Assembly (NCBI RefSeq): GCF_025398255.1
Contig: NZ_JAODNW010000008.1
Location: 1-64,000 of the forward strand
Reading direction: 5' to 3'
Length of the DNA stretch: 64,000 bases
From: Chelativorans intermedius
GTDB lineage: Bacteria; Pseudomonadota; Alphaproteobacteria; Rhizobiales; Rhizobiaceae
In this document: positions 1-64,000 of the stretch, one piece after another
How positions within the stretch are numbered: position 1 is the first letter of the stretch
Layout of the letters: each line of letters begins with the position of its first letter
Notes under the pieces: generated by a model
Told to the model about the DNA's origin: nothing
The model's input: the letters and a program-made list of their open reading frames with translations, nothing else
Database searches by the model: none
Translations under genes and position numbers: made by a program

Positions 1-36
1 AGGGGCGGGTCGCTTCAACATGACCCAGTGAATCAA

Positions 37-62
37 AAACCCCCGGCCAAAGCCAGGGGTTT
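37..62 (-). terminator. Rho-independent terminator of rplM-rpsI
   Basis: Read on the minus strand, the outer stem pairs AAACCCC with GGGGTTT. One mismatch follows, then three more pairs around a 4-nt loop, and the 3' arm runs directly into TTTTTGATT. It lies 60 bp past the rpsI stop, as expected for the end of this ribosomal transcript. Seen directly in the sequence; termination itself is inferred. Confidence 0.8.
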
Positions 63-121
63 GTCAGCGGTCTGAGCGGGCCGACGGGCCCGCTTTCCGA
101 TCTCGCCGATGGTTGCAAGCT

Positions 122-604
122 TCAGCGCTTGGAGAACTGGAAGGAGCGGCGGGCCTTGGCGCGGCCGTACTTCTTGCGCTCCACGACGCGGCTGTCGCGC
201 GTCAGGAAGCCGCCCTTCTTCAACACTGCGCGCAGCTCCGGCTCATAGTGGGTGAGCGCCTTGGAGATGCCGTGGCGCACCGCGCCCGCCTGGCCCGACA
301 GGCCGCCGCCGGTGACCGTGGCGACGATGTCGTACTGGCCGTTGCGGTTGGCCGCCACGATGGGCTGCTGCAGGATCATCTGCAGCACGGGGCGGGCGAA
401 ATACTGGTCGAACGCCTTGTCATTCACGGTGATCTTGCCCGTGCCGGGCTTCACCCACACGCGGGCGATGGCGTTCTTGCGCTTGCCGGTGGCGTAGGCG
501 CGGCCATGGGCGTCGAGCTTCTGCACGAGCCGGGGTGCCTCGGCCTCGGGCGCTGCGGCCTGCGTGGCCTCGCCCAGCTCCTGGAGGGAATTGATTTCAG
601 CCAT
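122..604 (-). CDS. rpsI: 30S ribosomal protein S9
   Basis: Small-subunit ribosomal protein whose C-terminal tail reaches the P-site tRNA. The 160-aa product has the S9 core motif [15 protein letters not shown] near residue 40 and the diagnostic basic C-terminus [11 protein letters not shown]. About 35 N-terminal residues are Ala/Glu-rich and precede the core; such extensions are common in alphaproteobacterial S9. The ATG at 604 lies inside the end of rplM (8-nt overlap), so the two are translationally coupled and cotranscribed from the promoter at 1183-1211. A terminator follows at 37-62. Confidence 0.97.
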
Positions 605-1070
605 ATGCCTTGACCCTTACATTCTTCCTGCTCAGCGCCGCGACGTCGAGCTTCTCGGGATTCTGGGCGGCGTGGGGGTGCTCGGCACCCGTGTAGACGC
701 GCAGATTCTTCATCTGGCGGCGGCCCAGCGGCCCGCGCGGGATCATCCGCTCCACCGCCTTCTCGATCACGCGCTCGGGAAAGCGCCCCTCGATGATCTG
801 GCGCGCCGTGCGCTCCTTGATGCCGCCGGGGTGGCCCGTGTGCCAGTAATATTTCTTGTTGTTGTACTTCCTGCCGGTGAAGACCACCTTGTCGGCATTG
901 ATGATGATGACATTGTCGCCATCATCCACATGCGGGGTGAAGGTGGGCTTGTGCTTGCCGCGCAGGCGGTTGGCGACGATGGAGGCGAGGCGGCCGACGA
1001 CGAGCCCTTCGGCGTCGATCAGGATCCACTTCTTCTCCACCTCCGCAGGCTTCTGCGAGAAGGTTTTCAT
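597..1070 (-). CDS. rplM: 50S ribosomal protein L13
   Basis: Large-subunit assembly protein that binds 23S rRNA early. The product is 157 aa. Family motifs are visible: [17 protein letters not shown], the HTGHPGG segment and [10 protein letters not shown]. The reading frame is open well upstream, but ATG 1068-1070 (protein start [15 protein letters not shown]) gives the normal L13 N-terminus, and a longer start would overlap the promoter. First gene of the rplM-rpsI operon; its stop overlaps the rpsI start. Confidence 0.96.
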
Positions 1071-1182
1071 GGTCGTTCCGTCCGTATCTTGCAGACCCGG
1101 CCCGCAGGCAGGGCGTTTCTTGTTGCTTGAACCGATGGCCCAAAGGCCCTCGAAAAATCGGGCGAATGCCGCAACCGGCGGG

Positions 1183-1211
1183 CTTATAGGAGGGGCGAGA
1201 CGGCAAGTCAA
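1183..1211 (-). promoter_or_regulatory. Sigma-70-type promoter of rplM-rpsI
   Basis: On the minus strand TTGACT (1206-1211) is followed by a 17-nt spacer and TATAAG (1183-1188). This is close to consensus and predicts a start near 1177, about 105 nt upstream of rplM. The 1071-1400 gap is otherwise non-coding: it separates the divergent rplM and crotonase genes, and I see no further feature in it beyond the ribosome binding site GGGAGAGAG before 1401. Confidence 0.75.
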
Positions 1212-1400
1212 GCACAATCGGAGGATTAACGCCCAGCAAAATACAGTAAAATCAATGCGTTGAAAAAACGGTATCATATTACCTCAAATTCGGAGGCCTT
1301 CGCGCGCCGCCGGAGCAAGCCGGGAGCGGCCATCCGTTTCACGGCTGATCTTCCGGCGGCACTGTGATAGGGGAGGGCAGACGGTGAAGGGAGAGAGACC

Positions 1401-2222
1401 ATGGCCGAAGTCTCGGCAGAAACGCGCAGCCCGGCGAAAACCCTCGTGGAGAGCCATCTTGAAGGCGGCGTCCTGACGCTCACGCTTGCCAATCCGCCCG
1501 CCAACGCGCTGTCCATCGCCATGATGGAGGCTCTCAAGGGCGCGCTTGACAGGGCGCGCGAGGACGAGCGCGTGGCGGTGATCGTGCTTGGCGCCGCGGG
1601 TAAGGTGTTCTCGGCCGGTCACGACCTGAAGGAGATGACGGCCCACCGCGCCGATGCGGACCGCGGCAGGGCCTTCTTCGCCCGCACCATGGCGCTGTGC
1701 TCCTCCCTCATGCAGGCCATCGTGCGCCATCCGCGGCCGGTGATCGCGGCGGTGGACGGCGTGGCCACGGCCGCCGGCTGCCAGCTCGTGGCCTCCTGCG
1801 ATCTGGCGGTGGCCAGCGAGAGGGCGCGCTTTGCCACGCCCGGCGTCAATATCGGGCTGTTCTGCTCCACGCCCATGGTGGCGCTGTCGCGCAACGTCGC
1901 GCGCAAGCACGCCATGGAGATGCTGCTCACCGGCGAGATGATCGACGCGCACACCGCGCTTTCCTTCGGCCTGGTCAACCGGGTGGTGGCGCCGCAGGCG
2001 CTGAATCGGACTGTCATGGATTTCGCGCAAACCATTGCGTCGAAATCGCCTTTGACGCTGAAGATCGGCAAGGAAGCCTTCTATGCCCAGGCGGAGATGG
2101 GGCTGGCCGAAGCCTATGAATATGCCGCCCGTGTGATGGTGGAGAACATGATGGCGCGCGACGCGGAAGAGGGCATCGGCGCCTTCATCGAGAAGCGCCA
2201 GCCGCAGTGGAGAGGTGAATGA
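1401..2222 (+). CDS. Enoyl-CoA hydratase/isomerase-family protein (ECHDC3-like)
   Basis: Crotonase-fold protein of 273 aa. It has the oxyanion-hole segment VFSAGHDLKEM (about 69-79) and the second helix AAGCQLVASCDLA (about 124-136). The two positions that carry catalytic glutamates in classical enoyl-CoA hydratases are Gln128 (AGCQL, normally GGCEL) and Gly148 (TPGVN, normally xPExN). The sequence FATPGVNIGLFCSTP instead matches the ECHDC3 subgroup, so simple hydratase activity is doubtful. A good ribosome binding site (GGGAGAGAG) precedes the ATG. It overlaps the next gene by ATGA, implying coupled expression with a CoA-binding protein. Confidence 0.85.
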   Translation: MAEVSAETRSPAKTLVESHLEGGVLTLTLANPPANALSIAMMEALKGALDRAREDERVAVIVLGAAGKVFSAGHDLKEMTAHRADADRGRAFFARTMALCSSLMQAIVRHPRPVIAAVDGVATAAGCQLVASCDLAVASERARFATPGVNIGLFCSTPMVALSRNVARKHAMEMLLTGEMIDAHTALSFGLVNRVVAPQALNRTVMDFAQTIASKSPLTLKIGKEAFYAQAEMGLAEAYEYAARVMVENMMARDAEEGIGAFIEKRQPQWRGE

Positions 2223-2740
2223 ACCACGACGCCTACGAAAATTCCTATATCTCCGGCATCCTCAACGCGGTGAAGTCGATCGCCATCGTCGGCGCATCGG
2301 CCAACGAGGTAAGGCCCAGCTTCTTTGTCACCAAATATCTGATCGACAAGGGTTACAGGGTCTTCCCCGTCAATCCCGGCCATGCCGGCAAGCCGATCGC
2401 GGGCGCCATGACCTATGCCTCGCTGGCCGACCTTCCCGAGCCCGTTGACATGGTGGACATCTTCCGCGCCTCCTCCGCCGTGCCCGCCATCACCGAGGAG
2501 ATCCTCGCCATGGATCCCCTGCCGAAGGTGGTATGGATGCAGCTCACCGTGCGCGACGACGCCTCCGCCGCCAGGCTGGAGGAGAAGGGCATCAAGGTGG
2601 TGATGAACCGTTGCCCGAAGATCGAGTATGGCAGGCTTTCCGGGGAGATCGGCTGGAACGGCGTCAACAGTCGCGTCATCTCCTCGAAGAAGCCGCTCCT
2701 GCGCCAGGGCTTCCAGAGCTTCGGCATTCGCGCCAGGTAA
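2219..2740 (+). CDS. CoA-binding protein (YccU-type Rossmann fold)
   Basis: 173-aa single-domain protein of the CoA-binding family related to the N-terminus of succinyl-CoA synthetase alpha. The start KSIAIVGASANEVRPS (about 19-34) is the nucleotide/CoA-binding loop, followed by VFPVNPG and PVDMVDIFR. VVMNRCPKIEYGR near residue 128 is typical of the family. It has no grasp or catalytic His domain, so it is a ligand-binding module of unknown biochemical role. It overlaps the upstream crotonase by 4 nt, which suggests a shared acyl-CoA context. Confidence 0.85.
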   Translation: MNHDAYENSYISGILNAVKSIAIVGASANEVRPSFFVTKYLIDKGYRVFPVNPGHAGKPIAGAMTYASLADLPEPVDMVDIFRASSAVPAITEEILAMDPLPKVVWMQLTVRDDASAARLEEKGIKVVMNRCPKIEYGRLSGEIGWNGVNSRVISSKKPLLRQGFQSFGIRAR

Positions 2741-2857
2741 CGGCGGCGGCCGAAGCGGAGAATATTTCTCCTCAGTCCACCCGAAAACGGACAAATCTTC
2801 TTTGCCTCGCCGGCCCGCCTTTGTATGGATGGCGGGAAAGAGAACGGAGGAAACCCC

Positions 2858-4141
2858 ATGACCGAGCGCACGCCCGGCTTCAACACGCTTGCCATCCACG
2901 CCGGCGCCCAGCCCGATCCTGCCACCGGCGCCCGCGCCACCCCCATCTATCAGACGACGTCCTATGTCTTCGACGATGTGGACCATGCCGCCTCGCTGTT
3001 CGGGCTCAAGGCTTTCGGCAACATCTACAGCCGCATCATGAACCCCACCCAGGCGGTGCTGGAGGAGCGCATCGCGGCGCTGGAGGGCGGCACGGCAGCG
3101 CTGGCCGCCGCCTCCGGCCATGGCGCGCAGCTCCTCGTCTTCCACACGCTCATGCAGCCGGGCTGCAACTTCATTGCCGCCAGGAAGCTCTATGGCGGCT
3201 CCATCAACCAGTTCGGCCACGCCTTCAGGAATTTCGACTGGCACGTGCGCTGGGCCGACCCGGAGGACATCGACAGCTTCGAAAGCCAGATCGACGAGAA
3301 GACCCGCGCCATCTTCGTGGAGAGCCTTGCCAATCCCGGCGGCACCTTTGTCGATCTGGAGGCCATCGCCGCGGTGGCCCGCCGCCACGGCCTGCCCTTC
3401 ATCGTCGACAACACCATGGCCTCGCCCTATCTCCTGCGCCCCATCGAGCACGGTGCCGACATCGTCGTGCATTCGCTCACCAAGTTCCTGGGCGGGCACG
3501 GCAACTCCGTGGGCGGCGTGCTGGTCGACTGCGGCACTTTCGACTGGTCGAAATCCGGCAACTATCCCATGCTGTCCGAGCCGCGGCCCGAATATGGCGG
3601 CATGGTGCTGCACGAGACCTTCGGCAACTTCGCCTTCGCTATTGCCGCTCGCGTGCTGGGCCTGCGCGATTTCGGGCCGGCGATCTCGCCGTTCAACGCC
3701 TTCCTCATTCTCACCGGCATCGAGACGCTGGCGCTCAGGATGCAGCGTCACTGCGACAACGCGCTGAAGGTCGCCACCTGGCTCAAGGAGCAGCCGCAGG
3801 TGGCCTGGGTCTCCTATCCGGGCCTGCCCGACGACCCCAACCACGAGCTGATGCGCAAATACGCGCCGAAGGGGGCGGGTGCCGTCTTCACCTTCGGGCT
3901 CAAGGGCGGTTTCGAGGCCGGGGTGAAGGTGGTGGAAAGCGTGGAGCTGTTCTCCCATCTCGCCAATATCGGCGACACGCGCTCGCTCATCATCCATCCG
4001 GCGTCCACAACGCACCGCCAGCTCTCCGACGAGCAGAAGGTGGCTGCCGGCGCCGGCCCGGACGTCATCCGCCTGTCCGTCGGGCTGGAGGACGTGGACG
4101 ACATCATCGCCGACCTGGAGCAGGCGCTCGCCGGCATCTGA
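2858..4141 (+). CDS. metY: O-acetylhomoserine sulfhydrylase (Cys/Met PLP enzyme)
   Basis: PLP-dependent gamma-replacement enzyme that converts O-acetylhomoserine and sulfide to homocysteine in methionine synthesis. The 427-aa length matches MetY-type proteins. Visible are TPIYQTTSYVF near the N-terminus, the PLP-contact motif YSRIMNPT, FVDNT-type IVDNTMASP, and the Schiff-base segment HSLTKFLGGHG with Lys209. ATG 2858 is chosen because of the ribosome binding site ACGGAGG eight bases upstream; an in-frame codon at 2825 lacks one. In-family discrimination from cystathionine gamma-synthase is by length and motif, not proven. The 117-bp leader has a small CCCGCC/GGCGGG hairpin (2814-2836) but no recognisable SAM riboswitch. 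Confidence 0.88.
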   Translation: MTERTPGFNTLAIHAGAQPDPATGARATPIYQTTSYVFDDVDHAASLFGLKAFGNIYSRIMNPTQAVLEERIAALEGGTAALAAASGHGAQLLVFHTLMQPGCNFIAARKLYGGSINQFGHAFRNFDWHVRWADPEDIDSFESQIDEKTRAIFVESLANPGGTFVDLEAIAAVARRHGLPFIVDNTMASPYLLRPIEHGADIVVHSLTKFLGGHGNSVGGVLVDCGTFDWSKSGNYPMLSEPRPEYGGMVLHETFGNFAFAIAARVLGLRDFGPAISPFNAFLILTGIETLALRMQRHCDNALKVATWLKEQPQVAWVSYPGLPDDPNHELMRKYAPKGAGAVFTFGLKGGFEAGVKVVESVELFSHLANIGDTRSLIIHPASTTHRQLSDEQKVAAGAGPDVIRLSVGLEDVDDIIADLEQALAGI

Positions 4142-4154
4142 GAGGCAAGGGGGC

Positions 4155-5384
4155 TCACCAGCGGCAGAGGAGCCGCTCGAGCCCGTGGAAGTGATAGGTG
4201 TCCCGGTAGCGGGGCGCCTCCGCAAGCCGCAGCGCGGGCAGCCGCGCGAAGAGCACGTCGAGTGCCACCTGCAGCTCCAGCCGGGCAAGCGGCGCGCCGA
4301 TGCAGAAATGGATGCCGGCGCCGAAGGAGACATTCTTCTGGTCGCCGCGCGCCGGCAGAAAGGCGCGCGGCTGCTCGAAGGCCCGCGGATCGCAATTGGC
4401 CGCCCCCAGCATGAGGCCCACCGTCTCGCCGGGTTTCAGGCGCACGCCCTCGGCCACCTCCACCGCCTCATAGGCATGGCGGGTGAACATGTGCAGCGGC
4501 GGGTCGAAGCGCAGACACTCCTCCACCGTCGCCGCCGTCGCCTGCGGCGTCGAGAAGAAGCGGCGCGGATCGCCGCCCTGGGCGAGCAGGGTCGCAACGG
4601 CGTTGCCGAGCTGATGGACGGTGGCCTCGTGGCCGGCATTGAGCAGCAGGATGGTGGAGGAGACGAGCTCGTCCTCCGTCAGCCTGTCGCCGCTTTCCCG
4701 CGCCGCGACGAGCAGCGACAGAAGGTCGTCGCCCGGCCGGGCGCGACGCTCCGCCGCGCAGTCGCGGATGAAGGCGGCGAAGGCGCGCGCCGCCTCGTTG
4801 GCCGCCTCTTCCACCGCCCGGGTGCGCCCGTGCATGTACATGGCGACCATGCGGTGCGACCATTCGAGAAGCTGCGGGCCCATCTCCACCGGCACGCCCA
4901 GCATCTCGGCAATGATGGTGATGGGCACCGGCGTCGCATAGGCGGGCAGCAGATCGGCCTCGCCATCGGCCTCGAAGCCGTCGATGAGCCGGTGGCACAG
5001 CGCTGCGATGCGCGGGCGCAGCCGTTCCACCTGGCGCGAGACGAAGGCGCGGTTCACCAGCGTTCTCAGCCGCGTGTGGGCGGGCGGTTCGAGCTCCAGC
5101 ATGGAGTTGGCCTCCACCGCTGCGAAGTCCTTCAGATGCGGCGCATCGTAGAGCGTGCCGCCCGCCGGTAGCTGCCGGCCCAGCCGGCGGTCGCGCAGGG
5201 CCCGGTTCACCTCCTCGAAGCCGGCAAGACACCACATCCCGTAGTCTTCCCAGTAGACGGCGCGCGCCGCCTCGTGGAGCCGGGCATAGGCGGCATAAGG
5301 ATCCTGAACGAACGCCTCGGCATGCGGGTCGAGCCGCAGGTGCCGGTCGCGAAGGGAGAAGGAAGGGGTGTCGGCGATGCTCAT
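4155..5384 (-). CDS. Cytochrome P450
   Basis: Soluble bacterial class I P450 monooxygenase, 409 aa, needing separate ferredoxin partners that are not encoded nearby. The I-helix motif is AGHEAT (250-255), the K-helix ExxR is E289-x-x-R292, and the heme loop [15 protein letters not shown] supplies Cys361 as thiolate ligand. The conserved I-helix threonine that follows the acidic residue is Ala254, as in a minority of P450s such as the EryF type; Thr255 follows. It converges with metY, with only 13 bp between the stops. The substrate cannot be inferred. Confidence 0.95.
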
Positions 5385-5450
5385 GCGCCTGTCTTACCGC
5401 CGATCGCGCCCGGCGCAAGCGGCCGTTTCCCGGGCGGGAAAAACATGGCC

Positions 5451-5479
5451 TTGCACAGGCGGGAGCGGGCGTCCTATAT
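5451..5479 (+). promoter_or_regulatory. Candidate clpP promoter
   Basis: TTGCAC (5451-5456), a 17-nt spacer and CTATAT (5474-5479) match the rhizobial housekeeping pattern (TTGAC-N17-CTATAT). The predicted start near 5486 leaves a 5' leader of about 70 nt before clpP. It sits between the divergent P450 gene and clpP. Confidence 0.6.
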
Positions 5480-5554
5480 CGGCATCAGTGGAAAAGGACG
5501 AATCTGTCGCACGCGCCGAGGAGCCGGCGCGCCTCGCAAAGAAGGTATCCCTGC

Positions 5555-6187
5555 ATGTCGAATCCCGTCGAGACCGCGATGAACCTTGTGCCGATGGTCG
5601 TCGAACAGACGAACCGCGGCGAACGCGCCTACGACATCTTCTCGCGCCTCCTGAAGGAGCGCATCATCTTCATCACCGGGCCGATCGAGGACGGGATGGC
5701 TTCGCTCGTCTGCGCGCAGCTTCTCTTCCTCGAAGCGGAGAACCCGAAGAAGGAGATTGCGCTCTACATCAACTCGCCGGGTGGCATCGTCACCAGCGGC
5801 ATGGCGATCTACGACACCATGCAGTTCATCCAGCCGCCGGTGTCCACCCTGTGCATCGGCCAGGCGGCCTCTATGGGCTCGCTGCTTCTGACGGCGGGCG
5901 CGGAGGGCATGCGTTTTGCCACGCCGAATGCGCGCATCATGGTTCACCAGCCCTCCGGCGGCTTTCAGGGCCAGGCGTCCGACATCGAGCGCCACGCCCA
6001 GGATATCATCAAGCTGAAGCGGCGCCTGAACGAGATCTATGTCAAGCACACCGGCCGTGATTACGAGACCATCGAGAAGACGCTCGACCGCGACCACTTC
6101 ATGAATGCCGAGGAGGCGAAGGAGTTCGGGCTCATCGACAGGGTCATCTCCAGCCGCGAGCTCGTCGAGGGGCCGGGGGCCTCGTGA
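5555..6187 (+). CDS. clpP: ATP-dependent Clp protease proteolytic subunit
   Basis: Serine protease forming the tetradecameric chamber that degrades substrates fed by ClpX or ClpA. The product is 210 aa. The catalytic triad is visible as Ser106 ([11 protein letters not shown]), His131 (MVHQPSGG) and Asp180 (LDRDHFM), all at the spacing seen in E. coli ClpP. A short N-terminal propeptide region precedes the core. ATG 5555 has AAGAAGG at a suitable distance. clpX follows after 291 bp with its own upstream region. Confidence 0.97.
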
Positions 6188-6478
6188 GGTGTCGGGCGCG
6201 GCGCGCCGGCTGCGAGTCGAAAATTAGCGGCATGCTGCGGCATTTCCGTCACATTTTCCTGTTCCCTAAGCGCTGGCAACCGCTTACGTTAAGCCTATGT
6301 TGAAGTTCGATCCCCTAGTTTTTGCTGGGGAATCTTGCCGTGCTTTCCGATTCGTGTTTCGCTCGGAAAGTGACAGGGGAGAAGATGCGGGGCAGGCTCG
6401 GGCTTTCCTTCCGGCATTGATCCCCTGCGGCAGACGGCCTCGCGAAGCGGCGCCGGTGGTACTGAAAGGACATGTGAG
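6188..6478 (+). other. clpP-clpX intergenic region
   Basis: 291 bp between two plus-strand genes. It contains an imperfect hairpin around 6310-6332 (CCCC-TAG then CTGGGG with a one-base bulge) without a T tract. It also contains a 61-codon frame starting at 6297 whose TGA overlaps the clpX ATG as ATGA. That frame has only a weak ribosome binding site and no recognisable motif, so I do not call it a gene. The clpX promoter probably lies here, but no convincing -35/-10 pair is visible. Confidence 0.4.
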
Positions 6479-7753
6479 ATGAGCAAGATCGGCAACAGCG
6501 GCGGCGATTCCAAGAACACGCTGTACTGCTCCTTCTGCGGCAAGAGCCAGCACGAGGTGCGCAAGCTGATCGCCGGACCGACCGTCTTCATCTGCGATGA
6601 ATGTGTCGAGCTGTGCATGGACATCATCCGCGAGGAAAACAAGTCCTCGATGGTGAAGTCGCGCGAGGGCGTGCCGACCCCGCAGGACATCCTCAAGGTC
6701 CTTGACGATTATGTGATCGGCCAGGCCCATGCCAAGCGCGTGCTGTCGGTGGCCGTCCACAACCACTACAAGCGCCTGGCCCATGCCGGCAAGAACCAGG
6801 ATGTGGAACTGGCCAAGTCGAACATCCTGCTGATCGGCCCGACCGGCTGCGGCAAGACGCTGCTTGCCCAGACGCTGGCGCGCATCATCGACGTGCCCTT
6901 CACCATGGCCGATGCGACGACGCTCACCGAGGCCGGCTATGTGGGCGAGGACGTTGAGAACATCATCCTGAAGCTGCTGCAGGCGGCCGACTACAATGTC
7001 GAACGCGCCCAGCGCGGCATCGTCTACATCGACGAGATCGACAAGATCTCGCGCAAGTCGGACAACCCCTCGATCACCCGCGACGTCTCGGGCGAGGGCG
7101 TGCAGCAGGCGCTTCTGAAGATCATGGAGGGAACGGTCGCCTCCGTGCCGCCGCAGGGCGGCAGGAAGCACCCCCAGCAGGAGTTCCTGCAGGTCGATAC
7201 CTCCTCGATCCTGTTCATCTGCGGCGGCGCCTTCGCAGGGCTGGAGAGGATCATCTCCGACCGCGGGCGCAAGACCTCCATCGGCTTTTCCGCCAATGTT
7301 GCCTCGCCGGAGGATCGCCGTGCCGGCGAGCTTCTGCGCCAGGTGGAACCGGAGGACCTGTTGAAGTTCGGGCTCATTCCCGAGTTCGTGGGACGCCTGC
7401 CGGTGCTCGCCACGCTGGAGGACCTGGACGAGGAGGCGCTGGTGCGCATCCTCAGCGAGCCGAAGAACGCGCTCGTCAAGCAGTACAAGCGCCTGTTCGA
7501 GATGGAGAATGTGGAGCTCACCTTCCACGAGAACGCGCTGACGGCGATCGCCCGCAAGGCCATCGAGCGCAAGACGGGCGCGCGCGGCCTGCGCTCCATC
7601 ATGGAGGCGATCCTGCTCGACACCATGTTCGAGCTGCCGGCGCTGGAAGGCGTTCAGGAGGTCGTGATCTCGGACGAGGTGGTGGCCGGCAATGCCCGCC
7701 CCCTCTACATCTATGCCGAGCGCGAGAAGGAGAAGGGCAGCGTCAGCGCGTGA
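6479..7753 (+). CDS. clpX: Clp protease ATP-binding subunit ClpX
   Basis: Hexameric AAA+ unfoldase that recognises tagged substrates and threads them into ClpP. In order: an N-terminal four-cysteine zinc domain (CSFCGK and CDECVELC, within residues 15-45), the AAA+ module with Walker A GPTGCGKT near residue 120 and Walker [10 protein letters not shown] near 185, and the C-terminal small domain including the arginine-rich [10 protein letters not shown]. The 424-aa length is normal. Start ATG 6479 is the usual [18 protein letters not shown]-terminus. clpP, clpX and lon are consecutive, as in most alphaproteobacteria. Confidence 0.97.
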
Positions 7754-7845
7754 GGAGAGGGCGTTTCCATGGGCTGAGAGGGCGCGGCGGAAAGGCCGCC
7801 TCCCGGCCCATGCGTGCCGTGCGGAAGACGCGCCGGCGCTCCACC

Positions 7846-7876
7846 CTTGATCTTCGGCGCGCGCACCTCCACCTAT
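7846..7876 (+). promoter_or_regulatory. Candidate heat-shock (RpoH-type) promoter of lon
   Basis: CTTGATC (7846-7852) and CCACCTAT (7869-7876) are 16 nt apart. This resembles the sigma-32 pattern CTTGAAA-N13-17-CCCCATNT at the expected spacing, 130 bp upstream of the lon start. lon is a standard heat-shock gene, so placement is sensible, but both elements have mismatches. The remainder of 7754-8007 shows no gene. Confidence 0.4.
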
Positions 7877-8007
7877 GGAGCGTGTGGCGGGTCCCGTCCC
7901 CCGCGTCGGCGTTGCAAGGCAAGCTCATCGTCGAGGGGACGGTGTCCCCGATGGCAAAAACTCCGCGGCAGGCACGTCGAGCGGCCGCGGGTGAAAAAGG
8001 CTGAGAA

Positions 8008-10422
8008 ATGACAAACACCCCCAAGACTTCTGGTGAAATGCTGTTCCCGGTGCTGCCCCTGCGCGACATCGTGGTGTTTCCGCACATGATCGTGCCGCTT
8101 TTCGTGGGGCGCGAGAAGTCGATCAAGGCGCTGGAGGAGGTGATGGGTGCCGAGAAGCAGGTGCTTCTGGCCACCCAGATGAACGCCGCCGACGACGACC
8201 CGGAGCCCAGCGGCATCTACGATGTCGGCACGCTCGCCAATGTGCTGCAGCTTCTCAAGCTGCCCGACGGAACGGTCAAGGTGCTGGTGGAGGGGGCGGC
8301 GCGCGCCCGCATCACCGGGTTCACCGGGCGCGAGGACTTCCACGAGGCGCGCGCGGAGATTCTCGAAGCGCCGCAGGAGGACGAGGTTGAGATCGAGGCG
8401 CTGGCCCGTTCGGTGCTCGCCGACTTCGAGAACTATGTGAAGCTCAACAAGAAGATCTCGCCCGAGGTGGTGGGCGCGGCCAGCCAGATCGAGGACTATG
8501 CCAAGCTCGCCGATACGGTCGCCTCGCACCTGGCCATCAAGATTCCCGAGAAGCAGGAGATGCTGGCCACCCTGTCGGTGCGCGAGCGCCTGGAAAAGGC
8601 CATGGGCTTCATGGAGGCCGAGATCTCGGTTCTGCAGGTGGAAAAGCGCATCCGCTCGCGCGTCAAGCGCCAGATGGAGAAGACGCAGCGCGAGTACTAC
8701 CTCAACGAGCAGATGAAGGCGATCCAGAAGGAGCTCGGCGAGGGCGAGGACGGCCGCAACGAGGTGGCCGAGCTCGAGGAGCGTATCAAGAAGACGCGGC
8801 TTTCCAAGGAAGCGCGCGAGAAGGCTCAGGCCGAACTCAAGAAGCTGCAGACCATGTCGCCCATGTCGGCGGAAGCCACGGTCGTGCGCAACTATCTCGA
8901 CTGGCTGCTCTCCATCCCGTGGAAGAAGAATTCGAAGGTGCGTCACGACCTGGGCTTCGCCGAGGAAGTGCTGGACGCCGACCACTACGGCCTGGAGAAG
9001 GTCAAGGAGCGCATCGTCGAGTATCTTGCCGTCCAGTCGCGGCAGAAGAAGCTGAAGGGTCCCATCCTGTGCCTCGTCGGCCCTCCGGGCGTCGGCAAGA
9101 CCTCGCTCGGCAAGTCGATCGCCCGTGCCACGGGCCGCGAGTTCGTGCGTATGGCGCTGGGTGGCGTGCGCGACGAGGCCGAGATTCGCGGCCATCGGCG
9201 CACCTATATCGGCTCCATGCCCGGCAAGGTGATCCAGTCGATGCGGAAGGCCGGCAAGTCGAACCCGCTGTTCCTGCTCGATGAGATCGACAAGATGGGC
9301 ATGGATTTCCGCGGCGATCCCTCCTCGGCGCTTCTGGAGGTGCTGGACCCCGAGCAGAACGCCACCTTCATGGACCACTATCTGGAGGTGGAATACGACC
9401 TGTCGAGCGTCATGTTCGTGACGACGGCCAACACCCTCAACATCCCGCCGGCGCTGATGGACCGCATGGAGATCATCCGCATCGCCGGCTACACCGAGGA
9501 CGAGAAGATCGAGATCGCCAAGCGGCATCTGTTGCCCAAGGCGGTGCGCGAGCATGCGCTCCAGCCCAAGGAATTCTCGGTCACCGACGGAGCGCTGCAG
9601 ACCATCATCCGCACCTACACCCGTGAGGCGGGCGTGCGCAATCTGGAGCGCGAGCTGATGAAGCTGGCGCGCAAGGCGGTCACCGAGATCCTGAAGTCGG
9701 GCAAGAAGTCGGTGAAGGTGACGGAGAAGAACCTGGCCGACTATCTGGGCGTGCCGCGCTTCCGTTTCGGCCAGGCCGAGGGCGAGGACCAGGTGGGCGT
9801 CGTCACCGGCCTTGCCTGGACCGAGGTGGGCGGCGAGCTGCTGACCATCGAGGGTGTCATGATGCCCGGCAAGGGCAAGATGACGGTGACCGGCAACCTG
9901 CGCGACGTCATGAAGGAGTCGATCTCCGCAGCCGCCTCCTACGTGCGCAGCCGGGCCGTTGACTTCGGCATCGAACCGCCGATCTTCGACAAGAAGGACA
10001 TCCACGTGCACGTGCCGGAAGGCGCCACGCCCAAGGATGGCCCCTCGGCCGGCATCGCCATGGTGACGGCGATCGTTTCCGTGATGACCGGCATTCCGGT
10101 GCGCAAGGACATCGCCATGACGGGCGAGATCACGCTGCGCGGCCGGGTGCTGCCCATCGGCGGGCTGAAGGAGAAGCTGCTGGCGGCCCTTCGCGGCGGC
10201 ATCAAGAAGGTGCTCATCCCGGAGGAGAACGCCAAGGACCTGGCCGAGATCCCGGAAAACGTGAAGAGCGGTCTGGAGATCGTGCCGGTCAGCCGTGTCG
10301 GCGAGGTGCTGGAGCACGCGCTCACCCGCAAGCCGGAGCCCATCGAATGGGTGGAGCCGGTGGCCGCCGCCCAGAAGGTGGAGGTTCCCGGCGAGACGGG
10401 AAGCCAGACCGTCGCCCATTGA
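8008..10422 (+). CDS. lon: ATP-dependent protease La
   Basis: Cytosolic AAA+ serine protease that degrades misfolded proteins and specific regulators. The 804-aa product has the LON substrate-binding N-terminal domain ([15 protein letters not shown] from residue 12), a coiled-coil region with basic segments (about 190-290), Walker [14 protein letters not shown] near 355, Walker [11 protein letters not shown] near 420, and the proteolytic domain with the Ser of PKDGPSAG near 680 and its partner Lys after [14 protein letters not shown]. The ATG at 8008 follows AAAAAGG. A GC-rich hairpin terminator lies at 10517-10546. Confidence 0.97.
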
Positions 10423-10516
10423 GGCGGCGCGCCGAACGGCGCGAACCGGGTTTTCGGCCCCGCTGCCGCGCCGGCAATGCAGCGCCGGCAGCGCGGGCGG
10501 AAACGCCACACACATC

Positions 10517-10546
10517 AGGGGCCGGCCTCTCGGGGCCGGCCCTTTG
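10517..10546 (+). terminator. Terminator downstream of lon
   Basis: AGGG(G)CCGGCC pairs with GGCCGGCCCT over ten base pairs with one bulged G and a short loop, followed by CCTTTGTC. It lies about 95 bp past the lon stop and separates lon from the HU gene. The T tract is short, so efficiency is uncertain. Confidence 0.6.
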
Positions 10547-10686
10547 TCCAGAAAAGCGCGGAAAACCGGGGATTTTTCGCTTCTCCGGCTTATTTCCCGC
10601 TTGGTCGGCCCCCCACTTCTTCATAAACTGCCAACCCAGCCGGTTGAGTCGCTCTCCGGCCATAATAGAAAAGGGGTTTGTTGTTT

Positions 10687-10959
10687 ATGAACAAGAACGA
10701 ACTGGTATCCGCCGTTGCCGAGCAGGCCGGTCTTTCCAAGGGCGACGCCCAGTCGGCCGTCGACGCGGTTTTCTCCGTTATCACGGACGAGCTGAAGAAA
10801 GGCGGGGACGTTCGGCTTGTCGGTTTTGGCAATTTCAGCGTTTCGCGGCGCGAGGCCTCCACGGGCCGCAACCCGCAGACCGGCGCTCCGGTGGAGATCC
10901 CGGCGCGCAACGTGCCGAAATTCTCGGCAGGCAAGGGCCTGAAGGACGCGATCAACTGA
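10687..10959 (+). CDS. hupB: DNA-binding protein HU
   Basis: Small dimeric nucleoid protein that bends and compacts DNA. The 90-aa product starts MNKNELVSAVAEQAG and has the conserved GFGNFSVSRREASTGRNPQTG beta-arm base followed by IPARNVPKFSAGKGLKDA. The ATG at 10687 gives exactly the family length and has AAAAGGGG upstream; two in-frame TTG codons just before it would add three residues. Own transcription unit between terminators at 10517-10546 and 10996-11026. Confidence 0.96.
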   Translation: MNKNELVSAVAEQAGLSKGDAQSAVDAVFSVITDELKKGGDVRLVGFGNFSVSRREASTGRNPQTGAPVEIPARNVPKFSAGKGLKDAIN

Positions 10960-10995
10960 TCGACCGCGGTCAACCGCGGCCCCACACCGTCGGAC

Positions 10996-11026
10996 AAAGG
11001 CCGGGCCTGCCCCGGCCTTTTCCTTT
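10996..11026 (+). terminator. Terminator of the HU gene
   Basis: A perfect ten-bp stem, AAAGGCCGGG (10996-11005) with CCCGGCCTTT (11011-11020), encloses a CCTGC loop and runs into TTTTCCTTT. It sits 37 bp after the hupB stop. Confidence 0.85.
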
Positions 11027-11154
11027 GGCGCCAACGCGCATCAGCCTCCCCAAACCTCCCAAATGGGAGTTGTGCCCGTACCCCACCCATTGATCAATAG
11101 CCCGAACGAAGCGGTCTTCGAAGGGAAGGCCGCGCAGGACAGGGGGAAGGCAAC

Positions 11155-12111
11155 ATGCGATCTCACAGGGTGTTTTTGACGGGCAGCGTGGCAATTGCGG
11201 CTCTCGGACTGGCCGGATGCGGCGGCAGCGGCTCGACGAGCGCCATCGTCGACGCGCTCTTTGCGGAGGATGTCGGTACGGCAGCCGAAGCGCTCGACGA
11301 CGGAAAGACGCTGAAAGCCTATGATGGCAAGATGTCCTCGACGCTCCACCACGAGGACGTGCGCAGACACGATTCGGCAAAAGTCTCCATAAAGAAGAAC
11401 GATGCCGGTGGCATCGACGTCACCGTAAACGGCAAAACGGAAAGCTATTCGTCAACCCACGTCTCGGATGACGGGTATGGGTTCGAAAGCGATGATGGTC
11501 ACCGCAATATCTACACCTGGAGTGCGCCCAGTGCGCAGGATGCCGTCAACGGCACAGGTGGCTATCCCTATCATCAGATATGGGGATATCACTGGTGGGA
11601 CCCGGAAAGCGACGATCCCGGCATGTTCGGTTTTGCCGTTGTGGGCACGGAGACAACGTCCGAGGTGGTGGCGGCCCGAACCGATAAGGCCACCTATTCG
11701 GGCACTGCCTTTATTCGCAGCTACGGTTCTGACGGGAGCGTCCATGATCGAACGGATATAAAGGGTGATCTGTCGTTGACCGCAGAGTTCGATGAAGGAA
11801 AGATTTCTGGCCTGGTGAACAATGTGGAAGGAAGAGAGCGCGTCAATGACGTGAATGGTCCTTGGACTGCGGTGACGGGCGGCGAAATTGCGCTGCAGGA
11901 AGCCGATATTTCCGGCCACGGCTACGAAGGCAAGATCGCCCCCAATGACACGTTCAACACGGCATTGGGTGTGACGGAAATCGACGGAACGTACCGGGGC
12001 AAGTTCTTCGGTCCTGATGCCGAGGAGACGGCCGGCGTCATCTCGGCCTCCGGTGTCGCGGATGGCGAGGACTTTATTGCGACAGGCTCCTTCAGCGCAG
12101 ACGAGGACTGA
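11155..12111 (+). CDS. TbpB-like surface lipoprotein, probable Slam substrate
   Basis: 318-aa lipoprotein of unknown ligand. The signal peptide ends in the lipobox GLAGC with Cys22, followed by a Gly/Ser anchor. The mature part is rich in short beta strands, Asp and Gly. Residues 280-297 carry the signature FFGPDAEETAGVIS, which matches the end-of-barrel motif (G-x-F-[FY]-G-P-x-A-x-E) of transferrin-binding protein B, factor H-binding and haemoglobin-binding lipoproteins exported by Slam. No TbpA-like receptor is encoded nearby. The next gene encodes a Slam-type protein, which strongly supports surface exposure. The leader contains the palindrome CTCCCAAATGGGAG (about 11057-11070). Confidence 0.8.
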   Translation: MRSHRVFLTGSVAIAALGLAGCGGSGSTSAIVDALFAEDVGTAAEALDDGKTLKAYDGKMSSTLHHEDVRRHDSAKVSIKKNDAGGIDVTVNGKTESYSSTHVSDDGYGFESDDGHRNIYTWSAPSAQDAVNGTGGYPYHQIWGYHWWDPESDDPGMFGFAVVGTETTSEVVAARTDKATYSGTAFIRSYGSDGSVHDRTDIKGDLSLTAEFDEGKISGLVNNVEGRERVNDVNGPWTAVTGGEIALQEADISGHGYEGKIAPNDTFNTALGVTEIDGTYRGKFFGPDAEETAGVISASGVADGEDFIATGSFSADED

Positions 12112-12196
12112 GCGCCTTCGGCGCTGAGCTTTGGTCTTGAAGGGCGGGCGGGGTGTTGCCCCGTCCGCCGCCCTGCACTCTGGCCCTGGAAAACGC

Positions 12197-13507
12197 ATGA
12201 TTGTCTCCCTGCGCGGCGCGCTGGCGCTTTTCGTTGGTGCTGTCCTGTTCTGTGTCCCTGCACGGACGGAGCCGCAGGCCAGCGAGGCCGGGGGAGCAGT
12301 TCTGGTGCGCCTCGTCACGACAGGACACTATGACGAGGCGCGCCGGCTGCTGCGCCGGCAGGTTGCCGGACGCCCGGATGCCGCCCTTCACATCGCCCAT
12401 CTGGAGGGTGTCATTAAGGTCCACGAGGAAGACCTTGCCGGTGCCATCGCGATTTTCAGGGCCATTCTGGCGGCCGAACCGGACTTCCTGCCCTCCCGCG
12501 TCGAGCTCGCGCGCACGCTTTTCCGCGCCGGCGATATGGAGGCCTCCACATATCACTTCGAGGCCATCGCCCGTGGCAGCGGCGACCCCGCGCTTCAGCG
12601 CTTCGCCGCCCGCTATCTCGAAAACATCGACAGTGCCCGCACCCATGGCTACTCTTTCTACGTGTCGCTCCTGCCGTCCACCAATGTGAACAAGGGAAGC
12701 GGCAAGCACACCTTCAAGGCAGGCGGGTTGGTCTTCACGATCGACGAGGAGTCCCGCGAAGCCAGCGGCATCGGCGCAGCCGTCGGTGCGGACGCCTTCA
12801 AGACCTTTCGTCTCGGCCCTTCCACCGCGGTGACGGCGAGCGCCGCCGTCAACGTCAAGAAATACAAGGACACGACGCGCTACGACGAGGCCAGCCTCGG
12901 GGGCAATCTCGCCCTGTCGCGCAGGATGGGCCGGGTGACGGCGGCGGTCGGTCCGACATTCGAGTATCGCTGGTCGGGGTGGGAGCCCTATCTGGTGCGT
13001 TACGGCCTTACTGCCGGGGCCCGCGTGCTTGTGGGGCAGCGCAACATGGTGGGCATCACGCTCACGGCTCTGCTGCAGGACTATGTGGATCGGGACTATC
13101 GGGACGGCAGCAGGGTTGCCGGCAATCTGAGCCTTCGCCGGCTGATGTCGCCGTCCCTGAGCTTCACCGCCGCCATCGGCTTCGACGCGGAGCGGACACA
13201 CAGGCCCCATCTCGACCACAACGACCTTGTGGCGCGACTGCAGGTGGACAAGGAGTGGCGCGGCGGCCTGATGACTTCCCTTTTCACCTCCTATGAAAAC
13301 CATCGCTATCTGGCGACGTTCCTCGCCACGGATTTTCGCCGCCGGGACGACAAGTTCTCCGTCGGCGTCAGCCTCGCTCATCGCCGCCTCTCCATTCAGG
13401 GCTTTGCACCCCAGATCACTTACGAATATTCGCGGCAGCGCTCCAACGTCGCCTTCTACGACTACCAGAGCCACGATGTCGGTCTCACGCTCACGCGCAA
13501 GTTCTGA
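12197..13507 (+). CDS. Slam-type surface lipoprotein assembly modifier (DUF560)
   Basis: Outer-membrane protein of 436 aa predicted to move the neighbouring lipoprotein to the cell surface. Domains in order: signal peptide (about 1-24, ending PARTEPQA), a soluble TPR-like helical region (about 30-145, e.g. HYDEARRLLRRQ, DLAGAIAIFRAILAAEPDFLPSRVELARTLFRAGD), then a beta-barrel half with alternating aromatic strands ending in the C-terminal Phe of LTLTRKF. The barrel region includes the family-like SYGF/ YSFYVSLLPSTNVNKGS entry segment. ATG 12197 was chosen because it begins the signal peptide; upstream in-frame codons would precede it with unrelated sequence. An AGCGCC-ttc-GGCGCT hairpin lies between the two genes. 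Accessory in this otherwise housekeeping region. Confidence 0.82.
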   Translation: MIVSLRGALALFVGAVLFCVPARTEPQASEAGGAVLVRLVTTGHYDEARRLLRRQVAGRPDAALHIAHLEGVIKVHEEDLAGAIAIFRAILAAEPDFLPSRVELARTLFRAGDMEASTYHFEAIARGSGDPALQRFAARYLENIDSARTHGYSFYVSLLPSTNVNKGSGKHTFKAGGLVFTIDEESREASGIGAAVGADAFKTFRLGPSTAVTASAAVNVKKYKDTTRYDEASLGGNLALSRRMGRVTAAVGPTFEYRWSGWEPYLVRYGLTAGARVLVGQRNMVGITLTALLQDYVDRDYRDGSRVAGNLSLRRLMSPSLSFTAAIGFDAERTHRPHLDHNDLVARLQVDKEWRGGLMTSLFTSYENHRYLATFLATDFRRRDDKFSVGVSLAHRRLSIQGFAPQITYEYSRQRSNVAFYDYQSHDVGLTLTRKF

Positions 13508-13639
13508 AGCGGCAAGCGGAGGCGAAGAAAATCTTCAATGTGACTGGGACAAGGAGAGTACGGGAGAAGTCCAGCGCATCGGGTTGCTGACGCAGATCTG
13601 TATTCTTTCTGTTTAGACCGAGCATCGCGAAGAAAATCG

Positions 13640-13668
13640 TTGCACAATTCTCACGGGCTGCCCATACT
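13640..13668 (+). promoter_or_regulatory. Candidate promoter of the LuxR gene pair
   Basis: TTGCAC (13640-13645), 17-nt spacer and CATACT (13663-13668). The predicted start near 13675 gives a leader of about 40 nt to the TTG start at 13717. The rest of the 209-bp gap after the Slam gene shows nothing else. Confidence 0.5.
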
Positions 13669-13716
13669 GCGATTGAAACCGCAGGTAGGGGTGTCGGTGC
13701 TGACCGGCGAGGGGCT

Positions 13717-14916
13717 TTGGAACTCAATGAGAATCGGTTGATCCGCGCGATTGACGATTGCTACGAGGCGATCGTCGAGCCTGAGAAATGGCCCGATGCG
13801 CTGCAGTCCCTTGCCGGGGCTGCGGGCGCTGACTGCGCCATGTTCTATCCCAAGGACGTGAATCAGGATGCCTTGCGGGTTCCCTCGTCGCGCTCCTATG
13901 CAGAACTTCTCGAACATTATGTCCAGGGTGGCTGGTACCAGAACCACTACCGTGCCGAGCGCGGCTGGCCCCTGATGCGCTCGCGTCGCTTCGTTCTGGA
14001 GCAGCATCTGTCAACCGAGGAGGAGCGCAGGACGCTGCGCCACTACAACGAGCTTTATCTTCGCTGGGGCTATCCAGGCTTCATCGCCATTCCCTTCGCC
14101 ATCGACGGGCATTCCTGGTGCCTGCCGATGCTGCGGGGACAGGACCGCGGCTTCTTCACCGAGGAGGAGGGCGCGCGGCTGGCGGTCTTCGCGCCGCATT
14201 TCCGCAGGATGATGCTGCTTACGGCGCGTTTCTCCTGGCAGCGGGCAGGCGGCGGGCTGGAATCTCTTGAAAAGATCGACAAGGCGGCCCTGGTGCTCGA
14301 CTGGCAGGGGCGCGTTCGCGACCTCAACGCAAAGGCACGGGCGCTTCTGGCCAGGGCGGCCGACGCGTTGTTTCTGAATGGTGGAGGGCATCTGCATGCC
14401 GTTCAGCCCGACAGCGAAAACCGACTCCAGGCGCTGTTTGCGCTGCTGCAGAGCCGCGACAGGCGCGACCGCCGCCTGAAGGAGGCCCATCCCGTGCGCA
14501 TGGAGCGGCCGGGCCACCGCCCGCTTCTCGTGGAGGCGGTGTCGTTGGAGGGGATGGTTCCCTTTCTTTCCGCAGCGCGGTCGCTTCTCCTGATCACCGA
14601 TCTTGGGGAAAGGCCGGTGCCGGTCGCCCGCCAGCTTCGCGTCCTGCTGCAGCTCACCCCGGCGGAGGCGGAGCTGTGCGTCGAGCTTGCTTCGGGCAGG
14701 ACATTGGCCGAGGCGGCCGAGCGCCTGCGCATCACCGCGGGCACGGCGCGCCAGCGCCTGAAGGACATCTTCCACAAGACCGGAACGCACAGGCAGTCCG
14801 AGCTGGTGGCGCTCCTGTTGCGGCTGCCCTCGGTGGGAGGAGCACCTGACCGTCCTGGCTGGGCCGCATCGGTGGCACGGGGAGGAACAAAGGATGGAAC
14901 TTGGATGGAGGAATGA
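13717..14916 (+). CDS. LuxR-type HTH transcriptional regulator, copy 1
   Basis: 399-aa regulator. The N-terminal 190 residues resemble no acyl-homoserine-lactone domain that I recognise; they share RAERGWPL with the next gene. A PAS-like middle (VLDWQGRVRDLNAKARALL, about 190-300) precedes the LuxR/GerE HTH: LTPAEAELCVELASG, the recognition region TAGTARQRLKDIFHKTG and QSELVALL. The start is uncertain: TTG 13717 is closest to the expected length, but its Shine-Dalgarno GAGGGG is only two bases away, and TTG 13738 is possible. The end overlaps the following regulator by 23 bp, so the two are cotranscribed. Confidence 0.8.
   Translation: MELNENRLIRAIDDCYEAIVEPEKWPDALQSLAGAAGADCAMFYPKDVNQDALRVPSSRSYAELLEHYVQGGWYQNHYRAERGWPLMRSRRFVLEQHLSTEEERRTLRHYNELYLRWGYPGFIAIPFAIDGHSWCLPMLRGQDRGFFTEEEGARLAVFAPHFRRMMLLTARFSWQRAGGGLESLEKIDKAALVLDWQGRVRDLNAKARALLARAADALFLNGGGHLHAVQPDSENRLQALFALLQSRDRRDRRLKEAHPVRMERPGHRPLLVEAVSLEGMVPFLSAARSLLLITDLGERPVPVARQLRVLLQLTPAEAELCVELASGRTLAEAAERLRITAGTARQRLKDIFHKTGTHRQSELVALLLRLPSVGGAPDRPGWAASVARGGTKDGTWMEE
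14675..14825 (+). repeat. HTH-coding repeat, copy A
   Basis: 151-bp segment encoding the recognition half of the LuxR HTH. It is identical to 15855-16005 except for three substitutions (14710 G/A, 14781 C/T, 14819 T/C). Flanking coding sequence of the two genes is far more diverged, which points to gene conversion rather than a recent whole-gene duplication. Confidence 0.95.
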
Positions 14917-16039
14917 TCCGGCCGCATTCCCGGCACCGCTGGCATCCGCGCTGGACCAGCTCTATTGCGCCGCTTTCGAGCCGGCACTTTGGCATGACGG
15001 CCTTGAGAGATTCTGCAAGGCGCTTGGCGCCTGTGCGGCGGTGACGTTCCCACGGATTGTGCCGGAGCACACCCTGTTTCTGCCCTATACGGAGGAGATG
15101 GGGGAATTCCTGCAGGCCTTTGTGAAGGAGGAGTGGCATAAGCGGGACCTGCGGGCTGAGCGGGGCTGGCCGCTGGTCGATGCCGGCTGTCCCGTGCTAC
15201 TGGAACAGGACATCATCACCCCTGAAGATCATCGGCGGGAAGCGCTGTACCAAGACTTTTCCCTGCGTTACGGCCTGCTGTGGTGGGCCGGCATCACCTT
15301 CGAGTCGCTGGAGCGCCAATATGCGCTCGCGCTGTATCGCCGCGATGATGAAGAACCTTTCTGCGAGGACGATCGTCGCCTTTTTCTGCGTCTGCGAAGC
15401 AGCCTGTCGCGGGCGCTCACCATGGCCGAACAGGTGGCGACCTTGGCCGGACGCGGCGGCCTCGAAGCGCTGGAGTCCCTCGATCGGGGAGGCATTCTCG
15501 TCGATGCACGGGGCCGCGTGATTGCCTTGAACCGGCGGGCGGAGCGGCTGCTGGGCGATGTCATATCCGTTGTCCACGGCCGGCTTGCAGCCCGCAATCC
15601 TGAAGACGATCGGGCCTTGCAGATCCTGATCGGGCAGACATTGCTTCACGGACCGCGCGAAGAGGGTGGCGTGATCCTGCGCCGGATGCTGCGTCGCCCG
15701 GTCTGCGTGGATGCGCTGCCTGTTCCTGCCGACGCCGGCCCTCCATTTCTCTTCGGCAGGGCGCTTCTTGTGTTCATCGACCTTGAGGGCAGGCCGGTGC
15801 CGCGCGATCATGTCCTGATGCACCTTTTCAGGCTTACGCGGAGCGAGACCGCTTTGTGCGTCGAGCTTGCTTCGGGCAGGACATTGGCCAAGGCGGCCGA
15901 GCGCCTGCGCATCACCGCGGGCACGGCGCGCCAGCGCCTGAAGGACATCTTCCACAAGACTGGAACGCACAGGCAGTCCGAGCTGGTGGCGCTCCTGTCG
16001 CGGCTTCCGGGGTCCGATCGCAACGGGGCGGATTTCTGA
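14894..16039 (+). CDS. LuxR-type HTH transcriptional regulator, copy 2
   Basis: 381-aa paralogue of the preceding regulator with the same architecture: N-terminal sensor-like region (LRAERGWPL near residue 90), PAS-like middle (ILVDARGRVIALNRRAERLL, about 195-215) and C-terminal LuxR HTH (LTRSETALCVELASG to the LVALLSRLP end). The HTH recognition part is 98% identical in DNA to copy 1, whereas the rest is only distantly similar. The two proteins therefore probably bind the same operators but respond to different inputs. ATG 14894 has GGGAGG-AACAAAGG upstream and lies within copy 1. Confidence 0.82.
   Translation: MELGWRNDPAAFPAPLASALDQLYCAAFEPALWHDGLERFCKALGACAAVTFPRIVPEHTLFLPYTEEMGEFLQAFVKEEWHKRDLRAERGWPLVDAGCPVLLEQDIITPEDHRREALYQDFSLRYGLLWWAGITFESLERQYALALYRRDDEEPFCEDDRRLFLRLRSSLSRALTMAEQVATLAGRGGLEALESLDRGGILVDARGRVIALNRRAERLLGDVISVVHGRLAARNPEDDRALQILIGQTLLHGPREEGGVILRRMLRRPVCVDALPVPADAGPPFLFGRALLVFIDLEGRPVPRDHVLMHLFRLTRSETALCVELASGRTLAKAAERLRITAGTARQRLKDIFHKTGTHRQSELVALLSRLPGSDRNGADF
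15855..16005 (+). repeat. HTH-coding repeat, copy B
   Basis: Second copy of the 151-bp near-identical segment (three mismatches to 14675-14825). Both boundaries are abrupt: sequence similarity drops immediately upstream of TGTGCG and downstream of CGGCT. Confidence 0.95.
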
Positions 16040-16165
16040 TGGCGGGCCTTTGAGCCGGACATCGGGAGCATGGCCGACCGGCTGCATCGGCGGGCAGCAT
16101 CACCGCGCGCTGACTTCTCTATAAACGGCATGAGGCGCACATTGCGGGCAACACGGGAGGTGCCC

Positions 16166-16918
16166 ATGCCTACGGAAAATGCCCTGCAGTTCAACGATCT
16201 GGCCGCCATGTACGAGGACATGGCCCAATGGCCTTTCCGCCGTGACATCGAGATTCCAAGCGTCATGGAGGTGTTGGGGGACGTGCGCGGAAAGGCCGTG
16301 CTCGACTTCGGTTGCGGTACCGGCATGTATGCCCGCTGGCTCAAGCAGCGCGGCGCCGGCAGGACCGTCGGCTACGACCCGACGGAGGGAATGCTGAACT
16401 ATGCGCGCCGCCGGGCCGAGAAGGAGGGGTTCGACATCGCCTTCACCGCCCGGCTCGGGCCGGAGCTGGCCGGCCAGTTCGACATCGTGCTGTCCGTCTA
16501 TGTGCTGCCCTATGCCTCCACATGGGCGGAGCTGCAGGCGATGTGCGGCGAGATGGTGGGCCTGCTGCGTCCCGGCGGGCGTCTGGTGGCGCTGCCCGTC
16601 CACCCGCGCTATGAGCCCGCGCCCGGTTACTACAGCCACTATGGATTTCGCCTGATTGCCGAGAATCCACAGGCGCCCTACCGCGATGGCGGGGCGATCA
16701 GGCTTGAGCTCGATCATGGAGGGTATCAGGGCGCGGTCACGGCCTGGTACTGGTCGGCGGAGACGCTGGAGAAGGCGCTGCGCGAAGCAGGACTGCGCAC
16801 CGTCCACTGGCACGACCCCCACAGCCCGGCCCATCCCGACCCGCAGACGGCGCCCAAGGTGCTGCGCGCCTATCTCGAAAAGCCGCATGCAGCCATCGTG
16901 GAAGGCGAGCGGGGATAG
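16166..16918 (+). CDS. Class I SAM-dependent methyltransferase
   Basis: 250-aa small-molecule-type methyltransferase. SAM motif I is VLDFGCGTG (45-53), motif II region GYDPTEGML follows, and FDIVLSVYVLPY is the motif III strand. LLRPGGRLV is the usual post-III segment. It has an extended C-terminal part with many aromatic residues (YYSHYGFRL, TAWYWS) that may bind substrate. ATG 16166 is chosen because GGGAGG lies six bases upstream; longer in-frame starts have no such site. First structural gene after the LuxR pair; the next gene begins 5 bp later, so these form one operon. Confidence 0.85.
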   Translation: MPTENALQFNDLAAMYEDMAQWPFRRDIEIPSVMEVLGDVRGKAVLDFGCGTGMYARWLKQRGAGRTVGYDPTEGMLNYARRRAEKEGFDIAFTARLGPELAGQFDIVLSVYVLPYASTWAELQAMCGEMVGLLRPGGRLVALPVHPRYEPAPGYYSHYGFRLIAENPQAPYRDGGAIRLELDHGGYQGAVTAWYWSAETLEKALREAGLRTVHWHDPHSPAHPDPQTAPKVLRAYLEKPHAAIVEGERG

Positions 16919-16923
16919 GACCG

Positions 16924-18093
16924 ATGGCCTTGGCCACGCACGGCGGTGTCGTCTCGCGCCCGCCCCATGCCGGCGGGCCGGAGCGGCTGGCATTCATCGA
17001 CGAGCACGAGTGGGATGCGCTGGTCAGCGACGAAAACTTCTACAACAGCTACCGCTGGCTCGCCTCTCTCGACCTCGCCTTCGGTCCGGCCGAGGTGCTG
17101 ACGGTGCGCGGATCCGGCGGGCTGCTGGCCGCCTGTCCCCTGAGCGAGGGGGATTCCTCATCGCCCATGTTTTCCCTGCCGCACCTCATGCAGGGCGTCG
17201 CCGGACCTTGGGGGGAGGATTTCCTGTGGCTGGGGGGCCGCCGCAACACGCACAACGAGCTCCCCTGTATCGCCGGCGCGTCGAGAAGGCAGGCGCTCCA
17301 GGCTTTGGGCGACAGCATCGTGCAGCACACGCGCCGCCGCGGCCTGGCCGGCTTCGTGATGCCCTATATGCCCTATCGGGCGGCGCTGGAGTTCGCCGAG
17401 GCCGTACAGGGCACCGTGGTCTTGCATTCTGCGCAGGCGGTGCGGCTCGTGCCGCCCGGCGGTCTGGCCGGCGCCATGGCGCAGTGGAACAGCCATGACC
17501 GGCACCAGTGCGCCAAGGAGATGGAGATGTTCCGGCAGTTCGGAAACCGCGTCGAATGGGTGCCGGCCGAAGCGCTGGACGACCAGCTTGCCGCCGATCT
17601 GATCGCCCAGACCCGGGCCCGCCACGGAAGCCGGCAGGGCCGCGCCTGGATGCTGAGGATATTGCATGCGCAGCGACGGGCAGGCGTGATGCGCTGCGGC
17701 GTCGCCGCGCTCGCCCGGCGCGCGGAAGGGGTCACGGCCCTCATCATCGTCTATCGTTTCGGCAGAGCGTTGCACATGCGCTATTTCGGGGCCGACTACG
17801 CCTATGAGGAGGACGACCGCAGATATTTCGTCCTTTGCTACTATGAGACGCTCGACTATGCGGCGGCTCAGGGACTGAAGGTGTTGCGGCTTTCGACCGA
17901 TGCCCTGCGCGCCAAGGTCAACCGCGGCGCCAGGCTCGAGCCGCAGGCCCTTGTGGTGCGGTGCGTGGAACGGTCGCGCATCGCGCGGGCAGCCGTCCGC
18001 CGGCACAACCGCGCGTTTCTCGAACACTACCGCAAGACGTTCTCGGGGCACCTCGTCCCCGACTGGGACCTTCTGGAATCCGAAACGGCCTGA
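16924..18093 (+). CDS. FemAB/GNAT-like acyltransferase-family protein
   Basis: 389-aa protein resembling the GNAT-fold FemAB/peptidogalycan group. Features include FYNSYRWLASLD near residue 38, a central segment with HDRHQCAKEMEMFRQFGNRVEW, ALIIVYRFGRALHMRYFGADY near 275 and YYETLDYAAAQGLKVLRLS near 308, which is the typical late GNAT arrangement (large surface, short helix, strand). No signal peptide or membrane segment. Substrate unknown; members transfer amino-acyl or acyl groups. Tightly spaced with the methyltransferase upstream (5 bp) and a small protein 18 bp downstream. Confidence 0.65.
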   Translation: MALATHGGVVSRPPHAGGPERLAFIDEHEWDALVSDENFYNSYRWLASLDLAFGPAEVLTVRGSGGLLAACPLSEGDSSSPMFSLPHLMQGVAGPWGEDFLWLGGRRNTHNELPCIAGASRRQALQALGDSIVQHTRRRGLAGFVMPYMPYRAALEFAEAVQGTVVLHSAQAVRLVPPGGLAGAMAQWNSHDRHQCAKEMEMFRQFGNRVEWVPAEALDDQLAADLIAQTRARHGSRQGRAWMLRILHAQRRAGVMRCGVAALARRAEGVTALIIVYRFGRALHMRYFGADYAYEEDDRRYFVLCYYETLDYAAAQGLKVLRLSTDALRAKVNRGARLEPQALVVRCVERSRIARAAVRRHNRAFLEHYRKTFSGHLVPDWDLLESETA

Positions 18094-18111
18094 TGGAGAG
18101 GAGAGGGAGAG

Positions 18112-18468
18112 ATGCTGCATCTCGTCTATACGTTCCGCCCCACCGCCCACGCCCGCACCAACCTGCAGGCTTTCTGGCGCTGGATCGGCGAGCGGGAAGC
18201 CTGGTTCTATGACGGGCTCGACATGGCGCGCGATTCGCGCTGGTATGTGCGCACTATCGGCCAGGATGTACACGCGCTGGAGCACTTCATCGCCTTCGAG
18301 GACGAGGCTGCATGGGGTGCCTATCGCCGCGAGGTGGCCCGCCGCTCGCGGGATGCCGCCTGGGAGAGGCGGCGCGTCGAGCAGGATCTGTGGTGGGAGA
18401 TCACGGAGGCGCGGCTGCTCAACGATGCGCCGGTGAAGCGGCCGACCGCGGGAGGGCACCATGGCTGA
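18112..18468 (+). CDS. Small uncharacterised protein, possibly dimeric alpha/beta barrel
   Basis: 118-aa soluble protein without a motif I can assign. Rich in Trp and Arg (FWRWIGEREAWFYDG, HALEHFIAFEDEAAWGAYR, VEQDLWWEITEARLL). Its length, the VYTFRP start and the 'FIAFEDEAAW' helix-strand pattern resemble NIPSNAP or antibiotic-monooxygenase-like ferredoxin folds; this is a guess from pattern. A purine-rich ribosome binding site (GGAGAGGGAGAG) precedes the ATG. It overlaps the next gene by 8 bp. Confidence 0.6.
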   Translation: MLHLVYTFRPTAHARTNLQAFWRWIGEREAWFYDGLDMARDSRWYVRTIGQDVHALEHFIAFEDEAAWGAYRREVARRSRDAAWERRRVEQDLWWEITEARLLNDAPVKRPTAGGHHG

Positions 18469-18997
18469 TCTGCCGTCTTCTGCCCAGCGCGCCACGCTGC
18501 TGATGACGAGCGCCCGGTTCATCACCCTGGCCACGGCCGATACCGGCGGCCGCCCTTGGGCCTCCACCGTCAATTATGTGCTTCTCCGCACCGCACCGTT
18601 GCGGCTGGTCTGGTACTCGATGCGGCGGGCACAGCACTCGCGCAACATCGAGACAGGCTCCGAGGTCACCGGCTCGATCTTTCGCACCGATCTCGCCGCG
18701 GAACAGTCCCCCGTCGGCCTCGACGGACTGCAGCTCGCGGGCAGCGCCCGCGCCATTCCCGAGCCGGAGGCTGCCGGCGTGCACGCGGAATACTACCGGC
18801 GAAACTTCCCGGACGAGACGGTTCGCAGGCAATGGATGCTGCCGCTTGCCGAGTTCACGGATACCGGCCCACGCCGCTTCTACGAGCTGACGGTGGAGCG
18901 CCTCTGGCTGCTCGACCTCGCCCGCTGGCTGGAGGACAAGGTGGACGCCCGCCTGGAGATCGAAAACCCGCAAGCCCTCCTCACCCCCGCTCCATAA
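18461..18997 (+). CDS. Pyridoxamine 5'-phosphate oxidase-like FMN-binding split-barrel protein
   Basis: 178-aa protein. The start RFITLATADTGGRPWASTVNYV (about 19-40) is the first strand pair of the flavin split barrel, followed by LVWYSMRRAQHSRNI (about 48-62), the FMN-phosphate region typical of the family, and a central GLQLAGSARAI strand. Such proteins bind FMN, F420 or heme and reduce or oxidise small molecules. Overlap with the preceding gene suggests coupled translation; last gene of the LuxR-associated operon. The specific substrate is unknown. Confidence 0.75.
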   Translation: MADLPSSAQRATLLMTSARFITLATADTGGRPWASTVNYVLLRTAPLRLVWYSMRRAQHSRNIETGSEVTGSIFRTDLAAEQSPVGLDGLQLAGSARAIPEPEAAGVHAEYYRRNFPDETVRRQWMLPLAEFTDTGPRRFYELTVERLWLLDLARWLEDKVDARLEIENPQALLTPAP

Positions 18998-19105
18998 CAG
19001 CCTCCTCCCGCGCAGCGGGCAGGGGCGGGTGCCCGACCTGAGACATAGGTGACGATTTGTACCGGAGATATGGGCAACACTTTTGGCTTTTGGCCGGAGG
19101 TGTTG

Positions 19106-19198
19106 ATGCCGTGGAGAGAGTGCTCGGTGATGGATGAACGTCTACGCTTTGTGTCCCGCCTTCTGGAGGGAGAGGGCATGCTGGAGGGAGAGGGCATG
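19106..19198 (+). pseudogene. Truncated IS481-type transposase
   Basis: From ATG 19106 the frame reads MPWRECSVMDERLRFVSRLL, which matches the N-terminus of IS481/IS3-type transposases of rhizobia (MPW-x-E-x-x-x-MD-x-R). After about 25 codons an exact 18-bp tandem duplication occurs and the frame then runs into the tRNA-Val gene. The HTH continuation and DDE catalytic core are absent. Identification rests on recall of the family N-terminus. Confidence 0.65.
19163..19198 (+). repeat. Two tandem 18-bp copies
   Basis: CTGGAGGGAGAGGGCATG occurs at 19163-19180 and again at 19181-19198 without a gap or mismatch. It lies at the broken end of the transposase fragment, just before the tRNA-Val gene. 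Confidence 0.95.
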
Positions 19199-19201
19199 AG
19201 A

Positions 19202-19277
19202 TGGTGGGCGATGAGAGACTCGAACTCCCGACATCCTCGGTGTAAACGAGGCGCTCTACCAGCTGAGCTAATCGCCC
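19202..19277 (-). tRNA. tRNA-Val (anticodon UAC)
   Basis: 76 nt including an encoded CCA. The acceptor stem GGGCGAT/ATCGCCC is perfect; the anticodon stem CCTCG/CGAGG encloses TTTACAC with anticodon TAC; the T arm has GTTCGAGTC. A candidate minus-strand promoter, TTGCGA-N17-TAAACG, lies at 19305-19333. Confidence 0.95.
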
Positions 19278-19304
19278 GTGCCAAGGCCAGCCTTCGGACC
19301 CGTC

Positions 19305-19333
19305 CGTTTAGGCCCTTCGCCGTGCAATCGCAA
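19305..19333 (-). promoter_or_regulatory. Candidate promoter of tRNA-Val
   Basis: On the minus strand TTGCGA (19328-19333), 17-nt spacer, TAAACG (19305-19310), about 30 nt upstream of the mature tRNA 5' end. Confidence 0.45.
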
Positions 19334-19402
19334 GAAGAAATCGCCCGGCAGGGCTGCCACGCCCTGCGGACAGATTCCCCCCTCAAAGGTTTCTCAACCC
19401 GC

Positions 19403-19431
19403 TTGACAGGCACACGCGAAGCGCCTAAGTG
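19403..19431 (+). promoter_or_regulatory. Candidate promoter of tRNA-Asp
   Basis: Consensus TTGACA (19403-19408), 17-nt spacer and TAAGTG (19426-19431), 34 bp before the tRNA-Asp 5' end. The -35 is perfect; the -10 is weak. Confidence 0.5.
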
Positions 19432-19465
19432 ACCGCCACGACACCGCCGCGGTGTCGTCCCAAGC

Positions 19466-19542
19466 GCGGGTGTAGCTCAGTTGGTTAGAGTGCCGGCCTG
19501 TCACGCCGGAGGTCGCGGGTTCGAGCCCCGTCACTCGCGCCA
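19466..19542 (+). tRNA. tRNA-Asp (anticodon GUC)
   Basis: 77 nt with encoded CCA. Acceptor GCGGGTG pairs with CACTCGC (one G-T pair); anticodon arm CCGGC-CTGTCAC-GCCGG gives anticodon GTC; the D loop GTTGGTTAGAG and T arm GGTTCGAGCCC are normal. Confidence 0.96.
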
Positions 19543-19638
19543 TTTTCAATCCCTGGTTGAAAATGTGGAGATTTGCCGAAGCCGGCCGCGAAATGCGGCA
19601 GGGCCGGCAAGCGCCGTTGCGGCGTCTCGGCTGCCGCG

Positions 19639-20847
19639 TCACGCCGCGCGCGCGGCGGCAAGCTGCGGCGCAAGGCCGCCATTGGGCACCACCTCCACCT
19701 CCGCAAGCCCCAGCCAGCCTGCCATCTCGTGAAGTGCGGCCAGAAGCGCCTCCGCCGTATGCGCCGGTGCTGCCGCCTCCGCATGGGCGGCCTGCACGCG
19801 CAGGCGGCCGGCCTGCCGATCGGCCTTGAGGTCGACGCGGGTGACGATGCGCTCGCCAAGCAGGAAGGGCAGGACGTAGTAGCCGTGCACCCGTTTCTGC
19901 GCCGGTGTATAGATCTCGATCCGGTAGCGGAAGTCGAACAGCCGTTCGGCGCGCCCGCGCTCCCATACGAGCGGGTCGAAGGGGGCGAGCAGCGCCCGTG
20001 CGCGCACCCTGCGCGGCAGGCGCGCATCGCGGTGCAGATAGGCCTGCTGCGGCCAGCCCTCCACGCGCACGGGTTCGAGCACGCCTTCCTCCACAAGCTC
20101 GGCGATGCGCGGGTGGCAGTCGCCCGGCGGCAGGCGGAAATAGTCGCGCAGGTCGCGCGCCGTGGCAACGCCGAGGGCGCGCGCGGCAATCTCGACCAAG
20201 GCGCGCTGGGCATCTTCCGGCCGTGGGGTGGGGGTGGCCAGCACGGCCGGCGGCAGCACCCGTTCGGGCAGGTCGTAGAGCCGCTCGAAGCTGGGCCGGC
20301 GCGAATGGGTGGTGATGTGGCCCGCCCAGAACAGCCATTCCAGCGCATGCTTGACCTCGCTCCACGCCCACCAGCCGCTGGTGCCGGTGTGCCCGTCGAT
20401 GTCGGAGGCGGCAAGCGGGCCGCGCCGTTCCACCTCGCCCAGCACCGTCTCGATGAAGGCGCGGCGCTCCCGCCCGAACGCGGCAAGCCGGCCATAGATG
20501 CCTTCGCCCGCCTCCGCGCGCGCCATGCGCCAGCGCAGCAGCGGCTGCGTCTCCACCGGCAGGAGCGATGCCTCGTGCGCCCAATACTCGAACAGGGCGC
20601 GCGGGCGGCGCCAGGCGGCCCGTTCCAGAAGGGCGGCGGGGTAGGGGCCGATGCGCGAGAAGAGCGGCATGTAGTGGGCCCGCGTGAGGACATTCACCGA
20701 GTCGATCTGGAACAGGCCGGTGCGCGAAAGCACCCGCGCCAGGTGGCGCCTGGTAATGGCGCCGCGCGGCGCGGGGTCTGCGAAGCCCTGCGCGGCAAGG
20801 GCAATTCGCCGCACCTGTCGCCGCGTCAGCTTCTCCCCCCGTGTCAT
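19639..20847 (-). CDS. YcaQ/AlkX-type winged-helix DNA glycosylase (HTH_42 family)
   Basis: 402-aa protein of the family whose E. coli member YcaQ (AlkX) unhooks DNA interstrand crosslinks and removes alkylated bases. Near the N-terminus GLFQIDSVNVLTRAHYM contains the catalytic Q47-I-D49 motif (Q-x-D), which distinguishes the AlkX branch from the QxQ AlkZ branch. The tandem winged-helix scaffold follows, with LFEYWAHEASLLP near 95 and FDPLVWERGRAERLFDFRYRIEIYTP near 300. ATG 20847 is preferred because GAGAGG lies six bases upstream; ATG 20853 and TTG 20886 are alternatives. Divergent from the nuo operon. Confidence 0.85.
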   Translation of the reverse strand: MTRGEKLTRRQVRRIALAAQGFADPAPRGAITRRHLARVLSRTGLFQIDSVNVLTRAHYMPLFSRIGPYPAALLERAAWRRPRALFEYWAHEASLLPVETQPLLRWRMARAEAGEGIYGRLAAFGRERRAFIETVLGEVERRGPLAASDIDGHTGTSGWWAWSEVKHALEWLFWAGHITTHSRRPSFERLYDLPERVLPPAVLATPTPRPEDAQRALVEIAARALGVATARDLRDYFRLPPGDCHPRIAELVEEGVLEPVRVEGWPQQAYLHRDARLPRRVRARALLAPFDPLVWERGRAERLFDFRYRIEIYTPAQKRVHGYYVLPFLLGERIVTRVDLKADRQAGRLRVQAAHAEAAAPAHTAEALLAALHEMAGWLGLAEVEVVPNGGLAPQLAAARAA

Positions 20848-21218
20848 CTGCATCCTCTCGGCGTCAACGCTGCCTGCCGGCGCCAAGGCTAGCGGCTCGG
20901 CCCGCCGCCTGCCACCCGTTTTGCTGCCGGCGGCCGTCCCTGCTGACAGATCGTTGGCAGAGGGGGTTCAAGCGGCGCTTCCCGGCGCTTAACTGATTGG
21001 AGGCCGCCCGGCCCTCCCGCAGTGCCTGGGGCCGGCGTGCCGGATCGGGGTTTGCCCTGTTTTTGCCAATGTTTGACTTGCTTCCCCTGACCGGCTGCGC
21101 TAACCCTCGCCGCGTTGCAGCATGGGCTTTGCCGCGCTGCGGGCCACGAGGTGCCGGCGGCCAGGCGACATGCCCCAGTACGGAGCCCCGCGCCGCGCGG
21201 GCAACGGAAAGTCGGACC
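20848..21218. other. Divergent intergenic region, AlkX-type gene and nuoA
   Basis: 371 bp without a gene. It must hold the nuo operon promoter. TTGACT at 21073-21078 is a good -35, and the best -10 at normal spacing is only TGCGCT, with GCTAAC a little farther away; I therefore do not call a precise promoter. A ribosome binding site (ACGGAAAG) precedes nuoA. No clear terminator or operator is visible. Confidence 0.4.
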
Positions 21219-21584
21219 ATGAACGATCTCTTGAGTTCATATCTACCCATCGTCATCTTTCTGGCCGTGGCGCTCGGCGTCTGCCTTGCGCTGGTCGTTG
21301 CCCCCTTCATCCTGGCCTTCCGCAACCCCGACCCGGAGAAGCTGTCGGCCTATGAGTGCGGCTTCAACGCCTTCGACGATGCGCGCATGAAGTTCGATGT
21401 GCGCTTCTACCTGGTGGCCATCCTGTTCATCATCTTCGATCTCGAAGTGGCGTTCCTGTTCCCCTGGGCGGTGTCCTTCGGCGAGATCGGCTGGCTCGGC
21501 TTCTGGTCGATGATGGTGTTCCTGGGCGTGTTGACCATCGGCTTCATCTACGAATGGAAGAAGGGAGCGCTGGAATGGGATTGA
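21219..21584 (+). CDS. nuoA: NADH-quinone oxidoreductase subunit A
   Basis: Membrane subunit of complex I at the junction of peripheral and membrane arms. 121 aa with three predicted transmembrane helices ([51 protein letters not shown]). The conserved loop KLSAYECGF contains the Cys of the ND3-type quinone-site loop. ATG 21219 is chosen over longer frames because it begins the first helix. First gene of the nuo operon; overlaps nuoB by 10 nt. Confidence 0.96.
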
Positions 21585-22147
21585 ACGACACCCTCGTCGC
21601 CCCCCAGCCCAAGGGGCTGATCGACCCGCGCACGGGCAATCCGGTGGGCCAGGACGACCCGTTCTATGGCGCGGTGAACGAAGAGCTGTCCGACAAGGGC
21701 TTCCTCGTCACCTCCTCCGAGGCGCTGATCACCTGGGCGCGCACCGGCTCGCTGATGTGGATGACCTTCGGGCTCGCCTGCTGCGCGGTAGAGATGATGC
21801 ACGTCTCCATGCCGCGCTATGATGCCGAGCGTTTCGGCATCGCCCCGCGCGCCAGCCCGCGCCAGTCCGACGTCATGATCGTGGCCGGCACGCTCACCAA
21901 CAAGATGGCGCCGGCGCTCAGGAAGGTCTACGACCAGATGCCCGAGCCGCGCTATGTCATCTCCATGGGCTCCTGCGCCAATGGCGGCGGCTATTACCAC
22001 TATTCCTATTCGGTGGTGCGCGGGTGCGACCGCATCGTGCCGGTCGACATTTACGTGCCCGGCTGCCCGCCCACGGCCGAGGCCCTGCTTTACGGCATTC
22101 TTCTGCTGCAGAAGAAGATTCGCCGCGAAGGCACCATCGAGCGCTAG
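21575..22147 (+). CDS. nuoB: NADH-quinone oxidoreductase subunit B
   Basis: Carries cluster N2, the last [4Fe-4S] centre before ubiquinone. 190 aa. Cluster ligands are visible: the tandem Cys of LACCAVEMM, Cys of MGSCANGGG and Cys of [14 protein letters not shown] 21575 overlaps the end of nuoA and yields [14 protein letters not shown]. Peripheral arm, facing the membrane domain. Confidence 0.97.
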
Positions 22148-22156
22148 GAGGCAGGC

Positions 22157-22765
22157 GTGAGCGAAGCCCTGAAAGACCTTGCCGCCTACATCACCGAGAA
22201 GCTGGACGCGCAGATCCAGGACGCCATGGTGGCGCATGGCGAGCTGACGCTGTTCGTGGAGTCCGGCGACATCGTCGATGTGCTCACCTTCCTGCGCGAC
22301 GACGTGCAGTGCCAGTTCTTCGCCTTCATCGACATTTCGGGCGTCGACTATCCGGCGCGCGAGAAGCGCTTCGATGTGGTCTACCACCTCCTGTCCCCGC
22401 GCCAGAACCAGCGCATTCGCGTCAAGGTGGCAACGGACGAGGACACGCCGGTGCCCTCGGTGGTGGAGGTGTTTCCGGCGGCCGAGTGGTACGAGCGCGA
22501 GGTCTACGACCTCTACGGCGTGCTGTTCACCGGCCACCCGGACCTGCGCCGCATCCTCACCGATTACGGCTTCGAGGGCCATCCGCTGAGAAAGGATTTT
22601 CCCCTCTCCGGCTTTGTCCAGGTGCGCTACGACGACGACGCCAAGCGGGTGATCTACGAGCCGGTGGACCTGCGCCAGGAGTTCCGCAACTTCGATTTCC
22701 TGTCGCCCTGGGAAGGAACGGAATACGTGCTGCCGGGCGATGAGAAGGCTGGAAAGAGCGAGTAG
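22157..22765 (+). CDS. nuoC: NADH-quinone oxidoreductase subunit C
   Basis: 30-kDa-type peripheral subunit, 202 aa. The signature ERE-x-YDLYG is present as [41 protein letters not shown] 22157 is the start, with CTAGGAGGC upstream. In this genome nuoC is separate from nuoD. The normal nuoC-nuoD junction is broken by a four-helix-bundle insertion (22767-23207). Confidence 0.97.
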
Positions 22766-22797
22766 GGAATGGCGAATAGCGAATAGGGGCTTCGTGT

Positions 22798-23166
22798 TTG
22801 TCGGTCAGTTCATATCGGGATCTTCGGGTTTGGCAATTGGCCATGGACTTGGCAGTTGATTGCTACGAAATCACGCATTCCTTTCCGAAAGAAGAACTGT
22901 ACGGCATGACGAGTCAGATAAGGCGGGCAGCCGCATCGGTGGCGGCCAATGTCGCGGAAGGACATGGCAGGGAAAACACGGGGTCTTTTGTTCAGTTTCT
23001 GCGCGTGTCGCAGGGGTCGCTCAAGGAGCTTGAGACCTATCTGCTGCTGGCATCGCGGCTTGAGTTGATTGATGAGGCGAGGACGCAGAACCTGCTGGGC
23101 GCAACGGAAGAGATCGGGAAGATGATCAGGTCAATGATCAGAAGGCTGCAGGAAAGGATGGCGTGA
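22798..23166 (+). CDS. Four-helix-bundle protein (23S rRNA intervening-sequence family)
   Basis: 122-aa protein. Family features: YRDLRVWQLAMDLAVDCYEITHSFP at the start, YGMTSQIRRAAASVAANVAEGHGR in the middle, and FLRVSQGSLKELETYLLLASRL toward the end. Homologues occur inside 23S rRNA genes and at scattered chromosomal sites and are thought to form pentameric helical bundles; function unknown. TTG 22798 has AGGGG eight bases upstream and is needed to keep the conserved start; stops in the flanking repeat prevent a longer frame. No paralogue is seen in this window. Confidence 0.88.
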   Translation: MSVSSYRDLRVWQLAMDLAVDCYEITHSFPKEELYGMTSQIRRAAASVAANVAEGHGRENTGSFVQFLRVSQGSLKELETYLLLASRLELIDEARTQNLLGATEEIGKMIRSMIRRLQERMA

Positions 23167-23174
23167 TGCGCTGG

Positions 23175-23207
23175 TTCGCTATTCGCTATTCGCTATTCGC
23201 TATTCGC
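23175..23207 (+). repeat. Right-end heptamer repeat TTCGCTA x 4.7
   Basis: Perfect tandem repeat of a 7-mer, inverted relative to the two GAATAGC units at 22773-22786. Marks the right boundary of the four-helix-bundle insertion and sits 25 bp before nuoD. Confidence 0.95.
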
Positions 23208-23232
23208 TTCTGCACCGAAAGGAAGGTGTCGC

Positions 23233-24423
23233 GTGCCTGAGACATCCGTCCGCAACTTCAACATCAACTTCGGCCCGCAGCATCCCGCGGCGCATGGCGT
23301 TTTGCGGCTCGTGCTCGAGCTTGACGGAGAGGTCGTGGAGCGCGTCGATCCGCATATCGGGCTTCTGCATCGCGGCACCGAGAAGCTGATCGAGCACAAG
23401 ACCTATCTGCAGGCCGTGCCCTATTTCGACCGGCTCGACTATGTCGCGCCGATGAACCAGGAGCATGCCTTCGCGCTTGCCGTCGAGCGGCTTCTGGGCA
23501 TCGAGGTGCCGATTCGCGGGCAGTTGATCCGCGTGCTTTATTCCGAGATCGGCCGCATCCTGAACCACCTGCTGAACATCACCACCCAGGCGTTGGACGT
23601 CGGCGCGCTCACCCCGCCGCTGTGGGGCTTCGAAGAGCGCGAGAAGCTGATGGTCTTCTACGAGCGCGCCTCCGGCTCGCGCATGCACGCGGCCTATTTC
23701 CGCCCCGGCGGCGTGCATCAGGACCTGCCGGAGAAGCTGGTGGAGGACATCGGCAAGTGGATCGACCCGTTCCTCAAGACGGTGGCCGATCTCGACGAGC
23801 TCCTGACCGAGAACCGCATCTTCAAGCAGCGCAATGTCGACATCGGCGTCGTCAAGCTGGAAGATGCCTGGGCATGGGGCTTTTCCGGCGTGATGGTGCG
23901 CGGCTCGGGCGCGGCGTGGGACCTGCGCAAGAGCCAGCCCTACGAGTGCTATCCGCAGCTCGATTTCGACATCCCGGTGGGCAAGAACGGCGACAATTAC
24001 GACCGCTATCTCATCCGCATGGAGGAGATGCGTCAGTCGGCCAGGATTATGCGCCAGTGCGTGGAGCGCCTGCTGGGCGAGAACCGCAACGGCCCGGTTT
24101 CCAACACTTCGGCCAAGATCGTGCCGCCCAAGCGCGGCGAGATGAAGCGCTCCATGGAGGCGCTCATCCACCACTTCAAGCTCTACACCGAGGGCTATCA
24201 CGTGCCGGCGGGCGAGGTGTATGCCGCTGTGGAGGCGCCCAAGGGCGAGTTCGGCGTCTATCTCGTCTCCGACGGCACCAACAAGCCCTACCGCTGCAAG
24301 CTGCGCGCGCCGGGCTTCGCCCATCTCCAGGCGATGGACTTCCTGTGCCGCGGTCACATGCTGGCAGACGTTGCCGCCGTGCTCGGCTCCCTCGACATCG
24401 TGTTTGGTGAGGTAGACAGATAA
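23233..24423 (+). CDS. nuoD: NADH-quinone oxidoreductase subunit D
   Basis: 49-kDa-type subunit that forms the ubiquinone pocket with NuoB. 396 aa, starting [26 protein letters not shown], followed by the conserved [10 protein letters not shown] and [17 protein letters not shown] 23233 is preceded by AAAGGAAGG. The reading frame is intact despite the insertion upstream. The stop overlaps the nuoE ATG by one base (TAATG). Confidence 0.97.
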
Positions 24424-25424
24424 TGTCAGTCCGCCGTCTCGCAGACGAAGCCGTCCAGCCCGCCTCCTTCGCCTTCTCGCGCGCCAACGAGGCGGAGGCA
24501 AAGCGCTGGATCAAGAAGTATCCCAAGGGGCGGCAGCATTCCGCGGTCATCCCGCTGCTCATGCTCGCGCAGGAGCAGGAGGGCTGGGTCACGCGGGCGG
24601 CCATCGAGCATGTGGCCCGCATGCTGGACATGCCGCTCATCCGCGTGCTTGAGGTGGCGACCTTCTACACCCAGTTCCAGCTCGCCCCGGTGGGCACGCG
24701 CGCCCATGTGCAGGTGTGCGGAACCACGCCGTGCATGTTGCGGGGGGCTGGCGAGCTCATCGAGGTCTGCAAGCGCAGGATCCATCCCGAGCCTTTCCAT
24801 ACCAATGAGGCGGGCACGCTGTCCTGGGAGGAGGTGGAGTGCCAGGGCGCCTGCGTGAACGCGCCCATGGTCATGATCTTCAAGGACACCTACGAGGATC
24901 TGACGCCCCAGCGCCTGGAAGAGATCATCGACGCCTTCGAGGCAGGCAAGGGCGACACCATCGAGCCTGGCCCGCAGATCGACCGCTTCACCTCCGCGCC
25001 GGCCTCCGGCCTCACCACGCTGACGGACGAAAGCGCCATCATCCGCTTCCCCGCACGCGGCAGGCAGCAGGCGGGCTCGGGCGCCCGGGCCGCCTCTTCC
25101 GGCAAGGCGGCCGCGCCGAAGGCCGCCGCATCGCCCGCCGCCGACGAGAAGAACAGGCCGCAGGGCATCGAGCGCCCGGAAAGGCCGGATGATCTGAAGC
25201 TCATTTCCGGCGTCGGCCCCAAGATCGAGGGCATCCTCAACGATCTGGGCATTTATACCTATGCACAGATCGCCAGGTGGAAGAAGGCGGAGCGCGAGTG
25301 GGTGGATACCTACCTGCGCTTCAAGGGTCGCATCGAGCGCGAGGACTGGGTGGCCCAGGCCAAGGCGCTCGCCAAGGGCGGCGTTGCCGAATACGAACGC
25401 GTCTTCGGCAAGAAGCCGCGCTGA
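24423..25424 (+). CDS. nuoE: NADH-quinone oxidoreductase subunit E with C-terminal helix-hairpin-helix extension
   Basis: 24-kDa-type subunit carrying the [2Fe-2S] cluster N1a. The first 170 residues are normal NuoE, with ligands in CGTTPCMLRGAGE and ECQGACVNAP. After about residue 215 comes an Ala/Gly-rich linker and then a C-terminal module (DLKLISGVGPKIEGILNDLGIYTYAQIA, about 255-285) of the helix-hairpin-helix type, ending at 333 aa. E. coli NuoE is about half this length; such extensions are typical of rhizobial NuoE. Confidence 0.95.
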   Translation: MSVRRLADEAVQPASFAFSRANEAEAKRWIKKYPKGRQHSAVIPLLMLAQEQEGWVTRAAIEHVARMLDMPLIRVLEVATFYTQFQLAPVGTRAHVQVCGTTPCMLRGAGELIEVCKRRIHPEPFHTNEAGTLSWEEVECQGACVNAPMVMIFKDTYEDLTPQRLEEIIDAFEAGKGDTIEPGPQIDRFTSAPASGLTTLTDESAIIRFPARGRQQAGSGARAASSGKAAAPKAAASPAADEKNRPQGIERPERPDDLKLISGVGPKIEGILNDLGIYTYAQIARWKKAEREWVDTYLRFKGRIEREDWVAQAKALAKGGVAEYERVFGKKPR

Positions 25425-25435
25425 GGAGACCGAAC

Positions 25436-25690
25436 ATGGCCGCAGTCACCAACGATCTGATCCATGAGGCGCTCAGGCCCATACGGGGGTGCTGGGGCAA
25501 CATCGAGCGTGGGCTGGGCGCGGTGAACAACCGGCTGTTCCCGCTTTCGGCGCGCTTGCGCGGCCTTTCCCCGGAGACGGACGCGGCGCATACGGACATC
25601 GCCAACATCAACCATTCCTCGGGACGCATGGACGGGCGGATGAGCCGGATCGGGCGCCGCATCGACATTGTGGACGAAACAGCGGAGTAG
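25436..25690 (+). CDS. Small hypothetical protein between nuoE and nuoF
   Basis: 84-aa predicted soluble protein with no family that I recognise. It starts after TGAGGAGA at an ideal distance and fits the operon spacing (11 bp after nuoE, 4 bp before nuoF). The C-terminal half ([20 protein letters not shown]) looks helical or coiled. Strong Shine-Dalgarno and tight packing argue that it is real; any role in complex I assembly is speculation. Confidence 0.65.
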
Positions 25691-25694
25691 GGCC

Positions 25695-26999
25695 GTGCTG
25701 TCGGACAAGGACCGCATTTTCACCAATATCTACGGCCATTTCGACCGGTCTCTGAAGGGGGCCATGGCGCGCGGCCATTGGGATGGCACCAAGGCGATCC
25801 TCGAGAAGGGCCGCGACTGGATCATCAACGAGATGAAGGCGTCGGGGCTGCGCGGGCGCGGCGGTGCCGGCTTCCCGACGGGGCTGAAGTGGTCCTTCAT
25901 GCCCAAGGAAAGCGATGGGCGTCCGCATTATCTGGTCGTCAATGCGGACGAGTCGGAGCCTGGCACCTGCAAGGATCGCGACATCATGCGTCACGATCCG
26001 CACACGCTGATCGAAGGCTGCCTCGTGGCCGGCTTCGCCATGGGCGCGCACACGGCCTATATCTATGTGCGCGGCGAGTTCATCCGCGAGCGCGAGGCGC
26101 TGCAAAGGGCCATCGACGAGTGCTACGAGGCGGGCCTTCTGGGCAAGAACAACAAGCACGGCTGGGATATGGACGTCTTCGTCCATCACGGCGCCGGCGC
26201 CTATATCTGCGGCGAGGAGACGGCCCTCCTGGAAAGCCTGGAGGGCAAGAAGGGTCAGCCGCGGCTGAAGCCCCCATTCCCGGCCAATGTGGGTCTCTAT
26301 GGCTGCCCGACCACGGTCAACAACGTGGAGTCGATCGCCGTGGCTCCCACCATCCTGCGCCGCGGCGCGGCCTGGTTTTCCTCCTTCGGGCGGGAGAACA
26401 ACAAGGGCACCAAGCTCTTCTGCATCTCCGGCCATGTGGAAAACCCGTGCACGGTGGAAGAGGAGATGTCGATTCCCTTCCGCGAGCTGATCGAGCGCCA
26501 TTGCGGCGGCATTCGCGGCGGCTGGGACAACCTGCTGGCCGTCATTCCCGGCGGCTCCTCGGTGCCGCTGGTGCCGGCCGAGCAGATCATCGACACGCCG
26601 ATGGATTTCGACGCGCTGAGGGAGCTGAAATCGGGCCTCGGCACGGCCGCCGTCATCGTCATGGACAAGTCCACCGACATCGTGAAGGCGATTGCCAGGC
26701 TCTCCTATTTCTACAAGCACGAAAGCTGCGGCCAGTGCACACCCTGCCGCGAGGGCACGGGCTGGATGTGGCGCGTCATGGAGCGGCTGGTGCGCGGCGA
26801 GGCGCGGCGCGAGGAAATCGACATGCTCCTCGACGTCACCAAGCAGGTGGAGGGCCACACCATCTGCGCGCTGGGTGATGCGGCGGCCTGGCCGATCCAG
26901 GGTCTCATCCGCCACTTCCGCCCGGAGATCGAGCGGCGCATCGACGAATTTACCCGCAATGCCCACCGCGCGCAGCCCGCGCTCGTGGCAGCGGAGTAG
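25695..26999 (+). CDS. nuoF: NADH-quinone oxidoreductase subunit F
   Basis: 51-kDa-type subunit that binds NADH and FMN and carries [4Fe-4S] cluster N3. 434 aa from GTG 25695 ([14 protein letters not shown]). FMN/NADH motifs are [10 protein letters not shown] (54-63) and [19 protein letters not shown] (about 173-191). Cluster ligands lie in [12 protein letters not shown] near 345 and the Cys of HTICALGD near 390. GTG rather than an upstream ATG is chosen since the longer frame overlaps the preceding gene. Confidence 0.96.
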
Positions 27000-27064
27000 G
27001 GAGAAATGGATGCAAGCCAACCGGACATCGTCGTCCGCGTCATCACGCATCATTGAGGGCAGCC

Positions 27065-29146
27065 ATGGCTAGACTGAAAGTCGACGGCATCGAAGTCGAG
27101 GTTCCCGACCACTACACGCTGCTGCAGGCGGCGGAGGAGGCGGGGGCCGAGATTCCGCGTTTCTGCTTCCATGAGCGGCTGTCCGTTGCCGGCAATTGCC
27201 GCATGTGCCTCGTGGAGGTGAAGGGCGGACCGCCGAAGCCCGCCGCTTCCTGTGCCATGGGCGTGCGCGACCTGCGCCCCGGGCCCAATGGCGAGCTGCC
27301 GGAAATCTTCACCAAGACGCCGATGGTCAAGAAGGCGCGCGAGGGGGTGATGGAGTTCCTGCTCATCAACCACCCGCTCGACTGCCCCATCTGCGATCAG
27401 GGCGGCGAGTGCGACCTGCAGGACCAGGCGATGGCCTATGGCGTCGACTCCTCGCGCTTCCACGAGAACAAGCGCGCCGTGGAGGACAAGTACATCGGCC
27501 CGCTGGTCAAGACCATCATGACGCGCTGCATCCACTGCACGCGCTGTGTGCGTTTCACCACGGAGGTTGCGGGCATTTCCGAGCTCGGCGCTACGGGCCG
27601 CGGCGAGGACATGGAGATCACCACCTATCTGGAGCAGGCCATGACGTCCGAGCTCCAGGGCAACGTCATCGACCTGTGTCCCGTCGGCGCGCTCACCTCC
27701 AAGCCCTATGCCTTCCAGGCGCGGCCGTGGGAGCTATCCAAGACCCAGTCCATCGACGTGATGGACGCCGTGGGCTCGGCCATCCGGGTGGATGCGCGCG
27801 GCCGCGAGGTGATGCGCATTCTGCCGCGCGTCAACGAGGCCGTGAACGAGGAGTGGATCTCCGACAAGACGCGCTTCATCTGGGACGGCCTGCGCACCCA
27901 GCGTCTCGACCGGCCGTATGTACGCCGGGACGGGCGCCTCCAGCCTGCCACCTGGAGCGAGGCGTTCGAGGCGGTTGCCGCCGCCGTTGCCGGCGCGCAG
28001 CCGGACAGGATCGGCGCCATCGCCGGCGATCTGGCCGGCGTCGAGGAGATGTATGCGCTCAAGGCGCTGATGCGCTCGCTGGGCTCGCCCAACATCGACT
28101 GCCGGCAGGATGGCGCTGCGCTCGATCCCGCGCTCGGCCGGGCAAGCTACCTCTTCAACCCCACCATCGAGGGCATTGAGGAGGCAGACGCGCTTCTCAT
28201 CGTTGGCGCCAATCCGCGCTTGGAGGCCGCCGTGCTCAACGCGCGCATCCGCAAGCGCTGGCGCATGGGCACCTTCCCCATCGGCGTGATCGGCGAGCAG
28301 GCGGATCTGCGCTACGACTACCAGCATCTGGGCACAGGCCCCGAGACGCTGGCCGAGCTTGCCGGGGGCAAGGGCAGCTTCTTCTCCGTTCTGAAGAAGG
28401 CCAGGCGCCCGATGGTTCTCCTCGGCCAGGGTGCGCTGGCGCGCCCGGACGGGCGTGCGGTGCTGGCCCATGCGGCCCGCCTGGCGGAGGCCGTCGGGGC
28501 TGTCGACGCTCAGTGGAACGGCTTTGCCGTGCTGCACACCGCCGCCGCCCGTGTGGGCGGTCTCGACATCGGCTTCGTGCCGCAGGAGGGCGGAAAGGAT
28601 GTCGCCGGCATGATGGGCGCGATGGATGTTCTTTTCCTGCTTGGCGCCGACGAGATCGACATGAGCGCCATCGGGGATGCCTTCACCGTCTATATCGGCA
28701 CCCATGGCGATGCCGGCGCCCATCGCGCCGATGTCATCCTGCCGGGGGCGGCCTACACGGAGAAGTCGGCAACCTATGTCAACACGGAAGGCCGCGTGCA
28801 GATGACCTTCCGCGCCGGCTTCGCGCCGGGCGACGCCCGCGAGGACTGGGCCATCCTGCGCGCGCTCTCCGACGTTCTGGGCCACAGGCTTCCCTTCGAC
28901 TCGCTTGCCGCGCTCAGGGCGAAGCTCTATGAGGAGCATCCGCATCTGGCCGCCGTCGATGCCATCGCGCCCGGCGATCCGAAGGATGTCGTGGCCCTGG
29001 CCGGGCTCGGCGGGCGGCTTCGCAAGGCACCCTTCGCCTCGCCGGTGAAGGACTTCTATCTCACCAATCCCATCGCCCGCGCCTCGGCGGTGATGGCCGA
29101 GTGCTCGGCTCTGGCGCGCGGCGAATTGAAACAGGCGGCCGAGTAG
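27065..29146 (+). CDS. nuoG: NADH-quinone oxidoreductase subunit G
   Basis: 75-kDa-type iron-sulfur subunit of the N module, 693 aa. An N-terminal [2Fe-2S] domain ([19 protein letters not shown]), the His-Cys motif [18 protein letters not shown] (about 100-117) for N5, and the two-cluster segment with [12 protein letters not shown] and [15 protein letters not shown] are followed by a molybdopterin-oxidoreductase-like domain without catalytic role. ATG 27065 follows GAGGG. The 65-bp gap after nuoF holds a 16-codon frame of doubtful reality. Confidence 0.96.
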
Positions 29147-29156
29147 GGACGGGACC

Positions 29157-30200
29157 ATGGAAACGTTCTTCACAGCCTACGTGCTTCCGGGCCTCACCAT
29201 TCTGCTGCAGTCGGTCGTGCTGATCGTCGCGCTGCTCATTTTCGTGGCCTATCTGCTCTATGCGGATCGCAAGGTCTGGGCGGCCGTGCAGCTTCGCCGC
29301 GGGCCCAATGTGGTGGGCCCCTGGGGGCTGCTGCAGGCTTTTGCCGACCTCTTCAAGTTCGTCTTCAAGGAGCCGGTCATCCCCTCGGGTGCCAACAAGG
29401 GCGTGTTCCTTCTGGCGCCGCTGGTGGCCGCCACGCTGGCCATCGCCTCCTGGGCGGTAATCCCGGTGAACGAGGGTTGGGCGATCGCCGACATCAATGT
29501 CGGCATCCTCTATGTCTTCGCCATTGCCTCGCTGGAGGTCTATGGCGTCATCATGGGTGGCTGGGCGTCGAACTCGAAATATCCCTTCCTCGGCGCTCTG
29601 CGGTCGGCGGCGCAGATGGTCTCCTACGAGGTTTCCATCGGCTTCGTCATTGTCACCGTGCTGCTTGCCGTCGGTTCGCTCAATCTCACCGACATCGTGC
29701 TGTCGCAGCGCGATGGCCTCGGCACCATGCTCGGCCTGCCCAATTCCTTCCTGGATTGGCACTGGCTGGCCCTGTTCCCGATGTTCATCATCTTCTTCAT
29801 CTCGGCGCTCGCCGAGACCAACCGCCCGCCTTTCGACCTGGTGGAAGCGGAGTCGGAGCTCGTGGCCGGTCACATGATCGAGTATTCCTCGACGCCGTTC
29901 CTGCTCTTCTTCCTGGGCGAGTACGTGGCCATCGTGCTCATGTGCGCCCTCACCACCATCCTGTTCCTGGGAGGCTGGCTGCCGCCTTTCGACTTTGCGC
30001 CCTTCACCTGGCTGCCGGGGGTTTTCTGGTTCGTGCTCAAGGTGGTGCTGGTCTTCTTCATGTTCGCCCTGGTCAAGGCGTTCCTGCCGCGCTACCGCTA
30101 CGACCAGCTCATGCGGCTTGGCTGGAAGGTGTTCCTGCCCATCTCGCTGTTCATGGTGGCGGCCACTGCGGCGTTCCTGAAGTTCACGGGCCTGGCATGA
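29157..30200 (+). CDS. nuoH: NADH-quinone oxidoreductase subunit H
   Basis: Membrane subunit at the quinone-binding interface, 347 aa with about eight transmembrane helices. The conserved [22 protein letters not shown] (about 44-65) and [20 protein letters not shown] (about 220-239) define the family. The gene lies 10 bp after nuoG. Confidence 0.97.
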
Positions 30201-30243
30201 GGAACCTCGTGCCCAGCCCCTCCACCCCTGCCGGAGAATGACG

Positions 30244-30735
30244 ATGTCAGCTCTCGCTCAAGCCGCAAAAAGCCTTCTTCTCAAGGAGTTCGTGGGCGCC
30301 GTCCTCCTGTCGATGCGCCAGTTCTTCGCGCCGAAATACACGATCAACTACCCACATGAGAAGGGGCCGATCAGTCCGCGCTTCCGCGGCGAGCACGCGC
30401 TCAGGCGCTACCCCAATGGCGAGGAGCGCTGCATCGCCTGCAAGCTGTGCGAGGCGATCTGCCCCGCCCAGGCGATCACCATCGAGGCGGGTCCGCGCCG
30501 CAACGACGGCACGCGCCGCACCGTGCGCTACGACATCGACATGGTGAAGTGCATCTATTGCGGCTTCTGCCAGGAGGCGTGCCCGGTGGATGCCATCGTG
30601 GAGGGGCCGAACTTCGAGTTCGCGACGGAAACGCGCGAGGAGCTCTACTACGACAAGCAGAAGCTTCTGGCCAACGGCGACCGGTGGGAGCGCGAGCTTG
30701 CCCGCAACATCGCTTTGGATGCGCCCTATCGGTAG
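30244..30735 (+). CDS. nuoI: NADH-quinone oxidoreductase subunit I
   Basis: TYKY-type subunit with two [4Fe-4S] clusters (N6a, N6b). 163 aa; ligands are in [14 protein letters not shown] and [15 protein letters not shown]. Two in-frame ATGs exist; 30244 is preferred because GGAG then lies seven bases away, whereas at 30238 it would nearly touch the start codon. The following 115-bp gap is unusually long for this operon and contains two hairpins. Confidence 0.96.
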
Positions 30736-30783
30736 GCGCTGAGGGAGTGGACGAGGAGAGGGCGCTCGTCTAAGAGCAAACCG

Positions 30784-30828
30784 CCCGCCGATGGCGGGCA
30801 AAATCGGGCCGGAGCGGCCGTTCCGGCC
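30784..30828 (+). repeat. Two hairpins in the nuoI-nuoJ gap
   Basis: CCCGCC-gat-GGCGGG (30784-30798) and GGCCGGA-N8-TCCGGCC (30807-30828). They are in the one long gap downstream of nuoD and could be RNA processing or stability sites; no T tract follows, so they are not standard terminators. Confidence 0.5.
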
Positions 30829-30850
30829 AGGCAAACTGTCGAGGGAATCG

Positions 30851-31471
30851 ATGCTGACAGGACTCGGGGCGATCTTCTTCTATATCTTCGCCTTCATTGC
30901 GGTTGCGGCGGCCTTCATGGTCATCTCCGCGCGCAACCCCGTTCATTCGGTTCTCTACCTGATCGTCACCTTCTTCAACGCTGCCGCGCTCTTCCTGCTC
31001 ACCGGCGCGGAGTTTCTGTCGATGATCATGCTCATCGTCTATGTCGGCGCGGTGGCGGTGCTCTTCCTCTTCGTGGTCATGATGCTCGACGTCGATTTCG
31101 CCGAGCTCAAGCAGGGCGCGCTGCAATACGCGCCCATCGGCGCCACGGTGGGCATCATCCTGGCCGTCGAGCTGGTGGTGGTGCTGGGCGGCTATGCCTT
31201 CTCGCCGGAGATCGCAAGCCAGGTGGCGCGGCCGGCGCCGCCCGTGGCCGAGCGCCACAACACCGCCGCCCTGGGCGACATTCTCTACACGGATTACATC
31301 TTCTTCTTCCAGATTGCGGGCCTCGTGCTTCTGGTGGCCATGATCGGCGCCATCGTGCTGACCCTGCGCCACAAGGCCAACGTCAAGCGCCAGAACATTG
31401 CTGCCCAGGTGGCGCGCACGCCGGCGACGGCCATCGAGATCCGCAAGGTGGAAACGGGCGAGGGGATCTGA
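30851..31471 (+). CDS. nuoJ: NADH-quinone oxidoreductase subunit J
   Basis: ND6-type membrane subunit, 206 aa, about five transmembrane helices. The helix [15 protein letters not shown] and the conserved motif [19 protein letters not shown] (about 62-80), where the ND6 pi-bulge helix lies, are visible. ATG 30851 has GAGGGA upstream; longer frames would start inside the hairpin region. Confidence 0.96.
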
Positions 31472-31473
31472 CC

Positions 31474-31782
31474 ATGGAAGTCGGCATCGCGCACTATCTC
31501 ACGGTTTCGGCGATCCTGTTCACGCTCGGCGTGTTCGGCATTTTCCTGAACCGCAAGAACGTCATCATCATCCTGATGTCGGTCGAGCTGATCCTGCTCG
31601 CCGTCAACCTCAATTTCATCGCCTTCTCTGCGGTGCTCGGGGATCTGGTGGGCCAGGTCTTCGCGCTGTTCGTTCTCACCGTTGCCGCGGCCGAGGCCGC
31701 CATCGGCCTTGCCATCCTGGTGGTCTTCTTCCGCAACCGCGGGTCCATCGCGGTCGAAGACATCAACATGATGAAAGGCTGA
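31474..31782 (+). CDS. nuoK: NADH-quinone oxidoreductase subunit K
   Basis: ND4L-type membrane subunit, 102 aa, three transmembrane helices. Buried glutamates typical of the proton path are visible: [14 protein letters not shown] and [16 protein letters not shown]. Two bp separate it from nuoJ. Confidence 0.97.
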
Positions 31783-31795
31783 AGAGGGGACCTTC

Positions 31796-33778
31796 ATGTA
31801 TCAAGCGATCGTTTTCCTCCCCCTTGTGGGCTTCCTGATTGCTGGGCTCTTCGGCCGCAACATCGGCGCCAGGGGGTGCGAGTACATCACCTCCGGGCTG
31901 GTGGTGGTCGCCGGCATCCTGTCGTGGATCGCCTTCTTCTCCGTGGCGCTGGGCGATGGCGAGGCCTTCACCGTGCCGGTGCTGCGCTTCATCGCCTCCG
32001 GCGGCCTCGATGTCGACTGGGCGCTCAGGATCGACACGCTCACCGTGGTGATGCTGGTGGTCGTCAACACGGTCTCCGCGCTGGTGCACATCTATTCGAT
32101 CGGCTACATGCACCACGATCCGCACCGGCCGCGCTTCTTCGCCTATCTGTCGCTCTTCACCTTCGCCATGCTGATGCTGGTGACGGCGGACAATCTGGTG
32201 CAGATGTTCTTCGGCTGGGAGGGCGTGGGCCTCGCTTCCTACCTGCTCATCGGCTTCTGGTACAAGAAGCCCTCCGCCAATGCCGCCGCCATGAAGGCGT
32301 TCATCGTCAACCGCGTCGGCGATTTCGGCTTCGCGCTCGGCATTTTCGGCGTCTTCGCGCTGTTCGGCTCGGTCGGCTTCGACACCATCTTCGCCAACGC
32401 GGCCTCCTTCCTGCCGGCCGAAGGCGAGGCGGTGGAGCCTGTGCTCACCTTCCTGGGCTATGCGCTCAGCCCCCAGTCGGCGCTCACGGTGGTCTGCCTG
32501 CTCCTGTTCATGGGCGCCATGGGCAAGTCGGCGCAGGTGCCGCTGCACACCTGGCTTCCCGACGCCATGGAGGGCCCCACGCCCGTCTCCGCCCTCATCC
32601 ACGCCGCGACCATGGTCACGGCGGGTGTCTTCATGGTGGCGCGGCTTTCGCCGCTGTTCGAGCTGTCGGCCACCGCGCTTGCCGTGGTCACGGCGGTGGG
32701 CGCGTTCACCGCCTTCTTCGCCGCCACCGTCGGCCTGGTGCAGAACGACATCAAGCGCGTCATCGCCTATTCCACCTGTTCGCAGCTCGGCTACATGTTC
32801 GTGGCGCTGGGCACCGGCTTCTACAGTGCCGCCATCTTCCATCTTTTCACCCACGCCTTCTTCAAGGCGCTGCTCTTCCTCGGGGCGGGTTCCGTCATCC
32901 ACGCCGTCTCGGACGAGCAGGACATGCGCAAGATGGGCGGCCTGCGTCGGCACATCCCGCAGACCTACTGGATGATGATCATCGGCACGCTGGCGCTGAC
33001 GGGCGTCGGCATTCCCGGCACCATCCTCGGCACGGCCGGCTTCTTCTCCAAGGATGCCATCATCGAGGGCGCCTTCGTCGCCCACAATGCGGTGGCTCCG
33101 ATCGCCTTCACGCTGCTGGTGGTGGCGGCTGCCTTCACCAGCTTCTATTCCTGGCGGCTCATCTTCATGACGTTCCATGGCAAGCCGCGTGCCTCTGCCG
33201 ATGTCATGCACCACGTGCACGAGTCGCCCTATGTCATGCTCGTGCCGCTGTTCCTGCTTGCGCTGGGCGCCGTCCTTGCCGGCGTCGTCTTCCACGAGTT
33301 CTTCGTCGGCCACGACTATGAGCACTTCTGGAAGGGCGCGCTGTTCACGCTGCCGGACAACCGGATCCTCGAGGAGTTTCACCACGTGCCGCTGTGGGTG
33401 AAGCTGTCGCCTTTCGTGGCCATGCTGCTCGGTCTTCTCGTCGCCTGGCAGTTCTACATCCGCTCGCCGGAGAGCCCGAAGGTGCTCGCCAGCAGGCAGC
33501 GCTTGCTCTATGCCTTCCTGCTCAACAAGTGGTATTTCGACGAGATCTACGACTTCCTTTTCGTCCGACCCGCCAAGCGCCTGGGCCGCTTCCTCTGGAA
33601 GAAGGGTGACGGCTGGCTGATCGACGGCTTTGGTCCCGACGGCATCTCGGCGCGGGTGATCGACGTTACCAACCGCGTGATCAAGATGCAGACGGGCTAT
33701 CTCTACCACTATGCCTTCGCGATGCTGATCGGCGTCGCAGCCCTCGTGACCTGGATGATGCTGGGGAGCAGTTTCTGA
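31796..33778 (+). CDS. nuoL: NADH-quinone oxidoreductase subunit L
   Basis: Distal antiporter-like subunit of the membrane arm, 660 aa. It has the quinone-oxidoreductase core ([22 protein letters not shown], about 132-153) with the key glutamate, [31 protein letters not shown] (about 243-273) and the long C-terminal lateral helix region. The stop overlaps the nuoM start by one base. Confidence 0.97.
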
Positions 33779-35286
33779 TGACCGACTGGCCGATTCTTTC
33801 CACGGTCACCTTCCTGCCGCTGGTCGGCGCCTTTCTCATCCTGATGATCCGGGATGAGGGGGCCGCCGCGCGCCGCAACATTCGCAACGTGGCGCTGCTG
33901 ACGACCGTTTTCACCTTCATCCTGTCGCTGTTCGTGTGGATCGGCTTCGATCCCTCCGTGCCTGGCTTCCAGATGGTGGAGAAGCACGAGTGGCTGGACT
34001 CCGGCATCTCCTATCACATGGGGGTGGACGGCATTTCGGTGCTGTTCGTCATCCTCACCACCTTCCTGATGCCTTTCTGCATCCTGGCGAGCTGGGAGGC
34101 CATCCAGGATCGCGTCAAGGCGTACATGATCGCCTTCCTGATCCTGGAGACGCTGATGATCGGCGTCTTCTGCGCGCTCGATCTGGTGCTCTTCTACGTC
34201 TTCTTCGAGGGCGGCCTCATCCCGATGTTCATCATCATCGGTGTGTGGGGGGGCAAGCGGCGCGTCTATGCCAGCTTCAAGTTCTTTCTCTACACGCTGG
34301 CCGGCTCCGTGCTCATGCTTCTGGCCATGATGGCCATGTTCTGGCAGGCCGGCACGACCGACATTCCCACCCTGCTCACCCATGTCTTCCCGTCGGGCAT
34401 GCAATACTGGCTGTGGCTTGCCTTCTTCGCTTCCTTCGCGGTGAAGATGCCCATGTGGCCGGTGCACACCTGGCTGCCGGATGCCCACGTGGAGGCGCCG
34501 ACGGCGGGTTCCGTCATCCTGGCCGGCATCCTGTTGAAGATGGGCGGCTATGGCTTCCTGCGCTTCTCCCTGCCCATGTTCCCCGTCGCCTCCATGGACC
34601 TGGCGCCCCTCGTCTTCACGCTTTCCGTGGTGGCCATCATCTACACCTCGCTGGTGGCGATGATGCAGGAGGACATGAAGAAGCTGATCGCCTATTCCTC
34701 CGTCGCCCACATGGGATTTGTCACCATGGGCATCTTCGCGCTCAATCAGCAGGGCATCCAGGGCGCTATCTTCCAGATGATCTCGCACGGTCTCGTCTCC
34801 GGCGCGCTGTTCCTGTGCGTCGGCGTCGTCTATGACCGTATGCACACGCGCGAGATCGCCGCCTATGGCGGGCTCGTCAACAACATGCCCAAATATGCCG
34901 TCGCCTTCATGGTCTTCACCATGGCCAATGTGGGCCTTCCCGGTACCAGCGGCTTCGTGGGCGAGTTTTTGACGCTTCTTGCCGTCTTCCAGGTCAACAC
35001 CTGGGTGGCCTTCTTCGCCACCACGGGTGTCATCCTCTCGGCGGCCTATGCGCTGTGGCTCTACAGGCGTGTCATCTTCGGCGCGCTCACCAAGGAGAGC
35101 CTCAAGGCGCTCTCGGACCTTTCGATGCGCGAGAAGGCCATTCTCTATCCGCTCGTTGCCCTGGTCATCTTCTTCGGTGTCTATCCGGCGCCGCTGCTCG
35201 ATGCCACGGCCGCCTCGGTGCAGGCGCTCGTCGACCAGGTGAGCATGTCGCTCGAAATGGCCCAGGCCGCTGCGGCCGCCAACTGA
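33778..35286 (+). CDS. nuoM: NADH-quinone oxidoreductase subunit M
   Basis: ND4-type antiporter-like proton-pumping subunit, 502 aa, about 14 transmembrane helices. Motifs: [22 protein letters not shown] (about 139-160) with the essential glutamate, and [37 protein letters not shown] (about 223-259) with the conserved lysine. Directly coupled to nuoL. Confidence 0.97.
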
Positions 35287-35301
35287 ACGGGAACACCAGC
35301 G

Positions 35302-36738
35302 ATGCCATTCGATCTGACCTCGAGCCTGATCCTCGCCCTTCCCGAGCTGGCCCTGGCCATCGGCGCCATGGCGCTGCTGATGATCGGCGTCTTCTCCGGC
35401 GAGCGGGCCAACGCCACCGTCACCGGCCTGGCCGTCGCTCTTTTCCTGGCGGCCATCGCCTGGATCGTTCTCTTCCCCTCCTATGGCGAGGCGTTCGACG
35501 GCGCCTTCGTCAGCGATCCTTTCGCCAGGCTCATGAAGCTTCTCACCCTTGTCGGCGCCGCCGTCACGCTGGTCATGTCGGTGGGCTTTGCCCGGCAGGA
35601 AAAGTTCGACAAGTTCGAATACCCCATCCTCATCATGCTCTCCACCCTGGGCATGATGCTGATGATCTCGGCAGGCGACATGCTCTCGCTCTATCTGGGG
35701 CTGGAGCTGCAGTCGCTGGCGCTCTACGTGGTCGCCGCCATCAATCGCGACAGCGTGCGCGCCACCGAGGCGGGGCTGAAATATTTCGTCCTCGGCGCGC
35801 TGTCCTCCGGCATGCTGCTTTACGGCATCACGCTGGTCTACGGCTTCACCGGCAGCACAGGCTTCGAGGCCATCGCGGCCTCGCTTTCCGGCGGCGAGCG
35901 TCCGCTCGGCCTGGTCTTCGGCCTCGTTTTCATCCTGGCCGGCCTCGCCTTCAAGATCTCCGCCGTGCCCTTCCACATGTGGACGCCCGACGTCTATGAA
36001 GGCGCGCCGACGCCGGTCACCGCCTTCTTCGCCGCGGCCCCCAAGATGGCCGCCATGGCGCTGCTGGTGCGCGTCGTCATGGGTGCTTTCGAGCCGGTGG
36101 CCTTCGACTGGCAGCAGATCGTGGTCTTCATCGCCATCGCCTCCATGGCGCTCGGCGCCTTCGCCGCCATCGGTCAGCGCAACATCAAGCGGCTGATGGC
36201 CTACTCCTCCATCGGCCATATGGGCTATGCGCTGGTCGGACTGTCGGCCAACTCGCCCGAGGGCGTGCGCGGCGTGGTCATCTACATGCTCATCTATCTG
36301 GCCATGACGCTGGGCACCTTTGCGGTTATCCTGGCCATGCGCCGCAACGACACCAATGTCGAGCAGATCGACGATCTGGCGGGCCTGGTCACCAGCAATC
36401 CGATGATGGCCACCATCATGACGCTGCTCATGTTCTCGCTGGCCGGCATTCCGCCGCTCGCCGGCTTCTTCGCCAAGTGGTACGTCTTCCTGGCCGCCAT
36501 CAATGCGGAGCTGTACTGGCTTGCCGTGATCGGCGTTCTGACCTCGGTGGTGGGGGCGTTCTACTATCTGCGCATCGTCAAGGTGATGTGGTTTGACGAG
36601 CCGGTCGGCGCCTTCCAGCCCATGGCGGGCGAACTGCGCTTCGTCATGATGCTTTCCGGTGCCTTCGTGCTCTTCTATGTCCTCTTCGGCGGCCCCGTCG
36701 GGCGTCTGGCGGAAGCCGCGGCGATGACGTTCTTCTGA
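35302..36738 (+). CDS. nuoN: NADH-quinone oxidoreductase subunit N
   Basis: ND2-type antiporter-like subunit, 478 aa. [17 protein letters not shown] (about 130-146) and [32 protein letters not shown] (about 217-248) are family segments. Last nuo gene; birA begins 5 bp after its stop, so transcription probably continues. Confidence 0.97.
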
Positions 36739-36743
36739 TCGCC

Positions 36744-37562
36744 ATGTTCGCGCTTGCGCCTTCGGCCCTTGCCGCCGGCTACCGGCTGGAGGCCCTGACG
36801 AGTGTCGGCTCCACCAATGCGCTGGCCCTGGAGCGGGCGCGCCAGGGTGCAGCGGGAAATCTGTGGGTGGTCGCCGGCGAGCAGACCGGCGGGCGCGGCC
36901 GGCGCGGGCGCCCCTGGTCCACCCCGCCGGGCAACCTGGCTGCCACGCTTCTCGTCACCGAGGTGTCGGATGCCGCCATCGCTGCCACGCTGGGCTTTGT
37001 CGCGGGCCTCGCGCTCGGCGATGCCCTGGCGGCCGTGGTGCCTGCGGCCGGCGTGTCGGTGGGGCTCGATGGCGGCGCGGCCGGCCGCGACCGCTTCACG
37101 CTCAAATGGCCGAACGATGTTCTGGCGGACGGGGCCAAGCTCGCCGGAATCCTTCTCGAATCGGGTACGCTGGAGGGCGGCCGCCTGGCGCTTGCCGTCG
37201 GCATCGGCGTCAACGTCGTCTCGCACCCGCAGGACGTTCCCTATCCCGCCACTTCCCTGGCGGCGCTTGGGGCAAGGGTGGATGCGGGCGAGCTTTTCCT
37301 GGCGCTTTCCGATGCCTGGGTGGACAATGTGCGCCGCTGGAATGGGGGGCGCGGGCTTGCCGCCATCCGGCAGCGCTGGCTCGAGCGCGCCGCCGGGCTT
37401 GGCGCCGAGGTGTCGGTGCGCATCGACGGCCGGGTGGCACGGGGTATCTTCGAGACGATCGACGAATCGTGCCGATTCGTCATCCGCGAGGATGACGGCA
37501 CGCGGCTTAAGATCGCCGCCGGCGACGTTCATTTCGGCGCTGTCGCAACGGCGCGTCCATAA
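36744..37562 (+). CDS. birA: Biotin--[acetyl-CoA-carboxylase] ligase
   Basis: Attaches biotin to the carboxyl-carrier protein via biotinyl-AMP. The 272-aa product has the loop GGRGRRGRPWSTPPGN (about 50-65) and LKWPNDVLADGAKLAGILLE (about 118-137). It lacks the N-terminal HTH of E. coli BirA, so it is a monofunctional ligase and not a repressor. Placement directly after nuoN is common in Rhizobiales. Confidence 0.93.
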   Translation: MFALAPSALAAGYRLEALTSVGSTNALALERARQGAAGNLWVVAGEQTGGRGRRGRPWSTPPGNLAATLLVTEVSDAAIAATLGFVAGLALGDALAAVVPAAGVSVGLDGGAAGRDRFTLKWPNDVLADGAKLAGILLESGTLEGGRLALAVGIGVNVVSHPQDVPYPATSLAALGARVDAGELFLALSDAWVDNVRRWNGGRGLAAIRQRWLERAAGLGAEVSVRIDGRVARGIFETIDESCRFVIREDDGTRLKIAAGDVHFGAVATARP

Positions 37563-37582
37563 CGAGGAAACGGGAAAGAGAC

Positions 37583-39250
37583 GTGGCATCGCAGGAAGCG
37601 GAACTGGTGTTTTGCCCGCTTGGCGGGGTAGGCGAGATCGGCATGAACCTGGCGCTCTATGGCTATGGCCCGCCCGGTGCGCGCACGTGGATCATTGTCG
37701 ATTGCGGCGTCACCTTTCCGGGCCCCGCGCTGCCGGGGGTGGATCTCGTCCTGCCCGACATCCGCTTCATCGAGGAACGGGCCGACCGGCTGGCGGGCAT
37801 CGTCATCACCCACGCCCATGAGGACCATTACGGCGCACTGCTCGACCTGTGGCCACGGCTCAAATGCGACGTATGGATGACGCCGTTTACCGCCGGCCTG
37901 CTGGAGGCCAAGCGTGCCGGCGAGGCCTGGGCGCCCGACATCCCGGTCTCCATCTTCAAGGCGGGCGAGCGCTTCACGCTCGGCCCTTTCGCCATCGAGG
38001 CGGTGGGTGTCGCCCACTCCATTCCCGAGCCCGTCTCGCTTGCCATCACGACACCGGCCGGCACCGTCATCCACACCGGCGACTGGAAGATCGACCCGGC
38101 CCCCACGCTTGGCGAGAAGACGGACGAGGCCCGCTTCCGCGCGCTGGGCGAGAAGGGCGTGCTGGCGCTCGTCTGCGATTCCACCAACGCCATGCGCGAA
38201 GGCGTCTCGCCCTCGGAGGAAGATGTGGGCGAGGGGCTGCGCGAGGTCATCGAACAGGCCGGTGGGCGGGTGGCCGTCACCACCTTCTCCTCCAATGTCG
38301 GGCGCATCCGAGCGGTCGCGGAGGCAGCGCGCGATGCCGGCCGGCAGGTGCTGGTGCTCGGCAGTTCGCTGCGCCGCGTCATCGAGGTGGCCGAGGAACT
38401 CGGCTATCTGGAGGGACTGCCGCCATTCCTGGCGGAGGAGGATTTCAACCATATCCCGCGCGAGAACGCGGTCATCCTCTGCACGGGAAGCCAGGGCGAG
38501 GCGCGCGCTGCCCTCGCCAAGCTGGCGCGCGACGAGATGCGCAACGTGGCGCTGTCGCCGGGCGACACCGTGGTCTTTTCCTCTCGCACCATCCCCGGCA
38601 ACGAGAAGGCCATCATCACCATCAAGAACCAGCTCATCGAGCAGGGCATCAGGATCATCGAGGATACGGACGCGCTCGTCCACGTCTCCGGCCATCCCCG
38701 GCGCAACGAGCTGGAACGCATGTATGAATGGGTGAAGCCGCGCATCCTCGTGCCCGTCCATGGCGAGGCCGCCCATCTCGTCGCCCATGGCGCGCTGGCC
38801 GCCAGAGCCGGGATCCCGGAGGTGGCGCAGGTCCGCAACGGCGACATGCTGCGCCTGGCGCCCGGCCCGGCGGAGATCGTGGACCAGGTGCCCTTCGGCC
38901 GCATCTACAAGGATGGCAAGGTGCTGGGCGACGAGGAGCAGGTGGGCGTGCGCGAAAGGCGCAAGCTGTCCTTTGCCGGCCATGTGGCCGTCAATGTCGT
39001 CCTTGACGACCGCTACGATCTCGCCGGCGATCCCGATCTGGTTGCCATCGGCGTGGCCGAGACCGATCCGCGCGGCGAGCCGATGGAGGAGATCATGCTG
39101 GAGGCGGCGGCGGGCGCGGTGCTGAGCATTCCCCGCCAGCGGCGCAAGGATCTCGACCTGGTGGCCGAATCCGTCCGCCGCGCCGTGCGCGCGGCCGCCA
39201 ACGACGCCTGGGGCAAGAAGCCGGTGGTGACGGTGTTCGTCACGCAGTAA
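37583..39250 (+). CDS. rnj: Ribonuclease J
   Basis: Metallo-beta-lactamase/beta-CASP ribonuclease with 5'-exo and endonuclease activity in RNA processing and decay. 555 aa. Zinc motif THAHEDHYGAL (HxHxDH, near residue 75), further ligand regions GVAHSIPEPVSLAI and HTGDWKID, and beta-CASP segments (CTGSQGEARAALAKLA; HVSGHPRRNELERM). GTG 37583 with GAGGAAACGGGAAAGAG upstream. Together with birA forms a conserved post-nuo block. Confidence 0.93.
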   Translation: MASQEAELVFCPLGGVGEIGMNLALYGYGPPGARTWIIVDCGVTFPGPALPGVDLVLPDIRFIEERADRLAGIVITHAHEDHYGALLDLWPRLKCDVWMTPFTAGLLEAKRAGEAWAPDIPVSIFKAGERFTLGPFAIEAVGVAHSIPEPVSLAITTPAGTVIHTGDWKIDPAPTLGEKTDEARFRALGEKGVLALVCDSTNAMREGVSPSEEDVGEGLREVIEQAGGRVAVTTFSSNVGRIRAVAEAARDAGRQVLVLGSSLRRVIEVAEELGYLEGLPPFLAEEDFNHIPRENAVILCTGSQGEARAALAKLARDEMRNVALSPGDTVVFSSRTIPGNEKAIITIKNQLIEQGIRIIEDTDALVHVSGHPRRNELERMYEWVKPRILVPVHGEAAHLVAHGALAARAGIPEVAQVRNGDMLRLAPGPAEIVDQVPFGRIYKDGKVLGDEEQVGVRERRKLSFAGHVAVNVVLDDRYDLAGDPDLVAIGVAETDPRGEPMEEIMLEAAAGAVLSIPRQRRKDLDLVAESVRRAVRAAANDAWGKKPVVTVFVTQ

Positions 39251-39262
39251 CGGGAGGCAGCG

Positions 39263-39667
39263 ATGCTGGGCAGGCTCAATCATGTCGCCATCGCCGTGCC
39301 GGATCTCGGCGCGGCCGCCGCGGTCTACCGCGACACTCTTGCCGCCGGCGTCTCGCCGCCGCAGCCATTGCCCGCCCATGGCGTCACCGTGGTCTTCGTC
39401 GATCTCGGCAACGCCAAGGTGGAGCTCCTGGAGCCGCTGGGGGAAGACTCTCCCATCGCCGCCTTTCTGGCCAGGAACCCGGCCGGCGGCATGCACCACA
39501 TCTGTTATGAGGTGGACGACATCCTTGCCGCGCGCGACCGCCTTCTGGCGCAGGGCGCGCGCGTTCTGGGCGATGGCGAGCCGAAGATTGGCGCCCACGG
39601 CAAGCCGGTGCTCTTCCTCCACCCGAAGGATTTCTGCGGCACGCTCATCGAGCTCGAGCAGGTGTGA
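39263..39667 (+). CDS. mce: Methylmalonyl-CoA epimerase
   Basis: Vicinal-oxygen-chelate enzyme that interconverts (2R)- and (2S)-methylmalonyl-CoA in propionyl-CoA metabolism. 134 aa. The start LGRLNHVAIAVPDLGAAAAVYRDTLG-like, the metal ligand in MHHICYEVDD near residue 75, and the C-terminal GTLIELEQV are typical. Twelve bp after rnj, suggesting a shared transcript. Confidence 0.93.
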   Translation: MLGRLNHVAIAVPDLGAAAAVYRDTLAAGVSPPQPLPAHGVTVVFVDLGNAKVELLEPLGEDSPIAAFLARNPAGGMHHICYEVDDILAARDRLLAQGARVLGDGEPKIGAHGKPVLFLHPKDFCGTLIELEQV

Positions 39668-39766
39668 CGGCACGCCGCGGCGCCGGCATTTCAAAAACGC
39701 CGCTTTGCGCACTATTCTGGCGGGCAAGGCCGGCCGAAAAGTCGCCGGCGCGCAACGGAGCACCGC

Positions 39767-40033
39767 ATGAGCTGGCTATCGCTCTCCGCCATCTTCTTCA
39801 TCGTCTGGTGGGTGATGCTGTTCGTCTCGCTGCCCATCGGCCTGCGCACCCAGGAGGAGGAGGGCGACGTGGTGCTCGGCACCACGCCCAGCGCCCCGCG
39901 CGGGCCGCACATGCTGCGCGCCGTGTTGCGCGCCACGCTTTTCACGGCCATTGCCGTCGGCATCTATGCGCTGCTGACGCAGGGGCTCGGCTTTTCCCTC
40001 GAGGATGTTCCCCGCATCGTGCCGCAGTTCTGA
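39767..40033 (+). CDS. DUF1467 small membrane protein
   Basis: 88-aa protein with two predicted transmembrane helices (LSAIFFIVWWVMLFVSLPIGL and LRATLFTAIAVGIYALL) separated by a polar loop with EEEGDVVLGTTPSAPRGP. This matches the alphaproteobacterial DUF1467 family, nearly always found just before proS. Function unknown. Confidence 0.88.
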   Translation: MSWLSLSAIFFIVWWVMLFVSLPIGLRTQEEEGDVVLGTTPSAPRGPHMLRAVLRATLFTAIAVGIYALLTQGLGFSLEDVPRIVPQF

Positions 40034-40081
40034 CGCGCCTGCCGGCGCCTGGCGCGCACGGTTTCGCGGAGGGGGGCAGGG

Positions 40082-40247
40082 ACCAAAAAAAAAGCAAGGC
40101 GCCAAGCCTTGCAATTAGAGACACGCGTCCGATCCGTTTCCGTTTCGCTAAACGGCGGCTGCGAGTGACCGCGCCAGGATCGTATCCTCCCAAGACTTTG
40201 ACCGCGTAGGTGAGGATCGGATTGAGCCTCCGCCCTCTTATGTTATG
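40082..40247 (-). ncRNA. Candidate sRNA upstream of proS, alpha-r45-like by position
   Basis: On the minus strand a hairpin GCAAGGC-TTGGC-GCCTTGC (40094-40112) is followed by nine T residues, a strong intrinsic terminator, yet no minus-strand CDS lies upstream. About 140 nt earlier is a promoter: GTGACA (-35), 17-18 nt spacer, TAATGT (-10, 40254-40259 on the plus strand numbering). The predicted RNA is about 165 nt and GC-rich with repeated GGATC segments. Rhizobial alpha-r45 family sRNAs are, from memory, encoded between a DUF1467-type gene and proS; the family call is therefore by synteny only. Confidence 0.6.
40094..40112 (-). terminator. Terminator of the sRNA candidate
   Basis: A perfect seven-bp stem with 5-nt loop followed by a T9 tract on the minus strand. 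In plus-strand orientation there is no T tract, so it does not serve the DUF1467 gene. The remaining part of the 40034-40439 gap beyond the sRNA holds the leader of proS and no other gene. Confidence 0.85.
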
Positions 40248-40253
40248 GCAGAT

Positions 40254-40283
40254 ACATTAGACCAGGTTTCACCGAAATGTCAC
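40254..40283 (-). promoter_or_regulatory. Promoter of the sRNA candidate
   Basis: Reading the minus strand: GTGACA, a spacer of 17-18 nt, TAATGT. The -10 and -35 are in correct phase with the sRNA terminator about 145 nt downstream. Confidence 0.55.
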
Positions 40284-40439
40284 GAAAAATTTTGCCTCAC
40301 CACAGCCATGTTATCGCCTTGCCGTCGCCGCAATCGCAGGCCGGCTCGGGGCCGGGTTTTCAATCCGCCATGAAATGGCTAAGAAGCTTGGCAATCTCTC
40401 TTTCGGGCATGATTCCGCCCCACGATCACGGACCGGCTG

Positions 40440-41768
40440 ATGCGACTGTCGCGCTACTTTTTGCCCATTCTCAAGGAGAATCCCCGCGAGGCGGAGATCG
40501 TCTCGCACCGTCTGATGCTGCGTGCCGGCATGATCCGCCAGCAGGCGGCCGGCAGTTTTTCTTGGCTGCCGCTCGGCAAGCGCGTGCTCGACAAGGTCTG
40601 CCGGATCATCCGCGAGGAGCAGAACCGCGCCGGCGGGCAGGAGATCCTCATGCCCACCATCCAGTCGGCCGATCTGTGGATCGAGAGCGGGCGCTACAAT
40701 GATTACGGCAAGGAGATGCTGCGCATCCGCGACCGGCAGGACCGCGCGATGCTCTACGGCCCCACCAATGAGGAGATGGTCACCGACATCTTCCGTGCCT
40801 ATGTGAAGTCCTATAAGGATCTGCCGCTCAACCTCTACCACATCCAGTGGAAGTTCCGCGATGAGGTGCGTCCGCGTTTCGGCGTCATGCGCTCGCGCGA
40901 GTTCCTGATGAAGGACGCCTACAGCTTCGACCTGGATTTCGAAGGCGCCAGAGCGGCTTACAACCGAATGTTCGTCGCCTATCTGAGGACCTTCGAGCGC
41001 ATGGGGCTGAAGGCCATCCCGATGCGCGCGGAGACGGGTCCCATCGGCGGCGACCTGTCCCACGAGTTCATCATCCTGGCATCGACGGGCGAGAGCGAGG
41101 TGTTCTGCCACAGCGATTTCCTCGACCTGCCGGTGCCCGGGCCCGATGTGAATTTCGAGGACGATGCCGAGATCGCCGGCATCGTGGAGCGGTGGACCGC
41201 GCCCTATGCGGCGACCGACGAGATGCACGACGAGGCGGCCTGGGCAGACGTGCCGGAGGGCAAGCGCCTTTCTGCACGCGGCATCGAGGTCGGCCATATT
41301 TTCCATTTCGGCACGAAATATTCCAAGCCCATGAAGGCAACCGTAACCGGCCCCGACGGGCAGGAGCATTTTGTCTCCATGGGGTCGTACGGCATCGGTC
41401 CGAGCCGCCTTGCCGCCGCCATCATCGAGGCGAGCCACGACGAGGCGGGCATCATCTGGCCGCAGAGCGTGGCCCCCTTCGACATCGCGCTCATCAACAT
41501 GAAGGCGGGCGACAGCGAATGCGATCGCATCTGCGAGGAGCTGTATGCCGGGCTCACGGCGGCCGGCTGCGAGGTGCTGTATGACGACACGGAGGGCCGC
41601 GCCGGCGCCAAGTTCGCCACCGCGGACCTCATCGGCCTGCCCTGGCAGGTCATCGTCGGGCCGCGCGGCGTGGCCGCGGGCGAGGTGGAGGTGAAGAACC
41701 GCGCCACCGGCGCGCGCGAGACCATGCCGGTGGGAGCGGTGGTGGGCAGATTCGGCGCGCGCCCATGA
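40440..41768 (+). CDS. proS: Prolyl-tRNA synthetase (short alphaproteobacterial type)
   Basis: Class II aminoacyl-tRNA synthetase, 442 aa. Motif 2 is in [27 protein letters not shown] (about 138-164), motif 3 in [14 protein letters not shown] near 315, and the anticodon-binding domain follows. The insertion (editing) domain of E. coli-type ProRS is absent between motifs 2 and 3, as usual for this clade, so editing of Ala-tRNA(Pro) must be in trans. The ATG has only a weak ribosome binding site. It overlaps lolC by ATGA. Confidence 0.96.
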
Positions 41769-43048
41769 GCGAGTCGCGCGCAGCCGGTGCCGGAGCGGGT
41801 CCCTTTTCCCGTTTCGAGCGCATGGTGGCCTGGCGCTATCTGCGTTCCCGGCGCAAGGAGGCTGTCGTCTCGGTCATCGCCTCCATCTCCTTCATCGGCA
41901 TCATGCTGGGCGTGGCCACGCTGATCGTCGTCATGGCGGTCATGAACGGTTTCCGCAGCGAGCTTCTGACGCGCCTTCTGGGCGTCAACGGCCATCTGAC
42001 CGTACAGCCGGTCGACATGCCGCTTGAGGACTATGCCGCCGTCGCCCGGCGCATTGCAGGGGTCGAGGGCGTGCGCCTCGCCATGCCCATGGTGCAGGGC
42101 CAGGTGCTGGCCTCCGGGCGCAGCGGTGCCGGCACCGGCGCGCTTATCCGCGGCGTGCGCGCCGAGGATCTGACGGAGCTCGACCTCGTATCGCAGAACA
42201 TCCGCCACGGCTCGCTCATCGACTTCGCCGCCGGCCAGGGGGTGGCCATCGGTTCGCGGCTGGCCAATGCGCTGGGCATCGCACTCGGCGATCCGATCAC
42301 GCTCACCTCGCCGGAAGGCGATGTCACCCCCTTCGGCACCACGCCGCGCGTGAAGGCCTATCCCGTCACCGCCATCTTCGAGATCGGCATGTCGGAGTTC
42401 GATGCCTCCATCATCTACATGCCGCTGGAGGAGGCACAGCTTTATCTCAATGTCGAGGGCCTTGCCCAGCTCATCGAGGTCTTCATCGCCGATCCCGACG
42501 CTGTGGACGCGCTGCGCCCGCTCGTGGAGGCTGCAGCGCAGCGCCCGGTCGCCGTCAGCGACTGGCGCCAGCGCAACCGCACCTTCTTCTCCGCCCTGCA
42601 GGTGGAGCGCAACGTCATGTTCATGATTCTGACCATGATCGTTCTGGTGGCCGCGCTCAACATCATCTCCGGCATGATCATGCTGGTGAAGGACAAGGGC
42701 CGCGATATCGCCATCCTGCGCACCATGGGCGCGACCAGCGGCGCCGTCATGCGCATCTTCATGATGACGGGGGCGGCCATCGGGGTCACCGGCACCTTCG
42801 CCGGGCTGATTCTGGGCACGGTGCTGTGCCTCAATGTCGAGTCGATCCGCCAGTTCTTCTCCTGGCTCTCGGGCACCACCATCTTCGACCCGGAAGTCTA
42901 TTTCCTGAGCCAGCTTCCTGCCGAGATGGAGACGGGCGAGACCCTCTCGGTGGTGCTGATGGCGCTTGTCCTGTCCTTCCTCGCCACCCTTCTTCCCGCC
43001 TGGCGCGCCTCGCGCCTCGATCCCGTCGAAGCCTTGAGATACGAATAG
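41765..43048 (+). CDS. lolC: Lipoprotein-releasing ABC transporter permease
   Basis: Inner-membrane permease of the LolCDE-type complex that extracts mature lipoproteins for transfer to LolA. 427 aa. N-terminal [47 protein letters not shown] is the first transmembrane region; a large periplasmic domain follows, then three helices from about 280 on ([25 protein letters not shown]). LolC and LolE are not separable here; a single permease gene suggests a homodimer. Coupled to proS (ATGA) and to lolD (0 bp). Confidence 0.92.
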
Positions 43049-43735
43049 ATGGCCGACAGCGTTCTGGAACTGAAAGCGGTCGACCGCCGCTATGTGCAGG
43101 GGCCGAAGGAGCTCGTCATCCTGAACGGCGCCGATTTCGCGTTGCGTTCCGGCGAGATGGTGGCGCTGGTCGCCCCCTCCGGCGCCGGCAAGTCGACCCT
43201 CCTGCACATTGCCGGCCTGCTCGAATATCCCGATGGTGGCGATGTGGTGGTCAACGGCACCTCCTGCGCCGGCCTGCCCGACGAGCAGCGCACGGCCATC
43301 CGCCGCAGCGAGATCGGCTTCGTCTATCAGTTCCACCACCTGCTGCCGGAGTTCTCCGCGCTCGAGAACGTGATGATGCCGCAGCTCATCGCCGGCCTGC
43401 CGCCGGCCGAGGCGAAGGAGCGCGCCGCCCAGCTTCTCGCCTATATGAAGATCGGCCAGCGCGCCGCCCATCGTCCGGCGGAGCTTTCGGGCGGCGAGCA
43501 GCAGCGCGTGGCGATCGCCCGCGCCGTGGCCAACGCACCGCTCGTGCTTCTTGCCGACGAGCCGACGGGCAATCTCGACCCCAAAACGGCCGGCTACGTG
43601 TTCGAGGCGCTGGAGGCGCTGGTGCGCCAGTCGGGGCTTGCCGCCCTGATCGCCACCCACAACGAGGAGCTGGCCGCGCGCATGGACCGCCGTGTCACCC
43701 TGGCAGAGGGCAAGGTGGTGCCGCTGCCCGAATAG
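43049..43735 (+). CDS. lolD: Lipoprotein-releasing ABC transporter ATP-binding protein
   Basis: 228-aa ATPase of the Lol system. Walker [10 protein letters not shown] (about 45-53), signature [14 protein letters not shown] (about 147-160), Walker [17 protein letters not shown]. It starts immediately after the permease stop codon. The neighbourhood fits the two lipoproteins annotated elsewhere in this window only in a general sense. Confidence 0.95.
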
Positions 43736-43863
43736 GGCTGTCGGGCGAGAGGCCCCTCGCGCCGCCTCCGGGCCTGAGAAGAACCGCGCCAGGCGACGGA
43801 CGGCCCGGCCCGCCCATTTCCGCAATGCCCGAAATCCTGCGCCCGCCCGCATCACCCGGCCTT

Positions 43864-44214
43864 TCAGCAATGGGCCAGGATGTTGACGAGCTTGCCGAAG
43901 GGATCGCGCACGAAGAAGCGCCGCACGCCCCAAGGCTCCTCCGCCGGCCCGTATTCGAGCACGTATCCGGCGGCGCGCACGCGCGCCAGCGCAGTGTCCA
44001 GATCGTCCACCTCGACGGAAAGATCAGGCACCGGCGTGCCCGAGCCGCCCTCGACGGCGAAGCTGATCTGCGCGACTGCCTCTCCGCGCACGCCCCAGGT
44101 GGCGATCCAGCCATGGTCCATCAGCGGCTCCAGTCCCAGCACCTCTCCATAGAAGTGCAGCGCGGCCGTCGCGTCCTCGGTGGCCACATTGGGCACGATT
44201 CGCTTCACCCTCAT
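43864..44214 (-). CDS. VOC-family (glyoxalase-like) protein
   Basis: 116-aa single-domain protein. Starts MRVKRIVPNVATEDATAALHFYGEVLGLE, typical of small VOC proteins; the C-terminal WGVRRFFVRDPFGKLVNIL contains the conserved D-P-x-G-x-x-x turn. ATG 44214 has GAGGAGG upstream. The frame can be read to 44298 through the LexA-type box, but that extension is spurious. Ligand and reaction unknown. Confidence 0.85.
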   Translation of the reverse strand: MRVKRIVPNVATEDATAALHFYGEVLGLEPLMDHGWIATWGVRGEAVAQISFAVEGGSGTPVPDLSVEVDDLDTALARVRAAGYVLEYGPAEEPWGVRRFFVRDPFGKLVNILAHC

Positions 44215-44274
44215 GCCCGTTTCCTCCTCTTCATCCTCTGTTAACGCTGCGGATGCCCGCGGTCCGGCGCGCGC

Positions 44275-44303
44275 TTGACGGAAACAAAAATAGAACATAA
44301 AAT
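44275..44303 (+). promoter_or_regulatory. SOS-type promoter: LexA box inside a near-consensus promoter
   Basis: TTGACG (44275-44280), 17-nt spacer, TAAAAT (44298-44303). AAACAAAAATAGAAC (44282-44296) fills the spacer; its reverse complement GTTC-N7-GTTT matches the alphaproteobacterial LexA box GTTC-N7-GTTC with one change. The same 16 bases, including the next A, occur upstream of recA. LexA bound here would cover both promoter elements. Confidence 0.8.
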
Positions 44304-44346
44304 GATCATATCAAGATCAATTGGCAGTTATCCACAGGAGGATGCC

Positions 44347-44433
44347 ATGGCCGAGCTGCTTCAGGATGTCGTTTCTCTGGTTGCCGTCAGCTCTTTCATC
44401 GTCGTCGCCGCCACGTGGATCGGCGCGCTTTGA
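44347..44433 (+). CDS. SOS-controlled 28-aa membrane peptide (SidA-like candidate)
   Basis: A 28-codon gene with a strong Shine-Dalgarno (AGGAGG, six bases before ATG), starting MAELLQD and continuing with one hydrophobic helix of about 20 residues (VVSLVAVSSFIVVAATWIGA). It lies 44 bp downstream of a promoter whose spacer is a LexA-type box. Caulobacter SidA, an SOS-induced inhibitor of cell division acting on FtsW/FtsN, is a 29-aa inner-membrane peptide, so size, topology and regulation all match. Sequence homology to SidA is not claimed. Followed by a hairpin at 44442-44466. Confidence 0.75.
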   Translation: MAELLQDVVSLVAVSSFIVVAATWIGAL

Positions 44434-44434
44434 C

Positions 44435-44466
44435 GAAAAAGGGCAGGGGCCGGCGTGGCCCCTGCC
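44435..44466 (-). terminator. Terminator of lipB-ggt
   Basis: GGCAGGGGCC (44442-44451) pairs with GGCCCCTGCC (44457-44466) around GGCGT. Read on the minus strand, the stem is followed by CTTTTTCG. It lies 34 bp past the ggt stop; on the plus strand the same hairpin could end the small SOS transcript, though without a T tract. Confidence 0.75.
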
Positions 44467-44499
44467 GCCTGTCGGTCGTTGCATGTGGCGCCCGGTGGC

Positions 44500-46260
44500 T
44501 CAGTCGCCCACGGCCACACCTTCGCGCCGCGGATCGGCGCCGCCTTCCAGCCCGCGGGGCGTGAAGGCGACGCCGTGCAGGCCGGAGGTCAGGTCGGTGA
44601 CGCGCACCGTGTAGCCCATGGCCTCCAGTTCGTCGGCCAGCTCCTCGGCCGGTGTGCCGGCCTCCAGGTCGTAGGTGCCGAAGCGGTTGGTCAGATGGGC
44701 GAGCGAGATCGCCTGCTGCATGTCCATCCGCCAGTCGATCAGCGCGATGATGGTGTTGGCCACATAGGGAATGATGTTCGAGCCGCCGGGCGAGCCGAGC
44801 GCGAAGGCGGGCCTTCCTTCTTCCAGAATGATGGTCGGCGCCATGGAGGAGCGCGGCCGCTTGCCCGCCTCCACCCGGTTGGCCACCGCCTGGCCGTCGC
44901 TTTCGGGCAGGAAGGAGAAGTCGGTGAGCTGGTTGTTGAGCAGGAAGCCCGCCGCCATCTGCCGGGAGCCGAAGCCGTTCTCGATGCTGGCGGTCATGGA
45001 GGCGATGTTGCCCTCCGCGTCGACAATCACGAAATGCGAGGTCGAGCGCCGTTCCGGCTCCAGGCCGGGAAGCCGCAGCTCCGCCTTGTCCCAGGGCGGC
45101 GTGCCGGCCGTCACCGCCTTCTGCTCAAGCGCGTCCGGCCGCCGCAAGAGCCGCGCCCGATCCGCCAGATAGGCCTGGTCGAGCAGCCCCTGGGGCATCG
45201 AGACGAAGTCGCTGTCGGCCATGTAGAGCCCGCGGTCGGCAAAGGCCAGCCGCGTGGCATCGCCGATGATGCGCCAGCTTTCGGGGTCGTCCGGCCCCAG
45301 CGTCGCCAGGTCGAAATGCGAGACCATGCCGAGGATCTGGCCCACCGTCAGCCCGCCGGAGGAGGGCGGCCCCATGCCGCAGACCTCATACCCGCGATAG
45401 GGCGCGCAGACGGCCGGCCGCTCCTTCACCTCGTAGGCGGCCAGGTCCTCGAGGCTCAACAGCCCCGGATTGGTGGGGTGGTCGCGCACCGCCGCGACGA
45501 TCTTTCCGGCGATCTCCCCGGTATAGAAGGCGTCGGCCCCGCCCTCGGCGATGGCCCGCAGCGTCGCGGCATAGTCCGGGTTGGCCAGCCGCGCCCCTTC
45601 GGCCAGCGGCTCGCCCGCCGCATCGTAGAAATAGGCGCGGGCCGCCGGCTGGGTGTCGAGCTTGCCACGGTCGTTGGCGATCAGCCGGTGCAGCCTCGGC
45701 GAGACGGCAAAGCCCTCCTCGGCGCGCGCGATGGCCGGTTGGAAGAGCTCGGCCCAGTCGAGCCGGCCATAGCGCGCATGCACCGTCTCCATCAGCCGCA
45801 CGACCCCCGGTGTGCCCACCGAGCGGCCGCCGATCACCGCGTCGAAGAAGGCCAGCGGTTCGCCCTTTTCGTCCAGAAAGAGCGCCGGTGTCGCTGCCGC
45901 CGGTGCGGTCTCGCGCCCGTCGAAGGTGGTGATCTCGCCGCTTTCGGCATCATACCAGACGAGGAAGCCGCCGCCGCCCAGGCCCGAGGATTGCGGCTCG
46001 ACCAGCCCGAGCACGGTCTGCACGGCCACCAGCGCGTCGGCCGCGCTGCCGCCGCGGCGCAGCACGTCGAGCCCGGCCTCGGCGGCCAGCGGGTTGGCTG
46101 CCGCCACCATCTGGCGGCTGGCCCGTGTTACCGTGCGTTCGCTGCTGCCGGTGGCCATCTCCGGGGCCACCGCATCCGCTGCCTGCTGGGCGGCGGCGGG
46201 CGCGGCGAGCGCCAGGGGCAGGCCGAGCGCCAGCGCCCATCTCCATCCTGTCATGCGCAT
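44500..46260 (-). CDS. ggt: Gamma-glutamyltransferase (periplasmic)
   Basis: N-terminal-nucleophile enzyme that hydrolyses glutathione and transfers gamma-glutamyl groups. 586 aa. Signal peptide about 1-23 (WALALGLPLALAAPAAAQQ). The autocatalytic Thr is in RRSTSHFVIVDAEGN (the nucleophile Thr opens the small subunit), and PSSGG-type GPPSSGGLTVGQ and SSMAPTI segments are visible. ATG 46260 is chosen since AAGGAG lies eight bases upstream; GTG 46269 is possible. Stop of lipB is one base away, so the two genes are one operon. Confidence 0.94.
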   Translation of the reverse strand: MRMTGWRWALALGLPLALAAPAAAQQAADAVAPEMATGSSERTVTRASRQMVAAANPLAAEAGLDVLRRGGSAADALVAVQTVLGLVEPQSSGLGGGGFLVWYDAESGEITTFDGRETAPAAATPALFLDEKGEPLAFFDAVIGGRSVGTPGVVRLMETVHARYGRLDWAELFQPAIARAEEGFAVSPRLHRLIANDRGKLDTQPAARAYFYDAAGEPLAEGARLANPDYAATLRAIAEGGADAFYTGEIAGKIVAAVRDHPTNPGLLSLEDLAAYEVKERPAVCAPYRGYEVCGMGPPSSGGLTVGQILGMVSHFDLATLGPDDPESWRIIGDATRLAFADRGLYMADSDFVSMPQGLLDQAYLADRARLLRRPDALEQKAVTAGTPPWDKAELRLPGLEPERRSTSHFVIVDAEGNIASMTASIENGFGSRQMAAGFLLNNQLTDFSFLPESDGQAVANRVEAGKRPRSSMAPTIILEEGRPAFALGSPGGSNIIPYVANTIIALIDWRMDMQQAISLAHLTNRFGTYDLEAGTPAEELADELEAMGYTVRVTDLTSGLHGVAFTPRGLEGGADPRREGVAVGD

Positions 46261-46261
46261 G

Positions 46262-47005
46262 TCATGCACTCCTTGCCAAGGCCCCGTCCCGCCCGGCCTC
46301 AGCCGGCCCGAAGATTTCCTCGAAGGCCAGCTTCAGCGCCACGTCGTAGTCGGCCATCGTCACCGGCAGGCCGAGATCCACCAGGCTCGTCACGCCATAG
46401 CCGGCAATGCCGCAGGGCACGATGCCGCCATAGTGCGAAAGCTCCGGTTCCACATTCACGGCGATGCCGTGAAAGCTCACCCAGCGGCGCAGACGCACGC
46501 CGATGGCAGCGATCTTGTCTTCCATCGGGCTGCCGTCGGGCAGCGGCGGCTTGTCGGGGCGCACCACCCACACGCCGACGCGGCCTTGCCGCCGCTCGCC
46601 CCTGACGTTGAAGCGGGCGAGGCTGGCAATCACCCATTCCTCGAGCGCGGAGACGAAGGCGCGCACATCCTCGCGCCGCCGCTTGAGGTCCAGCATCACA
46701 TAGGCGACGCGCTGTCCCGGCCCGTGATAGGTGTATTCGCCGCCGCGCCCGGTCTTGAAGACGGGAAACCGCCCGGCGTCCAGAAGGTCTTCCGCCCTGG
46801 CGCTCGTGCCGGCGGTGTAAAGCGGCGGATGCTCGACGAGCCACACCATCTCTCCCGCCGCGCCGTTGCGGATGGCCGCCGCCCGCGCCTCCATGAAGGC
46901 CACCGCCCGCTCATAGGGTACAAGCCCCGGTTCGACGCGCCATTCCACCGGCGCCCCTGTCTGGCGCGGCAGAAAGGTGGGGGCCGTCCGTGCCGTTTCG
47001 CTCAT
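46262..47005 (-). CDS. lipB: Octanoyl-[acyl-carrier-protein]--protein octanoyltransferase
   Basis: Transfers octanoate from ACP to lipoate-dependent proteins. 247 aa. The catalytic Lys is in [15 protein letters not shown] and the Cys nucleophile in [16 protein letters not shown]; the N-terminal [23 protein letters not shown] is the other family signature. ATG 47005 ([11 protein letters not shown]) has GGAG upstream. Upstream gene of ggt. Confidence 0.95.
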
Positions 47006-47208
47006 TGTCGCAACTCCATGCCGGCATATGACCCCGAAACGGTGCCGAGGTCCAGAACCGCGCTGCCTGCCACGGGCGCCGTTGGGCGGGAGAGGCGGAT
47101 CCGCCTTCCGCCGGGGCGCGCCGCGCCGTCGGCGGGCACGGCAAGGCTCGCCGATGCGCCATGATCGGCCGCCTGGCATCCGGTTCTTGAAGGGAAGGGG
47201 AGGAGGGA

Positions 47209-47293
47209 TGGTGCGGTCGAGAAGACTCGAACTTCCACGGGTTGCCCCACAGCGACCTCAACGCTGCGCGTCTACCAATTCCGCCACGACCGC
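47209..47293 (-). tRNA. tRNA-Leu (anticodon GAG)
   Basis: 85 nt with encoded CCA. Acceptor GCGGTCG/CGACCGC is perfect; the anticodon stem CAGCG/CGCTG encloses TTGAGGT, anticodon GAG; the long variable arm GTGGGGCAACCCGTGG is of the class II type; T arm GTTCGAGTC. Confidence 0.95.
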
Positions 47294-47304
47294 ACGCAAC
47301 GAAA

Positions 47305-47357
47305 GGCCGGTAGCGACCGGCCACGGCGCATGTAGCAAATCACTTTTGGCGAAACAA
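47305..47357 (-). promoter_or_regulatory. Candidate promoter and leader hairpin of tRNA-Leu
   Basis: Minus strand: TTGTTT (47352-47357), 16-nt spacer, CTACAT (47330-47335). A perfect leader hairpin, GGCCGGT-AGCG-ACCGGCC (47305-47322), precedes the tRNA by 12 nt and may be an RNase processing site. Confidence 0.45.
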
Positions 47358-47543
47358 GTATGCCATGCGCCAAATCGGCGGAAAAAACACATCGCGCGCT
47401 GCCCGCTCCGGCCGCCGTTCCTCGGGTGCGGATCGGGGTGGCGGCCTGTGAATGTCCGGCGGCGGGGCTTGTATTCCCGCCAGCCCGCGCTACAGGTGGC
47501 ACGTCACGGGGCGTTGCCGGTTGAAACCGAGGGAGAAGCGCCG

Positions 47544-48965
47544 TTGAGCGAGCCTGAGACGGAACGGACCGAGGCCACCCCCGCCGACGAGGCGGCCGGC
47601 CATGACATCTATGGCGAGGACGGCGCCGTCTCCGCACCTTTCCTGGCGCATGTGGGCGCGGCGATTGCCGACCGCGATACGCTGGCGCTGAAGCGCGACG
47701 TCGGCAGCCTCCACCAGTCGGAGATCGGCGACCTTCTCCAGGCTCTTTCACCCGAGCAGCGCCGTGCGCTGGTGCGGCTGATGGGCGAGGAGTTCGACTT
47801 CACCGCCCTTACCGAGGTGGACGACGCCGTCCGTCTCGATATCGTCGGCAGCCTGCCCAACGCGCAGATTGCAAGGGCGCTGCAGCACCTCGATTCCGAC
47901 GATGCGGTCTACATCCTCGAAGACCTCGACCAGGCCGACCAGGACGAGATTCTCGCCCAGCTTCCCTTCACCGAGCGGGTGCGCCTGCGCCGCTCCCTGG
48001 GCTACCCGGAGGAGACCGCCGGCCGGCGCATGCAGACGGAGTTCGTCGCCGTGCCGCCCTTCTGGACGGTCGGCCAGACCATCGACTACATGCGCGAGGA
48101 GCAGAACCTGCCCGATTCCTTCTCGCAGATCTTCGTCGTCGATCCGACCTTCCGTCTGGTCGGTGCAGTCGATCTCGACCGCATCCTGCGCACCCAGCGC
48201 GCCGTCAGGATCGAGGAGGTGATGCGCGAGACGCCGCACGCCATCCCCGCCACCATGGACCAGGAGGAGGCGGCACAGATCTTCGAGCAGTACGACCTCC
48301 TGTCGGCCGCCGTGGTGGACGAGAACGGCCGTCTGGTGGGCGTCCTGACCATTGACGACGTGGTCGACGTCATCACCCAGGAGGCGGAAGAAGACCTCAT
48401 GCGCATGAGCGGCGTGGGCGACGAGGAGCTGTCGGACTCCGTGCTCGCCGCCAGCCGCTCGCGCGTTCCCTGGCTGATGGTCAATCTCGTCACCGCCTTC
48501 CTGGCCGCCTCCGTCATCGGCCTGTTCGACGCCACCATCCAGCAGGTGGTGGCGCTGGCCGTCCTCATGCCCATCGTCGCCGGCATGGGCGGCAATGCGG
48601 GCTCGCAGACCATGACGGTGACGGTGCGCGCGCTCGCCACCCGCGAGCTCGACATCTACAATGCCGGGCGCATCATCCGGCGCGAGATGGGCGTGGGCCT
48701 GCTCAACGGCATCATCTTCGCCACGCTGATCGGCCTCGTGGCCGGCCTGTGGTTCGAGAACATGCACATCGGCGGCCTCATCGCTGCCGCCATGGTCATC
48801 AACATGTTTGTGGCGGCCCTGGCCGGCATCCTCATTCCGCTGCTCCTCGACCGGCTGGGCATCGATCCGGCGGTGGCCTCCTCCGTCTTCCTCACCACGG
48901 TGACGGATGTCGTCGGCTTCTTCGCCTTTCTGGGGCTTGCCACCTGGTGGTTCGGCTTCCTCTGA
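47544..48965 (+). CDS. mgtE: Magnesium transporter MgtE
   Basis: Mg2+ channel, 473 aa. N-terminal MgtE-N domain (about 35-140; LHQSEIGDLLQALSPEQRRALV), two CBS domains (about 145-270; VVDENGRLVGVLTIDDVVDVI), then five transmembrane helices with the signature MPIVAGMGGNAGSQTMTVTVRALA near 340. TTG 47544 is the start: GAGGGAGA lies about eight bases upstream and the length is normal. No plausible longer start. No Mg2+ riboswitch is recognisable in the 250-bp leader, which also holds tRNA-Leu promoter sequence on the other strand. Confidence 0.94.
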   Translation: MSEPETERTEATPADEAAGHDIYGEDGAVSAPFLAHVGAAIADRDTLALKRDVGSLHQSEIGDLLQALSPEQRRALVRLMGEEFDFTALTEVDDAVRLDIVGSLPNAQIARALQHLDSDDAVYILEDLDQADQDEILAQLPFTERVRLRRSLGYPEETAGRRMQTEFVAVPPFWTVGQTIDYMREEQNLPDSFSQIFVVDPTFRLVGAVDLDRILRTQRAVRIEEVMRETPHAIPATMDQEEAAQIFEQYDLLSAAVVDENGRLVGVLTIDDVVDVITQEAEEDLMRMSGVGDEELSDSVLAASRSRVPWLMVNLVTAFLAASVIGLFDATIQQVVALAVLMPIVAGMGGNAGSQTMTVTVRALATRELDIYNAGRIIRREMGVGLLNGIIFATLIGLVAGLWFENMHIGGLIAAAMVINMFVAALAGILIPLLLDRLGIDPAVASSVFLTTVTDVVGFFAFLGLATWWFGFL

Positions 48966-48970
48966 CGCGG

Positions 48971-49002
48971 CATGCCGGAAACGCAGGCCCGGTTCCGGCA
49001 TG
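48971..49002 (+). terminator. Inverted repeat after mgtE
   Basis: CATGCCGGAA (48971-48980) pairs with TTCCGGCATG (48993-49002), a perfect ten-bp stem with a 12-nt loop, five bases beyond the mgtE stop. No T tract follows, so it is a terminator-like or mRNA-stabilising hairpin. Confidence 0.45.
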
Positions 49003-49049
49003 AACACGCCGCCGGGCGGAAAAGAAAATATTCCGCGATGAATTGACTT

Positions 49050-49059
49050 TTACGTAAAT
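49050..49059 (+). promoter_or_regulatory. TTTACGTAAA palindrome, candidate LiuR operator
   Basis: A perfect ten-bp palindrome 45 bp before the MerR-type gene. The LiuR regulator family of alphaproteobacteria is known to bind TTTACGT-type palindromes and to repress its own gene, so autoregulation is plausible. TTGACT immediately upstream (49044-49049) could be the -35. Confidence 0.45.
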
Positions 49060-49104
49060 CAGGTGGCAACCTCGCCCATTCTGGGAAACGAGTCTGGCAG
49101 GCGC

Positions 49105-49491
49105 ATGCGGGAATATTACACGATTACCGAGCTGACCCGCGAATTCGGCATCTCGACGCGCACCTTGCGCTTCTACGAGGATGAGGGACTCATCAATCCC
49201 GTGCGCCGCGGGCGCACACGCCTCTACCGCCCCTCCGACAGGCACCTGGTGCGCCAGATCCTGCGCGGCCGCCGGCTGGGCTTCTCCATCAGCGAGATTC
49301 GCGAGATCATCCAGGTCTACAAGGCGCCGCCCGGCGAGGTGGGCCAGCTTCACCTGATGATCCAGAAGATCGAGGAGAAGCGGCAGCACCTGCGCCAGAA
49401 GCGCCGCGATCTGGAAGACACGCTGCAGGAGCTCGACCAGGCCGAGGAAGCCTGCGTCGAGCGGCTGGCCGAGCTGGGGGTGAAGACCTGA
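49105..49491 (+). CDS. MerR-family regulator, LiuR-like
   Basis: 128-aa regulator. The winged HTH is at the start (YYTITELTREFGISTRTLRFYEDEGLINPVRRGRTRLY), followed by a coiled coil with many Arg/Glu residues (about 75-120). No metal-binding cysteines as in metal-sensing MerR proteins; Cys near 117 is isolated. This form matches LiuR, regulator of branched-chain amino acid and fatty acid catabolism. The start ATG 49105 fits the family N-terminus; GTG 49063 is possible. The catabolic genes are not adjacent. Confidence 0.8.
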   Translation: MREYYTITELTREFGISTRTLRFYEDEGLINPVRRGRTRLYRPSDRHLVRQILRGRRLGFSISEIREIIQVYKAPPGEVGQLHLMIQKIEEKRQHLRQKRRDLEDTLQELDQAEEACVERLAELGVKT

Positions 49492-49528
49492 CGGGCAGGG
49501 CACATGCCGCGCGTTCCGGGCAGCGACT

Positions 49529-50008
49529 TCAGAACCAGCGCCGCACCTTCTTCTGGTAATCGCGATAGCGCTTGCCGAAGCGCAGCGCCAGGTGCCGCTC
49601 CTCCGGCTCGACGGCGAGCTTCTGCGTGGCGAATGCCAGGGCAAGCCCCGTCAGGAAGAACCACGCCATCCCGCTGATCATGCCGATGGCGAACAGCAGT
49701 GCAACATTGCCCAGATAGATGGGATTGCGGCTGAAGGTGTAGGGGCCGCCGGTGACCAGATGCGCCGCGCCACGGTTGGCCATGAAGGTGGTTCCGGCCC
49801 GTTGCAGGGCACGCACCGCCGAAATCTCCATCAGCACCGCCGCCAGCGCGACCAGCCAGCCGAGCGCGAAGAGCAGATCGGCAAGCGGCGAGCCGAACCA
49901 GGGCAGCGGCACCGCATAGCCCAACAGCACCCCGGCAGCGATGGCGCAGGCAAGCAGGATGGGCGGCCAGGGAATGCGGCTCGGCGCATCGTCCGTCCGT
50001 TCGCTCAT
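49529..50008 (-). CDS. Isoprenylcysteine/phospholipid methyltransferase-like membrane protein
   Basis: 159-aa membrane protein with about four helices (ILLACAIAAGVLLGYAV, LLFALGWLVALAAVLM, NVALLFAIGMISGMAWFFLTGLALAF). It has the signature VTGGPYTFSRNPIYLGNVALLFAIG (about 86-110) and EERHLALRFGKRYRDYQKKVRRW at the end, typical of the ICMT/PEMT-like superfamily that methylates lipids or prenylcysteines with SAM. Substrate unknown. Its stop is 37 bp beyond the MerR gene in convergent orientation. Confidence 0.85.
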   Translation of the reverse strand: MSERTDDAPSRIPWPPILLACAIAAGVLLGYAVPLPWFGSPLADLLFALGWLVALAAVLMEISAVRALQRAGTTFMANRGAAHLVTGGPYTFSRNPIYLGNVALLFAIGMISGMAWFFLTGLALAFATQKLAVEPEERHLALRFGKRYRDYQKKVRRWF

Positions 50009-50056
50009 GGGTGCGATACCTCCTTGCAGGTTCGGGCAGCGGTTCCGCCAGTCCCG

Positions 50057-51019
50057 TCAGCCATTGTTTTCGACGCTGCAGCGAAAGGCAACATCCTCCA
50101 GCCACTGTTGCGCGGCGGCGTCGCGCTGCGGGTCGTAAAGGATGGCGAGACGATCCTCCACCCGCGCTGTCTCCAGCAGGCAGGCGCAATAGGCGCGGCA
50201 GAAGGGCTCCGCCCGCGCGCTCGCGCATTGCGCGGTGCAGGCGCCGAGAAAGCTTTCGGAAAGATCGGGCTGGGCCGGCGGCAAGACCTGGGCGAACAGC
50301 CACACGCCCGAAAAGAGCACTGGCTGGTGCAGCAGATAGAAGGCGAGGCTGTGTCGCCCCGCCGCTCCCAGAAGCCGCGCCCCGCCCGCCGGGGCGGACG
50401 CCGCCATCCGCGCCGTCAGGCCGCTGTGCGTTGCCGCCTTGGCCGCCGCTATTCCCGCCAGCACGGCCGCGAACCAGGGAAAGATGGGGATATAGTCGTT
50501 GGAGCCCGGCACGTTGCGCGAAAGCCCGCTCCACCAGAAGGCCGGCTGGTCGAGAACCGGCGCGTGGATCGCCTGCGGCGCCACCGCCACCGCCGCGGCC
50601 AACGCAATCAGCGTCGGTGTCGGCAGCCGCAGCACGGCAATCCCCAGCAGGCTCGACAGCGCGATGTTGTGCAGGATGCCGAAGAAGATGAAGGCGTCCG
50701 GCGTCACGACATATGTCACGGCGGTGATGGCCGCCGCCGCCGCCAAGATCATTGCCAGCCGCCGCGCAAAGGCCCGCCAGCGTACCCCCCGCCCATGCGC
50801 GAGATAGAGGCTCACCCCCACCAGGAACAGAAAGGAGGTGGCGATCACGCGCGCGAAGATGCGCCAGCCGCCGCTCACCGAGGTGCCGGGCTCAATATAG
50901 CCGAAGAAATCGAGATCCCAGGTGAAATGGTACACCGCCATCGCCACCAGCGCGACACCGCGCGCGATGTCGATGATCTCGATGCGTTGGTGTATGGTCT
51001 GCGTCGACTGCGGTTCCAT
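50057..51019 (-). CDS. DUF1624 / heparan-alpha-glucosaminide acetyltransferase-like membrane protein
   Basis: 320-aa protein with about eight transmembrane helices. Starts RIEIIDIARGVALVAMAVYHFTWDLDFFGY (about 11-40), with the conserved D-x-x-R-G and the HF region of the family; ATSFLFLVGVSLYLAHGRG and SLAFYLLHQPVLFSGVW further on. ATG 51019 has GGGAGACGC upstream; longer frames are spurious. The C-terminal 90 residues carry several Cys (CTAQCASARAEPFCRAYCACLLE) that are unusual for the family and might bind metal or form disulfides. Function unknown. Confidence 0.8.
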   Translation of the reverse strand: MEPQSTQTIHQRIEIIDIARGVALVAMAVYHFTWDLDFFGYIEPGTSVSGGWRIFARVIATSFLFLVGVSLYLAHGRGVRWRAFARRLAMILAAAAAITAVTYVVTPDAFIFFGILHNIALSSLLGIAVLRLPTPTLIALAAAVAVAPQAIHAPVLDQPAFWWSGLSRNVPGSNDYIPIFPWFAAVLAGIAAAKAATHSGLTARMAASAPAGGARLLGAAGRHSLAFYLLHQPVLFSGVWLFAQVLPPAQPDLSESFLGACTAQCASARAEPFCRAYCACLLETARVEDRLAILYDPQRDAAAQQWLEDVAFRCSVENNG

Positions 51020-51155
51020 GCGTCTCCCGGGCCGGCCCGTCGCGGCAGGCGGTGAATCGTGCAATTGCGTGCGCCGAGGAACGCATATTCGGGCCGATCG
51101 TTCAATGGCGGGTGCCCTGCATGCGCCGTCCCGCAGCCGCAAGCAGGAGGGGAGA

Positions 51156-51986
51156 ATGAAACACCTGTCGGCGAACGGCGCCCGGATTCCGGCGCTCGGA
51201 CTGGGCACCTGGACGCTGGAGGGGCGCGCCTGCACCGATCTGGTCGCCCACGCGCTTTCCCTCGGATACCGGCATGTGGACACCGCCGCCATCTATGGCA
51301 ACGAGCGCGCGGTGGGCGAGGCGATCCGGGCGTCGGGCCTGCCGCGCCGGGAAATCTTCCTCACCACCAAGGTGTGGTGGACGGGTCTGGCCGCCGATGC
51401 GCTGCGGCGCTCGGCCATGGAAAGCCTTAAGCGGCTGGGGCTCGATCATGTCGACCTGCTGCTCGTCCATTGGCCCAGTCCCGCCATTCCCCTGGCCGAA
51501 ACCATGGCGGCGCTGGCCGCAGTGCGCGAGGAGGGGCTCGCGCGCCACATCGGGGTCTCCAACTTCCCCTCGCGGCTGCTGGAGGAGGCGGTGTGCCTGT
51601 CGCCCGCGCCGCTGGTCGCCAATCAGGTGGAGTATCACCCCTATCTGGACCAGACACGGGTGCACGCGGCATGCCGCGCCCATGGCATGGCGATGGTCGC
51701 CTATTGCCCGCTTTATCGCGGCGGCGCGCTGCTGGCCGAGCCGCCGGTGGTCGAAGCCGCCGCCCGCCACGGCAGGACGCCGGCCCAGGTGGTGCTGCGC
51801 TGGCACGTCCAGCAGGAGGATGTGGCCGTCATCCCGCGCACCCGCCGCATGGAAAGGCTCGCCGAGAATGCCGGCATCTTCGATTTCTCGCTGGACGAGG
51901 CGGAGATGGCGGCCATCGGCCGGTTGCGCAGCAACGGGCGGCGCCTGTGCGACTACGGCTTTTCCCCGCAGTGGGACACGCCATAG
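51156..51986 (+). CDS. Aldo/keto reductase
   Basis: 276-aa NADPH-dependent oxidoreductase of the AKR superfamily (2,5-diketo-gluconate-reductase-like). Catalytic tetrad: Asp42, Tyr47 (VDTAAIYGNE), Lys72 (TTKVWW) and His105 (LLLVHWPSP). GVSNF and VEYHPYLDQ follow. ATG 51156 has AGGAGGGGAGA upstream, so the longer in-frame extension is rejected. Divergent from the DUF1624 gene. Confidence 0.93.
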   Translation: MKHLSANGARIPALGLGTWTLEGRACTDLVAHALSLGYRHVDTAAIYGNERAVGEAIRASGLPRREIFLTTKVWWTGLAADALRRSAMESLKRLGLDHVDLLLVHWPSPAIPLAETMAALAAVREEGLARHIGVSNFPSRLLEEAVCLSPAPLVANQVEYHPYLDQTRVHAACRAHGMAMVAYCPLYRGGALLAEPPVVEAAARHGRTPAQVVLRWHVQQEDVAVIPRTRRMERLAENAGIFDFSLDEAEMAAIGRLRSNGRRLCDYGFSPQWDTP

Positions 51987-52153
51987 ACGGCCCGCGTCCG
52001 GTGCTGGTTAACTTCGCGTTAGATCAACTACGCTAAGTTGAAACAAATGCCGGCCGGGGGTAGGGTGCGCATGTCGTCTCGTCCGCCGGTTGCAGCCTCG
52101 CACCTCGTGCGCGAGAGGCGAACGACACTCCGGGGGAAGGTCGAATTGGGGAC

Positions 52154-53227
52154 ATGTTGCAGAAGGCGAATCTCTCCGAGGGCAAGGACGACATTGCCAC
52201 CGCCGTCACGCAATCCATGCGCCGCATGGGCGTGGCCGGGCTGCCGCGCAATTACGAGATTTTCTATGAGGTGCTGACGGGTTCCAACCGCGAGCTCTGC
52301 GAAGCCTTCGCCGCGCTTGGCGAGCGGCCCACCCAGGCGGCCCTCGACGGCCTGTCGCGGAAATATTTCGCCCAGAGCAGCCGTCAGGAGTTTGTCGAGA
52401 ACGCCCATGATCAGATCTCCGCCCGCGCGGGCGAGATCGTGGCGCTCATCGGGCGCGAGCGCTCCTCGCTCGAAAAGTTCGGCCTCATCCTCGACCAGAC
52501 GACGGACGGGCTGGGCAGCCGCCAGGAAATCTCGCGCGAGCTGCTGCAGAAGATCGTCGGCATCATGGCTGCCGCCACCCAGACGACCCTCGACCAGGCA
52601 CGCCAGATCAGCCGCGCGATGGCGGAAAAGAGCGCCGAGCTCGAAAAGGTGAAGGCCAAGCTGGCGCAGTACAAGCGGCTGGCCGAGACCGATCCGCTGA
52701 CCGGCATATGGAACCGCCGCGCCTTCGACCGCAAGCTGGCGGAGGTCTATTCGGACCGCCGCTCCGTCATGTTTCATGCCCTGGTGCTTGCCGACATCGA
52801 CGGCTTCAAGGCGTTCAACGACCGGCACGGCCATCCGGTGGGTGATCGCATCCTGCAGATGGTCGCGCAGATGATCGATTCCACCAGCGGCGCGGCGGCC
52901 TTCGTGGCGCGCACCGGCGGCGAGGAGTTCGCCATCGTGCTCGACGGGCTGTCGCAGGATGCCGCCGCCCGCGTGGCCGAGGATGTGCGCAATGCCATCG
53001 CGGCCGCCGACTTCGCCATCGGCCCCTCGTCGTGCACCTATGGTCCCATCACCGTCTCGCTCGGCCTGTGCATGGCCTCCGAGGCGGCCGATGCCGACGA
53101 TCTCTACGCCAAGGCCGACCGCGCGCTCTATGCCTCCAAGGTGGGCGGGCGCAACCGCCTGACCCGCTTCTCCGCGCTGTCCGGCGGCAAACTGTCCAAG
53201 AAGTGGCTCCTCTACCGGGAGGAATAG
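52154..53227 (+). CDS. Diguanylate cyclase (GGDEF)
   Basis: 357-aa cytoplasmic protein that makes cyclic di-GMP. The N-terminal 160 residues are helical and contain no recognisable sensor domain; a coiled linker (AEKSAELEKVKAKLAQYKRL, 158-176) leads to the GGDEF domain with DPLTGIWNRRAFD (180-192), DIDGFKAFND and GGEEF (255-259). The inhibitory I-site (RxxD five residues before GGEEF) is replaced by GAAA, so product inhibition is probably absent. No transmembrane segment. Confidence 0.93.
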   Translation: MLQKANLSEGKDDIATAVTQSMRRMGVAGLPRNYEIFYEVLTGSNRELCEAFAALGERPTQAALDGLSRKYFAQSSRQEFVENAHDQISARAGEIVALIGRERSSLEKFGLILDQTTDGLGSRQEISRELLQKIVGIMAAATQTTLDQARQISRAMAEKSAELEKVKAKLAQYKRLAETDPLTGIWNRRAFDRKLAEVYSDRRSVMFHALVLADIDGFKAFNDRHGHPVGDRILQMVAQMIDSTSGAAAFVARTGGEEFAIVLDGLSQDAAARVAEDVRNAIAAADFAIGPSSCTYGPITVSLGLCMASEAADADDLYAKADRALYASKVGGRNRLTRFSALSGGKLSKKWLLYREE

Positions 53228-53342
53228 CGCCCTTGCCGCTTTTTGCCTTATTTATGTTAAAAGGCAGGAGAAGGGACGGCACAGCGGATTCGCCGTGCCG
53301 CACGGGCCGGCGGCCGGCCATTGTCAGGAGAGGATAGGTTTC

Positions 53343-53996
53343 ATGTTCAAGAAAGCGATTGCAGTCGCCGTCGTCGCGGGCTTCGCGGCGGGGTGCAGCA
53401 CCGATCCCTACACGGGGGAGCGCAAGATTTCCAACACGGCCGGCGGTGCGGCGCTGGGCGCGCTGGCCGGTGCCGGCGCGGGCCTGCTGGCCGGCGGCGA
53501 TGACCGGCGCAACGCGCTCATCGGCGCCGGCATCGGGGCGCTGGCCGGCGGCGCCATCGGCTCCTACATGGACCAGCAGGAAGCGCAGCTTCGCGGCCAG
53601 CTTCAGGGCACGGGCGTCAGCGTCACCCGTCAGGGCAACTACATCGTTCTCAACATGCCCTCCAACATCACCTTCGCCACCGATTCCTCCTCCATCCAGC
53701 CGGCCTTCTATCCGACGCTGAACTCGGTGGCGCTGGTGCTGAAGCGCTACAACCAGACGCTGGTGGATGTCTACGGTCACACCGATTCGACCGGCAGCTA
53801 CCAGTACAACATGGATCTCTCGCGCCGCCGCGCCCAGGCCGTGGCCGACTATCTGGTCGCCCAGGGCACCAACCCGCAGCGTTATGCGGTCATCGGGCTG
53901 GGGCCGAGCCAGCCCATCGCCTCCAACGACACGCCGGAGGGCCGGCAGCAGAACCGCCGCGTCGAGATCCGCCTGTCGCCGCTCACCGCGGGCTGA
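53343..53996 (+). CDS. OmpA-family lipoprotein with glycine zipper
   Basis: 217-aa outer-membrane-anchored lipoprotein. Lipobox VAGFAAGC, Cys18. Then a glycine-zipper segment (GGAALGALAGAGAGLLAG and IGAGIGALAGGAIGSYMD, about 34-77) and an OmpA-like peptidoglycan-binding domain (VDVYGHTDSTGSYQYNMDLSRRRAQAV, GLGPSQPIASNDTPEGRQQNRRVEI). Good ribosome binding site GGAGAGGA. Cell-envelope integrity protein of the YiaD/Pal type. Confidence 0.92.
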   Translation: MFKKAIAVAVVAGFAAGCSTDPYTGERKISNTAGGAALGALAGAGAGLLAGGDDRRNALIGAGIGALAGGAIGSYMDQQEAQLRGQLQGTGVSVTRQGNYIVLNMPSNITFATDSSSIQPAFYPTLNSVALVLKRYNQTLVDVYGHTDSTGSYQYNMDLSRRRAQAVADYLVAQGTNPQRYAVIGLGPSQPIASNDTPEGRQQNRRVEIRLSPLTAG

Positions 53997-54002
53997 GGCG
54001 GC

Positions 54003-54926
54003 TCAGTCCTTCCGCGCTGCAAGCGCACTGGCAATGCGCGCCGCAAGGCGCGCATTGTTTTTGACCAGCGCGATGTTGGTGGCCAGGCTGCGCCCCTCGG
54101 TAAGCTCCAGGATGCGCGAAAGCAGGCCGGGCGTGACCGCCTTGCCGGTGATTCCCGCCGCCTCGGCGTCGGCCTGCGCGCGCGCAATGAAGCCCGCCAT
54201 CTCGTCGGCCGGGATCTCGTCGGCCTCCGGCACCGGATTGGCCACCAGCACGCCACCGCCGATCCCGAGGGCGGCGCGCATCCGCTGAAAGCGGGCGATG
54301 GCCTCGGGCGTGTCGAGCCGCAGGGGGGCGGCAAGGCCGCTCTCGCGCGACCAGAAGGCGGGCATGGCGTCCGTCCCGTAGCCCACCACCGGCACGCCGC
54401 GCGTCTCCAGCACCTCCAGCGTCTTGGCGATGTCGAGAATGGCCTTCGGCCCGGCCGACACCACGATCACCGGCGTGCGCGCCAGCTCGTCGAGATCGGC
54501 CGAGATGTCGAAGCTCGTCTCCGCGCCCCGGTGCACGCCGCCGATGCCGCCGGTTGCGAAGACGGCGATGCCCGCCAGATGCGCCGCCAGCATGGTGGCC
54601 GCCACGGTGGTGCCGCCGCTCCTGCCTTCGGCCAGCGCGAAGGCGAGGTCGGCGCGCGACAGCTTCATGGCGCCGTCCCGCTGGGCCAGCGCCTGCCGCT
54701 CGGCCGGCGAGAGGCCGATCTTCAGCCGCCCGTCGATCACTGCGATGGTGGCCGGCGTCGCCCCTTCCTCGACGATGATGGCCTCCACCGCCGCCGCCAT
54801 ATCCTCGTTCTGCGGCCACGGCATGCCGTGGGTGATGATGGTGCTTTCGAGAGCCACCACGGGGCGGCCGGTCGACAGCGCGTCGGCAACCGGGGGGTGG
54901 ATGTCAAGGGGCACGGCAAGGGGCAT
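54003..54926 (-). CDS. psuG: Pseudouridine-5'-phosphate glycosidase
   Basis: Splits pseudouridine 5'-phosphate into uracil and ribose 5-phosphate. 307 aa. Family segments: VVALESTIITHGMPWPQN near residue 22 and GGTTVAATM near 100, GYGTDAMPAFWSRESGL (about 189-205), and ALVKNNARLAARIA toward the end. ATG 54926 is used since AGGAGAGACC lies upstream and it begins the conserved domain. Follows psuK after 13 bp; together they form a complete pseudouridine salvage pair. Confidence 0.94.
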   Translation of the reverse strand: MPLAVPLDIHPPVADALSTGRPVVALESTIITHGMPWPQNEDMAAAVEAIIVEEGATPATIAVIDGRLKIGLSPAERQALAQRDGAMKLSRADLAFALAEGRSGGTTVAATMLAAHLAGIAVFATGGIGGVHRGAETSFDISADLDELARTPVIVVSAGPKAILDIAKTLEVLETRGVPVVGYGTDAMPAFWSRESGLAAPLRLDTPEAIARFQRMRAALGIGGGVLVANPVPEADEIPADEMAGFIARAQADAEAAGITGKAVTPGLLSRILELTEGRSLATNIALVKNNARLAARIASALAARKD

Positions 54927-54939
54927 GGTCTCTCCTGCT

Positions 54940-55875
54940 TCAGGCGCGTTGCGGCTGCGGCACCCGGGCGAGCGCGGCGCGGAAGGCCTCCGCTCCCATG
55001 GCGGGCGCCGCCCTTTCGCTTTCCACGGCAAGCTTGGCTGCCGCCATCCCTTCGCGCACGGCTTGCGGGAATGCAAGCCCGCGCATCAGCGCCGCCGTGG
55101 TCGCGCCGGCTAGCGCGTCTCCCGCGCCCGTCACATCGGCGATCCGCGCCACGGGTGGCGGCGCCAAGGTGAAGAAGGCATCCTGCCGGAAGGCGAGGGC
55201 AGGGCCGCCGCCGGCCGTAATCACCCCGGCGTGAAGCCCCTTGCGGGCCAGGCAGCGGGCGGCGTCCAGGGGCGTGCGCGCCGTCTCGCCGGCCAGGTGC
55301 AGCGCCTCGCGCCGGTTCATGAACAGGCAGGAAAGCGCGCCCAGAACCGGCTTCAGCCGCTCCGCCTTGGCCGGCGAGACGGCGATGGCATGGACGGGTC
55401 TTTCGCCCGCCAGCGCCACAAGCTGCGCGATGGCGTCCGCCGGCATGTTGGCATCGCATAGGATGGCATCCGCCGCCGCCACCGCTGCGCGCACCCCGGC
55501 GCGGCGCATCTGCCGGGCAAAGCCGTGTTCGTAGAGCGCCATGTCCGCAAGGCCGGTGACGAGATCGCCCTCCTGCGTCAGGATCGCCGTATAGCTCGGC
55601 GTGGTGCGGTCGAGGAAGGTGGCCGAAAGGTCCTCGATGCCCGCCGCCTCGATTGCGGCGGCCACCGTCTCGCCCGCCTGGTCGCCGCCGCGCAGCGAAA
55701 CGAGCGCCACCGTCACCCCGCGCTGCACGGCAGCCCGCGCGGCGTTGAAGGCGCCGCCGCCCACCTCCTCGCGCATGGTGCCGGGATTGGAAGCCTCCGC
55801 CACATGGGGGCCGGCCACCCGCCCACGCCGGTCGATATGCGCCCCGCCCGCCGCCAGAAGCCTCAGCCCGCTCAT
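54940..55875 (-). CDS. psuK: Pseudouridine kinase (PfkB family)
   Basis: Phosphorylates pseudouridine for PsuG. 311 aa. PfkB features: [11 protein letters not shown] and [12 protein letters not shown] near the start, and the C-terminal anion-hole motif [18 protein letters not shown] with the catalytic Asp near 240. ATG 55875 has GAGGGAGATG upstream. Reading into 55947 would cross the SOS-type box at 55931-55945 and is rejected. Divergent from recA. Confidence 0.9.
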
Positions 55876-55930
55876 CTCCCTCTCCCCCTGTCCGCCCGCC
55901 CGCACCCGCTCATGGCAATGCCCGGAAAGA

Positions 55931-55945
55931 AAACAAAAATAGAAC
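55931..55945. promoter_or_regulatory. LexA-type box between psuK and recA
   Basis: AAACAAAAATAGAAC, identical (16 bp including the next A) to the box at 44282-44296; reverse complement GTTC-N7-GTTT. It is 125 bp upstream of recA and 55 bp upstream of psuK, so either or both could be controlled. Confidence 0.65.
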
Positions 55946-55984
55946 AAAATTCAATTTCCATTGAAAATCAATGGCATATTGCTA

Positions 55985-56013
55985 TTGCCAAGACAGAACA
56001 AAAGAGGTACATA
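55985..56013 (+). promoter_or_regulatory. Candidate recA promoter with a second LexA-like box
   Basis: TTGCCA (55985-55990), 17-nt spacer, TACATA (56008-56013). In the spacer, GAAC-AAAAGAG-GTAC (55996-56010) resembles GAAC-N7-GAAC with one mismatch. This arrangement mirrors the promoter at 44275-44303, where a LexA box also fills the spacer. Confidence 0.5.
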
Positions 56014-56070
56014 AAAATATCGGGAAATTGGCCGGCGCGGCTTCCATTGACCTTCAAGGGGTGTTGTATC

Positions 56071-57153
56071 ATGGCTCAGAACACATTGCGGCTTGTAGAG
56101 GATAGCTCTGTGGACAAATCCAAGGCATTGGACGCGGCGCTTTCGCAGATCGAGCGGGCCTTTGGCAAGGGCTCGATCATGCGGCTTGGCGCCAATGACA
56201 GCGTGGTCGAGATCGAGACCATCTCGACCGGCTCTCTCGGCCTCGACATCGCTCTGGGCGTGGGCGGGCTGCCGCGCGGGCGAATCATCGAGATCTACGG
56301 GCCGGAAAGCTCGGGCAAGACGACGCTTGCCCTGCACACCGTCGCCGAGGCGCAGAAGAAGGGCGGCATTTGCGGGTTCATCGACGCCGAGCATGCGCTC
56401 GATCCCGTCTATGCACGCAAGCTGGGTGTCGATCTTGAGAATCTGCTCATCTCCCAGCCCGACACGGGCGAGCAGGCGCTGGAGATCTGCGACACGCTGG
56501 TGCGTTCCGGCGCGCTCGACGTGATCGTCGTCGATTCGGTGGCCGCGCTCACCCCGCGCGCCGAGATCGAGGGCGAGATGGGCGATTCGCTTCCCGGCAT
56601 GCAGGCGCGCCTGATGAGCCAGGCGCTCAGGAAGCTCACCGCCTCCATCTCGCGCTCCAAAACGATGGTGATCTTCATCAACCAGATCCGCATGAAGATC
56701 GGCGTCATGTTCGGCTCGCCGGAGACGACGACGGGCGGCAACGCGCTCAAGTTCTATTCTTCCGTGCGCCTCGACATCCGCCGCATCGGCTCGGTCAAGG
56801 ACCGTGACGAGACCGTCGGCAACCAGACCCGCGTCAAGGTGGTGAAGAACAAGCTGGCCCCGCCCTTCAAGCAGGTCGAGTTCGACATCATGTATGGCGA
56901 GGGCGTGTCCAAGGTGGGCGAGCTGATCGACCTCGGCGCCAAGGCCGGCATCGTCGAGAAGTCCGGCGCCTGGTTCTCCTACAATTCCCAGCGTCTCGGC
57001 CAGGGGCGCGAGAATGCCAAGCAGTTCCTGCGCGACAACCCGGAGGTGGCGCGCGAGATCGAGCTGGCGCTGCGCCAGAATGCCGGCCTGATCGCCGAGC
57101 GCTTCCTGGACGATGCGCGCGACGACGAGCCCGGCGAGGCCGCCGAGGGCTGA
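56071..57153 (+). CDS. recA: Recombinase RecA
   Basis: Homologous-recombination ATPase that forms filaments on ssDNA and activates LexA self-cleavage. 360 aa. Walker [10 protein letters not shown] near residue 72, Walker [11 protein letters not shown] near 150, DNA-binding loop L2 region [27 protein letters not shown] 56071 gives the normal N-terminus ([20 protein letters not shown]); longer frames are unsupported. Two LexA-type boxes lie upstream, consistent with SOS induction. Confidence 0.97.
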
Positions 57154-57197
57154 GGCGGCGCGCCGGTGGGCGCGCCCCGCCCTTCGGGCCGGGTGCT

Positions 57198-57230
57198 GCG
57201 AATCCATGCCGAGGGCAGCAGGGATTCGCA
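57198..57230. repeat. Inverted repeat between convergent recA and lipoprotein gene
   Basis: TGCGAATCC (57198-57206) and GGATTCGCA (57222-57230), nine-bp perfect arms. It is midway between converging genes and may be a bidirectional terminator; no T tract. Confidence 0.4.
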
Positions 57231-57305
57231 ACCTGGCGGCAGGGCAGGGCGGCAGGCCACCATCGGCGCATCCCGTGGCCCCGGGGCGGGGCCGTGCGGC
57301 GGTGC

Positions 57306-57725
57306 CTATCCGTCGCTCGCTCTCCGGCAGCCGGAAACTCCCCCAGACCAGCGCATGATGTCGGCGTTCACCCGTGCCCCCGTGCGCGTCTGCGCCAGCG
57401 GTCCGTAGGTTGTTACGGTGACGGGAGCGCCCGCCGCCTCGATCACCAGCCCCGGCAGGCCCTCGGCCTGGTCCTTCTTGAGAAGCAGCAGGCGGGGGCG
57501 GCCGCTATGGGTGTCGAGCTCAGGCACCAGCCGCAGCGCCTTGAAGGCGGGATCGCCCGCGCGCATCCAGCAGCGCTGGCCCTCCTCGTTGATGCGCTGT
57601 AGGGCAGCCACCGGCTCGCGGGCTTCGATCTGAAGCTTGAGCGGCCCGCCCATGGGCTCGCTCTGGCATCCGGCAATCAGGACCGTCGCAAGGGTGCCGG
57701 CGGCAAGGCGGCTGCAGCGCCTCAC
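57306..57725 (-). CDS. Small lipoprotein, function unknown
   Basis: 139 aa. GTG 57725 overlaps the purQ stop as GTGA and yields [20 protein letters not shown], a signal peptide with lipobox and Cys20. The mature part ([33 protein letters not shown], then [21 protein letters not shown]) contains a Cys pair with the C-terminal GGVSGC. Not a known enzyme family to me. Translationally coupled to purQ although the functions look unrelated. Confidence 0.75.
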
Positions 57726-58390
57726 GCTGCCTGCCCCAGAAGCCCCTCGAAGAGGGCCCGCCCGTCCGTCCCGCCATGCGCCGGTTCGATCAGGTTTTCC
57801 GGATGCGGCATCATGCCCAGCACATTGCCGCGTGCATTGACGATGCCGGCAATGTCGTTGATCGAGCCGTTGGGATTGGTGCCTTCCGCATAGCGGAACA
57901 CCACGCCGCCCTCGCCTTCGAGGCGCGCCAGCGTCTCGGCGTCGGCAAAGTAGTTGCCATCGTGATGGGCCACCGGGCAGCGGATGATCTGGCCGGGCCG
58001 GTAGCCGCGGGTAAACGCCGTATTGGCGTTCGCCACCTCCAGCTTCACCTCGCGGCAGACGAATTTGAGCGAGGCATTGCGCATCAGCGCGCCGGGCAGA
58101 AGCCCGGCCTCCAGCAGGATCTGGAAGCCGTTGCACACGCCCATCACCATCACGCCCCTTGCCGCCTGCTCCGCCACCGCCCGCATCACCGGCATGCGCG
58201 CGCCGATCGCCCCGCAGCGCAGATAGTCGCCATAGGAGAAACCGCCCGGAATGACGATGAGGTCGACATCGGGCAGCGTGCTCTCCGTCTGCCAGACGGT
58301 CAGCGGCGCGCGGCCCGAGATCCTGGTGATCGCCGCGATCATGTCGCGGTCGCGGTTGAGCCCGGGAAGCTGGATGACGGCGGCTTTCAT
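57722..58390 (-). CDS. purQ: Phosphoribosylformylglycinamidine synthase, glutaminase subunit
   Basis: Provides ammonia from glutamine to PurL in purine synthesis step 4. 222 aa. Nucleophile Cys86 in [11 protein letters not shown], with the His/Glu of MMPHPENL near 200 completing the triad. ATG 58390 begins [12 protein letters not shown]. Overlaps purS by ATGA upstream and the lipoprotein gene downstream. Confidence 0.96.
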
Positions 58391-58662
58391 GTCTCGTGGT
58401 CTTGGGGTTTCTGCGGCCCTTCGGCGATGGAGATGCTGTAGTCCTCGATCACCGTATTGGCGAGAAGGCGCTCGCACATCTCCTTGAGGTCGGCCTGCGC
58501 CCTGGTCCTGTCGGCTGTCTCGAGCTCGATGTCGAACACCTTGCCCTGGCGCACGGAGCCGACGCCGGCGAAGTTCAGCCCCTTCAGCGCTCCCTCGATG
58601 GCCTTGCCCTGCGGGTCGAGCACCCCGTTCTTGAGGGTGACGGTCACGCGCGCCTTGATCAC
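58387..58662 (-). CDS. purS: Phosphoribosylformylglycinamidine synthase subunit PurS
   Basis: Small structural subunit that links PurL and PurQ in organisms with a three-part FGAM synthase. 91 aa, slightly longer than usual. [46 protein letters not shown] is diagnostic. GTG 58662 has AAGGAGAGG upstream. It overlaps purQ by 4 bp and follows purC by 29 bp. Confidence 0.94.
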
Positions 58663-58691
58663 CTCGCCTCTCCTTGTCCCGGTCTGCGCCG

Positions 58692-59489
58692 TCAGTGGCG
58701 CGTCTCGCCGTTGCCGTTGCCCTTGGTGGACACCAGCACGGGGCCTGTGGGCGCGGACGGCTCGTTCTCGTTCATGATGCCAAGCCGCCGCGCCACCTCG
58801 CGATAGGCTTCCAGCATCCCGCCCATGTCGCGGCGGAAGCGGTCCTTGTCCATCTTCTCCTGGGTGGCGATGTCCCACAGCCGGCACGAATCGGGCGAAA
58901 TCTCGTCGGCCACGACGATGCGCATCATGTCGCCCTCGAACAGCCGCCCGCACTCGATCTTGAAGTCCACGAGCTGGATGCCCACGCCCAGGAACAGGCC
59001 GGACAGGAAGTCGTTGACGCGGATGGCAAGCGCCATGATGTCGTCGATCTCCTGGGGGCTTGCCCAGCCGAAGGCGGTGATGTGCTCCTCGGAGACCATC
59101 GGATCGTCCAGCGCGTCCGCCTTGTAGTAGAACTCGATGATGGAGCGCGGCAGCACCGTGCCTTCCTCGATGCCCAGCCGCTTGGCCAGAGAGCCTGCGG
59201 CAATATTGCGCACCACCACTTCGAGCGGAATGATCTCCACCTCGCGGATGAGCTGCTCGCGCATGTTGAGCCGGCGGATGAAATGGGTGGGAATGCCCAT
59301 CCGGTTCAGGTGCTCGAAGATGTACTCCGAGATGCGGTTGTTGAGCACGCCCTTGCCGTCGACGATCTCATGCTTCTTCTTGTTGAATGCGGTGGCGTCG
59401 TCCTTGAAGAACTGGATGAGGGTGCCGGGTTCCGGCCCTTCATAGAGAATCTTGGCCTTGCCTTCGTAGATGCGGCGGCGACGGTTCAT
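58692..59489 (-). CDS. purC: Phosphoribosylaminoimidazole-succinocarboxamide synthase
   Basis: SAICAR synthetase, purine pathway. 265 aa. N-terminal [33 protein letters not shown], the [17 protein letters not shown] segment, and [33 protein letters not shown] near 185 are family signatures. A C-terminal Gly/Asn-rich tail ([11 protein letters not shown]) extends beyond the core. First gene of the purC-purS-purQ operon. The 242-bp gap to the divergent zeta gene shows no other feature. Confidence 0.97.
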
Positions 59490-59731
59490 GGCTTTTCCTG
59501 GCTGTCTGCCGGTATTCCGGTGCTGGTCACATGGCCGGCTCGAAAAAGATATGCGCCTTCATGGCTTTTCGCGGTCTAGCGCAAACCCGCCGCCATCTCA
59601 ATCGTCATTTGCGACCATCAACCGGCAATGGCTGCGCCCTATTGCCCATCTGGCGCAGCGGTGCCAGGCCGGATATTCTGAAGGCGAGGCCGCGCTCGGC
59701 GGCAATCGGAAATGTCGGAGGCAGAAAAGGC

Positions 59732-60052
59732 ATGAGCAGCTTGAAAGACCGCGAAGAAATGTTCGAGCGCAAGTTCGTCCACGACGAGGAGCTGAAGTTC
59801 AGGGCGGTCTCGCGCCGCAACAAGCGGCTTGGCCTGTGGGCGGCGGAAAAGCTCGGCAAGAGCGGCGACGAGGCGGAGGCCTATGTGCGCGAGGTCCTCA
59901 GGGCCGATCTGGAGGAGGCGGGCGAGGAGGATGTGTTCCGCAAGATCCGGCGCGATTTCGACGCCGCTGGCGTGCAGCAGTCGGACCATCAGATCCGCCG
60001 CACCATGAGCGAGCTTCTCGCCGAGGCGATCGAAGAAGTCAGGAGCGAGTAG
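59732..60052 (+). CDS. F1-ATPase inhibitor subunit zeta (DUF1476)
   Basis: 106-aa soluble protein of the alphaproteobacterial zeta family, which inserts its N-terminal helix into the F1 catalytic interface and blocks ATP hydrolysis. Typical segments: LKDREEMFERKFVHDEEL (inhibitory helix), RRNKRLGLWAAEKLG, and EDVFRKIRRDFDAAGVQQSDHQIRRTMSELLAEA. ATG 59732 has AGGCAGAAAAGG upstream. The neighbouring purC is the common rhizobial arrangement. A hairpin follows at 60088-60112. Confidence 0.93.
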   Translation: MSSLKDREEMFERKFVHDEELKFRAVSRRNKRLGLWAAEKLGKSGDEAEAYVREVLRADLEEAGEEDVFRKIRRDFDAAGVQQSDHQIRRTMSELLAEAIEEVRSE

Positions 60053-60087
60053 GCGCGCGCTTCCGCCTTTCGGGCCGTTTCGGCCAT

Positions 60088-60120
60088 GCGGCGCGCCGGC
60101 AGGGCGCGCCGCCGTGTTCT
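60088..60120 (+). terminator. Terminator of the zeta gene
   Basis: A perfect ten-bp stem, GCGGCGCGCC (60088-60097) with GGCGCGCCGC (60103-60112), loop GGCAG, followed by CGTGTTCTT, about 35 bp after the stop. Confidence 0.55.
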
Positions 60121-60161
60121 TGGATGCTCCCTGCCGTCCGATCGGGCCGGGGAATGCGCTT

Positions 60162-60710
60162 TCAGAGCTGCGCCAGGAACCGCGCGAAGGTGAGGGAGCC
60201 CTCCGGCCACGGGCCATATCCCGATTCGGCATTGATGTGGCCGGCCTCGCCCGCGTCCAGAAGCGTTGCCCCCCATGCGGCGGCGATGTCCTCCGCCGCC
60301 GCGAAGCTGCCGAAATGGTCGTTGCGGCTGGCCACCACCAGCGCCGGGAAGGGCAGGGGGGCGCGCGGGTAGGGGCCGAAGGTCATGAGGTGCCTCGGCC
60401 GGATCTTCGGATTCGTCACCTCCGGCGGCGCCACCAGAAAAGCGCCTGCCACCGGCTTGCGGAAATGCGGGATGGCGTGCACGGCGCAGGCCACGCCCAG
60501 CGAGTGGGCCACCAGCACGACGGGCCTCGTCGCCGCGTTCACCGCCTCGGCCACCCTGGCCACCCAGTCCTCGCGCACCGGCTTCGACCATTCGGCCTGC
60601 TCCACCCGGCGCGCAGTGGAAAGCCGCGCCTGCCACCGGCTCTGCCAGTGGTCGGGCCCGGAATTGGTGTATCCGGGGATGATGAGAATATCGGCGTCCC
60701 GTGCTTTCAT
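60162..60710 (-). CDS. RBBP9/YdeN-type alpha/beta hydrolase
   Basis: 182-aa serine hydrolase of the RBBP9/YdeN family. Starts DILIIPGYTNSGPDHWQSRWQ, nucleophile elbow VAHSLGVA with Ser70, the Asp of SRNDHFGS near 130 and His of AGHINAESGYGPWPEG near 158. Small size without a lid domain. Substrate unknown. Convergent with the zeta gene. Confidence 0.88.
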   Translation of the reverse strand: MKARDADILIIPGYTNSGPDHWQSRWQARLSTARRVEQAEWSKPVREDWVARVAEAVNAATRPVVLVAHSLGVACAVHAIPHFRKPVAGAFLVAPPEVTNPKIRPRHLMTFGPYPRAPLPFPALVVASRNDHFGSFAAAEDIAAAWGATLLDAGEAGHINAESGYGPWPEGSLTFARFLAQL

Positions 60711-61007
60711 GGCGCCGCATGTAGCGGCCCCGGCCGGCCGGTGCAACCGTCTCGCCCCCGGGGCAACCGTCTCGCCCATGCCGCCGGACGCGGCAAATGG
60801 TGAACACGCTGTTCGCGCTTCGCCCGCTTGCCCCCGGTCTCCGTCCGCCACACATGAAAGGGCCGACAGCCGGCATTCCGCCCGCGCGGGCGGCATCCGT
60901 CTTCCGGCAGCAGCGCCGCGACAGGACACACCTGCGGCCACGCGGCTCGGTCCGTATCGCATCCTTGGCTTCAAAAGCGCTTCAGGAAGAAGCGCCAGGA
61001 GATTGAA

Positions 61008-61820
61008 ATGGAAAATCTTTCCCTATCGGCAACAGCGCCCGTCAGAATCGCCGCAGTGGGCCTCAAGGCACGCGATGCGCGCCGCCTTTCCGCCTTTTAT
61101 CGGGATGTCGTGGGCCTTGAGGAGATGCCGGGGCGTGATGGCGCGGCGGTTCTGGGGGCAGGCGGCAGGCCGCTTCTCGCCATCGAGGAGGATGCAGCGG
61201 CGGTGCCGGACGACGCGCGCCAGGCGGGCCTGTTCCACATCGCCTTCCTGTTGCCCTCGCGTGCCGACCTGGCGCGCTGGGCGCGCCATGCGCTGGACCT
61301 GCGGGTGCCGCTTCAGGGCGCCTCGGATCATCTGGTCAGCGAGGCGATCTATCTTGCCGACCCGGAGGGCAACGGCATCGAGATCTATGCCGACCGCCCG
61401 GCGGCGCGCTGGCCGTGGGAGGGCGGCCAGATTGCCATGAAGACCCTGCCGCTCGATATGGACGGCCTGCTTGCCACGCCGCGTGCCGAACGGCCGTGGG
61501 CGGGGGCGCCGCGTGGCACCATCATCGGCCATGTGCATCTGCGCGTCGGCGATCCGGCCGCCGCCGAGGCCTGGTGGCACGAGGCGCTGGGGCTCGACAC
61601 CATGGCCCGCTACGGCCGGCAGGCCGTCTTCCTGGCCTCCGGCGGCTATCACCATCATGTCGGGGTGAATGCCTGGCACAGCGCCGGCGCCGGCCGGCGC
61701 AACCCCGCCATGGCGGGGCTTGCCTGGGTGGAGCTGCAATCCGACGGGGCGGGCCAGGCGCGCACGCTGCAAGACCCTTGGGGAACGGTGGTGCGCATCG
61801 CTCCCGCCGTGCAGGGCTGA
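61008..61820 (+). CDS. Two-domain VOC protein (CatE-like)
   Basis: 270 aa with tandem vicinal-oxygen-chelate modules (about 12-125 and 165-265), as in catechol-2,3-dioxygenase-like CatE proteins. First module: VGLKARDARRLSAFYRDVVGLEEM, FHIAFLLPSRADLARW, DPEGNGIEIYADRPA. Second: IIGHVHLRVGDPAAAEAWWHEALGLDTMARYG and GGYHHHVGVNAWHS, with metal-ligand histidines. ATG 61008 has AGGAGATTG upstream. Substrate unknown. The 297-bp gap before it (60711-61007) shows nothing beyond divergent leaders. Confidence 0.88.
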   Translation: MENLSLSATAPVRIAAVGLKARDARRLSAFYRDVVGLEEMPGRDGAAVLGAGGRPLLAIEEDAAAVPDDARQAGLFHIAFLLPSRADLARWARHALDLRVPLQGASDHLVSEAIYLADPEGNGIEIYADRPAARWPWEGGQIAMKTLPLDMDGLLATPRAERPWAGAPRGTIIGHVHLRVGDPAAAEAWWHEALGLDTMARYGRQAVFLASGGYHHHVGVNAWHSAGAGRRNPAMAGLAWVELQSDGAGQARTLQDPWGTVVRIAPAVQG

Positions 61821-61871
61821 CGACTGCCGGCGCGCCGCCGGCGGTCCGGCGCAGGGGTGAGGCCGCGTCGA

Positions 61872-63179
61872 TCAGCCCTCCGCGAACACCCGGCGGAAGA
61901 TCGTGTCCACGTGCTTGATGTGATAGCCGAGGTCGAATTTCTCGCGGATCGCCTCTTCCGAAAGGGCCGCCCGCACGTCCTTGTCGGCCAGCAGCTCCTC
62001 CAGAAAATCGGCGCCTTGCTCCCACACCTTCATGGCGTTGCGCTGCACCAGCCGGTAGGCGTCCTCGCGGCTTACCCCCGCCTGCGTCAGCGCCAGAAGC
62101 ACTCGCTGCGAGTGGACGAGGCCGCGGAAGCGCTCCAGGTTCCTCATCATCGCCTGCGGGTAGACGACCAGATTCTCGATCAGGCCGGTCAGCCGCACGA
62201 GCGCGAAGTCGAGCGTCACCGTGGCGTCCGGCCCGATCATGCGTTCCACGGAGGAGTGGGAGATGTCGCGCTCGTGCCACAGCGCCACGTTCTCCATCGC
62301 CGGCAGCGCGTAGGCGCGCACCATGCGCGCAAGGCCGGTGAGGTTTTCCGAAAGCACGGGATTGCGCTTGTGCGGCATGGCGGAAGACCCCTTCTGCCCG
62401 GCGGAGAAGAATTCCTCCGCCTCCAGCACCTCCGTGCGCTGCAGATGGCGCACCTCCACCGCCAGCCGCTCGATCGAAGAGGCGATGACGGCCAGCGTGG
62501 CGAAGAACATGGCGTGCCGATCGCGCGGGATCACCTGGGTGGAGATGGGCTCCGGGTCAAGCCCCATCTTCTCCGCCACATGCGCCTCGACGCGCGGGTC
62601 GATGTTGGCGAAGGTGCCGACCGCCCCGGAAATGGCGCAGGTGGCCACCTCCGCGCGCGCATTCTCCAGCCGCTGCCGGCAACGGGAAAACTCGGCATAT
62701 GCCTGCGCCAGCTTCAGCCCGAAGGTGGTGGGCTCGGCATGGATGCCGTGGCTGCGGCCGATGGTGACCGTGTCCTTGTGCTCGAAGGCGCGTTTCTTCA
62801 GCGCTGCAAGCAGCGCGTCGAGATCGGCCAGCAGGATGTCGCTCGCCCGCACAAGCTGCACGTTGAAGCAGGTGTCGAGCACGTCGGAAGAGGTCATGCC
62901 CTGGTGCACGAAGCGCGCCTCCGGCCCCACGATCTCGGCCAGATGGGTCAGGAAGGCGATCACGTCGTGCTTGGTCTCGCGCTCGATCTCGTCGATGCGC
63001 GCGATGTCGAAGGCGGCCTTGCCGCCCTTCTCCCAGATGGTGCGCGCCGCCTCGCGGGGCACGATGCCGAGCTCGGCCATGGCGTCGGCGGCATGTGCCT
63101 CGATCTCGAACCAGATGCGGAATTTCGTCTCGGGCGACCAGATGGTGGCCATCTCGGGCCGCGAATAGCGGGGGATCAT
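61872..63179 (-). CDS. purB: Adenylosuccinate lyase
   Basis: Fumarase/aspartase-superfamily enzyme acting twice in purine synthesis (SAICAR to AICAR; adenylosuccinate to AMP). 435 aa. The signature SSAMPHKRNPVLSENL is near 265; TSSDVLDTCFNVQLVRAS near 86 and GRSHGIHAEPTTFGLK near 140 are the other two conserved regions. ATG 63179 starts MIPRYSRPEMATIWS. Not in operon with purCSQ but part of the same functional group. Confidence 0.97.
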   Translation of the reverse strand: MIPRYSRPEMATIWSPETKFRIWFEIEAHAADAMAELGIVPREAARTIWEKGGKAAFDIARIDEIERETKHDVIAFLTHLAEIVGPEARFVHQGMTSSDVLDTCFNVQLVRASDILLADLDALLAALKKRAFEHKDTVTIGRSHGIHAEPTTFGLKLAQAYAEFSRCRQRLENARAEVATCAISGAVGTFANIDPRVEAHVAEKMGLDPEPISTQVIPRDRHAMFFATLAVIASSIERLAVEVRHLQRTEVLEAEEFFSAGQKGSSAMPHKRNPVLSENLTGLARMVRAYALPAMENVALWHERDISHSSVERMIGPDATVTLDFALVRLTGLIENLVVYPQAMMRNLERFRGLVHSQRVLLALTQAGVSREDAYRLVQRNAMKVWEQGADFLEELLADKDVRAALSEEAIREKFDLGYHIKHVDTIFRRVFAEG

Positions 63180-63372
63180 GCGTCTGCCTGTGTCTAGAAG
63201 GAAGCCGCACGCGGTGTAGCAGACCCCGCCCTCAAGTCAACGCGGACGGGGCCTGTGGAACACGCTCGCCGCTCCAGCATTTTGCAACCGGATGGAATCA
63301 TCCGGCGTCGCACAAATGCGGCAAAACAAATGGATGGACCGGATCAGCGTTTCATTGAAACGATGAACCAAC
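63180..63372 (-). other. Leader of purB
   Basis: 193 bp between purB and the DUF2259 gene, both on the minus strand. I see no gene, clear promoter or terminator in it; it probably contains the purB promoter. Confidence 0.3.
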
Positions 63373-64000
63373 CTAGAACTGCCCCGTCACCGCGATGAAA
63401 CGGTGGTCCGGTCCCTCGAAGCCGACCCGACGAATCGCGATCAGCACGGCAAAGACCGCCGGCCCGCCCTGTGGGTGGAAGGTCTGAACGCCGGCTAGCC
63501 GATAGCCGAGCGGGCATCCCCGGCTTGCCGGGATCTGGCTGTCCTCGTGCACGGTCTGGGTGGTTTCGCCCGCCGTGGTGGCGATCTTGAGAAGCCGCAG
63601 GCCCACGGCCCTGCCCATCCCCTCGCACTGCGCGGGCTGGCCGAGGTCGATCTCCTCCAGGCGGAACTCCAGCACGTCATCGATGGGCGGCATCACCGGG
63701 CGCGGGTTCACAGCCATGCGGTGGGGATCGGCCGAAAGCTCGGTCACGGCATTCCAGCCGGCGGTGAATCCGCGCTTCAATGCGGCGTCGGAAATCACTG
63801 TTTCGCCTTGGGTTTTCGCCTCTTCGCGGGCGGCCTCCACCGGTGCCAGCTCCTCCTCGATCATCACGCGCACCGGCGTGCCGGGCAGAAAGCTGTCACT
63901 TTGCGTGTCGATGTAGAAGCGGTTGGCATAGGCGAAGCCCGAGCCGTCCTGAACGCCGTATTCCTCGAAGGCGAAAATGCCACCGTCGGCGCTGAAGCCC
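63373..64000 (-). CDS. DUF2259 family secreted protein, 5' end outside the window
   Basis: The frame is open from the right edge to the stop at 63373; about 209 residues are visible. It reads GFSADGGIFAFEEYGVQDGSG at the edge, then YIDTQSDSFLPGTPVRV, LEFRLEEIDLGQPAQC, VHEDSQIPASRGCPLGYRLAGV, and a C-terminal tail VGFEGPDHRFIAVTGQF. This pattern (repeated beta strands, GFS-x-DG start) is that of the predicted secreted DUF2259 family; the signal peptide would lie beyond the window. Function unknown. Confidence 0.75.
   Translation of the reverse strand, partial: GFSADGGIFAFEEYGVQDGSGFAYANRFYIDTQSDSFLPGTPVRVMIEEELAPVEAAREEAKTQGETVISDAALKRGFTAGWNAVTELSADPHRMAVNPRPVMPPIDDVLEFRLEEIDLGQPAQCEGMGRAVGLRLLKIATTAGETTQTVHEDSQIPASRGCPLGYRLAGVQTFHPQGGPAVFAVLIAIRRVGFEGPDHRFIAVTGQF

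Follow-up and report, generated by a model that had tools for sequence, protein, structure and literature searches.

A gene of 28 codons in Chelativorans intermedius, a rhizobial bacterium, is very probably an orthologue of Caulobacter sidA; its product would be induced by the SOS response, reside in the inner membrane and inhibit the late divisome (FtsW, FtsI and FtsN). This reading is carried by a promoter enclosing a LexA box, a ribosome-binding site, a reading frame under selection, family-wide conservation and orthology by position and profile. SidA itself is described as a 29-amino-acid, SOS-induced protein of the inner membrane that acts on FtsW, FtsI and FtsN (PMC4211646). The likeness in size, topology and control that the preliminary description had drawn to it has held up (28 versus 29 amino acids, a hydrophobic helix, a LexA box) and is now joined by position and profile similarity.

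The peptide gene, its promoter and its surroundings

The window, i.e. the whole stretch of 64,000 nucleotides that was analysed, contains the following features around the peptide gene and around recA:

41765..43048, + strand: upstream neighbour encoding an FtsX-like permease, which we take to be lolC (Pfam PF12704, PF02687; synteny)
43049..43735, + strand: upstream neighbour encoding an ABC ATPase, which we take to be lolD (Pfam PF00005; synteny)
43864..44214, - strand: divergent gene of the VOC/glyoxalase superfamily, separating lolD from the peptide gene (Pfam PF00903)
44275..44303, + strand: sigma-70-type promoter TTGACG-N17-TAAAAT (read from sequence; TTGAC in 16/16 genus copies)
44282..44296, + strand: LexA box AAAC-N7-GAAC within the promoter spacer (pattern scan; 16-mer identical to the copy before recA)
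44304..44318, + strand: leader block GATCATATCAAGATC that directly follows the -10 hexamer and is shared by most of the 16 aligned genus copies
44328..44336, + strand: TTATCCACA, a 9-mer abutting the Shine-Dalgarno sequence and DnaA-box-like by sequence likeness to what we take to be the consensus
44336..44341, + strand: Shine-Dalgarno sequence AGGAGG (read from sequence)
44347..44433, + strand: 28-codon peptide gene with a single hydrophobic helix, the proposed SidA orthologue (ORF reading, tblastn, profile, genus alignment)
44442..44466, - strand: terminator-like hairpin of the convergent ggt (hairpin scan)
44500..46269, - strand: ggt, gamma-glutamyltranspeptidase, convergent neighbour (Pfam PF01019)
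55931..55945, + strand: identical LexA box upstream of recA (pattern scan, 16-mer match)
56071..57153, + strand: recA (Pfam PF00154)

The frame opens with an ATG at 44347, its stop ends at 44433, and the product, MAELLQDVVSLVAVSSFIVVAATWIGAL, is a peptide of 28 amino acids with a best 19-residue hydropathy of 2.20, a net charge of -2 and neither lysine nor arginine. Searches of Pfam and NCBIfam at E up to 10 return no model for it. From its surroundings the gene looks monocistronic, with the divergent VOC/glyoxalase gene on its left and ggt converging with a hairpin of its own on its right. The hairpin at 44442-44466 is terminator-like on the minus strand and would thus serve ggt rather than the peptide gene. 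Several congeners also have a divergent VOC/glyoxalase gene in this position.

Upstream of the frame, a near-consensus promoter has its spacer filled by a box that reads GTTC-N7-GTTT on the minus strand, just as previously claimed: TTGACG (44275-44280) and TAAAAT (44298-44303) are separated by 17 nt, match the consensus at 10 of 12 positions and enclose AAACAAAAATAGAAC (44282-44296) on the plus strand. A stretch of 1 kb has three promoter-like sites against 0.2 in shuffles, two of the three being weak sites on the minus strand (44334-44305 and 44314-44287). The preliminary description had also placed a perfect Shine-Dalgarno sequence 44 bp after the promoter; the AGGAGG exists, but the 44 bp are counted between the last base of the -10 hexamer and the ATG, and the Shine-Dalgarno sequence begins 33 nt after the hexamer. 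Within the leader, TTNTNCACA is present in 13 of the 16 genus copies but at only two of 110 places read across the family.

Within the window, the 16-mer AAACAAAAATAGAACA has two exact copies, at 44282-44297 and 55931-55946. With up to three mismatches there are still two matches against 0.04 expected, a number reached in none of 100 shuffles. The second copy ends 124 nt upstream of the recA ATG (56071), bearing out the earlier statement that the same 16 bp lie before recA. LexA is encoded in the same genome, with GTTCTGGTTTTGTTT and GTTCCATTTGTGTTC sites no more than about 70 bp away from the likely start of its gene. The AAAC-N7-GAAC site before lexA is oriented opposite to the gene, unlike the box of the peptide gene. 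Because the GTTT/AAAC half-site thus also occurs before lexA, it is a variant that boxes of this organism have in common.

Two side observations concern further sites of this kind. A degenerate LexA-like site, GAAC-N7-GTAC, lies at 55996-56010 of the window, past the recA box and ahead of the start of recA, and at three family loci (L206, L259, L282) the near-box of the peptide gene has this pattern too. Additionally, perfect LexA-like boxes, GTTCTCTTAATGTTC or GTTCTCTTAACGTTC, are located on contigs of this genome at C2:87, C11:61, C14:20, C19:19 and C22:48113; four of these contigs have the box within 90 bases of their start, so these boxes probably belong to a repeat at assembly breaks.

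Conservation, control and position in the genus and family

Using the window peptide as a tblastn query (E up to 10) gave matches in 24 of 61 genomes, its own included: all 16 of the genus, eight of 21 others of the family and none of 24 others of the order. In an alignment of the 16 genus copies, one per genome, TTGAC, an [AG]AAC-N7-GAAC box and the frame are kept throughout; the -10 hexamer varies, with TATAAG being the commonest form and TAAAAT exact in the window copy only. Pairwise differences at codon positions 1, 2 and 3 come to 698, 323 and 1474 (counted without one duplicate, L008), and the pooled pN/pS is 0.29. By this comparison the frame is under purifying selection, with the amino acids selected and not merely the frame.

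For the family at large, 21 of 32 places matched by tblastn were aligned (A1), and a profile of 30 copies chosen from both orders (A2) was used at a cut-off of E up to 0.02 on a set that places genomes of 1.1-2.0 Mb beside ordinary ones of 3-8 Mb. With this profile, the peptide was detected in 99 of the 121 genomes of the family, representing 89 of 109 genera, which leaves 22 genomes with no match at this cut-off. In a draw of 150 genomes from the order, 23 have a peptide match, 18 of them outside the family. We read 110 family places, including two (L299 and L304) that look like chance matches yet are kept in every count. At 88 of these places (87 genomes) the peptide gene is linked to lolC/lolD upstream, dnaE downstream or both—45 with both neighbours, 28 with lol only and 15 with dnaE only.

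The predicted control is conserved along with position. Within 170 bp upstream of the 88 linked copies there are 80 strict GAAC-N7-GAAC boxes and six near ones, with two copies having none; the 22 unlinked places have ten strict boxes, one near box and 11 without. Over all 110 windows, this amounts to 90 strict boxes against 0.58 predicted from the same loci outside the tested upstream windows. An SD-like motif accompanies 92 of the 97 boxed family copies versus 781 of 6705 (12%) at any ATG. In 61 of the 97, TTGA precedes the box by 9 or 10 nt, and a crude test for a -10 element (TANNNT at the expected place after the box) finds it in ten; overlap of the box with the -35 element is therefore common and a near-consensus -10 atypical. 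Of the peptides themselves, 75 of the 88 linked ones are 28 amino acids long, with F17 in 75/75 and D7 in 74/75 of these, and the 19-residue Kyte-Doolittle mean is at least 1.6 in 86 of the 88.

Loss of the frame and box in close relatives, one of the outcomes that the preliminary description had named as speaking against it, did not turn up: both are kept in 16/16 genus genomes, and 86/88 linked family copies have a strict or near box. The same conservation, together with the family profile, refutes the notion of a chance ORF beside a chance box, to which we give next to no credence, even though the bare box pattern is common. GTTC-N7-GTTY occurs three times in the window against 1.6 expected, which is weak evidence by itself, and 167 times in the whole genome against 124 for the reversed control pattern.

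The recurrent neighbours raise two other explanations. With dnaE downstream at 60 of the 110 family places, the frame might be a leader peptide (uORF) that tunes dnaE expression. Indeed, sORF25 of Sinorhizobium meliloti, which lies in the 5′-UTR of dnaE1, is translated according to ribosome profiling and is missing from two annotations, has been suggested as a possible uORF of dnaE1 (PMC10117765). Its slot is that of many family copies, that study reports no function for it, and from its position sORF25 is probably the same gene. In C. intermedius, by contrast to what a leader would require, the downstream neighbour is the convergent ggt, and the best DnaE match lies away from lolCD on another contig (C91:13170-16250, L031). 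With both strands scanned, neither a LexA box nor a peptide-family pattern occurs in the 1500 nt before this dnaE. That the peptide, box and promoter stay behind lolD while dnaE sits on C91 argues against a dnaE leader, as do selection on the amino acids rather than the frame alone and the 28 of 110 places that have lolC/lolD upstream and no dnaE in the 91 to 2000 downstream bases covered, 27 of which keep a strict box. We consequently rejected the dnaE leader, which we regard as very unlikely.

Likewise, lolC/lolD upstream at 73 of the 110 places would suit a role as a small accessory subunit of LolCD, the lipoprotein-release transporter encoded next to the peptide gene. Against this, the peptide gene has its own LexA-boxed promoter, a strict box persists at ten of the 22 places with neither neighbour in the sequence covered, and the Caulobacter gene of the same slot is taken as a divisome inhibitor (see below), making a transporter subunit highly improbable.

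The proposed link to Caulobacter SidA

Run against genomes of the whole class (E up to 0.1), the rhizobial profile matched 16 of 385 and gave one convincing far match, L036 in a genome of another order (G383), located directly before dnaE; the remaining weak matches were taken as chance. L036 led to an intermediate order, f36, and from there to the Caulobacteraceae. In f36, 35 of 40 genomes have a DnaE match, and of the 30 loci read, 23 have a LexA-boxed peptide with the same core, printed at 39-56 amino acids, which is absent from the other seven. A widened profile (E up to 0.02) matched seven of the 385 class genomes, namely the window's own and six others, all six with the peptide before dnaE and a LexA-like box.

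Named Caulobacter genomes were reached using PopZ as bait (the best 80 of 397 confirmed stretches), and 16 were searched for DnaE, which has a match in 15 and none in a C. vibrioides MAG. In 14 of these 15 Caulobacter and Phenylobacterium genomes, a related peptide of about 29 amino acids is encoded before dnaE (exactly 29 in C. vibrioides OR37), the 29-residue starts having been picked to fit the reported length and in-frame starts giving 32-40 residues existing in several. C. zeae (L173) has no such peptide before dnaE. The Caulobacteraceae boxes fit [AG]AAC-N7-[AG]AAC at 11 of 15 loci, with GAAC-N7-GAAT seen by eye at three more, and the peptides carry N-terminal arginines. Within the sequence covered, lolD or lolC lies upstream at seven of the 15 Caulobacteraceae loci and 13 of the 30 f36 loci.

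We take sidA to be CC1927. In the literature, sidA carries the tag CCNA_02004 (PMC11034885), dnaE is CC1926 and recN CC1983 (PMC1839093), and recN is also ccna_02062 (PMC12700426); the two recN tags differ by 79, an offset that puts CCNA_02004 and dnaE no more than a few genes apart. Ribosome profiling has led to a corrected start codon for sidA (PMC4117421). Because length, LexA box and locus-tag position all fit, we infer, and tightly so, that the Caulobacter ORF before dnaE is SidA.

Profile comparison connects the three groups in a graded manner. Alignments were made of 12 of the 13 distinct peptides from the 14 Caulobacteraceae genomes (A3) and of 11 of the 23 f36 peptides from the 30 loci (A4). 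With hhalign, the rhizobial and f36 profiles match at 96.6%, f36 and Caulobacteraceae at 80.5%, and rhizobial and Caulobacteraceae directly at 62.7%. When columns were shuffled separately inside the head block and the helix block, 0, 0 and 1 of 150 trials, respectively, came up to the real score; shuffling all columns together, which was applied to the direct pair alone, gave 0 such trials in 150. The direct match, with one in 150 block shuffles as good, is thus modest, and BLASTP of the window peptide against one Caulobacter peptide returned no alignment at E up to 100. The window peptide and Caulobacter SidA have in common the core pattern [DE]-x2-[AS]-[LF]-x-[SA]-[VI]-x2-F, and window gene and sidA of Caulobacter crescentus resemble each other in length (28 versus 29 residues), a single hydrophobic helix, the LexA box in the promoter and a slot after lolCD. 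They differ in that the window gene has no adjacent dnaE, its peptide lacks the N-terminal arginines and pairwise similarity falls below what BLASTP detects. Since slot, control and size are shared and the profile chain is graded, orthology is the simplest account.

Several points count against the SidA reading: the 22 of 121 family genomes with no match, the two boxless copies among the 88 linked ones, the dnaE neighbour missing here, the BLASTP null, the modest direct profile match, the difference in charge and arginines, the chosen 29-residue starts and the atypical -10 element.

The main rival is a TisB/DinQ-type membrane toxin, SOS-induced and built of a single helix, that would depolarise the inner membrane and favour dormancy instead of acting on the divisome. 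TisB and DinQ of E. coli are LexA-controlled single-helix peptides of similar length. In size and predicted SOS control, the window peptide resembles both DinQ, a toxic single-transmembrane peptide (PMC3567139), and TisB (PMC8145889). Both are membrane toxins under antisense RNA control. At the window locus, positions 43500-44900 match no Rfam family on either strand at E up to 1, a search that covers known RNA families only, so that an antisense RNA of a new kind may exist there, where the two weak minus-strand promoter-like sites also lie; an antisense-controlled toxin was dropped as first choice because no known RNA family was found. The positional and profile links moreover tie the gene to the SidA locus, and the fixed D7 and F17 would suit a specific protein contact, which also argues against a toxin. 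We consider this explanation unlikely, albeit less so than the others.

Other division inhibitors are similar in role rather than in kind. SulA, YneA and SosA are SOS-induced division inhibitors as well, with folds and sizes other than those of the window peptide. YneA, for instance, interacts with FtsW (PMC13396833). DidA of Caulobacter is a small division inhibitor acting on FtsN, FtsW and FtsI, but it is SOS-independent, activated by DriD and encoded by a different gene (PMC4211646).

If the gene is indeed a sidA orthologue, LexA would occupy the promoter spacer and block RNA polymerase until DNA damage leads RecA to trigger LexA self-cleavage. The short mRNA would then be translated into the 28-residue peptide, which is predicted to insert into the inner membrane as one helix and may keep the late divisome, FtsW together with FtsI and FtsN, in an inactive state, such that the cell would elongate until repair is done. 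FtsW is encoded in this genome.

Phage-like copies and wider meaning

The family also contains eight box-less homologues starting with MRD (in genomes G012, G009, G023, G031, G525, G593, G553 and G534), lying in phage-like regions (L182-L185, L248, L258, L271 and L273):

L183 at 8912, L185 at 11438, L182 at 9340 and L184 at 8921: phage-like peptide copies without a LexA box
L183, in order: repressor 5897-6586, peptide 8912, exonuclease VIII 9180-10163, RecT 10169-11311

According to PHROGs, neighbours include repressors (L182, L183, L258), exonuclease VIII (L183, L185, L258, L273), RecT (L183, L185), other exonucleases (L182, L271) and integrase (L184 and, weakly, L183); around L248, there is just one unknown phage family. 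The L183 peptide is also encoded on an IMG/VR contig (L188), and the phage collection holds no match to the window peptide. A match of a phage-like copy to MT837819 (E 7) was judged meaningless, one of two pattern matches in viral contigs (L187) was dropped as it encodes an unrelated frame, and the doubtful homologues L029 (G005) and L030 (G001) were dropped as well.

In phage lambda, kil lies near repressor and recombination genes and its product targets FtsZ. The phage-like peptide copies are found near genes of the same sort, with no sequence relation to Kil claimed, and by this analogy one may guess that they block division.

A broader reading, which we advance tentatively and would stop just short of calling probable, is that SidA could be an ancient alphaproteobacterial SOS checkpoint peptide with its home in lolCD-sidA-dnaE and a wide spread among the rhizobial family, and that temperate phages may have captured it as LexA-free copies starting with MRD, which would serve as a Kil-like, phage-run division blocker. 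In the genus, a DnaA-box-like site gained beside the ribosome-binding region could tie this brake to replication initiation.

SidA is already known as a kind of protein; what is new, as far as we know, is that an orthologue is conserved across the rhizobial family and in further orders, that the gene recurs in a lolCD-sidA-dnaE slot and that phage-like copies exist. The literature searched, which leaves out most subscription journals, holds no report of any of the three, although the 2011 SidA paper may discuss orthologues, and no description of how rhizobia and their kin stop division after DNA damage. These bacteria grow from a pole, and we know of no SulA among them. A conserved tiny gene in a recurring slot is thus a direct candidate for a damage-induced division stop in rhizobia, and the slot provides a simple search handle for the gene in other alphaproteobacteria. 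The gene also suggests what the translated sORF before dnaE1 of S. meliloti is likely to be. Finally, the phage-like copies suggest that phages may exploit the same divisome control point.
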